From positions 1-47,463 of the IMG/VR virus record IMGVR_UViG_3300010392_000264: 47,463 nucleotides of DNA; one strand, given 5' to 3'. Both the position numbers and the translations under genes were made by a program. Every line of letters begins with the position of its first letter. Within the stretch, counting starts at the first letter, position 1. The stretch comes from a virus. A model generated the notes under the pieces. That model ran no database searches. It was given only the letters and a program-made list of their open reading frames with translations, and was not told the origin of the DNA. This document shows positions 1-47,463 of the stretch, in pieces.

Positions 1-127
1 AACTGTTCCACGCCAACTCTAACACCGAAGCCCGCTTTGCTAAGACGAAGGCTGGCGTGGACGGCGGCGCGAACTGGCTGAACGGCGAGAAGTCGAAGTT
101 CCGCGCAATGGCGGCGCAGGCCCCCAA
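1..127. repeat. Terminal direct repeat, left copy
   Basis: These 127 bases are identical to 47337-47463, and the same reading frame (ERF-type recombinase) runs through both copies. An exact 127-base end overlap is what a k=127 assembler leaves when it closes a circular or circularly permuted genome, so this is probably one sequence written twice rather than a biological repeat. The unique genome length would be about 47,336 bp. Confidence 0.95.
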
Positions 128-149
128 TCACATGGAGGCCGCCGAATGA
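1..149 (+). CDS. erf: ERF-family single-strand annealing protein, C-terminal end (continues from 46619)
   Basis: This is the 3' end of the recombinase gene that starts at 46619 and crosses the circle junction. Codons are in frame from base 3, and the gene stops at TGA 147-149. Joined to the right-hand part it gives 867 nt, or 288 residues. The C-terminal tail shown here is Lys/Ala-rich and hydrophilic, outside the conserved ERF core. It overlaps the next gene by ATGA (146-149), so the two are probably translationally coupled. Start and function are discussed at the 46619 entry. Confidence 0.85.
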   Translation, partial: LFHANSNTEARFAKTKAGVDGGANWLNGEKSKFRAMAAQAPNHMEAAE

Positions 150-547
150 CGAAGGTCCGCCTGATCGTCGAGGATCGCGGCAGTCGCGAACGCGCGATGC
201 AGGCGATCTTCAACCTTGCGCCTAGCCAGAAGAAGAAGTGGCGCATCACCATTGAAAGCGAGACCCGGAGCCTGCAACAGAACCGGCTCTACCACGAATG
301 GGTCAGCCAGATCGCGCAGCACACAGGCCACGGCCACGATGAGGTCCACGAGTGGCTGCGCGGCCAATTCCTGCCAGCAGAGTTCGCCGACATCAACGGC
401 TGTGTCGTCGAGGTCCGCAAGTCCACGACGCGCCTGACGGTGAAGGAAATGGCCGAATACATGGAACACGTCCGCGCGCTGGCGGCCGAACTCGGCCTGC
501 ATCTGCGGACAATCGAAGAAGAAAGCCTGGAAAGGATGGCGTCATGA
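146..547 (+). CDS. NinB/Orf-like recombination protein
   Basis: A 133-residue protein placed between an ERF annealing protein and SSB. Residues about 37-60 ([13 protein letters not shown] and following) resemble the conserved RSxxQN block of NinB-type proteins and related phage recombination mediators, which help load annealing proteins onto SSB-coated single strands. Residues about 65-90 are a hydrophilic segment with [10 protein letters not shown]. The start ATG overlaps the ERF stop and its stop overlaps the ssb start (ATGA at 544-547), so the three form one coupled recombination operon. The family call rests on one motif plus context; an unnamed phage family with the same RSLxQN motif is the alternative. 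Confidence 0.6.
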
Positions 548-990
548 GCAGCGTCAATAAGGTCATCATACTCGGCAATGTCGGCCGAGACCCGGAGTTC
601 ACGACCACGCAGAACGGCGGGCGCTTCTGCCGCCTGACGGTCGCCACGTCCGAACGCTGGAAGGACAAGCAGACCGGCGAGCGCAAGGAGACGACCGAGT
701 GGCATCGCGTCGTCGTCTTCAACGAGAACATCGCCGACGTGATCGAACGATACGTCACGAAGGGCTCGAAGGTCTACCTGGAAGGCCAGCTTCAGACGCG
801 GAAGTGGCAGGACCAGAGCGGTGCTGATCGCTACTCGACGGAGATCGTCGTCAGCAATTTCCGGGGCGAACTCGTCCTGTGCGGCGAGCGTGGCGAGGGC
901 GGCGGATCGGCCCCGCAGGGCGAGACCTACACGAGCGGCGGCAGGCGGCAGGCGGCCAAGCCAGACATCGACGACGAGATCCCGTTTTAG
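544..990 (+). CDS. ssb: Single-stranded DNA-binding protein
   Basis: A 148-residue SSB. The N-terminus shows the classic OB-fold opening [14 protein letters not shown], followed by [10 protein letters not shown] and the [11 protein letters not shown] strand. The C-terminus is a Gly-rich linker ending in the acidic tip DDEIPF, which in bacterial SSBs recruits partner proteins. It coats single strands made in replication and recombination. The chosen ATG overlaps the previous stop (ATGA); an upstream in-frame extension would run through the NinB-like gene and lacks SSB similarity. Placement with ERF, NinB-like and RuvC-like genes fits a phage annealing pathway. Confidence 0.96.
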
Positions 991-1001
991 GAGCCGCCGT
1001 G

Positions 1002-1427
1002 ATGTCCGCACCTAACATGCGCCGGATCATCGACACTGTATGCGGCGTCTACGGATACGACCGGCGACCTTTCCTGCGAGAACGCCGAGGGCCGCGCGAA
1101 CGAGCCGAAGCCCGGCAGATCATGTGCTGGATCTGCCGGAGCTACGGCTACCCGTTCAACGCCATCGGCCTCGCCGTCCGTCGCGATCACTCAACGGTCA
1201 TGTATTCCGCCCGCGTGGTCGAGGCTGACGACAGGCTGCGCTCCGTCGCTGCCGATATCGTCAAGATCATCGACGCACAGGAAGCGCCTGCCGCTGCTGC
1301 GGTGAAGGTAGCGCCGCCGGCACCGCCGCGAGAGGGCGCGACAGCATACAAGCCGGTTGACTGGGGCGCGTGGGCAGACCGCGTGCGCGTCCAGGAAAGC
1401 CGCAAATTGCACGCGAACAGGTGGTGA
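1002..1427 (+). CDS. Stand-alone DnaA domain IV (DnaA-box binding) protein
   Basis: A 141-residue protein whose residues about 34-75 match the C-terminal DNA-binding domain of bacterial DnaA. It has the AEARQIMCWICR helix, then the HTH, and the DnaA signature RDHSTVMYSARVV at 61-73. No AAA+ domain, Walker motif or domain I is present, so it could bind DnaA boxes but not hydrolyse ATP or unwind an origin. The C-terminal 55 residues are Ala/Pro-rich and unrecognised. A good Shine-Dalgarno site (AGGAG, 989-993) overlaps the ssb stop. It sits just upstream of the methyltransferase and replication genes. Roles could be recruiting host initiator to phage DNA, competing with host DnaA, or regulation; these are inference. 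Confidence 0.85.
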   Translation: MSAPNMRRIIDTVCGVYGYDRRPFLRERRGPRERAEARQIMCWICRSYGYPFNAIGLAVRRDHSTVMYSARVVEADDRLRSVAADIVKIIDAQEAPAAAAVKVAPPAPPREGATAYKPVDWGAWADRVRVQESRKLHANRW

Positions 1428-1431
1428 CGGC

Positions 1432-2124
1432 ATGACCTACGCCCGCAAGGAAGTCATCGGCGACGCGACGCTGTATCTCGGCGACTGCCTTGATGTCATG
1501 CCGACGCTTGGCAATGTCGATGCTGTCGTGACGGACCCGCCATTTGGCGTCGGTAACTTTGTCCAAACGACTGGCCGGATAATGGGGCGTGGCGCGAGTC
1601 GGGGGAAAGCCGTCGAATGGAATGAGAGCGCGCCGCCTGAGCGCTTTTTCGAGATTGTTAGGCAGATATCGCGTCACAGGATTATTTGGGGCGCAAATTT
1701 CTTTAACTGCTTTGAGCCCAACGGTGGCGCGATTGTCTGGGATAAGGCGCAGCAAATGCCGAATTTTAGCAAGGCCGACATTGCGAGCTGCACGCACTTT
1801 AAGAAGACAGAGATCGTTCGGATACCGTGGACGAATTTCACAGCAACACATCGTGCCGAAACCGACCATCCATGCGAACGCCCGGTTGATCTCTATGTTT
1901 GGTGTATACGGTATCTTCCGTTTTGCGGCACCATTTTAGATCCGTACTTCGGCAGCTGCTCAGTTGGCGTCGCCTGCGCCCGGCTAGGCCGCAAGTTCAT
2001 CGGCATCGAGCTGCACGAGCCGTATTTCGACATCGCCTGCCGCCGCATCGAGGACGCCTACAAGCAAGGCGATTTGTTCGTCGCGCCGCCGGCTAAGGCC
2101 ACGCAGGAGGCGATGGACCTATGA
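1432..2124 (+). CDS. DNA adenine/cytosine-N4 methyltransferase, copy 1 (altered SAM motif)
   Basis: A 230-residue amino-methyltransferase of the N6-adenine/N4-cytosine class. Catalytic motif IV reads DPPF at 35-38. The SAM-binding motif I block is C-terminal (DPYFGSCSVG, 170-179), which is the order of beta-class enzymes. The usual FxGxG is altered: the second glycine is a cysteine (FGSCS), so activity is uncertain. The first 24 and last 50 residues are nearly identical to the methyltransferase at 44001, while the centre is unrelated and AT-richer (29 G+C in the row 1681-1740 against 37 in 1981-2040). This points to replacement of the central part by recombination. The start follows a weak GGTGACGG site. 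Confidence 0.85.
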   Translation: MTYARKEVIGDATLYLGDCLDVMPTLGNVDAVVTDPPFGVGNFVQTTGRIMGRGASRGKAVEWNESAPPERFFEIVRQISRHRIIWGANFFNCFEPNGGAIVWDKAQQMPNFSKADIASCTHFKKTEIVRIPWTNFTATHRAETDHPCERPVDLYVWCIRYLPFCGTILDPYFGSCSVGVACARLGRKFIGIELHEPYFDIACRRIEDAYKQGDLFVAPPAKATQEAMDL

Positions 2125-2156
2125 GCCAGACGTTTAATCAAGCAGGGGGTGGCGGC

Positions 2157-2711
2157 ATGGGCAAACGAAAGGCGATCAGCAAAAAGACCCGATTCGAGGT
2201 CTTCAAGAGAGATGGTTTCACTTGCGCTTATTGCGGCGGACAGCCACCGAAGGTCGTTCTTCATTGCGACCACATTGTCCCTGTTGCTGAAGATGGGACG
2301 AACGACATCGACAATCTGGTGACCGCTTGCGACGCCTGCAATCTTGGCAAGGGCGCGCGATCTCTGGCCGCGCTCCCTAAGACCGTCGCCGAAAAGGCTG
2401 ACATACTGCGGGAGAAGGAAGATCAGATCGCCGGATTTAACGCGCTAATCGCCGAACGGCAGAACAGAATTGAAGACACTGCTTGGGATATCGCGAACGC
2501 GCTTAATGATGCGTGGGGATTGGAGCGCGACTGTTTTAACAAGCGCTGGCTGGCCAGCATCATACAATTTGCCGACAAACTAGCGTTGAATGATTTATTA
2601 GAGGCGGTGGTTATCGCAACCGCTCGAAAGCCTTATTCCGAAACGCAGTGCTTCAAATACTTCTGCGGCATTTGCTGGAACAAAATCCGTGGGGAGCGCG
2701 CCGATGGCTAG
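2157..2711 (+). CDS. HNH endonuclease
   Basis: A 184-residue HNH nuclease. The zinc-binding and catalytic core is at 22-62: CAYC (C23, C26), HCDHIVP with the catalytic Asp38-His39 pair, an NL block, and CDAC (C58, C61) followed by Asn62. Residues 70-120 are charged and probably coiled coil; the rest is unrecognised. ATG 2157 has the site AGGGGGTGG (2144-2152) at good spacing and begins like other small HNH proteins. An earlier ATG at 2121 would add 12 residues, but those bases (ATGAGCCAGACG) are a copy of the start of the gene after the other methyltransferase. GC is low (28 of 60 in the row 2161-2220), suggesting transfer. It overlaps the replication gene by 8 nt. Confidence 0.9.
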   Translation: MGKRKAISKKTRFEVFKRDGFTCAYCGGQPPKVVLHCDHIVPVAEDGTNDIDNLVTACDACNLGKGARSLAALPKTVAEKADILREKEDQIAGFNALIAERQNRIEDTAWDIANALNDAWGLERDCFNKRWLASIIQFADKLALNDLLEAVVIATARKPYSETQCFKYFCGICWNKIRGERADG

Positions 2712-3690
2712 AATACGGTCGGTTCACCCAGGTATTTGGACGGACGAGGCCTTCATGTCCGTCTCTGCGCACGCTCGGCTCCTGTACATCGGGCTTCTCA
2801 ATGAAGCCTTCGATGACGGCGTTTTCGAGTGGAAGACGCTCACGCTGAAGGCGCGCATATTTCCGGTCGATACCGTGGATGTTGATGCGCTTCTGGCCGA
2901 GCTTTGCGACGCCAACATGATTAAGCGCGCCGCCGGCCATCCGAAAGAGCCGGGCTTGATCCGAAACTTCAGGAAGTTTCAGCGCCCCAAGAGTCCGAAC
3001 GATTCAGGAATCCTTCCGAACTGCGAGCGGGATTACGTCGGCCTTTCCGGAACCATTTCCGAAACGCTTCCGAAGCGATCCGGAAGCGATGGGGAAAAGT
3101 CGCCGCAGATGGAGGATGGAGGAGGTAATAGGGAGGAGATAAACACCCCCCTACCCCCCTCGGGGGAGAGCGAGCCGCAAATTGCTGGCAAGCCCGATCC
3201 GGTCGCCGACGAGTTCGACGAGTTCTGGACGGCCTACCCCGGCCGCGACGGGGCCAATCCGCGAAAGCCGGCGCTAAGCCGCTACCGATCCGCCCGGAAA
3301 ACCGGGGCGACCGCCGCCGAGTTGCTGGCCGGGGCTAAGGCGCTCGCCGCCAAGCACGCCGGAGACAAGGGCGCTGACAGGCGGTTCGTTCCGAGGACAA
3401 CGACCTGGCTGAGCGAGGAACGCTGGAAAGCCGACAAGCCGCCGCCATGCGCCAGATCCGCCAGCGGCATCGAGGGAAACGACATCTCGTCTTGGCTGCG
3501 AGGCGCGGAGTGGCCGTCGATCCTCGGGCCGCCGCCGCACCAGCCGGGATTTCGTGGCGATCTCGCCGTGGCCGAGCGGGTGCTTTCCAACAAGTTCGCC
3601 CAAGGGCGACGCGACGACCGCTGCAAATTGCTGCGCGACAGGCTGGGCGAGGTGTCCGCCGCCGCAGACGGGGAAGGAGGGAACGCCTGA
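2704..3690 (+). CDS. Replication initiator / replisome-organiser-like protein
   Basis: A 328-residue protein. The N-terminus (residues 1-100: ARIRSVHPGIWTDEAF, then FEWKTLTLKARIFP) is a winged-helix-like domain common to phage replication proteins that bind the origin and recruit host helicase. Residues about 125-185 form a Ser/Pro/Glu-rich linker, and the C-terminal part (WTAYPGRDG onwards) resembles helicase-loader-like tails. The DNA encoding the linker carries repeated TTCCG(G)AA sites and a purine/C-rich tract, as lambda gene O carries its origin. No polymerase or helicase gene was found, so replication probably uses host machinery brought in by this protein. ATG 2704 is chosen over 2689 because the conserved start is MARIRS. 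Confidence 0.65.
   Translation: MARIRSVHPGIWTDEAFMSVSAHARLLYIGLLNEAFDDGVFEWKTLTLKARIFPVDTVDVDALLAELCDANMIKRAAGHPKEPGLIRNFRKFQRPKSPNDSGILPNCERDYVGLSGTISETLPKRSGSDGEKSPQMEDGGGNREEINTPLPPSGESEPQIAGKPDPVADEFDEFWTAYPGRDGANPRKPALSRYRSARKTGATAAELLAGAKALAAKHAGDKGADRRFVPRTTTWLSEERWKADKPPPCARSASGIEGNDISSWLRGAEWPSILGPPPHQPGFRGDLAVAERVLSNKFAQGRRDDRCKLLRDRLGEVSAAADGEGGNA
3014..3165. repeat. Iteron-like repeats and purine/C-rich tract: candidate replication origin
   Basis: Five copies of TTCCG(G)AA or a one-base variant occur at 3014-3020, 3045-3052, 3057-3063, 3068-3074 and 3078-3085 (the last is ATCCGGAA). The last four are spaced 12, 11 and 10 bp apart, about one helical turn. They are followed by a purine-rich run (about 3088-3140) and then C-runs and a CCCC-CTCG-GGGG hairpin near 3160. 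All lie in the linker-coding part of the initiator-like gene, the position of ori in lambda O. Origin function is inference. Confidence 0.45.
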
Positions 3691-3878
3691 TGTTCGACGA
3701 AACGGAAGCACGGCGGATACACCGTGGCAAGCCGCAGGTTGACGAGCGCGGATGGGAGCGCCGCCGTGCTGGCGAGTGGTCCGGCACCGGCAGCGACCGC
3801 GCGGTGCGGATGATCTACCTGCCGCCGCTGCGGACGTTCGCCGACGTGACGGACGCCGACCGGGAGACGTGGGCATGA
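3690..3878 (+). CDS. Small hypothetical protein, charged
   Basis: A 62-residue, Arg/Glu-rich soluble protein with the stretch RAVRMIYLPPLRTFADVTDA near the C-terminus. No family recognised. The start overlaps the replication gene stop (TGATG) and its stop overlaps the next start (ATGA), so it is almost certainly translated as part of the early operon. No signal peptide, membrane segment or Cys motif is visible. Confidence 0.6.
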   Translation: MFDETEARRIHRGKPQVDERGWERRRAGEWSGTGSDRAVRMIYLPPLRTFADVTDADRETWA

Positions 3879-4078
3879 CCGCCGACCCGATCCCCTGCGA
3901 GTACGTCGCCGCCGTCCCGCTGCCGAGCGAGGGGCGCATCCGCTTCTCCGTGATCCGGGGCGGCAACATCGTGGACACGTACACGATCCCGGCGGAGCGA
4001 TGCGGCGCTGTGCTGGCGAACTTCGCGACCGCGATGGGCGAGGTGATGCGGAAGCGTCAGGACTGGAGGGAAGCGTGA
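3875..4078 (+). CDS. Small hypothetical protein
   Basis: A 67-residue protein with an alternating hydrophobic pattern (RIRFSVIRGGNIVDTYTI at about 19-36) suggesting a small beta-rich domain, then an amphipathic helix rich in Ala and Arg. No family recognised. It is coupled at both ends by overlapping start and stop codons (ATGA at 3875 and TGATG at 4076), which supports it as a real gene. Confidence 0.6.
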   Translation: MTADPIPCEYVAAVPLPSEGRIRFSVIRGGNIVDTYTIPAERCGAVLANFATAMGEVMRKRQDWREA

Positions 4079-4359
4079 TGCCGATGACCGACGAGCAGAA
4101 GAAGGAATGGGCGAAGGTAGCTGATAACGCTTACATGAAATCTGACGGAGAGTGGCCGTCTGAAACATGGGGCGATGTCGTCGAAGCCGTCGCCCCGCTG
4201 ATCCGGCGCGCGGCGCTGGAGGAGGCGGCGGCCGAATTTACCAGACGCCGGGACAAAGCCGAAGCGAATGGCGACAACGAGGCGTGGGAGACGTGGGAGC
4301 GAGCCCACGATGTTGTCGTGCGGGGGTTGCTCGTCGACGCGGAGCCGACCGATGCCTGA
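4078..4359 (+). CDS. Small EQKxEW/LEEAA-family protein, copy 1
   Basis: A 93-residue helical acidic protein. Its opening TDEQKKEW and central VVEAVAPLIRRAALEEAA match the protein at 4996-5307 (PEQKREW ... VVEAVTPLIRKAVLEEAA) and more weakly the leftward gene at 35170-35505 (TPEIKDEW ... LEAIAPAIYEAGL). The family is unnamed to me. Such small phage-genus-specific paralogues usually have accessory roles. The start overlaps the previous stop; ATG 4084 two codons later is equally possible. It overlaps the next gene by 8 nt. Confidence 0.65.
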   Translation: MPMTDEQKKEWAKVADNAYMKSDGEWPSETWGDVVEAVAPLIRRAALEEAAAEFTRRRDKAEANGDNEAWETWERAHDVVVRGLLVDAEPTDA

Positions 4360-4933
4360 CGGATCAATTGGCGGCTACAGCCTCGGCGCAATCGTCCACG
4401 GCGACAGCCTCTCCGGCGATCCGCGTTCCGAAAGCCAGACCCGGATGTATCCGATCTGGCAAGCCATCGGCGACGGGTGGGCGAACTCGATCATGGCTCC
4501 GACGATGGAGGATGCCATGCGGGAGATCGCCACGACGCAGGCGACCATCGGCCGAAGCCTGACGTGGAAGCCCGGTCGCCCCGACGCCAAGGGCCGCCCA
4601 ACTGTCGAGTGGTCCCTGCGATATCCGGACGGCCGCGTTACGACGGGAACTGTCCGACGCAAGCGATCCAACATCATCACGGCCGAAGGCTCGCGCCGGA
4701 CGACGCATGCTCGCAAGCCGAAGATCATGGCCGCTATCATCGCCGAATACCGTTCCGGCGACGAGTCCGTGGCGAAGATCGCTAAGCGCCACGGCGTCAC
4801 GGCGAGGACGATTTACCAGATCCTCGAAGACGCCGGAGTGCCGAAGCGATCCGTGTTCGGCGTGAAACCGTCTAGGAAGCCCGTACAGCGCGATGACGAC
4901 GCTTCGGCTACCCAGGCACATAAAAACCGATGA
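4352..4933 (+). CDS. Putative DNA-binding protein with C-terminal helix-turn-helix
   Basis: A 193-residue protein. Residues about 130-170 hold a clear resolvase/homeodomain-type HTH: KIMAAIIAEYRSG, then VAKIAKRHGVTARTIYQIL, where the second half reads as the turn and recognition helix. The N-terminal 120 residues look like a small beta-rich domain (WKPGRPDAKGRP, VEWSLRYPDGRV) I do not recognise. It could regulate the early operon or act at the nearby origin. The start at 4352 overlaps the previous gene by 8 nt; an upstream extension lies in that gene and is not supported. It is followed by a short non-coding gap to 4995. Confidence 0.65.
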   Translation: MPDGSIGGYSLGAIVHGDSLSGDPRSESQTRMYPIWQAIGDGWANSIMAPTMEDAMREIATTQATIGRSLTWKPGRPDAKGRPTVEWSLRYPDGRVTTGTVRRKRSNIITAEGSRRTTHARKPKIMAAIIAEYRSGDESVAKIAKRHGVTARTIYQILEDAGVPKRSVFGVKPSRKPVQRDDDASATQAHKNR

Positions 4934-4995
4934 TGCGCGCTCACGGGCCGTATTTTGGGCCGTAGCGGCGAACGTAGCGACGGATGGAGGGCGAC

Positions 4996-5307
4996 ATGAC
5001 GCCGGAGCAGAAGCGGGAGTGGGTTGAAGCGGCCAAGGGGCCGTTCGAGGTGGAGCCGGGTAAGTATCCGGACGGGCTTGAGTTCGGCGACTGGATTTTC
5101 GAGCAGGTTGTCGAGGCCGTGACCCCGCTGATCCGCAAGGCTGTGCTGGAGGAAGCGGCAGAGCGCATTTACTACGCCGTTGACGCGATGGAGCCGCCGG
5201 ACGGCTGGTCGGACGCCGAAAAGTCGAAATGGGAAAACGGAACGCTGGATGCGGTTAACGTGGCGGAGGCCACCATTCGCGACATGATCGACAAGGAGGC
5301 CGACTGA
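4996..5307 (+). CDS. Small EQKxEW/LEEAA-family protein, copy 2
   Basis: A 103-residue paralogue of the gene at 4078 (same order: PEQKREW near the start, then PLIRKAVLEEAAERI). The C-terminal half (GWSDAEKSKWENGTLDAVNV) is unlike copy 1, so the family keeps a conserved N-terminal helix pair with variable tails. ATG 4996 is preferred over 4984 because GGAGGG (about 4986-4991) is then correctly spaced upstream. Its stop overlaps the next start. Confidence 0.65.
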   Translation: MTPEQKREWVEAAKGPFEVEPGKYPDGLEFGDWIFEQVVEAVTPLIRKAVLEEAAERIYYAVDAMEPPDGWSDAEKSKWENGTLDAVNVAEATIRDMIDKEAD

Positions 5308-5756
5308 TGGGCAAGCACGACATCGCTCCGACGCCCGAACGTCTCGCCAAGAGCGCCGTCGTCTCCGGCGAGACGATCCGCGCCGGCGTTAAGGCGTGGT
5401 ACGACATGGACCAGGCCGGGCCGCCCGTGATCGAGCGCGTCGAGAAGTACATCACGCCCGATCAGTTCAGGTTCATGCGCGACTACCGTGCCGACCTGAT
5501 CCGCTCCGGCATCTGGCGCAGCCCGCCCGCAGGCACATACGGCGAGGTGACCGGCGGCGAACAGTCCACGGTCGCCGATCTGGCGTTCACCCGCGTCATC
5601 CGCATTGAGCGCTACGTGTGCAGCCACATGGGCACGGCGGCCAAGGATCTGCTGCGCAACGTGGCGGTAGACGGCGCGACCGTGCCTGCCCACACGCCGC
5701 CGTACTGGCTGCGGCCGTTTCGACGCGCCGTCACCGTGGCGATGGGGTGGCGGTGA
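5307..5756 (+). CDS. Hypothetical protein, last of the early rightward block
   Basis: A 149-residue soluble, mixed alpha/beta protein with no signal or membrane segment. Recognisable stretches are ITPDQFRFMRDYRADLIRSG and FTRVIRIERYVCSHMG. The C-terminus is basic (RPFRRAVTVAMGWR). I do not recognise the family. It starts at an overlapping TGATGG and ends just before a promoter-like and terminator-like region (5762-5856), so it may be the last gene of the early transcription unit. Confidence 0.6.
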   Translation: MGKHDIAPTPERLAKSAVVSGETIRAGVKAWYDMDQAGPPVIERVEKYITPDQFRFMRDYRADLIRSGIWRSPPAGTYGEVTGGEQSTVADLAFTRVIRIERYVCSHMGTAAKDLLRNVAVDGATVPAHTPPYWLRPFRRAVTVAMGWR

Positions 5757-5761
5757 TGCGC

Positions 5762-5788
5762 TTGACACTAGCGTCGAAAGGTGATAAC
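5762..5788 (+). promoter_or_regulatory. Candidate promoter in intergenic gap
   Basis: A perfect TTGACA (5762-5767) is followed 15 bp later by GATAAC (5783-5788; four of six matches to TATAAT). It lies in the 117-bp gap between the early genes and the late/packaging block, where a promoter would be expected. The spacer is shorter than ideal, so this is tentative. Confidence 0.35.
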
Positions 5789-5833
5789 CGTGAGGGGCAC
5801 GACACGAAATCCGCCAAAAATCAGGCCTGCACG

Positions 5834-5856
5834 GCTCCGCTCTCGGCGGGCTTTTC
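5834..5856 (+). terminator. Weak terminator or attenuator hairpin
   Basis: CCGC (5837-5840) pairs with GCGG (5846-5849) around a 5-nt loop, with a possible T-G extension, followed by C-TTTT (5851-5855). An upstream CCGCC at 5811-5815 can compete for the same GGCGG, giving an alternative fold. With the promoter-like site at 5762 it would end a transcript of about 60 nt, before the Shine-Dalgarno site of the gene at 5874. Confidence 0.35.
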
Positions 5857-5873
5857 TGTGACCGGAGGCTGAG

Positions 5874-6161
5874 ATGCGTCGCTACGTGACGATGGCGCGG
5901 CCGAAAGCCTGTGAAGCCGCGAAGGCGGTATTGCATGATCCGGCCAGAAGCAAGAAGGCGATGACCGCAGCCGGTCGCCATCTGACGCAGCCAACGCGCG
6001 CCGGCTACTACGACGATGCGGCCGAAGCTTTCGTCGAGCATCCGCACATCACCGTGTTCGAGGCCGACAACGAACCATTCCGAACGGGCCTGCTGGACGC
6101 GAATGGCGCGGATATCTACGCGGTTGATGAGCGCGAGCCGATAGGATTCAGGCTGAGATGA
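5874..6161 (+). CDS. Hypothetical protein
   Basis: A 95-residue protein, basic at the N-terminus and acidic in the second half (FVEHPHITVFEADNEPFRTG, then YAVDEREPIGFRLR). No family recognised. A strong Shine-Dalgarno site (CCGGAGG) lies 6 nt before ATG. Its stop overlaps the start of the Tat-signal gene (ATGAGC at 6158), so the two are co-translated. Being first after the intergenic region, it may belong to the late transcription unit. Confidence 0.6.
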   Translation: MRRYVTMARPKACEAAKAVLHDPARSKKAMTAAGRHLTQPTRAGYYDDAAEAFVEHPHITVFEADNEPFRTGLLDANGADIYAVDEREPIGFRLR

Positions 6162-6496
6162 GCATTAGCCGACGCGATCTGTTCAAGACGGCCGGCGCTG
6201 CGGCTGCGGTCGCGGCCGTGCCGGCGCTTCCGTTTATGGGTAATGCAAGCGCATTGCCGACGCTCTACGGCGACATGATCCACGACGATGCGCCGGCGTT
6301 GAATGCGCTGATCCGTGGCAAGCCCGTCCGCAACCTGTCAAGCGCAATTGTGCGCATGCCAGAGCGCGTGGTTCACGGCGGCAGGTTTCTGCTGAAAGCG
6401 CCGCTGGACGCTCGAAACGGCGGCTGGATAAACTTCAGCCAGTCGTATTTTCAGATGGCCGAAGATTTCGACGGTAGGGGGCATGATCGTGGTTGA
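6158..6496 (+). CDS. Twin-arginine signal protein with beta-helix-like N-terminus, apparently frameshifted
   Basis: A 112-residue product as read. The N-terminus is a Tat signal: SRRDLFK (4-10), an Ala-rich hydrophobic core, and an AxA-type site near NASA (about 29-32). The mature part (HDDAPALNALIRG, then GGRFLLKAPLDARN) resembles the start of pectate-lyase-like right-handed beta-helix proteins found in phage tails. The frame ends soon after a run of five G (6477-6481). Dropping one G continues in frame as MIVVDKSVAGDCFVNARAA to TGA 6540-6542, which overlaps the next start (ATGA at 6539). A real or programmed frameshift, or a sequence error, is therefore likely. The function of the short product is unknown. 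Confidence 0.6.
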   Translation: MSISRRDLFKTAGAAAAVAAVPALPFMGNASALPTLYGDMIHDDAPALNALIRGKPVRNLSSAIVRMPERVVHGGRFLLKAPLDARNGGWINFSQSYFQMAEDFDGRGHDRG

Positions 6497-6538
6497 CAAG
6501 AGCGTGGCGGGAGACTGTTTCGTCAACGCGCGCGCCGC

Positions 6539-6724
6539 ATGACCATCGCCCTAGTCACGCTCGCCTGTGTCAGCCTCGCCGGCCAGCCGCTCACATGCGA
6601 ACACACGGACCCGCAGCCGATGGCCTCGCTGCGCGCCTGCTATGACGCCGGGATCAGCTACGCCGAGCGCACGCTGTTCCGGTGGCCTAACGCCTATGTG
6701 CATTTCGATTGTCTGAGGGCGTGA
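6539..6724 (+). CDS. Small cysteine-containing secreted-like protein
   Basis: A 61-residue protein with a short hydrophobic N-terminus (ALVTLACVSLAG) that could be a signal or lipoprotein-like leader, then four further-spaced Cys (TCEH, RACYDAG, FDCLRA). The mature part keeps three Cys and aromatic residues. No family recognised. Its ATG overlaps the stop of the frameshift-restored upstream gene, and its stop overlaps the next ATG. Confidence 0.55.
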   Translation: MTIALVTLACVSLAGQPLTCEHTDPQPMASLRACYDAGISYAERTLFRWPNAYVHFDCLRA

Positions 6725-6876
6725 TGAGCGAAGACAAGCCGACCGACAACCTGGTGGCGGATTACAGCGACGAGATTACGGATGCGCAGATTGACTATCT
6801 CATCCGTCTTGTGGGTAGTGGCGAAGATGAGCAGGACTTTCAGATTGTGAGAGTCAAAGCACCGTCATGGTGGTGA
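6724..6876 (+). CDS. Small acidic protein
   Basis: A 50-residue acidic protein (MSEDKPTDN ... EITDAQIDYLIRLVGSGEDE ... KAPSWW). A short amphipathic helix around DAQIDYLIRLV is the only visible structure. Start and stop overlap or nearly abut neighbours (TGATGAGC at 6722, then GTG at 6878), supporting translation. No function is assigned. It lies just before the terminase genes. Confidence 0.5.
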   Translation: MSEDKPTDNLVADYSDEITDAQIDYLIRLVGSGEDEQDFQIVRVKAPSWW

Positions 6877-6877
6877 T

Positions 6878-7237
6878 GTGACTAACGAAGACCGCGACGA
6901 AGCGGGCCGCTTTTATAAGGGGCACAAAAGCGCAGGCCCAGGCCGGCCGAAGGGCTCGCGCAACAAGCTCTCCGAAGCGTTCTTTGACGACTTCTACGCC
7001 GACTGGAAAGAGCATGGAAAGACCGCGATCCAGGACGCGCGCCTGAAAGATCCTGTCGCCTACATGAAAACAGCGGCAAGCCTGATGCCGAAGGAACTGG
7101 CGGTCAAATCCGTAGAGGATTCACTGACCGATGAGCAGCTTGCCGAGTACATCGACGCTCTCGACGGAGAGCTTGAGCGCCGTGCGCGCGAAGTTGGCGG
7201 AGATTCAGGGCCGCCGGAGGGCGCGCCGGTTCATTGA
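6878..7237 (+). CDS. Terminase small subunit (putative)
   Basis: A 119-residue protein directly before the large terminase. The N-terminus carries the GRPKGSRNKL motif (about 22-31) typical of small-terminase-like phage proteins, then a helical region (FFDDFYADWKEHGKTAI, DPVAYMKTAASLMPKEL) and an acidic tail. It should recognise the packaging site and direct the large subunit. The start is GTG at 6878; ATG 6876 runs into a stop. Its 3' end overlaps the large terminase in another frame (56-107 nt depending on start). Confidence 0.7.
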   Translation: MTNEDRDEAGRFYKGHKSAGPGRPKGSRNKLSEAFFDDFYADWKEHGKTAIQDARLKDPVAYMKTAASLMPKELAVKSVEDSLTDEQLAEYIDALDGELERRAREVGGDSGPPEGAPVH

Positions 7238-7856
7238 CACCCTATGGCCCGACGATGGGCCGTATCGGCGTGAACTCTATCCGAAGCACCTGCAATTCTT
7301 CGAAGCCGGCAGGTTCTACAAGGAACGCGGCTTCATCGCCGGCAACCGCGTCGGTAAGACGCTCGCGGGCGGCACTGAGCTAACGTATCACCTGACGGGT
7401 GAATATCCCGACTGGTGGCCCGGTCGCCGCTTCGATGAGCCGACGCGCTGCATCGCAGCTGGCGATACATACGAGTCCACGCGCGACATCATTCAGAACA
7501 AGCTCTGCGGGCCGTGGGAAGACATCGGCACGGGCTTGATACCTGGCGACGCCATCATAGGCCGGGATCTGCGGGCGGGCGTCTCCAAGGCGATGAGCGA
7601 GGTCTACGTGCGCCACGTGAGCGGCGGCACGTCAACGCTCTCGCTGCGGTCATACGATCAGGGGCGCAAGCTGTTCCAAGGCGTCGAGCGGCATTTCTGC
7701 TGGTGTGATGAAGAGCCGCCGCTGGATATCTGGACGGAGATGCTAACCCGAACGATGGCGGTCGGCGATTTCGCTGGTGGGCTGATGATCGGCACGTTCA
7801 CGCCGTTGAGCGGCATGTCGGACGTGGTGTTGGCGTTCATGGAGGATGGTGACTAG
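7131..7856 (+). CDS. Terminase large subunit, N-terminal ATPase half
   Basis: A 241-residue ATPase half of a phage packaging motor. Walker A is GNRVGKT (71-77) and Walker B with catalytic Glu is WCDEE (191-195); GTFTPLSG (about 222-229) fits the coupling motif. It ends at TAG 7854-7856 exactly where the ATPase would pass into the nuclease, and the same frame resumes at once with GTG. Either two polypeptides form the motor or the amber codon is read through. GTG 7182 is an alternative start, with GGAGAG 10 nt upstream and a shorter overlap with the small subunit. The two halves together (487 residues) match a normal large terminase. Confidence 0.85.
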   Translation: MSSLPSTSTLSTESLSAVRAKLAEIQGRRRARRFIDTLWPDDGPYRRELYPKHLQFFEAGRFYKERGFIAGNRVGKTLAGGTELTYHLTGEYPDWWPGRRFDEPTRCIAAGDTYESTRDIIQNKLCGPWEDIGTGLIPGDAIIGRDLRAGVSKAMSEVYVRHVSGGTSTLSLRSYDQGRKLFQGVERHFCWCDEEPPLDIWTEMLTRTMAVGDFAGGLMIGTFTPLSGMSDVVLAFMEDGD

Positions 7857-8597
7857 GTGCCCAAGTTCCTCGTCAACGTCGGCTGGGACGACGTTCCCCA
7901 CCTAGCCGACGACGAGAAGAAGGCCCTAGCGAACGCATACCCGCCGCACGAGCGCGACGCCCGCATGAAGGGCATTCCGGCGCTTGGCTCCGGCGCAATC
8001 TATCCAGTGCCCGAGGATGTCTATCTCGTAGAGCCGCGCCCGCTGCCGAATTGGTGGCCGCGCGCTTACGGGCTTGACGTGGGCTGGAACAAGACGGCCG
8101 CGATCTTCGGCGCATGGGATCGCGACGCTGACGTGCTTTACCTGATCGACGAGCATTACCAGAGCTACGGCGAGCCGTCAGTCCATGCGGCTGCTATTCG
8201 GCGAAGAGCGGGCGATTGGATGCCCGGAGTCATCGACCCCGCGTCGATGGGCTCGAACCAGCGCGACGGACGCTCGCTCTTCGCGGAATACCAGGAACTC
8301 GGGCTACACCTGACCACGGCTCAGAACGCGGTCGAGGCAGGCATCTTCAAGGTTTGGGAGATGCTGAGCCAGGGCCGGCTGAAGGTCTTCAGCACGCTCG
8401 CCAACACGCGCGCCGAGATGCGCATTTACCGCCGCGATGATCGTGGGCGGGTTGTGAAGGAACGCGATCACTTGATGGACGCCATGCGCTACCTCGTGAT
8501 GAGCGGGCCGGCAGTCGCCGAGTACATGCCCGAGTTCATCGAGGAAGGCGACCGCGAGATGGCGACGTACAGCCGTGATTCGGTGACGGGGTATTGA
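7857..8597 (+). CDS. Terminase large subunit, C-terminal nuclease half
   Basis: A 246-residue RNase H-fold nuclease half. Acidic catalytic candidates are Asp74 (GLDVGWN), Asp127 (GVIDPAS) and Asp204/Asp208 (DHLMDAMRY). It begins WDDVPHL soon after the start, as in the linker of single-chain terminases of this type. It is in the same frame as the ATPase half, separated only by TAG. The GTG start has GGAGGA (7841-7846) 10 nt upstream, a well-placed ribosome site inside the end of the ATPase gene, so independent initiation or reinitiation is plausible. It cuts concatemers at packaging initiation and termination. Confidence 0.85.
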   Translation: MPKFLVNVGWDDVPHLADDEKKALANAYPPHERDARMKGIPALGSGAIYPVPEDVYLVEPRPLPNWWPRAYGLDVGWNKTAAIFGAWDRDADVLYLIDEHYQSYGEPSVHAAAIRRRAGDWMPGVIDPASMGSNQRDGRSLFAEYQELGLHLTTAQNAVEAGIFKVWEMLSQGRLKVFSTLANTRAEMRIYRRDDRGRVVKERDHLMDAMRYLVMSGPAVAEYMPEFIEEGDREMATYSRDSVTGY

Positions 8598-8812
8598 TGA
8601 TGGAGACGCAGCAGACAATCGACGCGCGCAAGGTCATGAAGGCCATGGAATGCTATCTCCGGCAGTGCGAGGAAGACGGTCGGAAGCCTGAATGTGGCTT
8701 TGTCGCTCCCGTCACCGGGCTGCGGCTGACCGTCGATGTCCTCCCGGAATGTGAACGCCGGCCGATTCGCGATGAGATGCCGCCGATCTGCTTTGGCGGG
8801 GCGAATACCTGA
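8597..8812 (+). CDS. Small hypothetical protein between terminase and portal
   Basis: A 71-residue protein with a helical N-terminal half (KVMKAMECYLRQCEEDG) and a beta-like second half (GFVAPVTGLRLTVDVLPEC); four Cys in all. No family recognised. ATG 8597 overlaps the terminase stop (TGATG), ATG 8600 follows directly, and its stop overlaps the portal start. Position suggests a head-assembly or packaging accessory, which is inference. Confidence 0.6.
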   Translation: MMETQQTIDARKVMKAMECYLRQCEEDGRKPECGFVAPVTGLRLTVDVLPECERRPIRDEMPPICFGGANT

Positions 8813-10995
8813 TGCTCGACCTTGAAGACGACATGGAGCCCATCGAAGGCCCCGGCATGGACGATATGCCGATGCACGAGATGGCTGAAGGCGAGGAAGG
8901 CGAACTAGAGCCGACGCCGCCGCTCACGCTCCAAGCCATCGTCGAGCACGCCATGAACGGCGGCAACGTCGCCGATCTGCTGGCCGACGAGTTCCTGAAC
9001 ACGACCGGCCAGGACGTGTTGCGCGACTTCGAGGAAGACTACCAGGACAACGCCGGCTGGCGGAAACAACGCAGCGACGCCATGAAGGCGACGACGCAGA
9101 CGGACGAGAAGAAGTCCACGCCCTGGCCCGGCGCTGCGAACGTCAAATATCCGCTGCTGACCACGGCATCGATGCAGTTCTCGGCGCGGACGTACAGCGC
9201 CATCGTCCCCGGCAAGACCATCGTTCGGGCGCAGACGACGGGCAAGGACCCGCAGAACGTCAAGCAGGCCCGTGGCGAGCGCGTCGCAGAGCATATGTCG
9301 CACCAAATCCTCGAAGAGATCGAGGGCTGGGAAGACGACATGGACGCGCTGCTGACGGCGCTCCCGACTGACGGCCAGCAGTTCAAGAAGGTCTATTGGG
9401 ACTTCGAGGAAGGCCGGCCGTGCGTGGAGCTTGTGCCGGCTGACAAGGTGACGGTCGCGCCGGGCACGCGGGACATTGAAACCAGCCCGCGCGTTACGGT
9501 GCAATTCGAACGCTTCCCGCGCGAGATCGAGGGGCGCATTCGTCTCGACCGCTGGCGCAAGCTGCCGGAAGGCCAACGCTACTACGACGTGGAAGGCGAC
9601 GAGAAGCACGAGCCCGTTGAGTTCCTTGAGCAGTACGCCTGGCTGGATCTGGACGAAGACGGCCTGTCCGAGCCGTACATCATCATCTGCGACCGCAAGA
9701 ATGGTCATGTGGCCCGGATTGAGCCGCGCTATGGCCTAGAGGACGTGCTTGCGAACGAGGCCGGCGAGATCGTCAGCGTCAAGGCGACGCCGATGCTGGT
9801 GCCATATCGCTTCATGCCCGATCCCGAGGGCGGCTATTTCGGCATTGGCTTCGGCAAGCTGCTGCATCCGATCAATGCGACGGTCAACAGCGTCCTGAAC
9901 CAGTTGATCGACGCCGGCACGCTGGCGAACACGCAGTCGGGCTTCATCGCGACGGGCTCGCTGACGCCGCGAGGCGGCAAGACGCGGGCGCAGATCCCGC
10001 AGATGAACGTCCTTGAGCCGGGCAAGTTCCACCCGGTCAACGCGACCGGCGCTTCGTTGCGTGATAGCATCTACCACGTGCAGTTTCCCGGCCCGTCCGT
10101 GGTGCTGTTCCAACTCCTTGGCCTGCTGATCGACGCAGGTAAGGAGATCGCGTCCATCAAGGATCTTGCCGGCGATCACCCGGCGACGATGCCTGCGACG
10201 ACGACGCTCGCCCTGATCGAACAGGGCATGAAGGTCTTCACGTCGATCCAGCGGCGTATCCATCGCTCGTTCCGCAACGAACTGCGGCTGATCTACAAGC
10301 TGAACAGCCGCTATCTGCCGCAAGAGAAGTACCTGCGGGTTCTCGACGACGAGCAGGCGAACGTCGAGGCGGACTACGCGGTCGATGACTTCGACATTGC
10401 GCCCGTCACCGACCCGGCGATGGCGTCCGATCAGGTCAAGATGGCGCGGGCGCAGTTCTTGATGCAGTTCATCGGCGCGCCTGGCGTGAACGTGCAGGCG
10501 ATCTACCAGCGCGTATGGGATGCGGCCGGCATCGAAAACCAGGACGAACTGATCGAGCAGCCGGACCCGGCGATGCAGCAGTTGCAGATTGCGCAGATGC
10601 AGGCGGCGGCGACGCAGCAGCACGTGGACAACATCACGAAGATTGCCGAGAGCGCCGCGAAGGTGGCGAAGGATCGGGCCAGCGCGCTCAAGGATCTGAT
10701 GGAGGCTGAGGCCATCGAGCCCGGCCAGCAGTCGGACGAGTTCGTCGGCATCATGCAGGCGCTAAGCGGCGCGTTGGGAGCAATGCAGGAGCCAATGAAT
10801 GGCGGAAGTCAGCAAGGATCAGTTGGCGGAATGGCTGGCGGCCCCGGCGGCGCAGGTGTTCCGGGATCAGGTGGTGGCGGCGGCGGACGGGATCGCGGAC
10901 CAGTTGGTGACGGGTTCCTGGCTCCGGGCGTCATCGGTGGAGCAAACGGCGCTGGCAGCGACGGCTTTGGCCTACCAGAGACAGGGCTGGCTTGA
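8812..10995 (+). CDS. Portal protein, P22 gp1-like
   Basis: A 727-residue portal, close to P22 gp1 in length. The core from about residue 75 to 560 has typical P22-portal stretches: STPWPGAANVKYPLL, QFKKVYWDF, EPYIIICDRK and FGKLLHPINATVNSVLNQLID. Residues 575-650 are Gln/Ala-rich helices, as in the portal barrel. The last 65 residues are Gly-rich and unusual; this stretch (from 10799) also encodes another protein in a different frame. It forms the dodecameric DNA channel at the head vertex, docks terminase, and later the gp4-like adaptor. The N-terminal 40 residues are very acidic. Confidence 0.92.
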   Translation: MLDLEDDMEPIEGPGMDDMPMHEMAEGEEGELEPTPPLTLQAIVEHAMNGGNVADLLADEFLNTTGQDVLRDFEEDYQDNAGWRKQRSDAMKATTQTDEKKSTPWPGAANVKYPLLTTASMQFSARTYSAIVPGKTIVRAQTTGKDPQNVKQARGERVAEHMSHQILEEIEGWEDDMDALLTALPTDGQQFKKVYWDFEEGRPCVELVPADKVTVAPGTRDIETSPRVTVQFERFPREIEGRIRLDRWRKLPEGQRYYDVEGDEKHEPVEFLEQYAWLDLDEDGLSEPYIIICDRKNGHVARIEPRYGLEDVLANEAGEIVSVKATPMLVPYRFMPDPEGGYFGIGFGKLLHPINATVNSVLNQLIDAGTLANTQSGFIATGSLTPRGGKTRAQIPQMNVLEPGKFHPVNATGASLRDSIYHVQFPGPSVVLFQLLGLLIDAGKEIASIKDLAGDHPATMPATTTLALIEQGMKVFTSIQRRIHRSFRNELRLIYKLNSRYLPQEKYLRVLDDEQANVEADYAVDDFDIAPVTDPAMASDQVKMARAQFLMQFIGAPGVNVQAIYQRVWDAAGIENQDELIEQPDPAMQQLQIAQMQAAATQQHVDNITKIAESAAKVAKDRASALKDLMEAEAIEPGQQSDEFVGIMQALSGALGAMQEPMNGGSQQGSVGGMAGGPGGAGVPGSGGGGGGRDRGPVGDGFLAPGVIGGANGAGSDGFGLPETGLA

Positions 10996-11062
10996 GGCGC
11001 TGGAAGCATTCGATCAACTAGCGAGCGAGGATGAGGATGAACCTGGAACAGGGGAAGTTTAA
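10799..11062 (+). CDS. Small helical protein overlapping the portal 3' end
   Basis: An 87-residue helical protein (KDQLAEWLAAPAAQVFRDQV, LAATALAYQRQGWLEALEAF) with an acidic tail. It is read in another frame from the last 197 nt of the portal gene, and its composition is protein-like while the portal frame there is Gly-rich filler. Both frames must be translated if it is real. The GroES-like gene starts inside its 3' end. No family recognised; a packaging or head role is inferred from position only. Confidence 0.6.
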   Translation: MAEVSKDQLAEWLAAPAAQVFRDQVVAAADGIADQLVTGSWLRASSVEQTALAATALAYQRQGWLEALEAFDQLASEDEDEPGTGEV

Positions 11063-11363
11063 CCCCGGCTTCGAGCCGGTCGAATACCGCTGTCTGGTGC
11101 TGCCTGACGATACAGAGACCAAGGTCGGGAACATCATCATTCCCGAGCCCGTGCTTGACCGTGAGAAGCACGCCCAAGTGAAGGGAACGCTCGTGAGCGT
11201 AGGCGCGAAGGCGTTTGAGGACTGGGGCGACGACCGCGCCGCTCTGAAGCCCGGCACGCGCGTCATTTACGCCAAATATTGTGGTGTCGAGATCAAGGGC
11301 GAGGACGACCGTACCTATCGTCTGATCACGGACAAGGATATCGGCGCGAGGATCTACGAATGA
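11037..11363 (+). CDS. GroES-like co-chaperonin
   Basis: A 108-residue GroES (Cpn10) family protein. The beta-barrel opening is VEYRCLVLPDDTETK, followed by a mobile-loop-like stretch with the hydrophobic tripeptide after Gly (GNIIIPEP, 31-38). Next come GTLVSVGAKAF, KPGTRVIYAKYCGVEIKG and the closing strand YRLITDKDIGARI. It should cap host GroEL and help fold phage proteins, as T4 gp31 does for the coat protein. It lies between portal and scaffold. ATG 11037 has GAGG (11027-11030) at proper spacing; ATG 11031 is too close. Its stop overlaps the scaffold start (ATGACA). Confidence 0.85.
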   Translation: MNLEQGKFNPGFEPVEYRCLVLPDDTETKVGNIIIPEPVLDREKHAQVKGTLVSVGAKAFEDWGDDRAALKPGTRVIYAKYCGVEIKGEDDRTYRLITDKDIGARIYE

Positions 11364-12307
11364 CAGACACCGAACGCGAGGCCGAAGACCTCGAAAACCT
11401 GGCACCCGAGGCCGACGACGAAGCCCCGCCCGAGAGCGGGGTTTTTGATTCCGGGGCCGACGATGACGACGGCGCGCCCGACGTAGACGAGGCCGCGCAA
11501 GCCCGCGCCGAGAAGGAGCGCGAGTTCGCCGAATTCCGCGCCCGGTCGATGGGCTGGCGGCCGAAGGAGGAATGGCACGGCCCGGCCGACCAGTGGAAGG
11601 ACGCAAGCGCCTTCGTAAAGGTCGCCGACGAGCGTGCGCCGCTGCTCCGTAAGGAGGTCGAGAAGCTCACGTCCGATGGCATGGCGATGCGCCGCGCCTT
11701 GCAGGAGATGGCGCGGAACAACCGCCAACTGCACGAGCAGATCGCGCAGGCTCAGGCGACGACGCTTGAAAGCCAGATGCGCCAGGCCGAGGAAATCGGC
11801 GACACCAAGACCGTCGCCGAACTGGCGCAGAAGCTTGGCGAGCAACGCGCCGTCCAGCAGGCCCGCAAGGCTCAGGCAGAGGCGGCGGAGCGGCAGCAGA
11901 ACACCGTCAACCCCGACGAGATTCCGGCCTTCCGTCAGTGGCACGCCAAGAACCCCTGGTACGGCCAGGACCAGGACCTGACGGATTACGCGAACACGGT
12001 CGCCGCTCGGCAGGCCGCGCAGAAGTACAGCCCGCACGATCCAGAGTTCTACGAGTCCGCCGCGCGCATGGTGGCCGCCTACGCCGCGACGCAGGGCAAG
12101 GCGATCAACCCGCAGCCGGCCGCACGGGCTCAGGCAGGGCCGCAGGGCGAGAGCGCCATCCGCCGTACCGCGCCGAACGGGTCGCGCGTCGCCAAGAAGG
12201 GCTGGAACGACATCAGCGGCCCTGAGCGCGACATCGGCCGCGAACTCATCAAATCGGGCGTTTTCAAGAATGAAGCCGAATACGCCAAGGAATACTGGTC
12301 GGAGTGA
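11363..12307 (+). CDS. Scaffolding protein (putative)
   Basis: A 314-residue acidic, helical protein: an acidic N-terminus (residues 1-50), then long coiled coil (about 90-200, QEMARNNRQLHEQIAQAQA and on), a central WHAKNPWYG-like segment, and a basic C-terminal region of the kind that binds coat protein (RRTAPNGSRVAKKGW). Composition, size and place between portal and coat fit P22-type scaffolds, which guide procapsid assembly and then leave. No protease gene is nearby, as expected for the P22 pathway. The start overlaps the GroES stop. Confidence 0.8.
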   Translation, partial: TDTEREAEDLENLAPEADDEAPPESGVFDSGADDDDGAPDVDEAAQARAEKEREFAEFRARSMGWRPKEEWHGPADQWKDASAFVKVADERAPLLRKEVEKLTSDGMAMRRALQEMARNNRQLHEQIAQAQATTLESQMRQAEEIGDTKTVAELAQKLGEQRAVQQARKAQAEAAERQQNTVNPDEIPAFRQWHAKNPWYGQDQDLTDYANTVAARQAAQKYSPHDPEFYESAARMVAAYAATQGKAINPQPAARAQAGPQGESAIRRTAPNGSRVAKKGWNDISGPERDIGRELIKSGVFKNEAEYAKEYWSE

Positions 12308-12312
12308 CGAGC

Positions 12313-12798
12313 ATGAACACCGAGAACACCACCGGCCAGGAGCCGCAGAACACCCGTGGCCCGCGCAAGGCGAGCCGGGACGAAGGCGGCAGGCGTCGGC
12401 GTCGCCCGATGACGGGCGCGACGCTCAACATGGACGTTCCAGAGCATATGAAAGACCCCAACTACGTCTATCGTTGGGTCAACGATCAGCCGGGCCGCGT
12501 TCGTCGGCTCGAAGAAGCAGGATATGAGGCCGTTATCGACGAAGGGATCATCGCATCCCGCCTCGACGACGGCACGGATCGCAGCAACGGCACCGTGATC
12601 CAGGCCCAGGCCGACAAGAATGGCACGATGGGCGGGATGAAGGCTGTGCTGATGCGCCAGCGCCGCGAGCATTACGACGAAGATCAGGCCGCGAAGCGCG
12701 CGCAGATCCGAAAAGTCGAAGAAGCGATTCAGTCGAAACGCTTCGAACTCGAAACCACGGCGAACGTCTACGACGCGGAGACTGGAAAGCCGCTGTGA
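12313..12798 (+). CDS. Conserved head-region protein of unknown role
   Basis: A 161-residue protein with a basic, disordered N-terminus (RRRRRPMTG) and a conserved-looking core MKDPNYVYRWVNDQPGRV followed by a charged helical tail. I recognise the core as common next to coat genes in short-tailed phages, but not its function. ATG 12313 is preferred because GGAG (12300-12303) is 9 nt upstream; GTG 12304 is possible. A 29-nt gap with CATAGGAGCC follows, before the next gene. Confidence 0.6.
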   Translation: MNTENTTGQEPQNTRGPRKASRDEGGRRRRRPMTGATLNMDVPEHMKDPNYVYRWVNDQPGRVRRLEEAGYEAVIDEGIIASRLDDGTDRSNGTVIQAQADKNGTMGGMKAVLMRQRREHYDEDQAAKRAQIRKVEEAIQSKRFELETTANVYDAETGKPL

Positions 12799-12827
12799 TG
12801 CTCGCCGCATCACCATAGGAGCCAGAA

Positions 12828-13439
12828 ATGGCAAACTCTGACACCCCGTTTGGGCTGCGTCCGGTTAAGCACCGCGACGGCCGGCCCTACACGGGTTCCG
12901 GCAACTGGTACTGGCTGACGGACTCGACGGACATGTTCGTCGGCGATCCGGTGGTCATCACCGGCGCTTCCAACACCACCGAAGTCTCGATCCCCGGCGT
13001 CGGCACGAAGCAGCCCGGCACCCTTCAGACCGTCGTCAAGGCTACCGCCGGCACGACGAACCTGATCACGGGCGCAATCGTCGCTTTCGCTGCGGACCCG
13101 GACGGCCTGTCCACGCTCTATCGGGCGGCCGACACCAATCGTGCCTGTTTCGTCGCCGACGATCCCGACGTGGTTTTCGAAGCGCAGGAAGACAGCGTTG
13201 GCGGCGCGCTCGCGTCCACCTCTGTCGGTCTCAACATCACGCCGATCTATGGCTCAGGCAGCACCGTTACGGGGCAGTCTGGCTGCGAACTCGACAGCAA
13301 TACCGCTGTCGCTACGCAGGGCTTCCAGCTTCGCATCGTCGGACTGGCGGATCGCCCGGATAACGTGATTGGCGACAACGCCAAGTGGCTGGTCACTATC
13401 AACCAGCATTCGTTCGGCCCGAATACGGCCGGCGTGTAA
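12828..13439 (+). CDS. Head structural protein (decoration-like, putative)
   Basis: A 203-residue beta-rich protein beginning ANSDTPFGLRPVKHRDGRPY, an opening shared by many phage structural proteins encoded just upstream of coat. It has a regular alternation of short strands and Gly/Thr loops, with no signal or membrane segment. A strong ribosome site (AGGAG) precedes it. It may be a capsid decoration or stabilising protein; assignment rests on position and the N-terminal motif. Confidence 0.65.
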   Translation: MANSDTPFGLRPVKHRDGRPYTGSGNWYWLTDSTDMFVGDPVVITGASNTTEVSIPGVGTKQPGTLQTVVKATAGTTNLITGAIVAFAADPDGLSTLYRAADTNRACFVADDPDVVFEAQEDSVGGALASTSVGLNITPIYGSGSTVTGQSGCELDSNTAVATQGFQLRIVGLADRPDNVIGDNAKWLVTINQHSFGPNTAGV

Positions 13440-13452
13440 GGAGGGCTGATCA

Positions 13453-14367
13453 ATGGCAGTCGTTACTACGGGCCAGATCGCTAAGGCCCTTCGTCCTGGC
13501 GTCAAGACTTGGTGGGGCCAGGAGTACAACGCCGAAGCGCAGGAGTGGTCCCGCATCTTCGACGTTGAATCGTCTTCGATGGCGTATGAGGAAGCCGTTC
13601 AGCTTGTCGGCACCGGCCTTGCGCCGGTCAAGCCGGAAGGCACGGCGATCTCCTACGACAGTTTCAGGCAGGGCTACACGACCCGGCTGACGCACTCGAC
13701 CTATGCGCTCGGCATGATCATCACGGAAGAGATGATCGACGACAACCAGTACACTCAGGTTGCTCGTGCCCGCGCGCGGATGCTCGGCCGGTCAATGAAG
13801 CTGACCAAGGAGCACAAGCACGCCAACATCCTGAACAATGCCTTCGACAGCAACTATCCGGGCGGCGACGCCAAGGAGTTGCTGGCGACGGACCATCCGC
13901 TTCAGGGCGGCGGAACGTTCCAGAACGAACTGACCACGGCGGCCGATCTTTCGGAATCCGCGCTCGAAGATCTCCTGATCCTGATTGATCAGGCGGTCGA
14001 TGATCGCGGCCTGAAGATCGCGCTCAAGGGCCAGATGCTCGTCATCGCTCCGGGCAACCGGTTCGTGGCGCAGCGCATCATGGCCTCGACCAACCAGACG
14101 GGCACCGCGAACAACGACATTAACGCGGTTCGCAGCCTCGGCTTCCTGCCGAGCGGCTACATGGTCAACCACTACCTGACCGACGCCGACGCCTGGTTCG
14201 TCAAGACCGACGTTATGGACGGCCTGAAGCACTATCGCCGCCGCGCTCCTTCCGGGCCGGTGAGCGACAACGACTTCGACACGTCGAACGTCCGGTTCAA
14301 GGTCAGCGAGCGTTACGTGGCTGGCTGGATCGACCCGCGCGGCCTGTACGGCAGCGCCGGGGCGTAA
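13453..14367 (+). CDS. Major capsid protein (HK97-fold, putative)
   Basis: A 304-residue coat protein. It has the T-x-x-x-A-L-x-P-G-x-K opening (TGQIAKALRPGVKTWW), long-loop segments YTTRLTHSTYALGMIITEEM and LGRSMKLTKEHKHANILNNA, and a C-terminal region with KGQMLVIAPGNRFVAQRI. These, its length and its place after scaffold fit the Mu-type/HK97-fold major head proteins. A strong SD (AAGGAGGG) precedes ATG, consistent with high expression. A 96-nt non-coding gap with a hairpin follows. Confidence 0.85.
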   Translation: MAVVTTGQIAKALRPGVKTWWGQEYNAEAQEWSRIFDVESSSMAYEEAVQLVGTGLAPVKPEGTAISYDSFRQGYTTRLTHSTYALGMIITEEMIDDNQYTQVARARARMLGRSMKLTKEHKHANILNNAFDSNYPGGDAKELLATDHPLQGGGTFQNELTTAADLSESALEDLLILIDQAVDDRGLKIALKGQMLVIAPGNRFVAQRIMASTNQTGTANNDINAVRSLGFLPSGYMVNHYLTDADAWFVKTDVMDGLKHYRRRAPSGPVSDNDFDTSNVRFKVSERYVAGWIDPRGLYGSAGA

Positions 14368-14381
14368 GCCTCAAGGCGATA

Positions 14382-14406
14382 GGCGGGCCGCCTCTGAACG
14401 CCCGCC
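14382..14406 (+). other. Hairpin in the 96-nt gap after the coat gene
   Basis: GGCGGGC (14382-14388) pairs perfectly with GCCCGCC (14400-14406) across an 11-nt loop. No T-run follows, so it is not a convincing intrinsic terminator. It may protect the abundant coat mRNA 3' end or slow transcription before the next gene. Confidence 0.4.
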
Positions 14407-14463
14407 ACCTCCACTCCTGGGATTCCACCATAACCGGACGCTGCGGCGTCAGGAGCCTTTTCC

Positions 14464-15384
14464 ATGACTTACAGCAACTATCCGGGCGGCTTCGCCAACG
14501 GCGTTACCATCCGCAACGTCCCCATCGTCGTCACCAACCCTGGCATGGTCTATTGGGTTGACAGCAACACCGGATCGAACGGCAACAAGGGCACGTTCGA
14601 CCGCCCGTTCGGCACCATTGACTACGCCATCGGTCGCTGCGCGGCGTCCAAGGGCGACGTGATCTTCGTCAAGCCGGGCCATGCCGAAACCATTTCGGAC
14701 GCGGGCGACATCGCCGCTGACGTGGCCGGCGTCGCCGTCGTCGGGCTCGGCAAGGGCACGAACCGGCCGACGATCACGCTGGACACGGCGACCGATGCGG
14801 CTCTGGCGATCTCCGCCGCCAACGTCACGCTGCACAATCTCCGCTTCGTCGCGAACTTCGCCGACATCGCAGCGATGATCACCGTGGCGGGCACCGACGC
14901 ACATATCGACATGTGCGAGTTCGTCCCGGCCGGCGCGAACCTCAACTGGGTCAACGTCATCGACGCGAGCGGCGGCGACAATACGGCGGACGGGCTGACC
15001 GTCACCGGCTGCCGCGCCTTCGCGGTGGATGCGGCGTCGGACAGTTTCATCTCGATCACGGGCGACATCGACCGCCTCACCGTGGCCGAGAACTTCGTGA
15101 ACTTCGACGCGGACGCCGACGCCTTCATTGAGCAGGCGACCGGCAAGGACATGCTGAACGCCTACATCTGCGACAACGTGTACTGCTCGCTGACGACGAC
15201 GGGCGATCTCCTGATCGACAACGACACCGACGCGAACAGCGGCGTTCTCGCGCGCAATCTCGTGGCGCACGCGGACACGGCCGGCGAAGTCATCTTCGAC
15301 GCTGGCGGCGTCTATCCGTTCGAGAACCGCGCTTCCGGCGTGGCGACGGCGAGCGGCTACCTGCTGCCGGCGGTCGATAGCTGA
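14464..15384 (+). CDS. Beta-helix virion protein next to coat
   Basis: A 306-residue protein opening TYSNYPGGFANGVTIRNVPI, a start shared by phage structural proteins that follow coat. WVDSNTGSNGNKGTFDRPF and IDYAIGRCA then lead into Val/Ile/Asp-periodic strands typical of right-handed parallel beta-helices. It could be a head fibre, decoration or tail component. There is no catalytic signature. The ribosome site AGGAG precedes ATG by about 8 nt. Confidence 0.65.
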   Translation: MTYSNYPGGFANGVTIRNVPIVVTNPGMVYWVDSNTGSNGNKGTFDRPFGTIDYAIGRCAASKGDVIFVKPGHAETISDAGDIAADVAGVAVVGLGKGTNRPTITLDTATDAALAISAANVTLHNLRFVANFADIAAMITVAGTDAHIDMCEFVPAGANLNWVNVIDASGGDNTADGLTVTGCRAFAVDAASDSFISITGDIDRLTVAENFVNFDADADAFIEQATGKDMLNAYICDNVYCSLTTTGDLLIDNDTDANSGVLARNLVAHADTAGEVIFDAGGVYPFENRASGVATASGYLLPAVDS

Positions 15385-15410
15385 TCGTAGGGAAGGCGGA
15401 GGACTAGGGT

Positions 15411-15791
15411 ATGGCAGACATCCCCCCGGTCCCCGCCGGCCCGTTCGGGTCGCGCGGGGGCGAGGCGAACAGCTTCACGACGTTCGTGGAGACGCTGACC
15501 AGCACGAACACGTCAAGCTCCGAGATCGAACTGCGCCCCGGCCAATGGGTCGAGGTGCGGCTTCAGGCGACGGGCACGTTCGACAGCGGCACGGTCTCCC
15601 TGCACGGCTGCGACGTGAGCGGCGGCACGTTCGCTGCGCTGCCGGGCTTGGACGGCTCGGCTATCGCGCTGACGGCGGCCGGTTGGGCGGCTTCGGCCAT
15701 CGTGCCGAATTACGTCAAGGTGGTGACCTCTGGCGGCGGCGGCACGCAGGATATCGACGTGCGCCTGACGGCTGTGCAGAAGGTGCGCTGA
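15411..15791 (+). CDS. Putative virion protein
   Basis: A 126-residue beta-rich protein (ELRPGQWVEVRLQATG, NYVKVVTSGGGGTQDIDVRL) with a disordered Pro/Gly N-terminus. No family recognised. It lies in the structural block and its stop overlaps the next start (TGATGG), so it is probably a minor virion or assembly protein. Confidence 0.6.
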   Translation: MADIPPVPAGPFGSRGGEANSFTTFVETLTSTNTSSSEIELRPGQWVEVRLQATGTFDSGTVSLHGCDVSGGTFAALPGLDGSAIALTAAGWAASAIVPNYVKVVTSGGGGTQDIDVRLTAVQKVR

Positions 15792-16039
15792 TGGCCGGCG
15801 GGACGTACTACGCCAAGGGCCAGCACAACGTCATCTGCGACCGCTCCGGCTACAAGCTGAAGTCGGGCGACGCGGTGACGACGTGGGACGGGCTCGTGGT
15901 GCAGCCGGAGGATTGGGAGCCGCGCCACCCGCTGGACTTCTCGGCCAAGCCGCGTGATCGGCAGACGGTCGAGAACCCGCGCCCGAGGCCGGCTGACATC
16001 TTCCTTGAATACGGCGACGTGACGGCGGACGACCTCTAA
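15791..16039 (+). CDS. Small protein upstream of the gp4-like gene
   Basis: An 82-residue protein: YYAKGQHNVICDRSGYKLKSG, then TWDGLVVQPEDWEPRHP, and an acidic tail. The CDRSGYK stretch resembles small phage proteins found beside head-completion genes; a role is not known to me. Start and stop overlap both neighbours, supporting coupled translation. Confidence 0.65.
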   Translation: MAGGTYYAKGQHNVICDRSGYKLKSGDAVTTWDGLVVQPEDWEPRHPLDFSAKPRDRQTVENPRPRPADIFLEYGDVTADDL

Positions 16040-16965
16040 TGGCGACCAGCGGCAGCACCGACTTTCAGCAGACGGCGTTCACTATCGTCAAGGACGCCTT
16101 CACCGAAGTCACCGCGCATCCGTCCGATCAGGACATGGACGCGGCCGACCTGTCGTTCTGCCTCCGCAAGTTCAACGCCATGATTAAGGCGTGGAACGCG
16201 CAAGGCATCCACCTCTGGAAGGTCAAGGAAGCGACGCTGTTTCTGCGCAGCGGCGTCCGCTTCTACGATCTCGGCGCGACGGGCGACAAGGCGGCAATCG
16301 AGCCGGTCGAGACGACGCTTTCGGCCGACGCCGCCACGTCCGCCACGACGCCCTCGCTGACCAGCACGACGGGCATTGCCGCTAACGACGTGATCGGCAT
16401 CGAACTCGACGACAATACGATCCACTGGACGACGGTTGCGAGCATCGGCCCTGTGGCGCTCACAGCCGGTCTGGCGAGCGCAGCGTCTTCCGGGCTCGCT
16501 GTGTACGCCTACCCGACGACGGCCGCTGTAGCCCGCCCGCAGCGCATCACAGGCGCACGCTACGAGTTGGCGGGCAACGAATACCCGCTGGAGATCATCA
16601 GCCGCGCCGAATATGAGGCCTACGCCAACAAGACGGCCACGGGCTCGCCGAACAGCGTCTATTACGACCCGCGCCTCGGCAACGGTCGCGTCTTCCTCTG
16701 GCCCGCGCCGGACGACGTGAGCGGCGTTGTGCGGCTGACATGCGAACTGCCCATCGAAGACATCGACGACAGTTCCGATAACGCCGACTTCCCGGCCGAG
16801 TGGACGCAGGCGCTGGTCTGCAATCTGGCATATGAGATCGCGCCGTCATATGGCGTCTGGGGCAACCGCCACGCCGAATTGAAGGGCCGGGCGATGGAGG
16901 CTTTGGACAACGTGATCGACTACGACCGGGAGTATGCCCCGGTCACGTTCCAGCCGGCCTACTGA
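16039..16965 (+). CDS. Tail accessory factor, P22 gp4-like
   Basis: A 308-residue protein with gp4-like features: DLSFCLRKFNAMIKAWNAQGIHLW (about 36-59), an inserted beta region, RPQRITGARYELAGNEYPLEI, then FPAEWTQALVCNLAYEIAPSYG near the C-terminus. Proteins of this type form the ring that binds the portal and starts tail assembly. It is followed with no gap by the gp10-like gene, the same order as in P22. Confidence 0.85.
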   Translation: MATSGSTDFQQTAFTIVKDAFTEVTAHPSDQDMDAADLSFCLRKFNAMIKAWNAQGIHLWKVKEATLFLRSGVRFYDLGATGDKAAIEPVETTLSADAATSATTPSLTSTTGIAANDVIGIELDDNTIHWTTVASIGPVALTAGLASAASSGLAVYAYPTTAAVARPQRITGARYELAGNEYPLEIISRAEYEAYANKTATGSPNSVYYDPRLGNGRVFLWPAPDDVSGVVRLTCELPIEDIDDSSDNADFPAEWTQALVCNLAYEIAPSYGVWGNRHAELKGRAMEALDNVIDYDREYAPVTFQPAY

Positions 16966-18387
16966 ATGCCGCGCGTTAACGTACAGATCCCGGTCGGCTC
17001 CGATCACCGGGACGTGCTGCCGTGGTCGCAGCAGCGGCTGCTAAACCTTTATCCCGAGTTCCAGGAAGCCGCGCCGACCAAGACGCCTTACGCGCTCCGG
17101 GCGACGGAAGGGACGGTCGAGTGGGCCGATACGCAGACCTTGCAGCCAATCCGGGGCATGATCCTCGGCGCTGACGGGCTGGTCTACGCCGTTTCCGACC
17201 GCACACTGCATAGTTTTGACCGCGACGGCACGAAGCGCACCATGGTCGGCGAGGTTATCGACGGCTCAGGGCCGGTCTCGATGGCCTACAACCCGACGCA
17301 GATTTGCATCATCACCGAAACCGGCAATCAGTATGTCTGCGGCTATGGCGGGCTGATCGAGAAGAACCCCGACGCCGATTACCTGCCGAGCCAGTATGTC
17401 GTCGTGATGGACGGCCACGGCATCCTGCTTCGGAAGGACAGCGACGAGTTCATTCTGACAAGCCTGGACGACTTCACGACCATCGACCCACTCGACTTCG
17501 CGACGGCGGAAAAGCGGCCGGACAACCTGATCTCGGCGGCTGTGCTGAATGACAATCTCTGGCTTTTCGGCGTGGAGACGACGGAGGTCTGGTTCAATTC
17601 CGGCGACGCAGACTTCCCGTTCGCGCGCACCACGGGCGGCTCTATCCCGCGCGGCTGTGCGGCGCGGTTTAGCGTCGTCGTCGAGGACAACGCAGTCTTC
17701 TGGCTTGGCGACGACGGCACGGTCTACCGGGCGAGCGGACCGACGCCGCAGCGCATCAGCACGCACGCCATCGAAGAGCACATCCGCATGATGCACGACA
17801 TCAGCGACGCCATTGCGCTCTCGTACACGCTGAACGGCCACAAGTTCTATGCGCTCTCGTTCCCGGCCGGTGAGATGACGTTCGTTTACGACATCGCGAC
17901 GGGTTCCTGGCATGAGAGGTCGAGCGGCACGACCTACACCGGGGCATGGGACGCGAGGCACCACGTTTTCGCCTACCGCAAGAACCTGGTCGGCGGGTCT
18001 GACGGCAAAATCTACAATCTCGATCCCGAAACCTACACGGAAGCCGGGGCGACCATCGTGCGCGAGGCTATCGCCCCCGTCCTGCATGGCGGCACGCAGA
18101 ACCGTGTCACCATGGCGGCCTTCGAGATCGACATCGACGGCGGCCAGGGCGTGCTTAGCGGGCAAGGCTCCGACCCGTTCCTGCTGCTGTCGTGGTCCGA
18201 CGACGGCGGGCGGACCTATCGCACGGATCGGGCGGTGAAGACCGGCAAGCGCGGCGTCTGGGCGCACAAGGCGCGCACCTATCGGCTCGGCAGCTTCTAT
18301 GAGCGCCACATGCGCATCCGATACAGCGATCCGACAGCATTTTCGATCCTTGGCGCGAGCGCCGAAATCGAGGCGGGTTACGCATGA
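16966..18387 (+). CDS. Packaged-DNA stabilisation protein, P22 gp10-like
   Basis: A 473-residue tail hub protein. The opening LPWSQQRLLNLYPEFQEAAP and the repeated beta-propeller-like units (GMILGADGLVYAVSDRTLHS, MDGHGILLRKDSD, NDNLWLFGVETTEVWFNSGD) are characteristic of gp10-like proteins that plug the head after packaging. It starts immediately after the gp4-like stop with no separate ribosome site visible, so coupling is likely. It overlaps the next gene by 4 nt (ATGA). Confidence 0.87.
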   Translation: MPRVNVQIPVGSDHRDVLPWSQQRLLNLYPEFQEAAPTKTPYALRATEGTVEWADTQTLQPIRGMILGADGLVYAVSDRTLHSFDRDGTKRTMVGEVIDGSGPVSMAYNPTQICIITETGNQYVCGYGGLIEKNPDADYLPSQYVVVMDGHGILLRKDSDEFILTSLDDFTTIDPLDFATAEKRPDNLISAAVLNDNLWLFGVETTEVWFNSGDADFPFARTTGGSIPRGCAARFSVVVEDNAVFWLGDDGTVYRASGPTPQRISTHAIEEHIRMMHDISDAIALSYTLNGHKFYALSFPAGEMTFVYDIATGSWHERSSGTTYTGAWDARHHVFAYRKNLVGGSDGKIYNLDPETYTEAGATIVREAIAPVLHGGTQNRVTMAAFEIDIDGGQGVLSGQGSDPFLLLSWSDDGGRTYRTDRAVKTGKRGVWAHKARTYRLGSFYERHMRIRYSDPTAFSILGASAEIEAGYA

Positions 18388-19433
18388 CGACCGGCTTCTA
18401 CACGACGCCAACGGCTTTTAATGGGCAGCAGAACGGGCTGTTTCGGCCGGCGAACAGCAACACGTCGTTCGGACTGACGCAGGGGCAGAGCCCGTTCGGC
18501 ACGTTCGGCTTCGGGCAGTCGTTCGCCGAGCTTGGAAACAACAGCGGACAGAGCGCGTTCAATGGCGGCTTTACGCCGTTCCTGACGCAATCGCAGTTCG
18601 CGGGCGGCGGCACGTTCCAGAACGGCATGGGCGCGCCGCAGGTCGGTTTCGGCGGCTTCGACGATGTTGGCGGCGACAGTGGCGGCATGGGGCCGGGGAG
18701 CAATAGCGCCGGGGACCTAGGCGACATTGGCGGGCCTTCGGCTGCGTCTCAGGATTTTTCGTCGCCGGGCATGGGCATGCAGAACCCGGACATGACGACC
18801 GGGCAGGCTCTCGGCAATGCGCTCGGCGTTATGGGGCCTCTCGGCATGGCGGCCAGTATGGGGCTAGCTATCGCCAATCCGAATAACCCGAGCTTGAGCA
18901 TGACCGGCCGCACCGGAATGAATCCCTTCGGCAGCGCTCAGGACGTGAGTTTCGATCAGTCGTTTTCTGACGAGAGCGGCGTTTCCGATATCGGGGAGGT
19001 CGGCGGCTTCTCTGTCGGGCAGGAAGACGTAGGGTTCGGCGACGCCGGGTTCGGCGGTATGGAAGCGGGCCTTGGCGTTTCGGCCGACATCAACAGCGCC
19101 GACGAGGGCGATGGAGGCGACGGCGAAGGCGGCTGTGTCATCGCCACGCACGCGCTCGCCAACGGCGCATTCACCCGTCGCGACCGACGCGAGGCCGTCG
19201 TCTGGTGCTCGCGCAACCTGCATGGCTCATGGTGGGGCGAGGCGTTCCGGCGAGGCTATCGCCATGCCGGCAAGCGGGCCATCGCGCGCGGCGAGGCGGC
19301 CAAGCACTACGACGAGTTCCGGCGCTTCGTCGCCTTTGTGACGGGCAAGCGGCGCGATCTCGGCGGCGCGTGGATCGTCGCCCGTCGCGGCGTGCAGTTC
19401 TTCCTATCCGGCATGATCCATCGGGCCGACTGA
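18384..19433 (+). CDS. Low-complexity virion-associated protein with conserved Cys/Trp C-terminal domain
   Basis: A 349-residue two-part protein. Residues 1-245 are Gly/Phe/Gln/Ser-rich low complexity. Residues about 250-349 form a compact domain opening GGCVIATHALANGAF, then RDRREAVVWCSRNLHGSWWG, RRGYRHAGKRAIARG and HYDEFRRFVAF. The GGCVIAT opening is like the C-terminal CFI-box type domain; its function is unknown to me. Location between gp10-like and tailspike genes suggests a tail-tip or needle role (P22 has gp26 near here), which is inference only. Confidence 0.6.
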   Translation: MTTGFYTTPTAFNGQQNGLFRPANSNTSFGLTQGQSPFGTFGFGQSFAELGNNSGQSAFNGGFTPFLTQSQFAGGGTFQNGMGAPQVGFGGFDDVGGDSGGMGPGSNSAGDLGDIGGPSAASQDFSSPGMGMQNPDMTTGQALGNALGVMGPLGMAASMGLAIANPNNPSLSMTGRTGMNPFGSAQDVSFDQSFSDESGVSDIGEVGGFSVGQEDVGFGDAGFGGMEAGLGVSADINSADEGDGGDGEGGCVIATHALANGAFTRRDRREAVVWCSRNLHGSWWGEAFRRGYRHAGKRAIARGEAAKHYDEFRRFVAFVTGKRRDLGGAWIVARRGVQFFLSGMIHRAD

Positions 19434-21703
19434 TGGCGACCGTCAACAACTACCTGCCCAAGCCGCCGGTCACATCCGACCAGCGTCTGAACCTCTGGCA
19501 TGACTACCTTTGGCGGCTTCTGACGCAGACCGGGCAACTCAACCTGTCGCAAGTCAGCGGCACAGCAGGCATCGCCCCTTCCATCGAAGATTACGGCGCG
19601 TCGGGCGACGGCGTGACCCCTAATGACACAGCGTTTCCGGCGGCAGAGGCGGCGGGGCTCACGACGTTTACGTTGCTGCCGGGCAGCACATACGCCATCG
19701 ACGCTTCGATGACGATCAACGCGCACGTTCTGTCGCTTGGCGGAAAGCTGAGCGCGGCGTCTGGCGCTACCGTGACGCTTGCAGGCGGGTATACATCCAT
19801 GGGCGCAACGCCGGTCTTCACTGGAGAAGGGACGTTCGCCATCACCAATCCGCAGACCGTCAGCCCGCAGCATTGGGGCGCGGTCAACGCCGGGGCGGCA
19901 GACGACTACGCAGCATTTATCGCGTGCCTGAACGCCGCAGCGGATTGCGACGTGGACGGGCTTGGCTGGGCGTTCCGCATCGATAGCGAGATGGCCCCGA
20001 CAACCATCCCGGCGTCGCTTCGGAACATGGCGCTCGACTGCTCGAATGTCCCAGATGGGGCTGGCGTCGATACGCTGCTGCTGTTCGCCGGCTCGCAGGG
20101 CACGGCGACGACGCTTACGGCAGATGCCAGCAAGGGCGACCGCGTTCTGACCGTCGCGAGTACGACGGGCTTATCGGATGACGGTTATGCATGGCTGGCG
20201 TCGGACGATAGCTATGACGCCGGGCAGAGCCTTACGATGGGGCAGATTGTCCGCGTCGAGAGCGTCGATAGCGCCACACAGCTAACGCTGTTCGAAGCCA
20301 TTCACTACGATTTCGCGACGGCAGACAACGCGACCATCGCGCCGCTTTCTCTTGGCCGACAATGTGTCGTCGATAACGTCAGCATCACGGGCGGAGGCGC
20401 TGGCACACAGGAGGGGCTTCGTTTCGACAAGTGCCTGTCGCCCCGTGTGCGCGACTGCACGTTCGATCTCATCGACCACTGCGCGCTCGTCTTTCAGCGC
20501 TGCGTGGATGTCGTCGCCGAGAGCAACCGGATATCGCGCGCCAGGGCGACAACGACGGCTTACGGCATCCAGATCGGCAATGGCTGCTTTGGATGGAAGT
20601 TGATCGGCAATCACATGGCCGAAATGCGCCATGGCGTGACTATCGGCGATAACGACGGCATCAACATCGGCGGGCTGATCCAAGGCAACACCATCGAGGA
20701 CGCCGAGAGCGCGGGCATAGACAGCCATTCGGCCGGCGATCTCATCACGATATCGGACAACGTGATCCGCTGCACCGGCTCCGGCGCGACGACGGAAGAC
20801 GGCATATTCTTCGAGGGCGGCCGGGCGATCATCGCCGACAACCTTGTCGCGGGCGCGCGTCGGCATGGCATCGCCTACATCCCGGCCATCGACACCGGCT
20901 ATGCGACGATTACGATCACAGGCAACCGGATCGTGGACGGCGGCGGTGGCACGTCCAGCGACCGGGGCATCTTCGTGCAGAACGCCACGGCAGGCGTCGC
21001 GATCACCAGCGTCGTCATCGCGAATAACCATATCGACGGCGCTTACGATATCGGCATCAACATCCACGCATCTTCGGGCAACGTCGCGAAGGTCGCCGTT
21101 ACCGGGAACGTCGTCGCGAACGCCACGGCTACGCAGTCATTGCTCTTGCAGGCGGCGACGGGGTTCACCATCGCGGGCGCGACGATCACGGGAAATTCGC
21201 TTAATACGGCGGGCAATCAGGTTGTTTATCTGCTCGGCGCGGACGCGGACAGCGTGCTTGATGTGGTGGTCTCCGGCAATCACCTCATTGGCGGCTCTCA
21301 GGCCGTGCGGGCTACGAACGCAAATGCGCTTGTGGTGGGCAGGAACGCCTATGACGGCAACACGAAGCGCTATCTGATCGCCACAAGCACGGGCATCAAC
21401 CTAGACCGATCCGGTTTGCCGCCGACGACGGTAACGGGCGCGACATATACCGTCCTACCGGACGATGCGGAGATCATCGCCAATCGTGCCGGCACGGTCA
21501 CGCTGACATTGCCGGGCGTCACGGCCGAGCCCGGCCGCGTTCTGCCTATCAGGACGATCCAGAATCAGACAGTCGTGAGCAATTCATCTGATGTCGTTCC
21601 GCTCGCGGGCGGAAGCGCCGGAACAGCCATTTGCGCCGGAACAGCCGGGGCTTGGGCACGTCTCGTCGATGACGGGACGAGCTGGTTGATCTCGGCGGCA
21701 TAG
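19433..21703 (+). CDS. Tailspike-like right-handed beta-helix protein
   Basis: A 756-residue protein. The N-terminal segment (about 1-50, NLWHDYLWRLLTQTGQLNL) is the likely virion-binding part, followed by the pectate-lyase-like opening EDYGASGDGVTPNDTAF. Many beta-helix rungs follow (NRISRARATTTAYGIQIGNG, GNRIVDGGGGTSSDRGIFVQ). The C-terminal domain (from about residue 665) has YTVLPDDAEIIANRAGTVTL. It probably binds or degrades a surface polysaccharide. Catalytic residues cannot be assigned by eye. ATG 19433 overlaps the previous stop (TGATGG); longer in-frame extensions lie inside the upstream gene. Confidence 0.8.
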   Translation: MATVNNYLPKPPVTSDQRLNLWHDYLWRLLTQTGQLNLSQVSGTAGIAPSIEDYGASGDGVTPNDTAFPAAEAAGLTTFTLLPGSTYAIDASMTINAHVLSLGGKLSAASGATVTLAGGYTSMGATPVFTGEGTFAITNPQTVSPQHWGAVNAGAADDYAAFIACLNAAADCDVDGLGWAFRIDSEMAPTTIPASLRNMALDCSNVPDGAGVDTLLLFAGSQGTATTLTADASKGDRVLTVASTTGLSDDGYAWLASDDSYDAGQSLTMGQIVRVESVDSATQLTLFEAIHYDFATADNATIAPLSLGRQCVVDNVSITGGGAGTQEGLRFDKCLSPRVRDCTFDLIDHCALVFQRCVDVVAESNRISRARATTTAYGIQIGNGCFGWKLIGNHMAEMRHGVTIGDNDGINIGGLIQGNTIEDAESAGIDSHSAGDLITISDNVIRCTGSGATTEDGIFFEGGRAIIADNLVAGARRHGIAYIPAIDTGYATITITGNRIVDGGGGTSSDRGIFVQNATAGVAITSVVIANNHIDGAYDIGINIHASSGNVAKVAVTGNVVANATATQSLLLQAATGFTIAGATITGNSLNTAGNQVVYLLGADADSVLDVVVSGNHLIGGSQAVRATNANALVVGRNAYDGNTKRYLIATSTGINLDRSGLPPTTVTGATYTVLPDDAEIIANRAGTVTLTLPGVTAEPGRVLPIRTIQNQTVVSNSSDVVPLAGGSAGTAICAGTAGAWARLVDDGTSWLISAA

Positions 21704-21713
21704 GGAAACTAAC

Positions 21714-22370
21714 ATGGGCTTCTTCGACGGTTTCGGGATCGGCGACGCGCTCGGCGTGGTCGGCACGGTCGGCGGCATCGCGGCCAATATCGCAGGCTCT
21801 AACAAGCAGGCGAAGGCGGCCAAGGAAGCGGCCGGGCTCAGCAATGAGCAGTTCCAGCAGATCTATGGCGACCTCGCGCCGAGCCGGGCCGCTGGCGAGC
21901 AAGCGCTGTTCGCCCTATCCGACCAGTTGGGATTGCCGCGCCCTGTCGTCGCCAACAACCTCGTTACGGACCCGACGACCGGCGAGCCGTATCCGACGAC
22001 GGACGCCTTCAACTTCCGCCAGACGCCGGGCTATCAGTTCCAGTTCAACGAGGGCGTTAAGGCCATCGACCGGGGCGCGGCGGCGCGGGGGCTGCTGAAG
22101 TCGGGCGGTCGGCTGAAGGCGCTTGAGCGCTTCGGGCAGGGCCTCGCCGACCGGGAGTATGGCGACTACATGAACCGCCTCGCCGCCATCGCCGGGCTTG
22201 GGCAGACGGCGACGACGCAGACCGGCCAGTTCGGGGCGCAGAACGCGCTTGCGGCCGGCCAGGCGGGCATCGGTGCGGCGACGGCGCAGGCGAACGGGCT
22301 TACGGGCGCTGCGTCGAGCTTCAACAACCTCGCCGGCAATCTGATCCTCGCCAACGCGCTGAGGGGCTAA
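21714..22370 (+). CDS. DNA ejection/internal virion protein 1 (putative)
   Basis: A 218-residue Ala/Gly/Gln-rich protein. It starts with a Gly-rich apolar segment (FGIGDALGVVGTVGGIAANI), then SNKQAKAAKEAAG, the block FRQTPGYQFQFNEGVKAIDR, and LKALERFGQGLADREYGDYM. This block is common in ejection-type proteins of short-tailed phages, placed after tail genes as in P22 gp7/gp20/gp16. These enter the cell envelope with the DNA. RBS GGGAAAC is modest. Confidence 0.75.
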   Translation: MGFFDGFGIGDALGVVGTVGGIAANIAGSNKQAKAAKEAAGLSNEQFQQIYGDLAPSRAAGEQALFALSDQLGLPRPVVANNLVTDPTTGEPYPTTDAFNFRQTPGYQFQFNEGVKAIDRGAAARGLLKSGGRLKALERFGQGLADREYGDYMNRLAAIAGLGQTATTQTGQFGAQNALAAGQAGIGAATAQANGLTGAASSFNNLAGNLILANALRG

Positions 22371-22374
22371 CCGC

Positions 22375-23676
22375 ATGTTCAACGTTCCCGCACTCAACCC
22401 GGTTCAGCCGGTCAACATCGCCGGAAACCTGCTGGCGGCGCAGCAGATCAAGGGCTCTCAACTTCAGAACAAGCTCGCCGAGGCTGCGGCCATGCGGCAG
22501 GAGAAGACGCCGGCTCTCGTGCAGGCGGCCATGGGCGGCGATCAGTCCGCAATGGCGAACCTGCTGGCGACTAACCCGCCGGTGGCGAACGGGCTGGCGT
22601 CCTATCAGGCGAACCAGACGGCTATGGCGTCGGCCGCTGAGGCGAAGAAGCGCGAGGCGGCGGGGCAGTTGTTTGCTATCGCCAAGACCACGGCGAACCC
22701 GCGCGAGTTTCTGAAGTCGCGTGGGCAGGGCATCCTTGATGAGCAGGACATGGCGATGCTTGATCAGGTGCCGGACGAGCAACTGCCGGCGCTGATCGAT
22801 TACGGCATTGCGCAAGCCCAGGGAACGCAGGCGACGGTTGCCGGGCAGCGGGCGGATCGGGCCTTTGATCGCGGCGTTTACGAGAGCGACCGTGGATATG
22901 GTTTGCAGTCGCGCGCGGAAGCCAGGCAGGCGGCGGCGGCTGCGCGTGCGGCGGAAGCGGCCCGCATGGGTAAGATCCCTGACGGCATGAGGCTCGATGA
23001 ACAGGGCCAATTGGTCCCGATGATTGGGCCAAATGGCCAGCCGTTCCGTGGCGCGGTCGATCCGAAAGAAGAAGGCACGTTCCGCAAGGAGTTCCTGAAG
23101 GAGACGGCGGACTTCCGCGAGGTCGATAGCGCCATGCGACGGGTTTACGCAGCGAAAGACGACGCGGCCGGCGATCTCGCGCTGGTCTTCGCCTACATGA
23201 AGATGCTCGATCCTGGTTCCGTCGTTCGCGAGGGCGAGGCGGCGAGCCTGTCTGCGGCGCAGAGCATCCCGGCGCGCATCCTGCTGGCTTACGAGAACGC
23301 ACGCGAAGGCCGCAAGCTTGGGCCGCAGATCCGTCAGGAGATCATGGCGCAGGTCAAACCGATGTATGACAACGCCAAGCAGGTCTACGACGGAAAGGCG
23401 CGCTTCTATGAGCGGGTCGCCGGTGATTACGGGTATGATCCCAATCGCGTCATTATGGGAATTGAGCCACTTCCGCCGATTGGTGGCGGGCGCGGTGGGG
23501 CTGGGAACGGCGCTGACCCGAACATCCGCTATGATGGCCAGCCAGGCATGACGCCGGTTCCGCCCGGTTTCTACGATCAGAACCGCGCGCCGGCTCAGTC
23601 ACGCCCGCCGGTCGATATCCCGGGGCTTCAGCTTGCCCCGCCAGGATCGCCAACAGGCAACATTTACGGGCGCTGA
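22375..23676 (+). CDS. DNA ejection/internal virion protein 2 (putative)
   Basis: A 433-residue, Ala/Gln-rich, mainly helical protein (LLAAQQIKGSQLQNKLAEAA; RAEARQAAAAARAAEAARMG) with a Pro/Gly-rich C-terminal tail. The conserved-looking middle is RVYAAKDDAAGDLALVFAYM, then LDPGSVVREGEAASL, a stretch I associate with phage ejection or DNA-transfer proteins. It is the second of three consecutive ejection-type genes. Confidence 0.7.
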   Translation: MFNVPALNPVQPVNIAGNLLAAQQIKGSQLQNKLAEAAAMRQEKTPALVQAAMGGDQSAMANLLATNPPVANGLASYQANQTAMASAAEAKKREAAGQLFAIAKTTANPREFLKSRGQGILDEQDMAMLDQVPDEQLPALIDYGIAQAQGTQATVAGQRADRAFDRGVYESDRGYGLQSRAEARQAAAAARAAEAARMGKIPDGMRLDEQGQLVPMIGPNGQPFRGAVDPKEEGTFRKEFLKETADFREVDSAMRRVYAAKDDAAGDLALVFAYMKMLDPGSVVREGEAASLSAAQSIPARILLAYENAREGRKLGPQIRQEIMAQVKPMYDNAKQVYDGKARFYERVAGDYGYDPNRVIMGIEPLPPIGGGRGGAGNGADPNIRYDGQPGMTPVPPGFYDQNRAPAQSRPPVDIPGLQLAPPGSPTGNIYGR

Positions 23677-23679
23677 TCG

Positions 23680-25791
23680 ATGGAACTCGACACCTACCGC
23701 CTGCCGAACGGCGAAACCTTCTCTGTCGCGAAGGGCGCGCCGCGCGATGTTGTGATGGACGCATTCAACAAGGAGATTGAGCGCGTTCGCGGCACGCTGG
23801 CGCAGTCCACGAAGGAAACCGTCAACCGCAAGGAAGGCGCGCCGTGGGCGCTGCGGGAGTTCGTCGGCGGCGGGTCAAACAAGCCAGAGGACCGGCTGGC
23901 GAATATCCGGCGCTACTACCCAGAAGCCATCCCATACGGCGACGATAACTTCCTATTCTATGACCGCCAGACCGGCCAGCCGACGCTCTACAACGAGAAT
24001 GGCTTGAGCATGGGCGACGTGGCCTCCATGGCGCGGGAGGGCTTCGCCACGGCGGGGGCGGGCATCGGCGCAGCCCTTGGCGCTGGCGGCGGCCTTCTGA
24101 CCGGCCCCGGCGCTCCGGCTGCGGCTCCTGCGGGCGCTGCTGTCGGTGCGGGCCTTGGCGGAGCTATCGCCGGTTCAGCCTATGACGCCATGGGCGTCGG
24201 GCTGCGCGGGCGACAGGACAGCCGCGACGTTCTGGAAAAGGTAGGCGACGCCGCGACGGAAACGGCGCTCGGAATTGCCGGCCAGCGCGTCGGCGAAATG
24301 CTGCCGGGCGCGATCCGGGGCGCGCTCACGTCTTCCGGTCCTGCGACTGCCGGCACCGTCCAGGCGGGCGCGCAAAGCCTCGTGCGATCCGGCATCCCCG
24401 CGACCGCCGGCATGGTGACAGGCAACAAGACCATGCAGTTCGCCGAGAAGTTCCTTGAAAACTCCCTTGGCGGCGGATCGCGCATCGCGCAGCGCGCCGA
24501 GGAAGCGGTGATGGCGGGGCGTCGCCGTGTTGATGATGCCGTTGACACATTGTCGGGCGGCGCCGGCGGGTCGCCGGAGTATGCCGGCCAGCGGCTGAAG
24601 GCGGGCGCACGCAACGCGGCCGAACGCATCGCGCAGCGGTTCGACGACGAGTATACCGCCGTTTTCGACACCATCGGCCGCGACACGCCGGTTGCGGTCG
24701 ATGGCGTCCGGTCGGCGCTCGGAAGTTTCAAGTCTGGTCTTGCGCAGGCCCCCAAGACGCAGCGCGACAGGTACGGTGCTGCCATCCAGAAAGCCGAAAA
24801 CATTCTCGCCGACGCGCAGGCCAACGGCGGCCAGTTGAGCTTCGATACGCTTCGCCAGATCCGCACCGATCTCGGCAAGGCGCTCGGCGTGCGGCCGACA
24901 TGGCGACGCGAGGCTGTGAACGCTGGCCCGCTGGAACAGGTTTATGCCGCGCTGACCGACGACATCTTGAAGGCGGCGGAAGGGGCTGGATCTGATACGG
25001 CCATGCGCCTGCGGGTTCTTGACCGGGCGCTGCGCATTAACCGCAAAGTCGTCGAGCCGGCGCTTGGAAAGGTCATCGAGGCCGGCACTGACGCCGACGC
25101 ATACAAGTTCGCGGTGTCTGGGTCGAACCAGAGCGGCGAGCGCTTGGCGCAGTTGTTCCGCTATATGTCGCCGGAAGAACGCAACGCCACGGGCGCGGCT
25201 GTCCTGGCCCGACTGGGCCATGCGCGACCAGGCCAGCAGAACGCGGCCGGCGACGCATTCAGTTTCTCGACCTTCCTGACCGAGTGGAACAAGATCGCCC
25301 CGTCCGCCAAGGACGTTCTGTTCGGCAACTCCAACAAAGCGCTGCGGGTGCAGTTAGACGGGCTCGCGGAGGCCGCACAGGCGGCGCGGGCGATGGAGGC
25401 GACGGCGAACACGTCGCGCACCGCGTCCCACATGCAGGCGTTTGACATGCTCACCGGCGCTCTGGGCGGCGCTACGGGCCTGCTGATGGGCGGCGGAACG
25501 GGCGGGGCGGGTGTCGGCGCTGCGGCTACTGTAGGGGCCACAATCCTAGCTCAGCGGTCGGTCGCAAACCTGCTGACGAACCCGGCCTTCGTGCGCTGGC
25601 TGACGCCCGGCATCAAGATGGCGACGACGGGGAATCTGAACGGATTGTCTCAGCATCTGGGCCGTCTGACTGCGGTAGGTTTCGCCAATCCAGCCATTCG
25701 TGCAGATGTTGAGCGGTATCGCGACGAAATGAACGCGACCTTGCGGCCGTTCCTTCTTGAAGCCAGTAGGCAACCGCAATCAGGAAGATGA
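23680..25791 (+). CDS. DNA ejection/internal virion protein 3 with glycine-zipper segment
   Basis: A 703-residue protein. The first 25 residues (YRLPNGETFSVAKGAPRDVV) look like a small virion-targeting motif. Residues about 115-175 form a long Gly/Ala stretch (GFATAGAGIGAALGAGGGLL ... GAAVGAGLGGAIAG), a glycine-zipper-like membrane-active segment suited to crossing the envelope, as proposed for P22 gp16-type proteins. The rest is helical. A second small-residue segment lies at about 590-625. Its 3' end is overlapped by a reverse-strand gene candidate. Confidence 0.72.
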   Translation: MELDTYRLPNGETFSVAKGAPRDVVMDAFNKEIERVRGTLAQSTKETVNRKEGAPWALREFVGGGSNKPEDRLANIRRYYPEAIPYGDDNFLFYDRQTGQPTLYNENGLSMGDVASMAREGFATAGAGIGAALGAGGGLLTGPGAPAAAPAGAAVGAGLGGAIAGSAYDAMGVGLRGRQDSRDVLEKVGDAATETALGIAGQRVGEMLPGAIRGALTSSGPATAGTVQAGAQSLVRSGIPATAGMVTGNKTMQFAEKFLENSLGGGSRIAQRAEEAVMAGRRRVDDAVDTLSGGAGGSPEYAGQRLKAGARNAAERIAQRFDDEYTAVFDTIGRDTPVAVDGVRSALGSFKSGLAQAPKTQRDRYGAAIQKAENILADAQANGGQLSFDTLRQIRTDLGKALGVRPTWRREAVNAGPLEQVYAALTDDILKAAEGAGSDTAMRLRVLDRALRINRKVVEPALGKVIEAGTDADAYKFAVSGSNQSGERLAQLFRYMSPEERNATGAAVLARLGHARPGQQNAAGDAFSFSTFLTEWNKIAPSAKDVLFGNSNKALRVQLDGLAEAAQAARAMEATANTSRTASHMQAFDMLTGALGGATGLLMGGGTGGAGVGAAATVGATILAQRSVANLLTNPAFVRWLTPGIKMATTGNLNGLSQHLGRLTAVGFANPAIRADVERYRDEMNATLRPFLLEASRQPQSGR

Positions 25792-25942
25792 GCGGCGAAT
25801 AGGCGTAAGCCAACTGCGCCGCGTACAGATACCAGACCCAGCCGCCGAACAGCATCGGGATCATCAACGCAATCAGGCCGTAGAACTGCCAGTTTTGCAT
25901 GCCCTGAGCGTAGGTGTGATCGCGGCTTAACCAGGCTGTCAT
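25613..25942 (-). CDS. Reverse-strand two-helix membrane protein (candidate)
   Basis: A 109-residue reading on the reverse strand inside the rightward late block. Residues about 15-62 hold two strong membrane segments (NWQFYGLIALMIPMLFGGW and YAYSPLIFLIAVAYWL) rich in Trp and Tyr. These lie exactly in the 25792-25942 interval that has no forward gene. The C-terminal 58 residues overlap the ejection gene antisense and may be fortuitous. Upstream ribosome sites are weak (TTTAGG), and ATG 25900 is an alternative. It could be a superinfection-exclusion-type or other accessory membrane protein. Confidence 0.45.
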   Translation of the reverse strand: MTAWLSRDHTYAQGMQNWQFYGLIALMIPMLFGGWVWYLYAAQLAYAYSPLIFLIAVAYWLQEGTAARSRSFRRDTAQHLHEWLDWRNLPQSDGPDAETIRSDSPSSPS

Positions 25943-25993
25943 GGCCTAAACGTGGCCCCGAGCCGCGCCGAACGCAAGCATTTAACGACGACG

Positions 25994-26017
25994 GCCGCCG
26001 GCAATCGGCGGCTTTTT
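25994..26017 (+). terminator. Intrinsic terminator before the fibre genes
   Basis: GCCGCCG (25994-26000) pairs with CGGCGGC (26006-26012) around a 5-nt GCAAT loop, followed by TTTTT (26013-26017). A strong Rho-independent terminator that would end the late structural transcript just before the Shine-Dalgarno site of the gene at 26032. Confidence 0.75.
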
Positions 26018-26031
26018 GCTGGAGGGCGTCG

Positions 26032-27984
26032 ATGCCCGCTCTTGACCGCTACATTCCGCCGGTTCCGCAGGAGTTTGACACCGCTGCGGCCAATGGCTTG
26101 GACGCCGGCAGCGGCTTCAAGCTTGAGTTCTTCGCCAGCGGCACGACCACGCCAAAAGACACATATTCGGACAAAAACCGAAACACGCCGAACAGCAATC
26201 CCGTCGTCGCCGACAGCGCCGGCCGGTTCGGGTCTATCTTCATGGGCACGGGTTCCTATCGTGTCGTCCTGAAGGACGCCGACGACGTTACGATCTGGAC
26301 CCGCGACGATGTGGCCGGCGGCTACGCCACGGAGGTCTCGGAGGCGCTTGCGTCAGCCAACGTCACGGGCTTCCTGGGGGCAATCGGATCATACGATCTC
26401 GTCGCCAATCACGCGGACGGGCCGACTGCGGCAGATACCGCTTATGCGGCTGGCGTGCCGCTCTACGTCAAGAACGGCGAGACAGCCTATTTGACGTGCG
26501 ACCCGACGAACGGCGACGACATCCAGCAGATGTTCGAATGGTTCTCGTCCTGCAAGAAGGACGAGGGCGGCACGTTTTACATTCTGCTGGCCGATGGCGA
26601 GCACGAGGTTTCGACTGGCATCCTGATGGAGCGCCCGGGCCTCACCATCGATTTCCGCGCCTCCGGTTCCCCTGACGCGGTAACCGCCACGGCGATCACC
26701 AGCGCGCTTGTCGTCGATACGACCTATCGGGCGACCGTCACCGTATCCACGGCGCTGCCGGATCAGGTCATCGTCGGCTCGCCCATAGGCATGCAGAACA
26801 TCCAGGGCGACAACGACGCGCTCGCCTTCAACGGCGGCCAGGTCGTGCAGTCCATCGCGGGCGACCGGCTGTCCTTTACCTACGATTTCTTCTCGCCGGC
26901 CGGCGCGCCGACAGACCCGTCCGCGCTGGATAATACGGCCATCAACGGCATGACGCCCAATCAGGTCCTCTGCCCGCAGGCATGGCTTGTCTGCGACGAG
27001 AACGGATGGGACGGCGGCACGCAGGAAGGCTTCATCGCCCTACGCGGCGGGGCCAAGTGCGCCATCCAAGACATCGGCTTTGTCTTCGACGGCACGGCGG
27101 CCGGCGACGACCACATGATCGCGGTGCGCGACACCGGGTCATTCATCCATATCGTGCAGGACTGCGTGTTCGCCGGTGCCGGCGACAAGGTGATCCGCCA
27201 GACGTTCGGCGCGGGCAGCTTCATCAACCGCTCCTGCATCGGCGGCGCGTTCAAGGCGCGCGTCGCCATCGACCTTGCGGTCGGCTGCTCCGGCACGGTG
27301 GTTAGGTGCTCGCTCGGCGGCTTCTCTAACCAGATATGCAACGTCGGCGCATCGAGCGGCATATCGTTCACAAGCTGCTGCGGCGGCGCTTCGACGACCG
27401 GCATTCAGATCCCGAACAGCGGCGCTGGCGCGGGCGTGCTCTACAGCCTATCGCAGTTCGGGCATTGCGTTAGCGGCCTCTACGCGCAGAACGGCTGCAT
27501 CAATGTCACGGAGAATGCGGCGAGCATCCTGACCGGCATGACGCATGCGCAGCGGTCGGTGGATGACGCCGGGAAGATCGTCGGCGAGGCCACCTTCTCC
27601 AACAATACAAATAACATAACGGTCGATAATACGACCTACACGCCGACGCTTTCGAACACGACGAACATCGACAGTTCGACGGCGGTTCAGTGCCGATATC
27701 AAAAACGGGACCGCAAGATTTACGTTTTCGGCCGCGTCTCCGTCACGCCCACAGCGGCCAGCAACACGCTGACCGAACTCGGCATTTCGCTTCCGGTCGC
27801 ATCGAACTTCGCCGACACGAAAGACCTTGTGGGCAATGCGGCCGCCCATCAACTTTCGGCCGCCGGCAGCGTGGTGATGGATCTGATCGCCGACACCACG
27901 AACGACCGGGCGTTGCTGAGCTTCTACAGCGCCAGCACGAGCGCACACACAATCCACTTCCGCTTCGAATATCAGGTGATCTGA
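26032..27984 (+). CDS. Tail fibre/spike protein 1 (receptor binding)
   Basis: A 650-residue protein. Residues about 20-90 (GFKLEFFASGTTTPKDTYSD, FGSIFMGTGSYRVVLKDADD) form a virion-attachment domain common in phage fibres and spikes. The middle has beta-helix-like rungs. The last 120 residues (from about TYTPTLSNTTNIDSSTAVQC to FRFEYQVI) look like a beta-sandwich receptor-binding tip. Strong SD TGGAGGG. It follows a terminator, so it probably has its own promoter or is transcribed by read-through. Confidence 0.8.
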   Translation: MPALDRYIPPVPQEFDTAAANGLDAGSGFKLEFFASGTTTPKDTYSDKNRNTPNSNPVVADSAGRFGSIFMGTGSYRVVLKDADDVTIWTRDDVAGGYATEVSEALASANVTGFLGAIGSYDLVANHADGPTAADTAYAAGVPLYVKNGETAYLTCDPTNGDDIQQMFEWFSSCKKDEGGTFYILLADGEHEVSTGILMERPGLTIDFRASGSPDAVTATAITSALVVDTTYRATVTVSTALPDQVIVGSPIGMQNIQGDNDALAFNGGQVVQSIAGDRLSFTYDFFSPAGAPTDPSALDNTAINGMTPNQVLCPQAWLVCDENGWDGGTQEGFIALRGGAKCAIQDIGFVFDGTAAGDDHMIAVRDTGSFIHIVQDCVFAGAGDKVIRQTFGAGSFINRSCIGGAFKARVAIDLAVGCSGTVVRCSLGGFSNQICNVGASSGISFTSCCGGASTTGIQIPNSGAGAGVLYSLSQFGHCVSGLYAQNGCINVTENAASILTGMTHAQRSVDDAGKIVGEATFSNNTNNITVDNTTYTPTLSNTTNIDSSTAVQCRYQKRDRKIYVFGRVSVTPTAASNTLTELGISLPVASNFADTKDLVGNAAAHQLSAAGSVVMDLIADTTNDRALLSFYSASTSAHTIHFRFEYQVI

Positions 27985-27986
27985 CC

Positions 27987-28256
27987 ATGGCTGAGATTGC
28001 AGAGATCACGTGGGATTCGGCGAACGGCCGGATCATCCACAAACTTTCGGATGGCTCGACGCGGACCTATCGGAACGCGGATCGCGCCAAGTACGTCGCC
28101 GACAACGCCGACCGCCCTGAGGCGCTGGACGACCTACGCGCTATGAGATGGGACACGCGCGGCCTGCCTGACCCGCGCGAGCGCATCCGGGCCGAGAAGC
28201 AGGCTGAGGCCGTCGCAGAGGTCGAACGCGCCATCGCGCTGATCCGACCGCGCTGA
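27987..28256 (+). CDS. Small protein between the fibre genes
   Basis: An 89-residue protein with a short beta-rich start (ITWDSANGRIIHKLSDGSTR) and a helical charged C-terminus. The KLSDGSTRTY pattern resembles small phage proteins that end or follow fibres; it could be a fibre chaperone, but no family is clear. It starts 2 nt after the fibre stop. Confidence 0.55.
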   Translation: MAEIAEITWDSANGRIIHKLSDGSTRTYRNADRAKYVADNADRPEALDDLRAMRWDTRGLPDPRERIRAEKQAEAVAEVERAIALIRPR

Positions 28257-28294
28257 ACAGCATTCACGCAATCCTCGTTTAGACGGATTTCCAC

Positions 28295-31200
28295 ATGGCT
28301 CTATCGATCCGGTCGGCGCGCCTTTACGGCGTGCGCAGGCTCAATGCGTCTACTGCGATGGGCGAAGGCGACGTTGACGCGCCCACCATCTCGTCTACGT
28401 CGCCGACTGATGACGCGACCGGCGTTGCTGTTGATGCCGTGATTGAGATCACGTTCAACGAAAATATCTACTTCCACCCTGCATCGACGATCACTCTGCG
28501 GCACAAGCCGTCTGCATCATTCACGCTTAGGGAAACATTCAACACTACGACCTTGGCGGGCTTTGCTGGCGGTTCCATCGCAATCGTCGGTAACGTTCTG
28601 ACTGTCACGCCCGGCCTCAACATGACAGGAGGTGTAGAGTTTGCCCTGCGCATCGCGGCCGATGCGATTAAGGATGCCTCCGGAAACTTCTTCGCCGGCA
28701 TCACGAACGACACAACGCTTTCGTGGACCATTGTTGACGGCGCTGCCCTCGATGTCACCAAGGGCGCGCAGAGCATCGATTATGGAACGACGTTCGACTA
28801 TTACGTCCGGCCGGGCGTGGGTGATAACGGCAATGCCGGCACGTCCTACGAAGCGGCCTGGGCGACGATCCAGCACGCCGTCGATACGCTTCAGACAGAG
28901 ACCGGAGACATCACGGTCGGCATCGAGGGCATGTCGCGCGAAGCCGTCGATTTCGGAACCAGCTACGATGCGAGCGCCACCTATGACAGCCTGAAGTTCT
29001 ATTGTTACGGCACGTCGTCCGAGCGTGCGGCCGGCATCACGGCTCAGGAGGCCATCACCGGCTGGACGCAATGCACGTCGGGCGACACGATCCTTACCGG
29101 GCTCGCCGACAAGACCGTCTGTTACAAGAAGCAGTTCACGCCGCCGACTGACTCCGCACTCTACGCCGGCCAGACGATGGGCTTCAATCTGATGGAAGCC
29201 GGCGTGCAGCAGGTGCAGGCGAACAATCTCGCTGCGACCCCGGCCTATGCGCCGTTCCTGCGGGACCGCGCGAACACGTGGCCCTCGTCCGACTCGATCA
29301 CTTCGACGTTCTCAGATCCCTACTACTACATGGACACGCTGACAGACACCGATCTGATCGGCATGTCGCAGACCAGCATGGAGAACGCCGGGACGTTCAT
29401 GTTGATCCATGCCTACCCCAATGTAGGCGCTACCACGGCCATCACGAGTTTTAATTCGACGACAGGCGAAATCACGCTTGACGGAACGATCCGCGCTCCG
29501 GGCGGCAATGACGGCGACGACCCCGTTGACTACGTGATCGTTAACGCACCGCACCTTATCACCGGCGCGGGGCAATACGCGGTCACCGTAGACGGCTCCA
29601 ATCTGTTCACCGTCTATTACGTCCCGAACACGCCCGCCAATCTCGAAAACGGCAACGTTACCTATGGCGCGAGGCAGATTTGTCTCGACTTCAGCGACGC
29701 ATCCAACTTCGAAATGCATGGCCTGACGTTCATGGGCTCCGGCTTCATCAACTCGATCCGGCAGGCCAACATCATGAACGGGCCGTCCACGTTCGGGTCC
29801 GACTTCAAGTTCAAGAACATCTGGACGACGGACACGACCGGCCACAGCAACGGCTCGGGCGGCATGGGCATTGGCGGCACGGATTACGTCGTCGAGTACC
29901 TTTCGACTAACCGCCACATTCAGGGCGCAGGCTTCGCGCTGGCGCTCACGACGCGCGGCAAGGTCGGCTATGTCGAGATCGACGACGTAGAGCAGGGGCC
30001 ATTCCAGTCCATCGCGCCCGGCTCGTCTGTCGGCATGATTTACCACGTCAACCTCAGCGCATCTGTCGGCGGCGACACCCATTCGAACAAAGCCAATTTC
30101 TATGGCACGAACGGCAATCCGGGCTGGGACGGAATGCTCGTGTGGGGCGTTAATTGGCCTTACGGGGTGCGCGGCTATTTCACGTGGCAGAGGTCTGTGG
30201 GCATCGTCCTCGGCTGCGCGCTGCTTTCGTCCGACGTGGACGACGGGCGCGCCATCGACAATCAGTCGAGCGTCGAGGAACCAGTCAGCGGTACAAAGAA
30301 CCTCATCATCTTCACGACAGCCGGCCCGCATACCGGGCAGACGGACGGCAATCTCGATCTCGCTGAGACCAACTCGTCCGGCGCTGACGATGAAATCACA
30401 TGCTCGATCATAGCGGGCGTGTCGGTTTCCAACGCCGCCAACTTCGTCAATGGTGGCGGCAACATCTTCACGGGCACGCTTGACCCGGAAGACGAGACCG
30501 ACATCTTCAGCACGAACGCCGCGATCTGGTCCGACATCGAGACGCAAGCGCTGATCGAAGCCGGCCCCGCGGCTGTCCGCGTCGGCATCGACAAGTCGAG
30601 CGAGCGCACGTCGCTGATTTCCCGCTTCAACGGCGCGACGGACGACAGTGGCAACATCGTCATCGACTATGACCGCCTCGGGAATCCGATCAACTGGTCA
30701 AATCCGCATCGCGGCTCCGATATCTTCACCGCCGAAGCCTACACGCCCGCGACGGTCACTGTCGGCACGCCTGGCGTTGTCTCCGATACGCAGGCGACCG
30801 TCACCGTCTCGACAACGACAGCAGCGGCCACGTCGAAGGGCGGCGGCATCTACATCATCTCGCAACCGTCTTCCGTGACGCCGACGCCGAACGCCGCGCA
30901 GATTAAAGCCGGGAACATGGGCAACGACGCCTCTGCCCCGTTCGCGGACAGTAAGGCCATCGCAGGCGGCACGTCGCCCTACAGCTTCAACGCCACCACG
31001 CTAACGGCCGTCGCTCAGAAGTTCTATGCGGTCGAGATCGCCCCAGACGGCACGGCTGGAACGGTGGTCGCGTCGAGCGAGTTTACGCCGGCCAGCAGCG
31101 AAAACGGCGACTGGCAGCAGTTCGACGGTGCGTCGGCTCTGGTGTGGAGCCCGCCGACCGGCTTGCCCGCCGCCGACGACGTGACGCAGTTCACCGTTTG

Positions 31201-31825
31201 CTACACGTACAAGCCGGAAGGCTCCGACGCTTCGTCCAACATTCAGCTTCTGACGTTGCGCGGACTCGGCACAACCTCCAGCCCGTTCTCGAACATCTGG
31301 GGCTCGCTGCTGAACAACTGGAATCGCGTCTACGACAGCGGCGGGAACCTTCTCACAAACCCCATCTCGCAGACGATGACCATCGACACGAAGTATGCGT
31401 TCTTCTGGTCGTTCGACAAGACGACAGACACTATTTCGTATGCGATCTATAATCTTGACACCGGCTCCGCGCTTGTAGGCCCGACGACAGCTTCAACTAC
31501 GAACACAGCGAACGATCTCTACGGCAACAGTATGCTCGGCATCTGGGTCGGCGCTTCGAACGTCCTCTCCAACGATTGCTACGGCGAGTTCGAGCGCGTC
31601 CATGTCTTCCTTGAAGGTTACCTGGAATGGACGACAAGCACCGTTCAGCACGTCATCGGGTCCGATTTCCAGACGCTTCAGGATAAGAGCGTGCTCGAAG
31701 CGCAAATGGGCGTTAGTCCCATCATTTCGATGCGGGGCTTCGACCTGCAAGACCTAGACAACAGCGACGGCACCGGCGGCAATCCGACATTCGGCGGCGC
31801 TGGCTCTATCACGACGGCGACGTGA
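28295..31825 (+). CDS. Large tail fibre/spike protein 2 with Ig-like and lectin-like domains
   Basis: A 1176-residue protein. Residues about 30-150 match the bacterial Ig-like Big_5/SbsA type (TDDATGVAVDAVIEITFNEN ... AADAIKDASGNFF). Residues about 165-830 are Gly/Ser/Asp-rich and beta-helix-like (YYVRPGVGDNGNAGTSYEAA; YVVEYLSTNRHIQGAG). About 835-930 is a fibronectin/Ig-like linker, and about 935-1145 looks like a concanavalin/LamG-type sandwich (FTVCYTYKPEGSD, IWVGASNVLSNDCYGEFERV). It probably binds or degrades host surface glycans. It is the largest gene in the genome and the second fibre locus. Confidence 0.75.
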   Translation: MALSIRSARLYGVRRLNASTAMGEGDVDAPTISSTSPTDDATGVAVDAVIEITFNENIYFHPASTITLRHKPSASFTLRETFNTTTLAGFAGGSIAIVGNVLTVTPGLNMTGGVEFALRIAADAIKDASGNFFAGITNDTTLSWTIVDGAALDVTKGAQSIDYGTTFDYYVRPGVGDNGNAGTSYEAAWATIQHAVDTLQTETGDITVGIEGMSREAVDFGTSYDASATYDSLKFYCYGTSSERAAGITAQEAITGWTQCTSGDTILTGLADKTVCYKKQFTPPTDSALYAGQTMGFNLMEAGVQQVQANNLAATPAYAPFLRDRANTWPSSDSITSTFSDPYYYMDTLTDTDLIGMSQTSMENAGTFMLIHAYPNVGATTAITSFNSTTGEITLDGTIRAPGGNDGDDPVDYVIVNAPHLITGAGQYAVTVDGSNLFTVYYVPNTPANLENGNVTYGARQICLDFSDASNFEMHGLTFMGSGFINSIRQANIMNGPSTFGSDFKFKNIWTTDTTGHSNGSGGMGIGGTDYVVEYLSTNRHIQGAGFALALTTRGKVGYVEIDDVEQGPFQSIAPGSSVGMIYHVNLSASVGGDTHSNKANFYGTNGNPGWDGMLVWGVNWPYGVRGYFTWQRSVGIVLGCALLSSDVDDGRAIDNQSSVEEPVSGTKNLIIFTTAGPHTGQTDGNLDLAETNSSGADDEITCSIIAGVSVSNAANFVNGGGNIFTGTLDPEDETDIFSTNAAIWSDIETQALIEAGPAAVRVGIDKSSERTSLISRFNGATDDSGNIVIDYDRLGNPINWSNPHRGSDIFTAEAYTPATVTVGTPGVVSDTQATVTVSTTTAAATSKGGGIYIISQPSSVTPTPNAAQIKAGNMGNDASAPFADSKAIAGGTSPYSFNATTLTAVAQKFYAVEIAPDGTAGTVVASSEFTPASSENGDWQQFDGASALVWSPPTGLPAADDVTQFTVCYTYKPEGSDASSNIQLLTLRGLGTTSSPFSNIWGSLLNNWNRVYDSGGNLLTNPISQTMTIDTKYAFFWSFDKTTDTISYAIYNLDTGSALVGPTTASTTNTANDLYGNSMLGIWVGASNVLSNDCYGEFERVHVFLEGYLEWTTSTVQHVIGSDFQTLQDKSVLEAQMGVSPIISMRGFDLQDLDNSDGTGGNPTFGGAGSITTAT

Positions 31826-31835
31826 GCCTAGCGCA

Positions 31836-32057
31836 ATGAACTACGACGACCGCGCCCAACACGCCGCCCTAGCCGCCCGCTTCGACGCACTGAAAGAGAC
31901 CGTCGATAAGGTCGCCTCCAGCCAAGAAGACATCAAGCGCGAACTCTCCGAAATCCGGGGGGCGCGCAAAATGGCGTGGGGCATCCTCGGTGCGGTCGGC
32001 GGCGTCGGCGGCATCATCGGCTATCTGGCCCACAAGCTGAATCTCCCCGTCAACTAG
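31836..32057 (+). CDS. XhlA-like coiled-coil membrane protein (lysis accessory)
   Basis: A 73-residue protein. Residues about 10-45 form a coiled coil (RFDALKETVDKVASSQEDIK), followed by one membrane segment (MAWGILGAVGGVGGIIGYLA, 47-66) and a short tail. This coiled coil plus C-terminal membrane helix is the XhlA/haemolysin layout that often works with holins. The start lacks a clear ribosome site and follows the fibre stop by 10 nt. Confidence 0.65.
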   Translation: MNYDDRAQHAALAARFDALKETVDKVASSQEDIKRELSEIRGARKMAWGILGAVGGVGGIIGYLAHKLNLPVN

Positions 32058-32071
32058 AGCGAGGATTGCGC

Positions 32072-33112
32072 GTGCTGGAACCTCAGACGCGGCTAGAGCG
32101 CGACCGTGAAGCGGCCGAGCTTGTCGAGCAGCACGGCACCGCCGCAGAAGCGGCACGCCAGACCGGCATAGCGGAACGGACGATCCGGGAGCGGGCGACA
32201 CGCTATGCCGCAGTCCGTGCCGGCCTCGCCGACGAGAAAGACGTAGAGTACCCCGAGTTTCCGCCCGATGATCGCCCCATCGAGGAAATCCTTGACGCCA
32301 TGGCCGCCAGGCAGCGGCAGCGGGCGGAACATGCATCTGCATTACATTGGTTCCCGCTGAAGATGAAGCGTGCCGAGCCGGTCGGAATCGCCTTCGTCGG
32401 CGACCCGCACCTCGGCAACAACGGGACGAACATCGATCTCGTCCGCCGAGACGCCCGGCTGATGGCCGAAACCGATGGCGTATATGCCGTGAACCTAGGC
32501 GATACGGTGGATAATTGGGGCGGCCGTCTGGTCCGCCTCTACGCCGAAAACGACGTGTCGCGCTCGACCGAACAGAAGCTCGCGCGGTGGTTCCTACAGG
32601 ACAGCGGCATTCGCTGGCTGCTTTGGCTTCTCGGCAATCACGACGAGATGGATAGCGGTTTCGCCTCATATCTACGCGGCATGAAGGCCCCGCCCCTGCC
32701 GTTGGTCGAGTGGTCGGCCAAGTTCCGCGTCTGCTTCCCGAACGGCCGCGAGATCCGCATCGACGCCGCCCACAATCACAAGGGCTCGTCGATGTGGAAC
32801 AACCTCCACGGCCAGGACCGGGCGTCGCGCTTCGACGAGGAAGCGGACATCTACATCGCCGGCCACCACCACGATTGGGGCGTGGCCTGCAAGGAGCCAT
32901 ATCCCGGTCGCGTCGTCCACTTGGCGCGAGCGCGCGGGTACAAGTTCCTCGACCACTACGCTGCACACCATCAGTTCGCCGAGCATCAGTTCGGATCGAC
33001 GATCCTCGCCGTGATCGACCCGCGCGAGGACGTAGCGGTGCGCCGGATACGGCTATTCCCTGATCTCAAGGAAGGATGCGAGTTCCTGACATGGAAAAGA
33101 ACGAACCCGTAA
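32072..33112 (+). CDS. HTH-calcineurin-like metallophosphoesterase
   Basis: A 346-residue protein. N-terminal residues about 14-45 (ELVEQHGTAAEAARQTGIAE) are HTH-like. The rest is a calcineurin-type phosphoesterase with all metal motifs: GDPHLG (Asp111, His113), GDTVDN (Asp144), GNHDE (Asn189, His190, Asp191), His234/His236 and GHHHD (264-268). It probably cleaves phosphodiester bonds with two metals. The substrate is unknown; nucleic acid processing or removal of a signalling nucleotide are options. GTG start with AGCGAGG upstream. It sits in the lysis module where an endolysin is normally found. Confidence 0.8.
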   Translation: MLEPQTRLERDREAAELVEQHGTAAEAARQTGIAERTIRERATRYAAVRAGLADEKDVEYPEFPPDDRPIEEILDAMAARQRQRAEHASALHWFPLKMKRAEPVGIAFVGDPHLGNNGTNIDLVRRDARLMAETDGVYAVNLGDTVDNWGGRLVRLYAENDVSRSTEQKLARWFLQDSGIRWLLWLLGNHDEMDSGFASYLRGMKAPPLPLVEWSAKFRVCFPNGREIRIDAAHNHKGSSMWNNLHGQDRASRFDEEADIYIAGHHHDWGVACKEPYPGRVVHLARARGYKFLDHYAAHHQFAEHQFGSTILAVIDPREDVAVRRIRLFPDLKEGCEFLTWKRTNP

Positions 33113-33258
33113 AGTTTTGCTGCTGCGTCGGCCAGTGTCCCGGCTGCGGCAACCCATACGAAGTCAAGCCGTTCCCATGGCCGATTCCTGATCTCCCGAT
33201 GCCCCCGTATGAATTTCAGACGCCGGACTGGCTGAAGGAAGGTGGAGACGATGGATGA
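33091..33258 (+). CDS. Small Cys/Pro-rich protein
   Basis: A 55-residue protein with CCCVGQCPGCGNPYE (about 10-24), five Cys in a compact cluster that may bind a metal, and a Pro-rich acidic tail. Overlaps the phosphoesterase end by 22 nt and the next gene by 8 nt. An earlier in-frame ATG at 33076 is possible but lies too close to its AAGGAAGG site. No family recognised. Confidence 0.5.
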   Translation: MEKNEPVKFCCCVGQCPGCGNPYEVKPFPWPIPDLPMPPYEFQTPDWLKEGGDDG

Positions 33259-33508
33259 AGTCTGCGCCGAAACCTACCTCCGCGTCCTCGGCGACAAGAT
33301 CGACCGGCTTATAGCGGCGGCGAAGGCCGGCGATGCGACGCCGCACGCGGCGCTGGTTCTGCAAGACCACTACGCGGACGTATGCCGCGCGATCTGCGAA
33401 GCGCACGAGCAGGCCAGCCGATCCGGCGGCACAGGCGAGGCGCGCATTGCGCCGGCAGGAAAAGCAAGCCCTGGCGCACGCGTCAATCGAGCAGCCGTGG
33501 CGCTTTGA
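33251..33508 (+). CDS. Small hypothetical protein
   Basis: An 85-residue protein with a helical core (AETYLRVLGDKIDRLIAAAK, VCRAICEAHEQASR) and a low-complexity basic C-terminus. No family recognised. ATG 33251 follows GGAAGGTGGAG at good distance. The last 25 residues have unusual composition and may be non-conserved. Confidence 0.5.
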   Translation: MDEVCAETYLRVLGDKIDRLIAAAKAGDATPHAALVLQDHYADVCRAICEAHEQASRSGGTGEARIAPAGKASPGARVNRAAVAL

Positions 33509-33569
33509 GCCATGGCGTTGATCCGGCCCGGCGGTTCCGGGAATACGACCAGACAGAAGGAAACAGATC

Positions 33570-33872
33570 ATGGTCGCAGTTTTGAGCGAACAGGACACTC
33601 TTGCGAAGATCGAGACGAAGACGGCCCCGCGCGTCACCCCTCAGATGATCGAGGACAAGTTGGCGGCGTCGAAGGTCGATTACGTCGTGTCGGGAACGAT
33701 GACGCTCTGCATCATCACGTTGCCGAACGGCTACAATCTCGTTGGCGAGTCCGCCTGCGTCGATCCGGCGAACTTCGACGAAGAGATCGGCCGCGCCATC
33801 GCCTACCGGAATGCGTCGGCGAAATTGTGGCCGCTTGAAGGCTACGCCCTCGCCGAGCGCATGCGCGGCTGA
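33570..33872 (+). CDS. N4 gp49 / Sf6 gene 66 family protein
   Basis: A 100-residue protein with the family pattern: TMTLCIITLPNGYNLVGESA (about 43-62), then CVDPANFDEEIGRAIAYRNA, and LWPLEGYALAERM at the end. This family is widespread in phages; its function is not established. RBS AAGGAAA is about 8 nt upstream. Confidence 0.85.
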   Translation: MVAVLSEQDTLAKIETKTAPRVTPQMIEDKLAASKVDYVVSGTMTLCIITLPNGYNLVGESACVDPANFDEEIGRAIAYRNASAKLWPLEGYALAERMRG

Positions 33873-33896
33873 CACTCACACATATAGACAGCGACA

Positions 33897-33914
33897 GGGC
33901 GGCTTCGGCCGCCC
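33897..33914 (+). terminator. Strong UUCG-loop hairpin
   Basis: GGGCGGC (33897-33903) pairs perfectly with GCCGCCC (33908-33914) around a TTCG tetraloop, one of the most stable RNA hairpins. The tail is only TTCGCTTG, so termination would be partial. It lies in the 80-nt gap before the holin-like gene and could set the ratio or timing of lysis expression. Confidence 0.45.
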
Positions 33915-33952
33915 TTCGCTTGTGTGCATCAAACGAAAAGGAGCAGCACACA

Positions 33953-34150
33953 ATGGATAACTCGAAGCCCTTTTGGGCCAGCAAGACCCTGTGGGCCAAC
34001 ATCGTCGCGCTCGTCGCCGTGCTTACGGCTTCGTTTGGCTTCGATCTCGGCCTTGACGCCGAAACGCAGACGGCTGTCGTCGCGGCGATCATGACCGTCG
34101 TCAACATCGTCATGCGCCTCGTCACCAAGGGGCCGGTGACGCTCAAGTGA
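33953..34150 (+). CDS. Holin-like membrane protein
   Basis: A 65-residue protein: a short basic and Trp-containing N-terminus (SKPFWASKTLWAN), a first membrane segment (IVALVAVLTASFGFDLGL), a short acidic turn, a second segment (TAVVAAIMTVVNIVMRL) and a basic tail. This is the layout of small phage holins of the WASKTxW type. SD AAAGGAG lies about 11 nt upstream. It directly precedes the spanin-like pair (overlap GTGA at 34147). Confidence 0.75.
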   Translation: MDNSKPFWASKTLWANIVALVAVLTASFGFDLGLDAETQTAVVAAIMTVVNIVMRLVTKGPVTLK

Positions 34151-34389
34151 TCCTCAACCTCCTTGGCGTCGTCCGCGTCCTGGCGGCCATGGGGGCGGCC
34201 GTGGCGGGCTATCTCCGCGACCGTGGCTTGATGGACGCGGGCGAGGCCAAGGCCGCCCTGAGGGGATTCCAGGATGCCCAGGACGCCATCACCCGCGCTC
34301 AAGAGATTCGTCGGCTTGTCCGCGATCTTCCTGGCGACGTTCGCGACGACCTCCTGCGAAAGCCCGAGGACCGTCGCCCCCGCGAATAG
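34147..34389 (+). CDS. Inner-membrane spanin (Rz-like), putative
   Basis: An 80-residue protein with an N-terminal membrane anchor (LNLLGVVRVLAAMGAAVAGY) followed by a charged, helical periplasmic part (AKAALRGFQDAQDAITRAQE). This is the topology of an i-spanin. A lipoprotein gene is embedded in and extends past its 3' end in another frame, the classic Rz/Rz1 layout. It starts with GTG overlapping the holin stop. Shorter than lambda Rz but in the range of small i-spanins. Confidence 0.7.
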   Translation: MILNLLGVVRVLAAMGAAVAGYLRDRGLMDAGEAKAALRGFQDAQDAITRAQEIRRLVRDLPGDVRDDLLRKPEDRRPRE

Positions 34390-34510
34390 CGCCTGCGGGA
34401 TCTTCGCGCCGATCTACCTCGACGAGCCGTCCATCGCCGGCATGACGCCGCGCGACAAGGGCCAGATCGCCGAGCACAACGCTGTCTACGAAAAGGAATG
34501 CAGCAGATGA
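34274..34510 (+). CDS. Outer-membrane lipoprotein spanin (Rz1-like), putative
   Basis: A 78-residue lipoprotein. The signal (FVGLSAIFLATFATTSC) ends in a lipobox with Cys28 as the lipidated residue. The mature part has CGIFAPIYLDEPSI and KGQIAEHNAVYEKEC, typical of Rz1-like o-spanins in proteobacterial phages. It overlaps the Rz-like gene by 116 nt in a different frame. The pair would fuse inner and outer membranes at the last step of lysis, showing a Gram-negative host. Confidence 0.75.
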   Translation: MPRTPSPALKRFVGLSAIFLATFATTSCESPRTVAPANSACGIFAPIYLDEPSIAGMTPRDKGQIAEHNAVYEKECSR

Positions 34511-34821
34511 AGAAGATTATCGCACTGGCAGGCGCTCTGGCGCTGATGGCCGGTTCCGCCATCGTGCTCGGCGGCACGGTCGCCCAGGCCCAGGCCCAGA
34601 TGCCATGCGCGCCGTACAAGGAAGTCGTGGACGGCCTCAAGCGCAATCACGACGAACTGCCGGCCGGGCTTGGCGATGCGGGCGACGGCATGGCGCTGTT
34701 GCTGTTCAGGACGCCGAGCGGTTCGACGTGGACGCTGGTGATCGTGCGCCCGGATGGCGTCGCCTGCATGGTCGCGGACGGGCAGTCGTGGTCTGATATC
34801 GTGGTGGGCGATCCGGCTTAG
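34507..34821 (+). CDS. Secreted periplasmic-type protein
   Basis: A 104-residue protein with a Sec signal peptide (KKIIALAGALALMAGSAIVL, then AQA-type cleavage near 27-32). The mature domain opens PCAPYKEVVDGLKRNHDELP and ends TWTLVIVRPDGVACMVADGQ, with two Cys that could pair. It resembles small exported proteins found in alphaproteobacteria; function unknown. Start overlaps the o-spanin stop (ATGA). Its 3' end meets the leftward operon tail to tail (4-nt overlap) with no terminator visible. Confidence 0.65.
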   Translation: MKKIIALAGALALMAGSAIVLGGTVAQAQAQMPCAPYKEVVDGLKRNHDELPAGLGDAGDGMALLLFRTPSGSTWTLVIVRPDGVACMVADGQSWSDIVVGDPA

Positions 34822-35135
34822 CGCTGTAGTTCTGGCGATGCCTTAACGATGTCGTCGGCGCGACGCTTCAGAATGACGGCCGCGCGCGCCATCGCAGCTC
34901 GCGCGATTGTATTGCCGTGAACGGGGGCGGGTTCGCCGTCGAATGTAACGTTAATAATATGTGTTGGGTTGCAGTACCAACGCACTCCCACACGATGACC
35001 TTCATAATGGAAGGTGGCGCTGCTGCTTAGGTGCGGATTAAACTGGTAGTCATTACCAAGCGTCCCACGCTCAATGATACGAACAAGGGCATCCGTCGTT
35101 TCGTCGCGCGCGGCATCGAACATCCAACCGAACAT
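34818..35135 (-). CDS. Hypothetical protein, last of the leftward operon
   Basis: A 105-residue protein with a beta-rich middle (ATFHYEGHRVGVRWYCNPTH, INVTFDGEPAPVHGN) and a helical basic end. No family recognised. A strong ribosome site (GGAGGGAGGA) precedes its ATG. It converges on the secreted-protein gene with overlapping stops. Confidence 0.65.
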   Translation of the reverse strand: MFGWMFDAARDETTDALVRIIERGTLGNDYQFNPHLSSSATFHYEGHRVGVRWYCNPTHIINVTFDGEPAPVHGNTIARAAMARAAVILKRRADDIVKASPELQR

Positions 35136-35169
35136 ATGCTATCCTCCCTCCATGATCCCAGAACGCCGC

Positions 35170-35505
35170 CTAATCGCGCAGTTCGCCGTGGCCGCCGTCA
35201 TCGCCGCCGGTCTCCTGATCGCCCGCTGGCTCGGGTGGGTTGAGTAGCCGCATAGACGCGCGCATTGCTTCCCTTGCGGCTTCGGTGGGGGCCGGCGGAT
35301 TGTCCAATATCTCCTGCACACGACGCGCTTCTGCACGCGTTAAAGTTCCGGCAGCCTCCAACCCCGCCCGCAGCCCGGCCTCGTAGATCGCGGGGGCGAT
35401 GGCTTCGAGGGCGCGCCGCAACGCATCGTCGTCAACGAAAGCGTCGATGCGCTTGTATGCCTTCCGCGCTTTCGTGAACCACTCGTCCTTGATCTCAGGC
35501 GTCAT
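35170..35505 (-). CDS. Small helical protein related to the EQKxEW/LEEAA family
   Basis: A 111-residue protein beginning TPEIKDEWFTKARKAY, with LEAIAPAIYEAGLRAGLEAA and a Pro/Glu-rich tail. The start and central helix resemble the two rightward small genes at 4078 and 4996, so the family occurs on both strands. ATG 35505 is chosen because the upstream in-frame extension reads through the neighbouring gene. It overlaps that gene by 11 nt. Confidence 0.6.
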   Translation of the reverse strand: MTPEIKDEWFTKARKAYKRIDAFVDDDALRRALEAIAPAIYEAGLRAGLEAAGTLTRAEARRVQEILDNPPAPTEAAREAMRASMRLLNPPEPAGDQETGGDDGGHGELRD

Positions 35506-36046
35506 TGTCCGTCTCCCCTTCGCCCACCGCCGGCGCGGGGTGCGCGGCGAGGGCGGCGCGGATTTCCCAAAGCACGCCCATAGGACAACCGCCGCATTTT
35601 GCGTGCCGGCGCTCTGCTGTGTCGTAATACGCTCGAAAAGCCACGCATCCTTCGCCGCCACCCCCGCACTGCACCATGGCGTTCGCGATTTCCGATTCCG
35701 CCGCGCTCCGCAGCGCCGCCTCGCGCGCCAGTGCGGCGTCGCGTTCGGCGGTAAGCCTCTCGACCTCCGCGCGCAGGCGGGCGATCTCGGCCTTCTGCGC
35801 GTTCATGACCTCGGCGTCGGTGATTTCGGCGTTTCCACCACCATACGCCACTCGGTTGACGTGCATCGTTGCGCCATCTTTGTCAGCGGTTTTAGCTCGC
35901 CTCGCCTCTTCTTGGCTTGGGAACATGCGCATCTCTGGCGGGAAACGCCCTCGATCAAAAGATTTCGACACGCCGCCAGTCCGCGCGATTAATTCAGCGG
36001 AGGTGATTGTCTTATTTGTCGGGTTATTATCCTGTTCGTCGCTCAT
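35495..36046 (-). CDS. Coiled-coil protein with four-cysteine cluster, copy A
   Basis: A 183-residue protein. The N-terminal 80 residues are polar; then a coiled coil (QKAEIARLRAEVERLTAERD), then a C-terminal cluster QCGGGGEGCVAFRAYYDTAE followed by RRHAKCGGCPMG. Four Cys and one His are spaced as in a zinc-binding domain. The gene at 36955 has the same coiled coil and cluster. Function unknown. ATG 36046 follows GGAGGATGG; earlier ATGs lie in that ribosome site or the previous gene. Confidence 0.65.
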   Translation of the reverse strand: MSDEQDNNPTNKTITSAELIARTGGVSKSFDRGRFPPEMRMFPSQEEARRAKTADKDGATMHVNRVAYGGGNAEITDAEVMNAQKAEIARLRAEVERLTAERDAALAREAALRSAAESEIANAMVQCGGGGEGCVAFRAYYDTAERRHAKCGGCPMGVLWEIRAALAAHPAPAVGEGETDNDA

Positions 36047-36074
36047 CCATCCATCCTCCATCCGGCCGCGCCGG

Positions 36075-36161
36075 TCAATCCAGTCCAAGTGCCTGCGCCG
36101 CCAGCCACACGACGACCAGCAGTCCGCAGCCGCCGATTAACAGCGCGTCGCCGAGCCTCAT
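36075..36161 (-). CDS. Very small membrane protein (28 residues)
   Basis: A 28-residue reading made almost entirely of one membrane helix (ALLIGGCGLLVVVWLAAQAL). The start overlaps the previous stop (ATGA, 36158-36161). It fills the gap between two coupled genes. Coupling and hydrophobicity are the only support. Confidence 0.45.
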   Translation of the reverse strand: MRLGDALLIGGCGLLVVVWLAAQALGLD

Positions 36162-36283
36162 CGCACGAATCCCGACAGCCGCATGATGACCGCCTCGTCG
36201 GCGCTGACGCCCATGTGGGACATGCCGTAGCCGGCCGCGATCACGATGGCCAGTACGGCGACGATGCGCAGGAAGGCGCTCAT
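36158..36283 (-). CDS. Very small membrane protein (41 residues)
   Basis: A 41-residue protein with one N-terminal membrane helix (FLRIVAVLAIVIAAGYGMSH) and a short soluble tail. It overlaps the upstream gene stop (ATGA at 36280-36283) and the downstream start. Such tiny membrane proteins in early phage operons often act on host envelope or defence proteins; that is inference. Confidence 0.5.
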   Translation of the reverse strand: MSAFLRIVAVLAIVIAAGYGMSHMGVSADEAVIMRLSGFVR

Positions 36284-36714
36284 TCCGGCGCGCCTTCGGG
36301 GCGGGCGGCGAGGGCGTGAGGCCAGTCTTCTCCGAACGCCGATGTCAAGGCGCTATAGATGACAGAGCCTACGTCGCCGTCATGCGTTTCCGTCGCGGCG
36401 TCCCAAGAAACGCTCTCGGAAGGAACCCCTAGGGTCTTGACCAGAAGTTCGATGGTGTATGTGACCCCACTGTCGAACACCGACATAAGCGGGCTCTCAT
36501 AGTCTGGAACCGGCCCCTGCGAATGTTCCCAAGGCGTCAAGTCAAGCACCGCATCCCGCAGCCGCTCGACCTCCGCCGCCAGCTTGGCGTTCTCGGCCTC
36601 CAGCGCGGCGATGCGGGCGGCGGCTTCACGGCAGGTTTCCGCAGACGGTCGCGGCAGCGTCCCGTTCGCGCCAAGCAGCAGTCGTTGCTTTATCTCGTGA
36701 GGCTCAGACTTCAT
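36280..36714 (-). CDS. Hypothetical protein with coiled coil
   Basis: A 144-residue protein. The first third includes a coiled coil (AARIAALEAENAKLAAEVER), the rest a globular acidic part (SVFDSGVTYTIELLVKTLGV; FGEDWPHALAARPEGAPE). No family recognised. ATG 36714 is chosen for the site GGAGGATGAGAGG just upstream. Coupled to the next gene by ATGA. Confidence 0.6.
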   Translation of the reverse strand: MKSEPHEIKQRLLLGANGTLPRPSAETCREAAARIAALEAENAKLAAEVERLRDAVLDLTPWEHSQGPVPDYESPLMSVFDSGVTYTIELLVKTLGVPSESVSWDAATETHDGDVGSVIYSALTSAFGEDWPHALAARPEGAPE

Positions 36715-36761
36715 CCTCTCATCCTCCTTCGGCGCTATGGCTAGGCACATTGGCGTGTTCA

Positions 36762-36962
36762 TCACCCTACCCCTTCCGTCGCATCCCACGCCTCGCCGAT
36801 GTCGGGCTCCGGCGTCCACAGCGGGCCGGCGATTTGGGCAAGCCAGCCCTTACCGATCCACCAGCGGGCTTCCTTGACTGCGGCGGCCTGATCGGCGACC
36901 GGCTTAGTCAAATCGATCTCGCCCGCCTCGTAGACCACCACGACCCACCGCCCCTCACTCAT
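36762..36962 (-). CDS. Small Trp-rich protein
   Basis: A 66-residue protein with a beta start (GRWVVVVYEAGEIDLTKPVA) and ARWWIGKGWLAQIAGPLWTP, unusually rich in Trp (six). Likely a compact soluble domain. No family recognised. The start overlaps the upstream gene end by 8 nt. Confidence 0.55.
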   Translation of the reverse strand: MSEGRWVVVVYEAGEIDLTKPVADQAAAVKEARWWIGKGWLAQIAGPLWTPEPDIGEAWDATEGVG

Positions 36963-37353
36963 CGTCGCCTCCGGCCGGCTTCGGCGCGCTGGCGGCTAGG
37001 GCTGCAATGGACTCGCTTAGAACCGCCATGGGGCATGTGCCGCATTTCTGGTGGCGGCGAGCCGTCGTGGCATAGTATGGGCGGAACGCCGCGCAACCCT
37101 CACCGTCACCGCCGCATGTCGCCCTTGCGTATGCTGCGTCAGTGTTGATAGCCTCTCGCAGCCGCGCGACCTCTTGGCGAAGGGCGACGGCGGCGTTGTG
37201 TTCGCGCGTCCCGTCTTCTTCGATGGCGTCTAGCTGCCCCCGCAGCCGTGTGGTCTCCGCCGCAAGTTCGGCGATGCGCTTGCGGGCGTCCGCCTTGGCG
37301 TCGGCCGCGCCCGCCATGTAGGCGACCGTGGCAATGTCTCCGTCGTCGGTCAT
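36955..37353 (-). CDS. Coiled-coil protein with four-cysteine cluster, copy B
   Basis: A 132-residue paralogue of the gene at 35495: coiled coil (RKRIAELAAETTRLRGQLDA) followed by TCGGDGEGCAAFRPYYATTA and RRHQKCGTCPMAV. The Cys4-His cluster is nearly identical to copy A while the N-terminal part differs. A zinc-binding protein dimerising by its coiled coil is likely. ATG 37353 follows GAGGG; the upstream extension reads into the neighbouring gene. Confidence 0.65.
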   Translation of the reverse strand: MTDDGDIATVAYMAGAADAKADARKRIAELAAETTRLRGQLDAIEEDGTREHNAAVALRQEVARLREAINTDAAYARATCGGDGEGCAAFRPYYATTARRHQKCGTCPMAVLSESIAALAASAPKPAGGDDE

Positions 37354-37613
37354 GTCTTGGCCCTCACTGCGAAAGGTCCTACCCCGCGCTTTCGGGCGTC
37401 GCGGACTAGCGATGCAAGCCAGTCCGGTTTCTCGACATGCCCGCCGTCCGTCGCGCCCGTCCACCATCCATGGACATAAGAGATCGAACGGTTACCGCCT
37501 GGCCCAGGCTGAGGTGCATTGTGCAAGCCGTCCCTATAGCCCTCAAAAAGGTCGTCTTCGTTCAGGCGATCAAGGTCCGTCGCGTCGGTTATCGGAAAAC
37601 TCAAAGACCCCAT
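37350..37613 (-). CDS. Small protein, weakly RMF-like
   Basis: An 87-residue protein with DLFEGYRDGLHNAP, then SISYVHGWWTGATDGG and a basic tail. The GYxxG ... HGWWxG arrangement is reminiscent of ribosome-modulation-factor-like small proteins seen in phages, a tentative link. ATG 37613 is preferred because GGGAGG is 9 nt upstream; GTG 37622 is too close to it. Confidence 0.5.
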   Translation of the reverse strand: MGSLSFPITDATDLDRLNEDDLFEGYRDGLHNAPQPGPGGNRSISYVHGWWTGATDGGHVEKPDWLASLVRDARKRGVGPFAVRAKT

Positions 37614-37618
37614 CCCCG

Positions 37619-38170
37619 TCACCCTCCCTTCGCGCCGCTGGACCCGACCGGCCGAACCATGGGGCGGCGGGCTTCGACGGCCTGCCGCTCAGCGAGCCAT
37701 TCAGCGTCGCGGCGCTCGTATTCGGCGAAGGCAGCCCCTTGGTCGGCGTAGACATGCACGCTGCCGCTGCCCCCTGTGACGCGCCAGCCTGAGACCGGCT
37801 TAAGGTCGGTTTCGTGCCCCATCCACGTAGCGCGGAAGACGGGAGCCCGGTCCCACGGCGTCAACTCTGCGGTCTCCGGCTCGGGCGGCGCGACGTTGCG
37901 GATGCGGTTGGTCGGAACGGCCGGGTACCCCTCCGCCCACCAGAACGCGCGGCCTTCGTCAAAAACGAGTCCTATGATCTCGCCGCCCATGGTCGTGTCG
38001 GCCACGCAAACGACGCGCGCTGTTCTCGGCCCGAGCCCGGCCACCGTCTCGCCGAGCACCCGCACCGGCCGCCCGTCCTCGGTCTCCAGCGGCTTGCTCC
38101 AATCGATAGGCGCGCGCTCATCGCCGCCCGTCTCTGCCGGCGTCGCCGGCCACTCTGCGTCACAGCCCAT
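37619..38170 (-). CDS. Hypothetical accessory protein
   Basis: A 183-residue protein with three beta-rich segments (GRPVRVLGETVAGLGPRTAR, VVCVADTTMGGEIIGLVFDE, GRAFWWAEGYPAVPTNRIRN) and a helical acidic/basic C-terminus (FAEYERRDAEWLAERQAVEA). The first half resembles phage proteins that carry a WSKPLETEDGRPVRV-type block, function unknown. Strong SD AGGAGGAAG. It overlaps the upstream gene end by 11 nt. Confidence 0.65.
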   Translation of the reverse strand: MGCDAEWPATPAETGGDERAPIDWSKPLETEDGRPVRVLGETVAGLGPRTARVVCVADTTMGGEIIGLVFDEGRAFWWAEGYPAVPTNRIRNVAPPEPETAELTPWDRAPVFRATWMGHETDLKPVSGWRVTGGSGSVHVYADQGAAFAEYERRDAEWLAERQAVEARRPMVRPVGSSGAKGG

Positions 38171-38366
38171 TGTGGTCTTCCTCCTGGTTGGCGTCTGCGC
38201 TGGCCTTGTATTCAGAAACGGCCGCCGCGATGGCGCACGCGATCCGTCGATAGGCTTCGGCTTCTTCCGGCATGCCGCATTGTTTGCAGAGCGTCGTTTC
38301 GTCGATCATGAATCGATGGGCGTCGCGCATAGTCTGGAGAACTGCGGCTTGGTCGATCTCAGTCAT
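38160..38366 (-). CDS. Small hypothetical protein
   Basis: A 68-residue helical protein (VLQTMRDAHRFMIDETTLCK, EEAEAYRRIACAIAAAVSEY) with a CKQC pair. No family recognised. It overlaps both neighbours by 8-11 nt, so translation is coupled. Confidence 0.55.
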   Translation of the reverse strand: MTEIDQAAVLQTMRDAHRFMIDETTLCKQCGMPEEAEAYRRIACAIAAAVSEYKASADANQEEDHNGL

Positions 38367-38586
38367 CGGTCGGCTCCTTGCTCAGACGGCGGGCGCGCAG
38401 GGCCATGAAGGCGTCGGCGCAGTATCCAGCCAAGTCGGTCCAATCATCAGCAGCGCGACATACAAGTTCTGGGTTTGCGCAGATCCCCGTCAACGCCGCC
38501 AGCGCCGCCTTGTCCCATAGCGCCTGCGTGTCGTCTGGCTTGCGCTCAAGCGGATGCGCGCGCGGGACCGGCAGCGGGGCGATCAT
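38359..38586 (-). CDS. Small hypothetical protein
   Basis: A 75-residue helical protein (TQALWDKAALAALTGICANP, then LVCRAADDWTDLAGYCADAF). The pattern of Ala-rich helices with ADDWTDLA-like motifs is common in small phage proteins of unknown role. ATG 38586 overlaps the upstream stop (ATGA). Confidence 0.6.
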   Translation of the reverse strand: MIAPLPVPRAHPLERKPDDTQALWDKAALAALTGICANPELVCRAADDWTDLAGYCADAFMALRARRLSKEPTDD

Positions 38587-38897
38587 CGGTCGCCCTCCGC
38601 TTTGGCGAGGGCATCGCAAACAGCGATCCACCAATCCGGGCGCTCGTCGTCCTCGAACGGGACATGGGCGTCGTATGCCTGCCATAGCGCCTCGTACATC
38701 GTCGGGCACGCGGCGATCAGGCGGGCGTTGGCGGCACACTCTTCAGGCGATGCCGTTATATTGCCGCTCGCCGTGAATTCTACGCCTATATATTCCTTTT
38801 GCCACACAAGGCAGACCTCTGATCCAGACGCCTGAACATCTGCTCCGTGCTCCGGGTCCACGTTCCACGGCCCCGGCGTCCACTTCCTCTCAGTCAT
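38583..38897 (-). CDS. WTPGPW-family protein, copy A
   Basis: A 104-residue protein beginning TERKWTPGPWNVDPEH and containing AANARLIAACPTMYEALWQA. The gene at 40189 begins TERNWTPGPW and contains EANARLIVAAPEMYEALKNL, so the two are paralogues. The family is frequent in phages and prophages, function unknown to me. ATG 38897 is supported by GGAGG at 9-nt spacing (38907-38911) and overlaps the upstream stop by 1 nt. Confidence 0.75.
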   Translation of the reverse strand: MTERKWTPGPWNVDPEHGADVQASGSEVCLVWQKEYIGVEFTASGNITASPEECAANARLIAACPTMYEALWQAYDAHVPFEDDERPDWWIAVCDALAKAEGDR

Positions 38898-39115
38898 TAG
38901 ATACATCCTCCAATGTGAAGCGCCACGCCCACGGCCGCAGCGGCGAACGCGATCACGACGGCCCCGGCCGCCAGGCGCTCAAGTTGCACGGTGTAGCGGT
39001 CTGACCAGTCGCCCTCGGGCGCGCCGATCATCCATGCCGCCATGTCGTCAAGAAGCCGCGCGCGGGCCTTGCGGTGCGTCAGCCAGCGGGGCGGGGTGAT
39101 GGCGTGGCGGGTCAT
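38897..39115 (-). CDS. Small C-terminal-anchored membrane protein
   Basis: A 72-residue protein with a basic soluble N-terminal part (PPRWLTHRKARARLLDDMAA) and one C-terminal membrane helix (AGAVVIAFAAAAVGVALHIG). Probably a tail-anchored inner-membrane protein with its basic part in the cytoplasm. ATG 39115 overlaps the upstream stop (ATGA). Confidence 0.6.
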   Translation of the reverse strand: MTRHAITPPRWLTHRKARARLLDDMAAWMIGAPEGDWSDRYTVQLERLAAGAVVIAFAAAAVGVALHIGGCI

Positions 39116-39636
39116 GACCAGTCCCCGGTATGAAAGTCTTTGCAATAGCAAGGCCAGTCATCCGGCTTGTCGCACGTCCCGTCCGCTTTCATGACGCGCT
39201 TGCCCATCTCGCAAAGCCGCCTGTCGGGCTCGTCCAAAAACCGGACGACCCGCGTGTGACGCATGGACTTGCGGAAGCGGAACCTTTCGTCCGGCGCTTG
39301 CTGGCCGCCAGCCTCATAACTCCAACGGCCGAAGACGTTTCCTTCGTCGATGACGCAGGAAAATGTATTGTCGTGCGATCCGGTTATGGTCGCCGGAACG
39401 GCCACGCTCTCAATCTGAATGTCTGGATCACCGCCCCAACTATATGGGCCTTCTTTTGGGCGTGGCGTCGGGACCAAAACACGACGGCCAGGGCGCAACG
39501 CATCTGCCAACTTCTTGCACCGAAACGTCACGGACCTTGCGACGTCCCCGAGAAGCCGTGTCCGCTCACGGAAGGTCTCGCGCAGATCGCAGCCTTCACG
39601 AAGTGGGCAGCCGTGGCATGGGTTAATGCGGGTCAC
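39112..39636 (-). CDS. Cysteine-rich hypothetical protein
   Basis: A 174-residue protein with an N-terminal CHGCPLREGC cluster (about 7-16), a further Cys in FRCKKL, a beta-rich middle, and a C-terminal cluster CEMGKRVMKADGTC ... CYC. Two metal sites are possible. No family recognised. It starts with GTG overlapping the upstream stop (GTGA) after GGGGAGG, a start the Cys cluster supports. Confidence 0.6.
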   Translation of the reverse strand: MTRINPCHGCPLREGCDLRETFRERTRLLGDVARSVTFRCKKLADALRPGRRVLVPTPRPKEGPYSWGGDPDIQIESVAVPATITGSHDNTFSCVIDEGNVFGRWSYEAGGQQAPDERFRFRKSMRHTRVVRFLDEPDRRLCEMGKRVMKADGTCDKPDDWPCYCKDFHTGDWS

Positions 39637-40019
39637 GCCCCACCTCCCCGCGCCTGCTTGGCGCGCGCGATGGCGGCTCGGGCGGCGGCGAGGTTGTCCC
39701 ACCCGCAGTTGGTCGACCACTGTCTAACATCGTTGTATGGCGAGTTTGCCGCGCAGTTTTCGATCTCGTCAGCGAGCGCCCCGAACGGCTCCAACGCCTC
39801 GACCAGCGCCGTCACCAGATCGTCGTCGGCGCGCGTGTTCCAGGCGGCGGCTGCACGCTTTCCCGCACTCGGCATGCCGTCAGGGCCATGGTATTTCTCC
39901 GGCCCGCATGCCATACAGACGCGGCACCTCACCTTATATCCATCGCGGACAGGCACCACGCGCGGGGATATGTCGTCTCCGCACAACCAACACGCCCGCA
40001 GCTTCGTCTCGTCGCTCAC
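39633..40019 (-). CDS. Lar-like zinc-ribbon protein
   Basis: A 128-residue protein. Residues about 6-55 have the Lar-like layout: RACWLCGDDIS, then YKVRCRVCMACGPEKY, then AWNTRADDD. In Lar (Rac prophage) such proteins alleviate host type I restriction; here the resemblance is by layout only. The C-terminal half is a helical region (VTALVEALEPFGALADEIEN). GTG 40019 follows AGGAGG and overlaps the upstream stop (GTGA). Confidence 0.6.
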   Translation of the reverse strand: MSDETKLRACWLCGDDISPRVVPVRDGYKVRCRVCMACGPEKYHGPDGMPSAGKRAAAAWNTRADDDLVTALVEALEPFGALADEIENCAANSPYNDVRQWSTNCGWDNLAAARAAIARAKQARGGGA

Positions 40020-40192
40020 GCCACGTCCTCCTGCTGGATGCCCATCCGCCGCTTCAGGTCGCACGCCTGATCGGCCATCTCGTCGCTGACGTGGGCGAAG
40101 AAGTCCGCCAGCCAGTCGCACCGCTCGGCACGGCACTGGCGCGTCAACTCGAACGCCTCGTCGCTGATCGCCTGCGCTTCCTCCGGCGTCAT
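40016..40192 (-). CDS. Small hypothetical protein (58 residues)
   Basis: A 58-residue acidic helical protein (TPEEAQAISDEAFELTRQCR, RCDWLADFFAHVSDEMADQA) with three Cys. It fits exactly between its neighbours with ATGA (40189-40192) and GTGA (40016-40019) overlaps. No family recognised. Confidence 0.6.
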   Translation of the reverse strand: MTPEEAQAISDEAFELTRQCRAERCDWLADFFAHVSDEMADQACDLKRRMGIQQEDVA

Positions 40193-40584
40193 CGGTCGCG
40201 ACCTTCGGCACGGGCTAGAACGGCGAGCGCGTGATCCATAAGCAGTCCCGGCTCATGCCTGCCGCCTGTACGATCAAGCCACCCGGTTAGATTCTTCAGC
40301 GCCTCGTACATCTCCGGCGCGGCGACGATCAGGCGGGCGTTGGCTTCTCCAAAAACATGAACGCTCTCCACGCGATCCTTGCCGAAATCTTCAAGTCCTG
40401 TGAGGCAAAGAGACGGTTCGACAGGCATATGCGCTCTTAACTTAGAGCACGGGCCACCGCCCTTTTCTTGCCCGACAATCAAACCCTCCCCGTTTGGGCC
40501 GACTAACATTTGCCATCCCCATCCGGCCCTGTAGTCCTCGCCCTGCCAACGCCATGGCCCCGGCGTCCAATTCCGTTCGGTCAT
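40189..40584 (-). CDS. WTPGPW-family protein, copy B
   Basis: A 131-residue paralogue of the gene at 38583 (TERNWTPGPWRWQ; EANARLIVAAPEMYEALKNL; acidic/basic end LAVLARAEGRDR). The insert between the N-terminal motif and the NARLI helix differs in length and sequence from copy A, as though the middle carries the specificity. ATG 40584 starts at the conserved TER motif. Confidence 0.75.
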   Translation of the reverse strand: MTERNWTPGPWRWQGEDYRAGWGWQMLVGPNGEGLIVGQEKGGGPCSKLRAHMPVEPSLCLTGLEDFGKDRVESVHVFGEANARLIVAAPEMYEALKNLTGWLDRTGGRHEPGLLMDHALAVLARAEGRDR

Positions 40585-40589
40585 CCCCG

Positions 40590-40904
40590 TCACTCCGCTG
40601 CGTAGCGCGTGGCCGAAAAGCTCGACCACTCGCATGACACGTGTTCGTCAAACGCCGCGTCCACGTCGCCCTGCGTCTCAAGCGCCGCGTCGGCAGCCCG
40701 ATACAGAATAACGTCAAAGTGCGGGTTCAGCGCCGCCCATCGGCCACGCTCGAACTCGTACTCAATCGGGCCGGGGAAATACGCCGTGGGCTCGACCACG
40801 CTCGTGAACCGTAGCTCCTGCCGGAGCGCCAGTTCGCCAGCCAGGTCGATCATCGCGCCGTTCGGCAGCGGGATCTCCGTTAGCGATGCGGTGATGTATG
40901 GCAT
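40590..40904 (-). CDS. First gene of the leftward operon, hypothetical
   Basis: A 104-residue protein, beta-rich in the first half (PYITASLTEIPLPNGAMIDL, then ELRFTSVVEPTAYFPGPIEY) with an acidic C-terminus. No family recognised. ATG 40904 follows GAGGGACAG about 30 nt after the predicted transcription start of the leftward promoter (40942-40970). Confidence 0.6.
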   Translation of the reverse strand: MPYITASLTEIPLPNGAMIDLAGELALRQELRFTSVVEPTAYFPGPIEYEFERGRWAALNPHFDVILYRAADAALETQGDVDAAFDEHVSCEWSSFSATRYAAE

Positions 40905-40941
40905 CTGTCGTCCCTCGTCGTCGTGTGTGGCGATGAGGGAT

Positions 40942-40970
40942 AGTGTGCTTCTTTGGCACAAGCCAGTCAA
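40942..40970 (-). promoter_or_regulatory. Leftward promoter with operator in its spacer
   Basis: Read leftward: -35 TTGACT (40965-40970), 3 bp, operator TTGTGCCAAA (40952-40961), 4 bp, -10-like CACACT (40942-40947); total spacer 17 bp. The rightward promoter at 41004-41032 has the same layout and the same 10-bp operator. A repressor bound there would block the polymerase site. Expected start is near 40934, about 30 nt before ATG 40904. Confidence 0.7.
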
Positions 40971-41003
40971 GCACAAATTTGGCCAGCCGGAAGATTATTC
41001 GGC

Positions 41004-41032
41004 TTGACAGCGTTGTGCCAAACCGCCACACT
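41004..41032 (+). promoter_or_regulatory. Rightward promoter with operator in its spacer
   Basis: TTGACA (41004-41009), 3 bp, operator TTGTGCCAAA (41013-41022), 4 bp, CACACT (41027-41032); spacer 17 bp. It is a mirror copy of the leftward promoter. The expected transcription start (about 41039-41040) coincides with the ATG of the HTH gene, implying a leaderless mRNA. A scrambled half-site pair (GCACAA 40971-40976, TTTGGC 40978-40983) lies between the two promoters and may be a third, weaker site. Confidence 0.7.
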
Positions 41033-41039
41033 CCACGCC

Positions 41040-41249
41040 ATGACGCTAGATAAATACCTCAAGGCCAACGGCCTTTCGCGGCGCGCTTTCGGCGAAATGA
41101 TCGACGTTGAGCGCAGCACCGTGGCCCGTTGGGCGCTCGGCGACCGTCAACCGCCATTAGCGATGGTCGCCAGGATTGAGCAGGTGACGGGCGGCGCTGT
41201 CCGCTTCGAAGACTGGCTTGAGGCCGACATGACCGGAGATGCCGCCTGA
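41040..41249 (+). CDS. Cro/CI-like helix-turn-helix regulator
   Basis: A 69-residue DNA-binding protein: HTH at about 12-34 (LSRRAFGEMIDVERSTVARW), followed by a short dimerisation-type tail (MVARIEQVTGGAVRFEDWL). It is small, Cro-sized, with no protease or oligomerisation domain. It is the first rightward gene at the switch and the natural ligand for the two TTGTGCCAAA sites. There is no Shine-Dalgarno site, consistent with leaderless translation from its own promoter and autoregulation. Confidence 0.85.
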   Translation: MTLDKYLKANGLSRRAFGEMIDVERSTVARWALGDRQPPLAMVARIEQVTGGAVRFEDWLEADMTGDAA

Positions 41250-41294
41250 TGCTGGCCGGCCGCTCCAAGGAATAGCGACTTCGGGCGCTCGCGC

Positions 41295-41328
41295 AAAAAA
41301 ATGGCGGCGCACCCGAAGGCCGCCGCCA
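41295..41328 (-). terminator. Leftward intrinsic terminator upstream of the ParB-like genes
   Basis: Read leftward: TGGCGGCG (41328-41321) pairs with CGCCGCCA (41309-41302) across an 11-nt loop, followed by seven T (41301-41295). It would stop antisense transcription entering the switch region from the right. Read rightward there is no T-run, so forward transcripts pass, though the hairpin still sits about 14 nt before the next ATG and could damp translation. Confidence 0.55.
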
Positions 41329-41341
41329 GAAGGAAAAGCAT

Positions 41342-42208
41342 ATGAATAAAATAATGCACATGCAGGCCGCCAGCAAGGCGAAAGACCTTGAGTGGCTTGA
41401 CGATATGCTGCTTCGGGCGCAGTCGCGCATCGTCACCCGCGCCGCCGAACTCACGCCCGCTATCGCCGAGGCGCTGATCGGCCTTAACCCCGGCAACCGC
41501 ACTGTCAGCGCCGCTACCGTCGAGAAGTACGCCCGCGACATGGCGGCCGGCGCTTGGGCGGCGAACGGCGAGAGCATCATCATTTCGCGCTGCGGCCTTC
41601 TGAATGACGGGCAACACCGTTGCGCCGCCGTCATCATGGCGGGCGTCACCATCCCCGCCATCTTCGTCGCTGGCGTCGAGCGTGAGACCCGGACAACGGT
41701 CGATCAGGGCAAGGCGCGCACAGCCGCAGACTACCTGTCGATGAACGGCCATAAGGATGCGCATCGTCTTTCGGCTGCGGCGAAGTACATCTGGCAGTTT
41801 GGCCAGAGGAACGAACTCAGCCAACAGACGCACTTCGCTCCAACCAAGATCGAGGTCATGCAGACGATAGATGGAGATCCGTCTATCGCGGCAAGCCTCG
41901 CGGCAGTTCCGAAGAAGGGCGCGGAAACGGTTGGTGGCCGATCCGTCCTGACGTTCGCCCGTTGGGCGATGTCGAGGCGCAGCGGGACCGATGACGCTGA
42001 CGACTTCATTTCTGCGCTCGTGCACGGCCACAACCTCGCCCCGCGCGACCCGATCCTGTACGCGCGCAATCGCCTGCTGGCGGAAAAACGTCTGACGCCG
42101 AACGAGAAGGCCGAACTGATCTTCCGCGCTTGGAACGCGCATCGCCGTGGCCAGTCCGTTGCGACGCTCCCGATCAAGGGCGGGCCGCTCCCGCGTCTGG
42201 AGCGCTAG
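41342..42208 (+). CDS. ParB-like (Srx/ParB-fold) protein 1
   Basis: A 288-residue protein. The core VEKYARDMAAGAWAANGESI followed by LLNDGQHRCAAVIMAGVTIP has the DGQHR motif characteristic of a ParB/Srx-like phage family. TTVDQGKARTAADYL follows, then helical DNA-binding-like segments. Proteins of this family are common in phages and plasmids; nuclease, CTPase or regulatory roles are proposed. Start ATG after AAGGAAAAG; a hairpin precedes it. Confidence 0.75.
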   Translation: MNKIMHMQAASKAKDLEWLDDMLLRAQSRIVTRAAELTPAIAEALIGLNPGNRTVSAATVEKYARDMAAGAWAANGESIIISRCGLLNDGQHRCAAVIMAGVTIPAIFVAGVERETRTTVDQGKARTAADYLSMNGHKDAHRLSAAAKYIWQFGQRNELSQQTHFAPTKIEVMQTIDGDPSIAASLAAVPKKGAETVGGRSVLTFARWAMSRRSGTDDADDFISALVHGHNLAPRDPILYARNRLLAEKRLTPNEKAELIFRAWNAHRRGQSVATLPIKGGPLPRLER

Positions 42209-42211
42209 GCC

Positions 42212-43054
42212 ATGATCCAATCGCTTCCCACCGACAAGATCGACCGCCGCGACGACGCGCGCGCCATCAACGAGGCAACCGTCTCCGCGCTGGTGGATAG
42301 CATCGCCGCTGTCGGCCTGATCAATCCGATCCGCGTTCGCGCTGCCGGAGATCGGTGGGAAGCGATTGCCGGAGCGCACCGTCTGGCAGCCTGCCAACGT
42401 CTCGGGCTCGCCGATATCGAATGCGTCGTCGTCGCCGATGACGACCTGCACGCTGAGCTTGCGATGATCGACGAGAACCTTTGCCGGGCGGAACTGTCGC
42501 CGGCCGAGCGGTCCTCGCAGACGGCGCGACGTAAGGCGATCTACCAAGAACTGCATCCCGAGACGCGGCATGGCGGCGACCGCAAATCCGATCAAGTTGC
42601 CAAGTTGGCGACTTGCTCTGGCGAGCGCTTCACCGCCGAGACGGCCAGCGCCACCGGCCGCTCCGAGCGCGCCGTCCAACGCGACGCCGAGCGCGGCGCG
42701 AAGGTGATTCAGGAAGTCTTGGACATGATCCGGGGCACGCCGCTCGATACCGGCGTCTACCTCGACAAGCTCAAGCGGATGCCGCCGAACGACCAGTATA
42801 CGGCCGCCAAGCGCGACCTTGCCGAGGCCCGTCGCTCCGAACGCGCGCCTCAATCGTCGCCACGGCCAAGCCGGATCGACGCCGACGTAAAGGCTCGGGC
42901 GGCCAAGGAAGTCGCTGAGATCCTTGCTGCTCATGTCCCGCACGACGCTTGGGACGGCGTGAAGGCCAACCTGTACGCGGCCGGCGCTCGGAACATCGCC
43001 GACGAACTCGCGAACATCACGGGGCAGTCGATCATGGACCGGAGGTACGCATGA
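42212..43054 (+). CDS. ParB-like partition/nuclease-domain protein 2
   Basis: A 280-residue ParB-domain protein: N-terminal DDARAINEATVSALVDSIAA, INPIRVRA, then the signature AGAHRLAACQRLG (about 54-66), and MIDENLCRAELSPAERSSQT. An HTH-like ASATGRSERAVQRDAERG follows at about 145-165, and a charged helical C-terminus. No ParA ATPase is nearby, so partition is not the obvious role; regulation of phage DNA or of transcription is an alternative. Separated from protein 1 by 3 nt. Confidence 0.85.
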   Translation: MIQSLPTDKIDRRDDARAINEATVSALVDSIAAVGLINPIRVRAAGDRWEAIAGAHRLAACQRLGLADIECVVVADDDLHAELAMIDENLCRAELSPAERSSQTARRKAIYQELHPETRHGGDRKSDQVAKLATCSGERFTAETASATGRSERAVQRDAERGAKVIQEVLDMIRGTPLDTGVYLDKLKRMPPNDQYTAAKRDLAEARRSERAPQSSPRPSRIDADVKARAAKEVAEILAAHVPHDAWDGVKANLYAAGARNIADELANITGQSIMDRRYA

Positions 43055-43425
43055 ACGTCTATGTGGTCAGCAATCCGGCAATGCCGGGTTTGGTAAAGAT
43101 AGGTCGGTCCATAGATGTTGAGGCACGCCTCGCCCAATTGTCTAACGTAACGGCCGTTCCTCTCCCGTTCATTTTGGAATTTGTAGACGCCACAGATGGT
43201 GAAGTCTGTGAAGTGGAGAGGTTGGCGCATCAATTGCTGGCTGAACATCGCATCAATCCTTGCAGGGAATTCTTTAGGGCGTCCGTATCCCAAGCTATTT
43301 CTGCGGTGCAAACAGCCGCGTTGATTTCGGCGTGGAATATGGCTGATCGCGAAGCCCGCGAGGACTTCCTGGCGCAGATCGACGTGTCGGTGTTTGACCG
43401 CACGTCGGCGGGCAGGGCGGCATGA
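43051..43425 (+). CDS. GIY-YIG-type (T5orf172/MUG113-like) nuclease domain protein
   Basis: A 124-residue protein with the T5orf172-type pattern: VYVVSNPAMPGLVKIGRSI (3-21), Arg26 in VEARLAQL, the Glu-containing helix EVERLAHQLL (54-63), and CREFFR (71-76). It is probably a GIY-YIG family endonuclease, small as the family often is. Its DNA is visibly AT-richer (29 G+C of 60 in row 43141-43200), suggesting recent transfer. It overlaps the ParB-like gene by 4 nt. Confidence 0.8.
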   Translation: MNVYVVSNPAMPGLVKIGRSIDVEARLAQLSNVTAVPLPFILEFVDATDGEVCEVERLAHQLLAEHRINPCREFFRASVSQAISAVQTAALISAWNMADREAREDFLAQIDVSVFDRTSAGRAA

Positions 43426-43547
43426 CCTGGGCGCAGATCGCCATCGGGCTGACGGGCGTGGGCTTCGTGCTGTCGCTGCGCTCGACGGCGGCCGGCGTCG
43501 TCTGCGTGTACCTCGCGCTTGGCGCGATGCTGATGGGGATGGTGTGA
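43422..43547 (+). CDS. Very small membrane protein (41 residues)
   Basis: A 41-residue protein with two short hydrophobic segments (IAIGLTGVGFVLSL and GVVCVYLALGAMLMGMV). Overlaps both neighbours by ATGA/TGATG, so co-translated. No family recognised. Confidence 0.5.
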   Translation: MTWAQIAIGLTGVGFVLSLRSTAAGVVCVYLALGAMLMGMV

Positions 43548-43864
43548 TGGCTGAGAAGAAAGAGCGCACGCCGTTGGAACTGCGCCGCCTCGACGCGCGG
43601 ATGCACACGGCAAGCCAGATCCACCACCGCGCACGGATGGAACACGTTCTGTACGGCGCGCTGCATCGGCGCATGGCGATCCTGCACCAGAAGCACGCGC
43701 GGCTTGCGTTCATCGACGTGCAGCACCTCACGCAACCCGATCCGTCCGCCGCTCACGGGGCCGCCTCTCCCTCGGCCGAAGCGCGGCGCACCTCCCGCAA
43801 CTGCGGCCCGGCGGGCGATACGTCTCCTGCCGGGCCGGATTTTCACGGGACTTCCGACACATGA
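43547..43864 (+). CDS. Small basic protein
   Basis: A 105-residue protein: a His/Arg-rich helical first half (ELRRLDARMHTASQIHHRAR, LHRRMAILHQKHARLAFI) and a disordered Ser/Pro/Gly tail. It may bind nucleic acid through its basic helix; that is inference. Coupled at both ends. Confidence 0.5.
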   Translation: MAEKKERTPLELRRLDARMHTASQIHHRARMEHVLYGALHRRMAILHQKHARLAFIDVQHLTQPDPSAAHGAASPSAEARRTSRNCGPAGDTSPAGPDFHGTSDT

Positions 43865-44004
43865 TCGGCGCCCGCGTCCCCACCCGGCGCGCCGTAGCCC
43901 AGGCCGGCTGTTCGCCCCTCGTCGGTCGGCCTGGGCGTTCCAAGACGTTCTTCAACGACGTGATCGCCGTCTTCCGGGCCGGCGGGAAAGCGATGGGGCG
44001 ATGA
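43861..44004 (+). CDS. Very small basic protein (47 residues)
   Basis: A 47-residue basic protein (RRAVAQAGCSPLVGRPGRSK, FFNDVIAVFRAGGKAMGR). It fills the gap before the methyltransferase with ATGA overlaps at both ends (43861-43864 and 44001-44004), the main reason to accept it. Confidence 0.5.
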   Translation: MIGARVPTRRAVAQAGCSPLVGRPGRSKTFFNDVIAVFRAGGKAMGR

Positions 44005-44792
44005 CCTACGCCCGCAAGGAAGTCATCGGCGACGCGACGCTGTACCTGGGCGACTGCCTGGAAGTCATGCCGGCGCTGCCCGATGCCGCTATCGACATGA
44101 TTTGGACAGACCCGCCGTATGGGCACAGCAATCATGATGGCGACTGGAACTCGCGTCTAAACGAAGTTCGCGGCATCGAGGGCAAGCCGATTGCAAACGA
44201 TGATGCGGATGGCATGCGCCGCGTCGTTGACGGCATGCTGGTCGAGGCAAGCAGGGTTCTAAAGCCCGACTGCTGCTGCTGCTGCTGCTGCTGCGGCGGC
44301 GGCGGTCCAAGGCCGACATTCGCGTGGGTAGCGGATCGCATGGACCGCGATGGACTGACATTCTTTCACAGCGTCATCTGGGACAAGAAGAACCCCGGCC
44401 TCGGATGGCGCTACCGGCGTCAGCACGAGATGGTCATGGTCTCGCACCGTGCCGGCGGAAAGCTGTCTTGGGCCGACCAAAACGTTACCGCGCGGAATGT
44501 CTTCTCGCTTATGCCACCGCGCGAACGCGAACACCCTAACGAAAAGCCGTTAGGCCTCGTCGACCACTTCATCCGACTGCATACCGTCTACGGCGATATC
44601 GTTTGCGACCCCTTCATGGGCAGCGGCACGACTGGCGTTGCGTGCGCCAAGCTCGGCCGCAAGTTCATCGGCATCGAGCTTCACGAGCCATACTTCGACA
44701 TCGCCTGTCGCCGCATCGAAGACGCCTACCGCCAGCCGGACATGTTCATCGCTCCGCCCGCCAAGGCGACGCAGGAGGCGATGGACCTATGA
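44001..44792 (+). CDS. DNA adenine/cytosine-N4 methyltransferase, copy 2
   Basis: A 263-residue amino-methyltransferase with DPPY at 37-40 (motif IV) and an intact SAM site DPFMGSGTTG at 203-212 (motif I), the beta-class order. The central region includes an eight-Cys, four-Gly run (91-102) encoded by a TGC repeat. The first 24 and last 50 residues match copy 1 (1432). Modification would protect phage DNA from restriction or mark it; the target is unknown. The start overlaps the previous small gene. Confidence 0.92.
   Translation: MTYARKEVIGDATLYLGDCLEVMPALPDAAIDMIWTDPPYGHSNHDGDWNSRLNEVRGIEGKPIANDDADGMRRVVDGMLVEASRVLKPDCCCCCCCCGGGGPRPTFAWVADRMDRDGLTFFHSVIWDKKNPGLGWRYRRQHEMVMVSHRAGGKLSWADQNVTARNVFSLMPPREREHPNEKPLGLVDHFIRLHTVYGDIVCDPFMGSGTTGVACAKLGRKFIGIELHEPYFDIACRRIEDAYRQPDMFIAPPAKATQEAMDL
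44271..44294 (+). repeat. (TGC)8 trinucleotide repeat inside the methyltransferase
   Basis: Eight perfect TGC units, coding for eight Cys, are followed by GGC-GGC-GGC-GGT for four Gly. Slippage here would add or remove whole residues without a frameshift. I recall a similar Cys-then-Gly run in other phage methyltransferases of this type, so it may be structural rather than accidental. Confidence 0.9.
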
Positions 44793-45004
44793 GCCAGACG
44801 CGCCGCATGTCCGCCGTGGAGGCCATCGCCAACGTCGCCATAGGCTACGGCATCGCCGTACTCGCGCAGGCCATCGTGTTCCCGCTGTTCGGGCTCCGCG
44901 CCAGCGTCGCTGAGCATTTCGGCATCGCCGCGATATTCACCGCCATCAGCCTTGTGCGCTCCTACGCCGTGCGCCGGCTGTTCAACGCATGGAGCCGCGC
45001 ATGA
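44789..45004 (+). CDS. Small two-helix membrane protein
   Basis: A 71-residue protein with two membrane segments (VAIGYGIAVLAQAIVFPLF and FGIAAIFTAISLVRSYAV) and a basic end (RRLFNAWSRA). This SxVEAIANVAIGYGxA type is common in phages and prophages; function unknown. Its first codons ATGAGCCAGACG also occur after methyltransferase copy 1. The start overlaps the methyltransferase stop. Confidence 0.75.
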   Translation: MSQTRRMSAVEAIANVAIGYGIAVLAQAIVFPLFGLRASVAEHFGIAAIFTAISLVRSYAVRRLFNAWSRA

Positions 45005-45468
45005 ATGCCATCATCGCCATAGACCCCGGCAAGACGGGCGCAATCGCCTACGACTGCGCGGGCGCGTTGCTCAAGGTCTACGACATGCCGGACACGTCAG
45101 CCGGCGTCGTCTCCATGCTCCGCAGCCTGTCCTACGGCCCCGACATCGCGCTCGTCCTGATCGAGAAGCAGCAGTCGATGCCGAAGCAGGGCGTCAGCAG
45201 CACGTTCACGCTCGCCGAGGGCTACGGCCTGCTTCAAGGCGTCGTGATGGCCCTTGGCCTGCCGATGGATTTCGTGCGGCCCGCTGAGTGGAAGAAGCGC
45301 CTTGGCCTGACGAACGCGGACAAGGCTGGCAGCCGCGACATGGCGGCCAGGCTGTTCCCGGATCAGGCGGACCTATTCGCGCGGCAGAAGGATCACGGGC
45401 GCGCCGAGGCGGCGCTGCTCACCGTGTACGCGAGGCGTCACATGATCGGAGAAAGGAAAGCAGCATGA
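45001..45468 (+). CDS. RuvC-like Holliday junction resolvase
   Basis: A 155-residue RuvC-family protein: AIIAIDPGKTGAIAY with catalytic Asp8, LVLIEKQQSMP with Glu55, a long helix region (GYGLLQGVVMALGLP), and C-terminal KDHGRAEAAL with Asp131 and Glu136. It would cut branched DNA made by ERF/NinB-type recombination and replication. ATG 45001 overlaps the previous gene end. Confidence 0.88.
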   Translation: MNAIIAIDPGKTGAIAYDCAGALLKVYDMPDTSAGVVSMLRSLSYGPDIALVLIEKQQSMPKQGVSSTFTLAEGYGLLQGVVMALGLPMDFVRPAEWKKRLGLTNADKAGSRDMAARLFPDQADLFARQKDHGRAEAALLTVYARRHMIGERKAA

Positions 45469-46448
45469 AGGACATGGTGGAAACCGGAACGGAGCTTGTC
45501 ACGCAAGAAGCGTTGACGCCCGCAATTGTGTTCGCGCCCGGCGGTGTGGACCCGCTACTAGCGGAAATCGCGTCAAAGGCGCGCAGCCACTGCGCTGACG
45601 TTTCGACGGCAAAAGGGCGCAAAGAAATAGCGTCAATCGCCCATAAAGTGGCGCGCTCGAAGACGCTGCTCGATGGCATGGGTAAGGATCTAGTCGCTGA
45701 GTGGAAGGCGAAAGCCAGCGCAGTCGATGAAGAACGGCGAAAGATTCGGACGTTTCTCGATGAACTGAAGGATGAAGTGCGTCGGCCGTTAACCGAATAC
45801 GAAGACTCGGAGAAAACGCGCGTCGATAACATCCGCGCAACGATTGAGCAGATTAACGATGCCGCATTTGCTGAAGGTGATTCGTCCGCGCTGCGTGACG
45901 CCCTCAATAATGCTCGTTCAATTGTCATCGACGAAGATATCTTCGCCGAGTTTCAGGCGGAAGCGGCTCTAGCGAAAGAGCGGTGCATCAATCGTCTAAC
46001 GGACAGCCTGGCCGCAGCGGAAGCGCGGGAAGCAGAGGAAAGGCGGATTGCGGAAGAAGCCGCTGCCGCAGAAGCCGCGCGTCGCGAAAAGGAAGAAGCG
46101 GACGCGAAGGCGCGCGCCGAGCGCGCTGCGGCCGAAGAAGCGGAGCGCCGCCGTAAGTGGGAGGCTGAAGCCGCTGAACGAGAGCGCGTAGCGGCAGAGA
46201 AGGCAAAGCACGAAGCGGAGCGCGCGGCGATTGAGGCGCAGCGTAAAGCAGACGAAGAAAAAGAGCGCGCACGGCAAGCCGCAGAACTAGCTGAGGCGCG
46301 CCGGGTCGCAAATCAGGAACACCGCAGAACGGTCAATCGCGAAGCGATGACGGCGATACAGGCGACCGGCGTCACTGAAGACCAGGCGAAAGCCATCGTC
46401 CTGGCAATCATCAACGGCGACGTTCCACACGTTACGTTGGCGTACTAA
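45465..46448 (+). CDS. TolA-like coiled-coil protein beside the ERF gene
   Basis: A 327-residue protein. The N-terminal domain (about 25-150) has the block GRKEIASIAHKVARSKTLLD, then VRRPLTEYEDSEKTR. Residues about 200-300 are a long Ala/Glu/Arg coiled coil that draws false similarity to TolA. The C-terminus (about 300-327) looks like a short DNA-binding-type helix pair. This type regularly sits beside phage recombinase genes and is probably a recombination or exonuclease-related factor. Codon use is less GC-rich than the neighbours. Confidence 0.7.
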   Translation: MKDMVETGTELVTQEALTPAIVFAPGGVDPLLAEIASKARSHCADVSTAKGRKEIASIAHKVARSKTLLDGMGKDLVAEWKAKASAVDEERRKIRTFLDELKDEVRRPLTEYEDSEKTRVDNIRATIEQINDAAFAEGDSSALRDALNNARSIVIDEDIFAEFQAEAALAKERCINRLTDSLAAAEAREAEERRIAEEAAAAEAARREKEEADAKARAERAAAEEAERRRKWEAEAAERERVAAEKAKHEAERAAIEAQRKADEEKERARQAAELAEARRVANQEHRRTVNREAMTAIQATGVTEDQAKAIVLAIINGDVPHVTLAY

Positions 46449-46453
46449 CCCGC

Positions 46454-46588
46454 ATGACCCAACACCCCGCCCGTATCTCCACCACCGCTGCGCCTGCGGT
46501 GCAAGCGTTGCTGCGCGAAAGCGTCAAGGCCGCACGGGGCCGGGGTTGCATCACGGTTGCGGCTAAGCGCGCAGGGCGAGGGCGGTAG
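46454..46588 (+). CDS. Very small basic protein (44 residues)
   Basis: A 44-residue basic reading (APAVQALLRESVKAARGRGC and a KRAGRGR tail) in the gap between the coiled-coil and ERF genes. Weak support: plausible start, no overlaps, no clear ribosome site. The gap also holds the AGGAGGG ribosome site of the ERF gene. Confidence 0.35.
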   Translation: MTQHPARISTTAAPAVQALLRESVKAARGRGCITVAAKRAGRGR

Positions 46589-46618
46589 GAGGGACACGTT
46601 GTGACAGGAGAAGGATCG

Positions 46619-47463
46619 ATGACCGCGAAGAAAGAGGCCAAGCCGGCCGAACCGTTCCAGCGCGACACGAGCTTGAACGTCTATCAGCGCCTCGCGCTCG
46701 TGATGGAGGAAGTCAGCTACCTCAAGAAGGACACCAAGATCCAGGGCTACACGGCCATGTCGCACGACGGCGTTACTGCCGCGACGCGGCCGGCCCTGCT
46801 GAGGCATGGCGTCTTGGCGCTACCGCATGCCTACAGGCACGAGACGCTAGATAACAAGCCGACCCGAAACGGCGAGATGGCGCATGTTCGCCTGGAGGCC
46901 GTCGTCCGTTTCATCAACATCGATAACCCGGCTGATTACGTGGACGTGCCGTCGCTGGCTGACGGGCAGGACCAGAACGACAAGGCGTCGGGCAAAGCCA
47001 TCAGCATGGCGATCAAGTACGCGCTGCTCAAAGGCCTGATGCTTGAGACCGGCGACCGCGAGGAAGAACGCATCGAGGTCGAGCCGGTCGATCACGCCAA
47101 CGACGAGCAGCGCATTGCGCCGGAGAACCCCGCCGACGCAGGCGACTGGTTCGAGCCGACGCCGGAGATCGCCGAGAACCCGCTGTACATCCCGGTCCAT
47201 CCGAAGGTCGATCCGAAGGGCGTTGCGAAGCTCTACAACGGCCAACGGATACCGAACTGGCGGTCGTGGGCGCAGGACTACCGGGACGCCATGGCCGAGG
47301 CTGCACGCTCGCCCGAGCCGCTTACGACGCTCGAAGAACTGTTCCACGCCAACTCTAACACCGAAGCCCGCTTTGCTAAGACGAAGGCTGGCGTGGACGG
47401 CGGCGCGAACTGGCTGAACGGCGAGAAGTCGAAGTTCCGCGCAATGGCGGCGCAGGCCCCCAA
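46619..47463 (+). CDS. erf: ERF-family single-strand annealing protein, N-terminal part (continues at 1-149)
   Basis: The main part of a 288-residue recombinase that crosses the junction and ends at 149. The ERF signature is DKASGKAISMAIKYALLKG (about 121-139) followed by LETGD, within a domain from about residue 17 to 150 (LNVYQRLALVMEEVSYLKKD at the start). ERF proteins anneal complementary strands and can circularise phage DNA, which suits a headful-packaged genome. ATG 46619 has AGGAGAAGG upstream; GTG 46601, with AGGAGGG 7 nt upstream, would add six residues and is an alternative. Confidence 0.9.
   Translation, partial: MTAKKEAKPAEPFQRDTSLNVYQRLALVMEEVSYLKKDTKIQGYTAMSHDGVTAATRPALLRHGVLALPHAYRHETLDNKPTRNGEMAHVRLEAVVRFINIDNPADYVDVPSLADGQDQNDKASGKAISMAIKYALLKGLMLETGDREEERIEVEPVDHANDEQRIAPENPADAGDWFEPTPEIAENPLYIPVHPKVDPKGVAKLYNGQRIPNWRSWAQDYRDAMAEAARSPEPLTTLEELFHANSNTEARFAKTKAGVDGGANWLNGEKSKFRAMAAQAP
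47337..47463. repeat. Terminal direct repeat, right copy
   Basis: Identical to bases 1-127 and in the same frame of the ERF gene. See the left copy for interpretation. Confidence 0.95.

What the first reader, a model, noticed from the sequence alone, without database searches (positions are those of the whole stretch)
7131..8597. Large terminase split by a single in-frame amber codon with a ribosome site for the second half
The ATPase half (Walker A GNRVGKT, Walker B WCDEE) ends at TAG 7854-7856 and the nuclease half continues in the same frame from GTG 7857. GGAGGA sits 10 nt before that GTG. In the related terminases I know this is one chain. Options are a true two-subunit motor by reinitiation, amber suppression giving a fused form, or an assembly error. 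TAG ends other genes here (for example ssb, 988-990), so global recoding is unlikely.
Basis: partly seen in the sequence, partly recalled or inferred. Interest (0 to 1): 0.75.

Follow-up and report, generated by a model that had tools for sequence, protein, structure and literature searches.

The report
Packaging motor gene split in two
In this uncultured phage the gene for the DNA-packaging motor is cut into two neighbouring genes, and many relatives carry a cut at the same loop of the protein, so it is most likely a real and recurrent two-piece motor rather than a sequencing mistake.

Summary
TAG 7854-7856 separates a 241-aa ORF from a 246-aa ORF in the same frame. Pfam and AlphaFold2 place the cut inside the ATPase domain, in the loop before its last strand and lid, so the second piece is 'lid + nuclease', not the bare nuclease. 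The same TAG is in two further contigs, near-identical to the window and perhaps from the same site. No intron, no phage tRNA and no second terL was found, and TAG ends other genes. The new result is that the break is recurrent. Of 223 non-redundant relatives, 74 are split at this loop. Their junctions are mostly stop/start overlaps (ATGA and the like) or spacers up to 1.1 kb holding other ORFs. The loop is also the largest insertion hotspot in the one-chain relatives. On the tree the split state changes at least 15 times, and 26 times if only gains are allowed. Walker and nuclease residues are kept, and both halves show dN/dS of about 0.03-0.17 in split lineages. Best reading: a gene-in-pieces large terminase, with TerL-C made by termination-reinitiation and the halves assembling without a peptide bond. 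Assembly in trans is inferred, not shown. For the window itself, selection could not be tested for want of close relatives.

The parts
7131..7856 (+). terL-N: 241-aa ORF, main part of the TerL ATPase (start ATG 7131; GTG 7182 is a possible later start)
   Evidence: Terminase_6N E 4.4e-9; phrog_31467 E 9.5e-56
7341..7361 (+). Walker A GNRVGKT (residues 71-77)
   Evidence: K76 kept in 71 of the 72 split relatives with data
7701..7715 (+). Walker B region WCDEE (residues 191-195)
   Evidence: D193 and E194 kept in 74 of 74 split relatives
7841..7846 (+). GGAGGA, Shine-Dalgarno-like site for the second ORF
   Evidence: 5-nt match scored
7854..7856 (+). TAG stop codon ending terL-N, in the variable loop between helix 231-237 and strand 245-250
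7857..8597 (+). terL-C: 246-aa ORF (GTG start), last ATPase strand + lid + RNase H-like nuclease
   Evidence: Terminase_6C E 8.7e-14; P22 nuclease 4dkw
7884..7904 (+). WDDVPHL, conserved ATPase-domain motif carried by terL-C
7980..8513 (+). nuclease domain (about residues 284-461), acidic residues D316 and D446
6878..7237 (+). upstream ORF, candidate small terminase by position; overlaps the start of terL-N
   Evidence: phrog_8771, unknown function; role inferred from position
8594..8812 (+). 72-aa ORF of unknown function between terL-C and portal, overlapping both ends
   Evidence: no PHROG match
8812..10995 (+). portal protein gene
   Evidence: phrog_1216 E 4.6e-28

Best explanation
The window carries a gene-in-pieces large terminase. 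One mRNA is read as terL-N (residues 1-241, Walker A/B and most of the ATPase fold); the ribosome stops at TAG 7854-7856 and starts again at the adjacent GTG 7857, helped by GGAGGA, to make terL-C (last ATPase strand, lid, nuclease). The two chains assemble without a peptide bond into one TerL protomer, tolerated because the cut is in a length-variable loop. Shown: the ORFs, the stop, domain and motif content, absence of a second terL, recurrence in relatives, purifying selection on both halves in split relatives. Inferred: reinitiation, assembly in trans, motor function, and that the window's own copy works. In the window the in-frame TAG looks like a single-step fission; in relatives frameshifts or inserted genes made similar cuts.
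For: 74 of 223 non-redundant relatives are split at the same loop, including prophage loci in isolate genomes such as Phenylobacterium deserti, Sphingomonas melonis, Kushneria aurantia, Acetobacter musti and Vibrio galatheae. Start codon found for terL-C in 71 of 76 split rows, 45 of 71 within 12 nt of the terL-N stop, 25 of 71 an exact 4-nt overlap. The loop is the most insertion-prone point in 70 aligned rows: 54 of 70 have an insertion after residue 240, up to 28 aa. Walker B D/E and nuclease D316 kept in 74 of 74 split rows. Of 16 pairs of split relatives tested, those with finite non-zero dS gave dN/dS 0.03-0.17 per half, apart from one half with no amino-acid change (dS often near saturation). 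Other genes sit between the halves in some relatives. One terL only in the window. Fused model pLDDT 90, cut in a loop at 238-244; P74-26 ATPase domain spans residues 34-290. Precedents that split phage enzymes work: nrdA of Aeh1, gp43A/B (PMC2988022 passages).
Against: No protein or ribosome data. The window's lineage is a lone long branch (nearest about 58% identity, no well supported clade), so selection on its own halves cannot be tested and its TAG could be young. GTG is a weak start. SD strength alone does not distinguish: 44 of 149 one-chain relatives also have a start codon with an SD-like site somewhere in the loop. 44 of 74 split relatives could in principle also be fused by a frameshift and 5 by read-through of one stop. 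5 of 76 rows have no ATG/GTG/TTG start for terL-C; one of these, L246, was later dropped as a probable error.
Confidence: 0.8

Rival explanations
1. Amber read-through: the host or phage suppresses TAG 7854-7856 part of the time and the fused 488-aa TerL is the working form.
For: In the window the halves are in one frame with one stop, so read-through would restore the normal chain; 5 of 74 split rows have this arrangement.
Against: TAG ends ssb, the tail-spike gene and two other ORFs here; no tRNA in the phage; 25 of 74 split relatives cannot be fused by one recoding event; the stop types at this loop are mixed.
Confidence: 0.07
2. Nonsense mutant or defective phage: the population sampled carries a dead terL.
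For: The stop may be young; no close relatives exist to test selection.
Against: Portal, major head and tail-spike genes are open and match known families; the same stop is in three contigs; it falls in the one loop where relatives are split again and again.
Confidence: 0.09
3. Assembly or sequencing error at 7854-7856.
For: Contigs are near-identical and may share reads or site. One relative, L246, does look like a homopolymer error.
Against: Three contigs agree; a substitution creating TAG directly before a start codon, exactly in the recurrent loop, is an unlikely error.
Confidence: 0.03
4. The halves are joined after all by RNA or protein splicing (intron or split intein).
For: TerL genes of other phages carry group I introns (PMC11878797, PMC4246154) or inteins (PMC7156551, PMC3670811); two split relatives have intein-sized in-frame inserts at Walker A.
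Against: No extra sequence at the window's junction: the fused loop of 25 positions is near the low end of the 24-53 in one-chain rows. No Rfam match in the window region or in 20 split loci, chosen mainly for long spacers. Only terminase domains in the window's Pfam scan.
Confidence: 0.01

Closest known systems
One-chain P22/D6E/P74-26-type large terminases (Pfam Terminase_6N + Terminase_6C)
   Same: Domains, order, Walker motifs, nuclease acids, predicted fold (P22 nuclease 4dkw Z 25.5; P74-26 ATPase Z 21)
   Different: Here the chain is cut in two inside the ATPase domain
Genes-in-pieces phage enzymes: Aeh1 NrdA-a/b, gp43A/43B DNA polymerase, T4 topoisomerase gp39/60 (PMC2988022 passages; PMC3653736 passages)
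   Same: An enzyme encoded by two adjacent ORFs with no splicing; endonuclease insertion is one route, and one relative here (L132) has an HNH/NUMOD4 gene between the halves
   Different: Those are replication or metabolism enzymes; here it is the packaging motor, and the same loop was cut many times
phiPDS1 (Parabacteroides phage) large terminase in two CDS (PMC10773633 passages)
   Same: Two CDS for the two domains
   Different: A single case that its authors left open as codon table or assembly; relation to this family and cut site not tested
TerL genes with group I introns (Bastillevirinae, PMC11878797; Lelliottia phage phD2B, PMC4246154)
   Same: terL in two or more ORFs
   Different: Those are shown (Bastillevirinae) or suggested (phD2B) to be spliced; no intron found here

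Membership tests
Terminase_6-type large terminase (TerL) | ASCE ATPase domain with Walker A and B | tested here: met
   PF03237 match to the first ORF; motifs; P74-26 ATPase structure aligns to residues 34-290 of the fused model, Z 21
Terminase_6-type large terminase (TerL) | C-terminal RNase H-like nuclease with acidic residues | tested here: met
   PF17289; P22 nuclease 4dkw, sequence E 7.9e-19, Z 25.5
Terminase_6-type large terminase (TerL) | ATPase and nuclease on one polypeptide | tested here: not met
   TAG 7854-7856
Genes-in-pieces (split gene without splicing) | two ORFs collinear with one ORF of relatives, nothing lost | tested here: met
Genes-in-pieces (split gene without splicing) | no intron or intein joins them | tested here: met
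   no Rfam match, no insert, only terminase domains
Genes-in-pieces (split gene without splicing) | both products made and assemble into an active enzyme | not testable with these tools
   needs biochemistry
Amber-recoding phage | TAG read as an amino acid genome-wide, often with a suppressor tRNA | tested here: not met
   TAG ends ssb and tail-spike genes; no tRNA found

The most novel reading that the evidence does not exclude
One loop of the viral packaging ATPase is a natural breakpoint at which the motor has been cut into separately made ATPase-core and lid-nuclease subunits dozens of times, and which also serves as a docking place for small accessory genes; the split may let phages set the ratio of motor core to cutting subunit, for example to limit premature cleavage.
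Probability: 0.3. Interest if true: 0.78.

Novelty: new variant of a known kind. Interest (0 to 1): 0.62.

Why it matters
TerL is treated as a universal single-chain marker and motor; phylogenies, gene callers and mechanistic models assume this. A family in which about a third of sampled members are cut inside the ATPase domain is a ready-made set of natural split motors for testing how the ATPase sheet, lid and nuclease must be connected for translocation and cutting. It also warns that 'truncated' terL ORFs are often not pseudogenes.

Tried and rejected
Global amber recoding: rejected. Introns: none found. Second intact terL in the window: none. Idea that the split lets halves be swapped more freely: N and C distances agree equally well in split and one-chain rows (Mann-Whitney p 0.17), not supported. 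Portal-based search for closer relatives: only 2 of the 78 other portal loci examined hold this TerL nearby, both one-chain. Recalled Tad2-like identity of an ORF between the halves in L271/L274: not supported by Pfam; PHROGs gives phrog_1048, unknown function. The small ORF family between halves in Halomonas-group prophages: AF2 model weak (pLDDT 69), not pursued; no match in the phage collection. Rows dropped: 8 loci at contig ends (L034, L071, L235, L291, L304, L305, L310, L346), L041 (second frameshift), later L246 (1-nt homopolymer difference from a 95% identical one-chain row) and L264 (second break). One search, searched with the fused chain, under-samples splits; the half-ORF searches found more. 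Literature: no report of recurrent unspliced TerL fission in my 10 searches, which cover only open-licence PMC papers.

Full report
What is there. The window is a phage genome closed by a 127-nt direct terminal repeat. Its only large-terminase locus is 7131-8597. One reading frame holds two ORFs separated by TAG 7854-7856; the second starts at GTG 7857 with GGAGGA at 7841-7846. The same TAG is in two further contigs, which are almost identical to the window and may come from the same site.

Where the cut lies. Pfam Terminase_6N matches the first ORF and Terminase_6C the second, but read through, 6N continues to residue 294. An AlphaFold2 model of the read-through chain (pLDDT 90.2) has the cut between helix 231-237 and strand 245-250. 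The P74-26 ATPase domain aligns to residues 34-290 (Z 21, rmsd 2.6, 213 residues) and the P22 nuclease to 284-470 (Z 25.5, rmsd 2.1, 185 residues). So the second ORF carries the last ATPase strand, the lid region and the nuclease (the name 'lid' is recalled from published terminase structures). The cut point is the most insertion-prone place in a 70-row alignment of 69 one-chain relatives plus the window: 54 of 70 rows have an insertion after residue 240, up to 28 aa.

Recurrence. Searches with the fused chain, the halves and half alignments (with L082-L084) gave 335 classified loci: 219 one-chain, 106 split, 10 with one half only (a few are the same contig under two locus ids). Eight of the 106 are contig-end artefacts and one (L041) has a second frameshift. 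After clustering at 93% identity 225 rows remain, 76 split. Two of these were then dropped: L246, a 1-nt homopolymer difference from a 95% identical one-chain row, and L264, with a second break. This leaves 74 of 223. Breaks elsewhere in the gene were looked for in all 225 rows: six stop hits, all at residues 7-15 before the likely start; that screen missed L264. Two rows, L118 and L130, have in-frame inserts at Walker A that look like inteins. Among rows from bacterial and archaeal genome records 22 of 61 are split, before the two drops, both of which are from that set.

Junctions. A start codon for terL-C was found in 71 of 76 split rows: 46 ATG, 19 GTG, 6 TTG. In 45 of 71 it lies within 12 nt of the terL-N stop, and in 25 of 71 it is an exact 4-nt overlap of the ATGA type. 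The rule that picked the start prefers codons near the stop, so these counts are somewhat favoured by it. SD-like matches of 4 or more are seen at 28 of 71 chosen starts against 15% of 756 internal start codons, but 44 of 149 one-chain rows also have such a site somewhere in the loop. Fusion by one recoding event is impossible in 25 of 74 split rows (19 in another frame without overlap, 6 with more than one in-frame stop), conceivable by frameshift in 44 and by read-through in 5, the window among them.

What sits between the halves. Twenty split rows, nearly all with long spacers, were examined. L132 has an HNH_3/NUMOD4 endonuclease ORF. Halomonas-group prophages and related contigs have a small-ORF family (9 members aligned), in several cases overlapping the stop of terL-N and the start of terL-C. 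L271 and L204 carry further ORFs matching PHROGs of unknown function. No Rfam family matched in 20 such loci or in the window region.

Evolution. On a quick 225-row tree the split/one state changes 25 times against a shuffled mean of 63. Without the two dropped rows it changes 23 times, or 15 if branches below 95 SH-aLRT are collapsed; gains alone need 26 and losses alone 41. The state is therefore inherited but recurrent, and fission from one chain is the cheaper direction. The root was not inferred. The window is a lone long branch, so its split may be its own event.

Function. Walker B D193/E194 and nuclease D316 are kept in 74 of 74 split rows and K76 in 71 of 72 with data. Of 16 pairs of split relatives tested for dN/dS, three were identical or nearly so; the others gave 0.03-0.17 per half where dS was finite. 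dS is often near saturation, so the values are rough. This argues that both halves are working genes in split lineages. It cannot be tested for the window itself.

Known or new. Split phage enzymes that work are known (NrdA of Aeh1, gp43A/B; passages of PMC2988022, and PMC3653736; the primary Aeh1 paper was seen only in reference lists). TerL with introns or inteins is known (passages of PMC11878797, PMC4246154, PMC7156551, PMC3670811). A two-CDS TerL was noted in phiPDS1 as a possible codon-table or assembly matter (PMC10773633 passages). I found no report of recurrent unspliced fission at one loop in my ten searches. Among deposited phages only MW202785.1 was seen to be split: it matched as two annotated ORFs (60 of 424 records listed), and the listed rows showed no further case that I recognised, though those rows were not opened one by one.

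Verdict. A real feature, most likely a two-piece large terminase made by reinitiation: a new variant of a known kind (genes-in-pieces), with the recurrence at one loop of the packaging ATPase as the surprising part.

Noticed in passing
L118:1011-2483 and L130:776-2449: terL-N of two split relatives has an in-frame insert of about 0.8-0.9 kb at the Walker A site, the size and place of an intein.
   Followed up: partly
L277:2362-2583, L281, L207, L214, L204, L272, L275, L274, L271: A small-ORF family of 64-86 aa lies between the terL halves of Halomonas-group prophages and related contigs; no match in the phage collection for L277.
   Followed up: partly
L132:1983-2504: HNH_3/NUMOD4 homing-endonuclease-like ORF between the two terL halves, a possible route to fission.
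   Followed up: partly
L103:2939-3001 (also L124, L129, L151): terL-C seems to lack ATG/GTG/TTG before the conserved start of the half; an ATT-type start or another device may be used.
   Followed up: no
window 1357-2124 and 43704-44792: Two partly repeated ORFs (repeats 1432-1519/44001-44088 at 89% and 1925-2132/44593-44800 at 81%); the first matches DNA methyltransferases.
   Followed up: no
L105:2647-2973: A 108-aa open frame on the opposite strand covers most of the 292-nt spacer between the terL halves and runs into terL-N.
   Followed up: no
phrog_31467 and phrog_5653: PHROGs holds separate families matching residues 18-264 ('unknown function') and 286-458 of this TerL, perhaps because TerL is in pieces in their members too.
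   Followed up: no

Follow-up and report, generated by a model that had tools for sequence, protein, structure and literature searches.

Back-to-back early promoters sharing a predicted operator beside a Cro-type gene in a phage genome with no detected CI-like gene

Results

A compact divergent control region in a probably complete phage genome

The window, i.e., the whole stretch of DNA analyzed here, is a 47,463-base virus record in which positions 1-127 and 47337-47463 are identical. This exact 127-bp direct terminal repeat indicates that the record is probably a complete phage genome, either circularly permuted or terminally redundant. The genome encodes NinB, an HNH endonuclease, a replication initiation protein, a ParB-like protein and a Holliday junction resolvase, and its portal protein has relatives among the head-to-tail connecting proteins of other phages. 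Copies of this phage were found in one 37-kb and one 8-kb contig, which were identical over the stretches compared. Two DNA-methyltransferase-like genes (1429-2132 and ~43998-44792) share DNA stretches of 87-93% identity, which suggests that these were recently duplicated or exchanged within the genome. The second of them contains a perfect (CTG)8 repeat (44270-44294) that could permit variation in length or be an assembly artefact.

We focused on the 135-bp intergenic region (40905-41039) separating two divergent genes. The rightward gene (41040..41249, plus strand) encodes a 69-aa protein that scored 32.2 bits against HTH_3 (PF01381; cut-off 23), the family of Cro/CI-type phage regulators. 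Its AlphaFold2 model (pLDDT 88.8) has five helices and is all-helical. The nearest solved folds include prophage YdaS and other Xre-type regulators, none of them below E = 0.001, and the protein falls outside the YdaS_toxin family (PF15943; 19.8 bits vs a cut-off of 30). The first leftward gene (40590..40904, minus strand) encodes a 104-aa orphan protein behind a Shine-Dalgarno-like GAGGGA and a leader of ~30 nt; this protein has no family and no HTH, and no relative of it was found outside the present phage. Two leftward early proteins (38583-38906 and 40189-40635, both minus strand) belong to PHROG 1273, a family of unknown function.

Two opposed promoter units of matching design

The first-pass annotation had proposed two opposed promoters, each with TTGAC(A/T), CACACT and a 17-bp spacer, and both were located in the intergenic region. 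The rightward early promoter (41004..41032, plus strand; TTGACAgcgTTGTGCCAAAccgcCACACT) has its -35 box TTGACA at 41004-41009 and its -10 box CACACT at 41027-41032, in the layout TTGACA-gcg-TTGTGCCAAA-ccgc-CACACT, a geometry found family-wide. The leftward early promoter (40970-40942, minus strand; TTGACTggcTTGTGCCAAAgaagCACACT) has TTGACT at 40970-40965 and CACACT at 40947-40942, and reads TTGACT-ggc-TTGTGCCAAA-gaag-CACACT. Their 10-bp arms form an exact inverted repeat with 51 bp between (40962-41012), as had been described. The CACACT hexamers are weak in both promoters, matching the consensus at 3/6 positions. The start codon of the 69-aa gene at 41040 lies 7 nt past the rightward -10 and lacks a Shine-Dalgarno sequence, so the cro mRNA is probably leaderless; the gene thus stands directly after the rightward unit, where the annotation had placed a Cro/CI-like gene.

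In register, the two units are identical at 22/29 bases, a match reached by none of 400 dinucleotide-shuffled versions of the intergenic region (maximum 19), and an exact 10-bp inverted repeat turned up in 9 of 1000 such shuffles. Genome-wide, there is no enrichment of exact 10-bp inverted repeats having loops of 20-100 bp (8 observed vs ~12 expected), and the repeat was therefore rejected as stand-alone evidence. Two other genomic places also attain 22/29. The case for the paired promoters thus rests on their position and on the composite promoter-operator motif, which, allowing up to 3 mismatches, has two matches in the genome, both at this locus, and none in shuffles. Further TTGTGCCAAA sites were also sought across the genome, and none beyond chance appeared. 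By eye, a sigma-54 reading of TGGCAC within the repeat was rejected, as there is no matching GC at -12.

The predicted operator reaches into the -10 box

The annotation had embedded a 10-bp operator inside each spacer. One operator per promoter held up, whereas its boundaries did not: it is probably better drawn, from the dyad scan and the register seen in phage homologues, as a ~17-bp dyad, TGTGcC-N5-GsCACA, that extends across the spacer and the -10. The putative right operator (TGTGCCAAACCGCCACA) occupies 41014..41030 on the plus strand, and the left one (TGTGCCAAAGAAGCACA) occupies 40944..40960 on the minus strand. At up to one mismatch, TGTGCC-N5-GSCACA matches only these two places in the genome, each on both strands. 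The same operator is thus present in both early promoters, as in a lambda PL/PR-like pair. Neither twin TTGTGCCAAA nor the same operator pair turned up in any other phage, the only hits being copies of the present one.

The predicted dyad covers spacer positions 5-17 and continues over bases 1-4 of the -10, so CACACT would be both a -10 box and a half-site. Such a double role could explain why the same poor -10 is kept in both promoters. The dyad centered at spacer position 13 ties with another center in each of the two promoters. Between the promoters, the scrambled half-site pair of the annotation does exist (GCACAA-ATTTGGC, 40971..40983, no strand assigned), but it does not fit the operator dyad; a third operator was accordingly rejected by the dyad scan, and the role of the pair is doubtful.

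The best sigma-70 consensus match within 6 kb is a different, leftward site, TTGGCA-16-AATAAT (41021-40994, minus strand), which matches at 10/12 positions and overlaps the right operator. If this were the true leftward promoter, with the right repeat serving as its -35, transcription would start elsewhere than proposed and the CACACT boxes would be half-sites only. Despite its better consensus match (vs 3/6 for the proposed -10s), we regard this as very improbable: the left repeat offers no -10 at its mirror site, the rightward gene would be left unexplained, and both units, like many homologues, retain TTGAC at the 17-bp spacing. The two arrangements could also coexist, and the site may be an additional, Cro-sensitive promoter beside the back-to-back pair.

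Operator placement among homologues of the 69-aa protein

We gathered homologues of this protein from bacterial genomes of two orders as well as from phage genomes and viral contigs. Dereplication left 61 distinct proteins, of which 59 had a usable start codon; a narrower-alignment scan of genome contigs gave two loci. A TTGACA-like box (at least 5/6) stands at the leaderless-promoter distance in 26 of the 59 (shuffles: mean 3.6, maximum 10). In many relatives, the start codon lies 6-8 nt past a TTGACA-N17 promoter that carries a different dyad in a similar register. In the nearest homologue (L102/L124, Crenalkalicoccus roseus, 46% identity), TGTGCGTATGGCGTACA occupies the same register and TACACT lies 7 nt before the ATG.

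The dyad signal has its maximum at spacer position 13 (z 4.5) in a set of 11 homologues, most of which come from phages, although this set had already been seen when the idea of a center at 13 was formed. The same position is the center of the (tied) best dyad in both promoters of the present phage. At 23 independent and more distant genome loci a fixed center at 13 was unconfirmed (mean profile 2.43 vs a shuffled mean of 2.27 and maximum of 2.83); the strong single dyads there mostly center at positions 10-14. A strict center-13 rule for all homologues was hence rejected, as it holds in the phage set and fails in the distant genome set. As judged from these sequence profiles, the dyad register is conserved among the closer relatives and less fixed in more distant ones.

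Of 35 promoters, the present phage included, 19 are preceded by a second operator-like copy (p ≤ 0.05), against ~2 expected. By this sequence measure, the twin-operator layout is common in the Cro family of the 69-aa protein and not a singular invention. In one phage with an integrase and CI (L007, 2860-2970), the twin layout carries a different operator, ATTCATATATGAAT, in the spacers of both divergent promoters.

A further possibility is that the main binder of TGTGcC-N5-GsCACA is a host regulator or another HTH-bearing phage protein (4268-4933), acting as repressor or activator, with the 69-aa protein working mainly on host genes. A precedent is TgrL of phiCbK, an early XRE-family regulator of a lytic phage of an alphaproteobacterium, Caulobacter, that represses many host genes (PMC10688885). 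In the portion of that report available to us, host genes are the main targets described for TgrL, and no twin-operator early promoter pair is described (PMC10688885). Covariation between protein and operator is also weak, the similarity of recognition helices being weakly correlated with that of operators (Mantel p 0.04). Against another binder, the dyads of the family vary between phages yet keep to the cro gene's own promoter, which is the pattern of autoregulation, and we consider this explanation quite unlikely.

No lysogeny module was detected

The genome has a single HTH_3 match, the Cro-type protein itself; no second match, and thus no CI-like gene, was detected. Searches of the genome also gave no match to S24 peptidase, Phage_integrase or Resolvase, the latter two covering tyrosine and serine recombinases. 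A lambda-type CI/Cro switch would have a CI gene divergent from cro, where the present phage has a leftward gene without a family. Nor was an integration or other lysogeny module found, a result still compatible with episomal lysogeny. Most of the relatives examined differ in this respect: the divergent gene beside the homologue has an HTH_3 match in 8 of 10 loci tested, with an S24 peptidase match as well in 3 of these 8.

The leftward orphan occupies the very position of that HTH-encoding gene, and a true lysis/lysogeny switch could be maintained if a family-less lysogeny repressor, perhaps this orphan or a protein from a co-resident element, competed with Cro at both operators. The orphan has neither HTH nor family, and the genome lacks detectable integrase, resolvase and S24 peptidase, which makes a hidden repressor unlikely in our judgment. 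The first-pass label of a genetic switch is accordingly doubtful, and the locus probably dampens early genes instead of switching between lysis and lysogeny.

Comparison with characterized phage switches

In phage lambda, near-identical operators lie over each of the divergent early promoters PL and PR, and Cro, the first product of the rightward operon, lowers both. The present locus resembles lambda PL/OL1-PR/OR1 in its divergent early promoters with like operators and in having a small HTH protein as the product of the first rightward gene. Unlike in lambda, the promoters are directly back to back, with 10-bp arms 51 bp apart and no cI or rex between them; there is one clear operator per promoter and no detectable CI, the cro mRNA is probably leaderless, and Cro is of the all-helical type. 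The location of lambda OL and OR over pL and pR is documented (PMC2848208).

The CI/Cro regions of the telomere phages PY54, N15 and phiKO2 are similar in two respects (PMC4488713). Their Cro binds a 16-bp palindrome, comparable to the dyad binding predicted here, and RACE showed leaderless mRNAs for both cI and cro of PY54, as is probable for cro here. They differ in that PY54 Cro binds a single site and blocks cI, apparently not itself, and in that a CI gene is present (PMC4488713). The PR-PL switches of TP901-1 and phage 13 likewise have their divergent promoters, overlaid by operators, within a single intergenic region; there, however, CI binds the operators, MOR modulates, the hosts are Gram-positive and a CI gene is present (PMC8516035).

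A probable Cro-type autorepressor at both early promoters

The regulatory element is real, was correctly described in the first-pass annotation, and is ordinary in kind. The gene for the 69-aa protein opens an early operon, and over its own promoter lies a dyad operator deduced from the sequence and from homologues. Twin promoters with one operator each beside a Cro-type gene fit the repression of both directions by one small protein, as had been suggested. We consider it likely, from sequence comparison, that this protein is a Cro-type autorepressor that binds both dyads and lowers both operons. On phage entry, the back-to-back sigma-70-type promoters would start the leftward and rightward early operons, and the first rightward gene would yield the Cro-type protein, probably from a leaderless mRNA. 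A Cro dimer would then bind the ~17-bp dyad that overlaps both spacer and -10 in each promoter, and would exclude RNA polymerase from both promoters. As Cro builds up, both operons, its own included, would be turned down. Such negative feedback is the most economical reading of binding, promoter activity, start sites and timing, all deduced from sequence.

More tentatively, and with somewhat less than even confidence, the phage may be a CI-less virulent phage with a stripped-down lambdoid switch, in which a leaderless Cro and two identical promoter-embedded operators would make both early operons fire in a symmetric pulse that limits itself. This would be the minimal natural circuit remaining once the lysogeny repressor had been lost. 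As an example of Cro working without CI, the locus would be clean and testable. Its interest lies in this symmetric CI-less form and in the tendency of the family to place the operator inside a leaderless cro promoter. This tendency (cro start 6-8 nt past TTGACA-N17, with spacer and -10 as operator) could be used to predict repressor operators in uncultured phages from sequence.

In phage C72C1 and a near relative (L098 and L117), the cro homologue has a recombination operon, instead of a CI gene, as its divergent neighbor, and inverted TTKACAGTT repeats lie upstream of it, possibly another CI-less arrangement.
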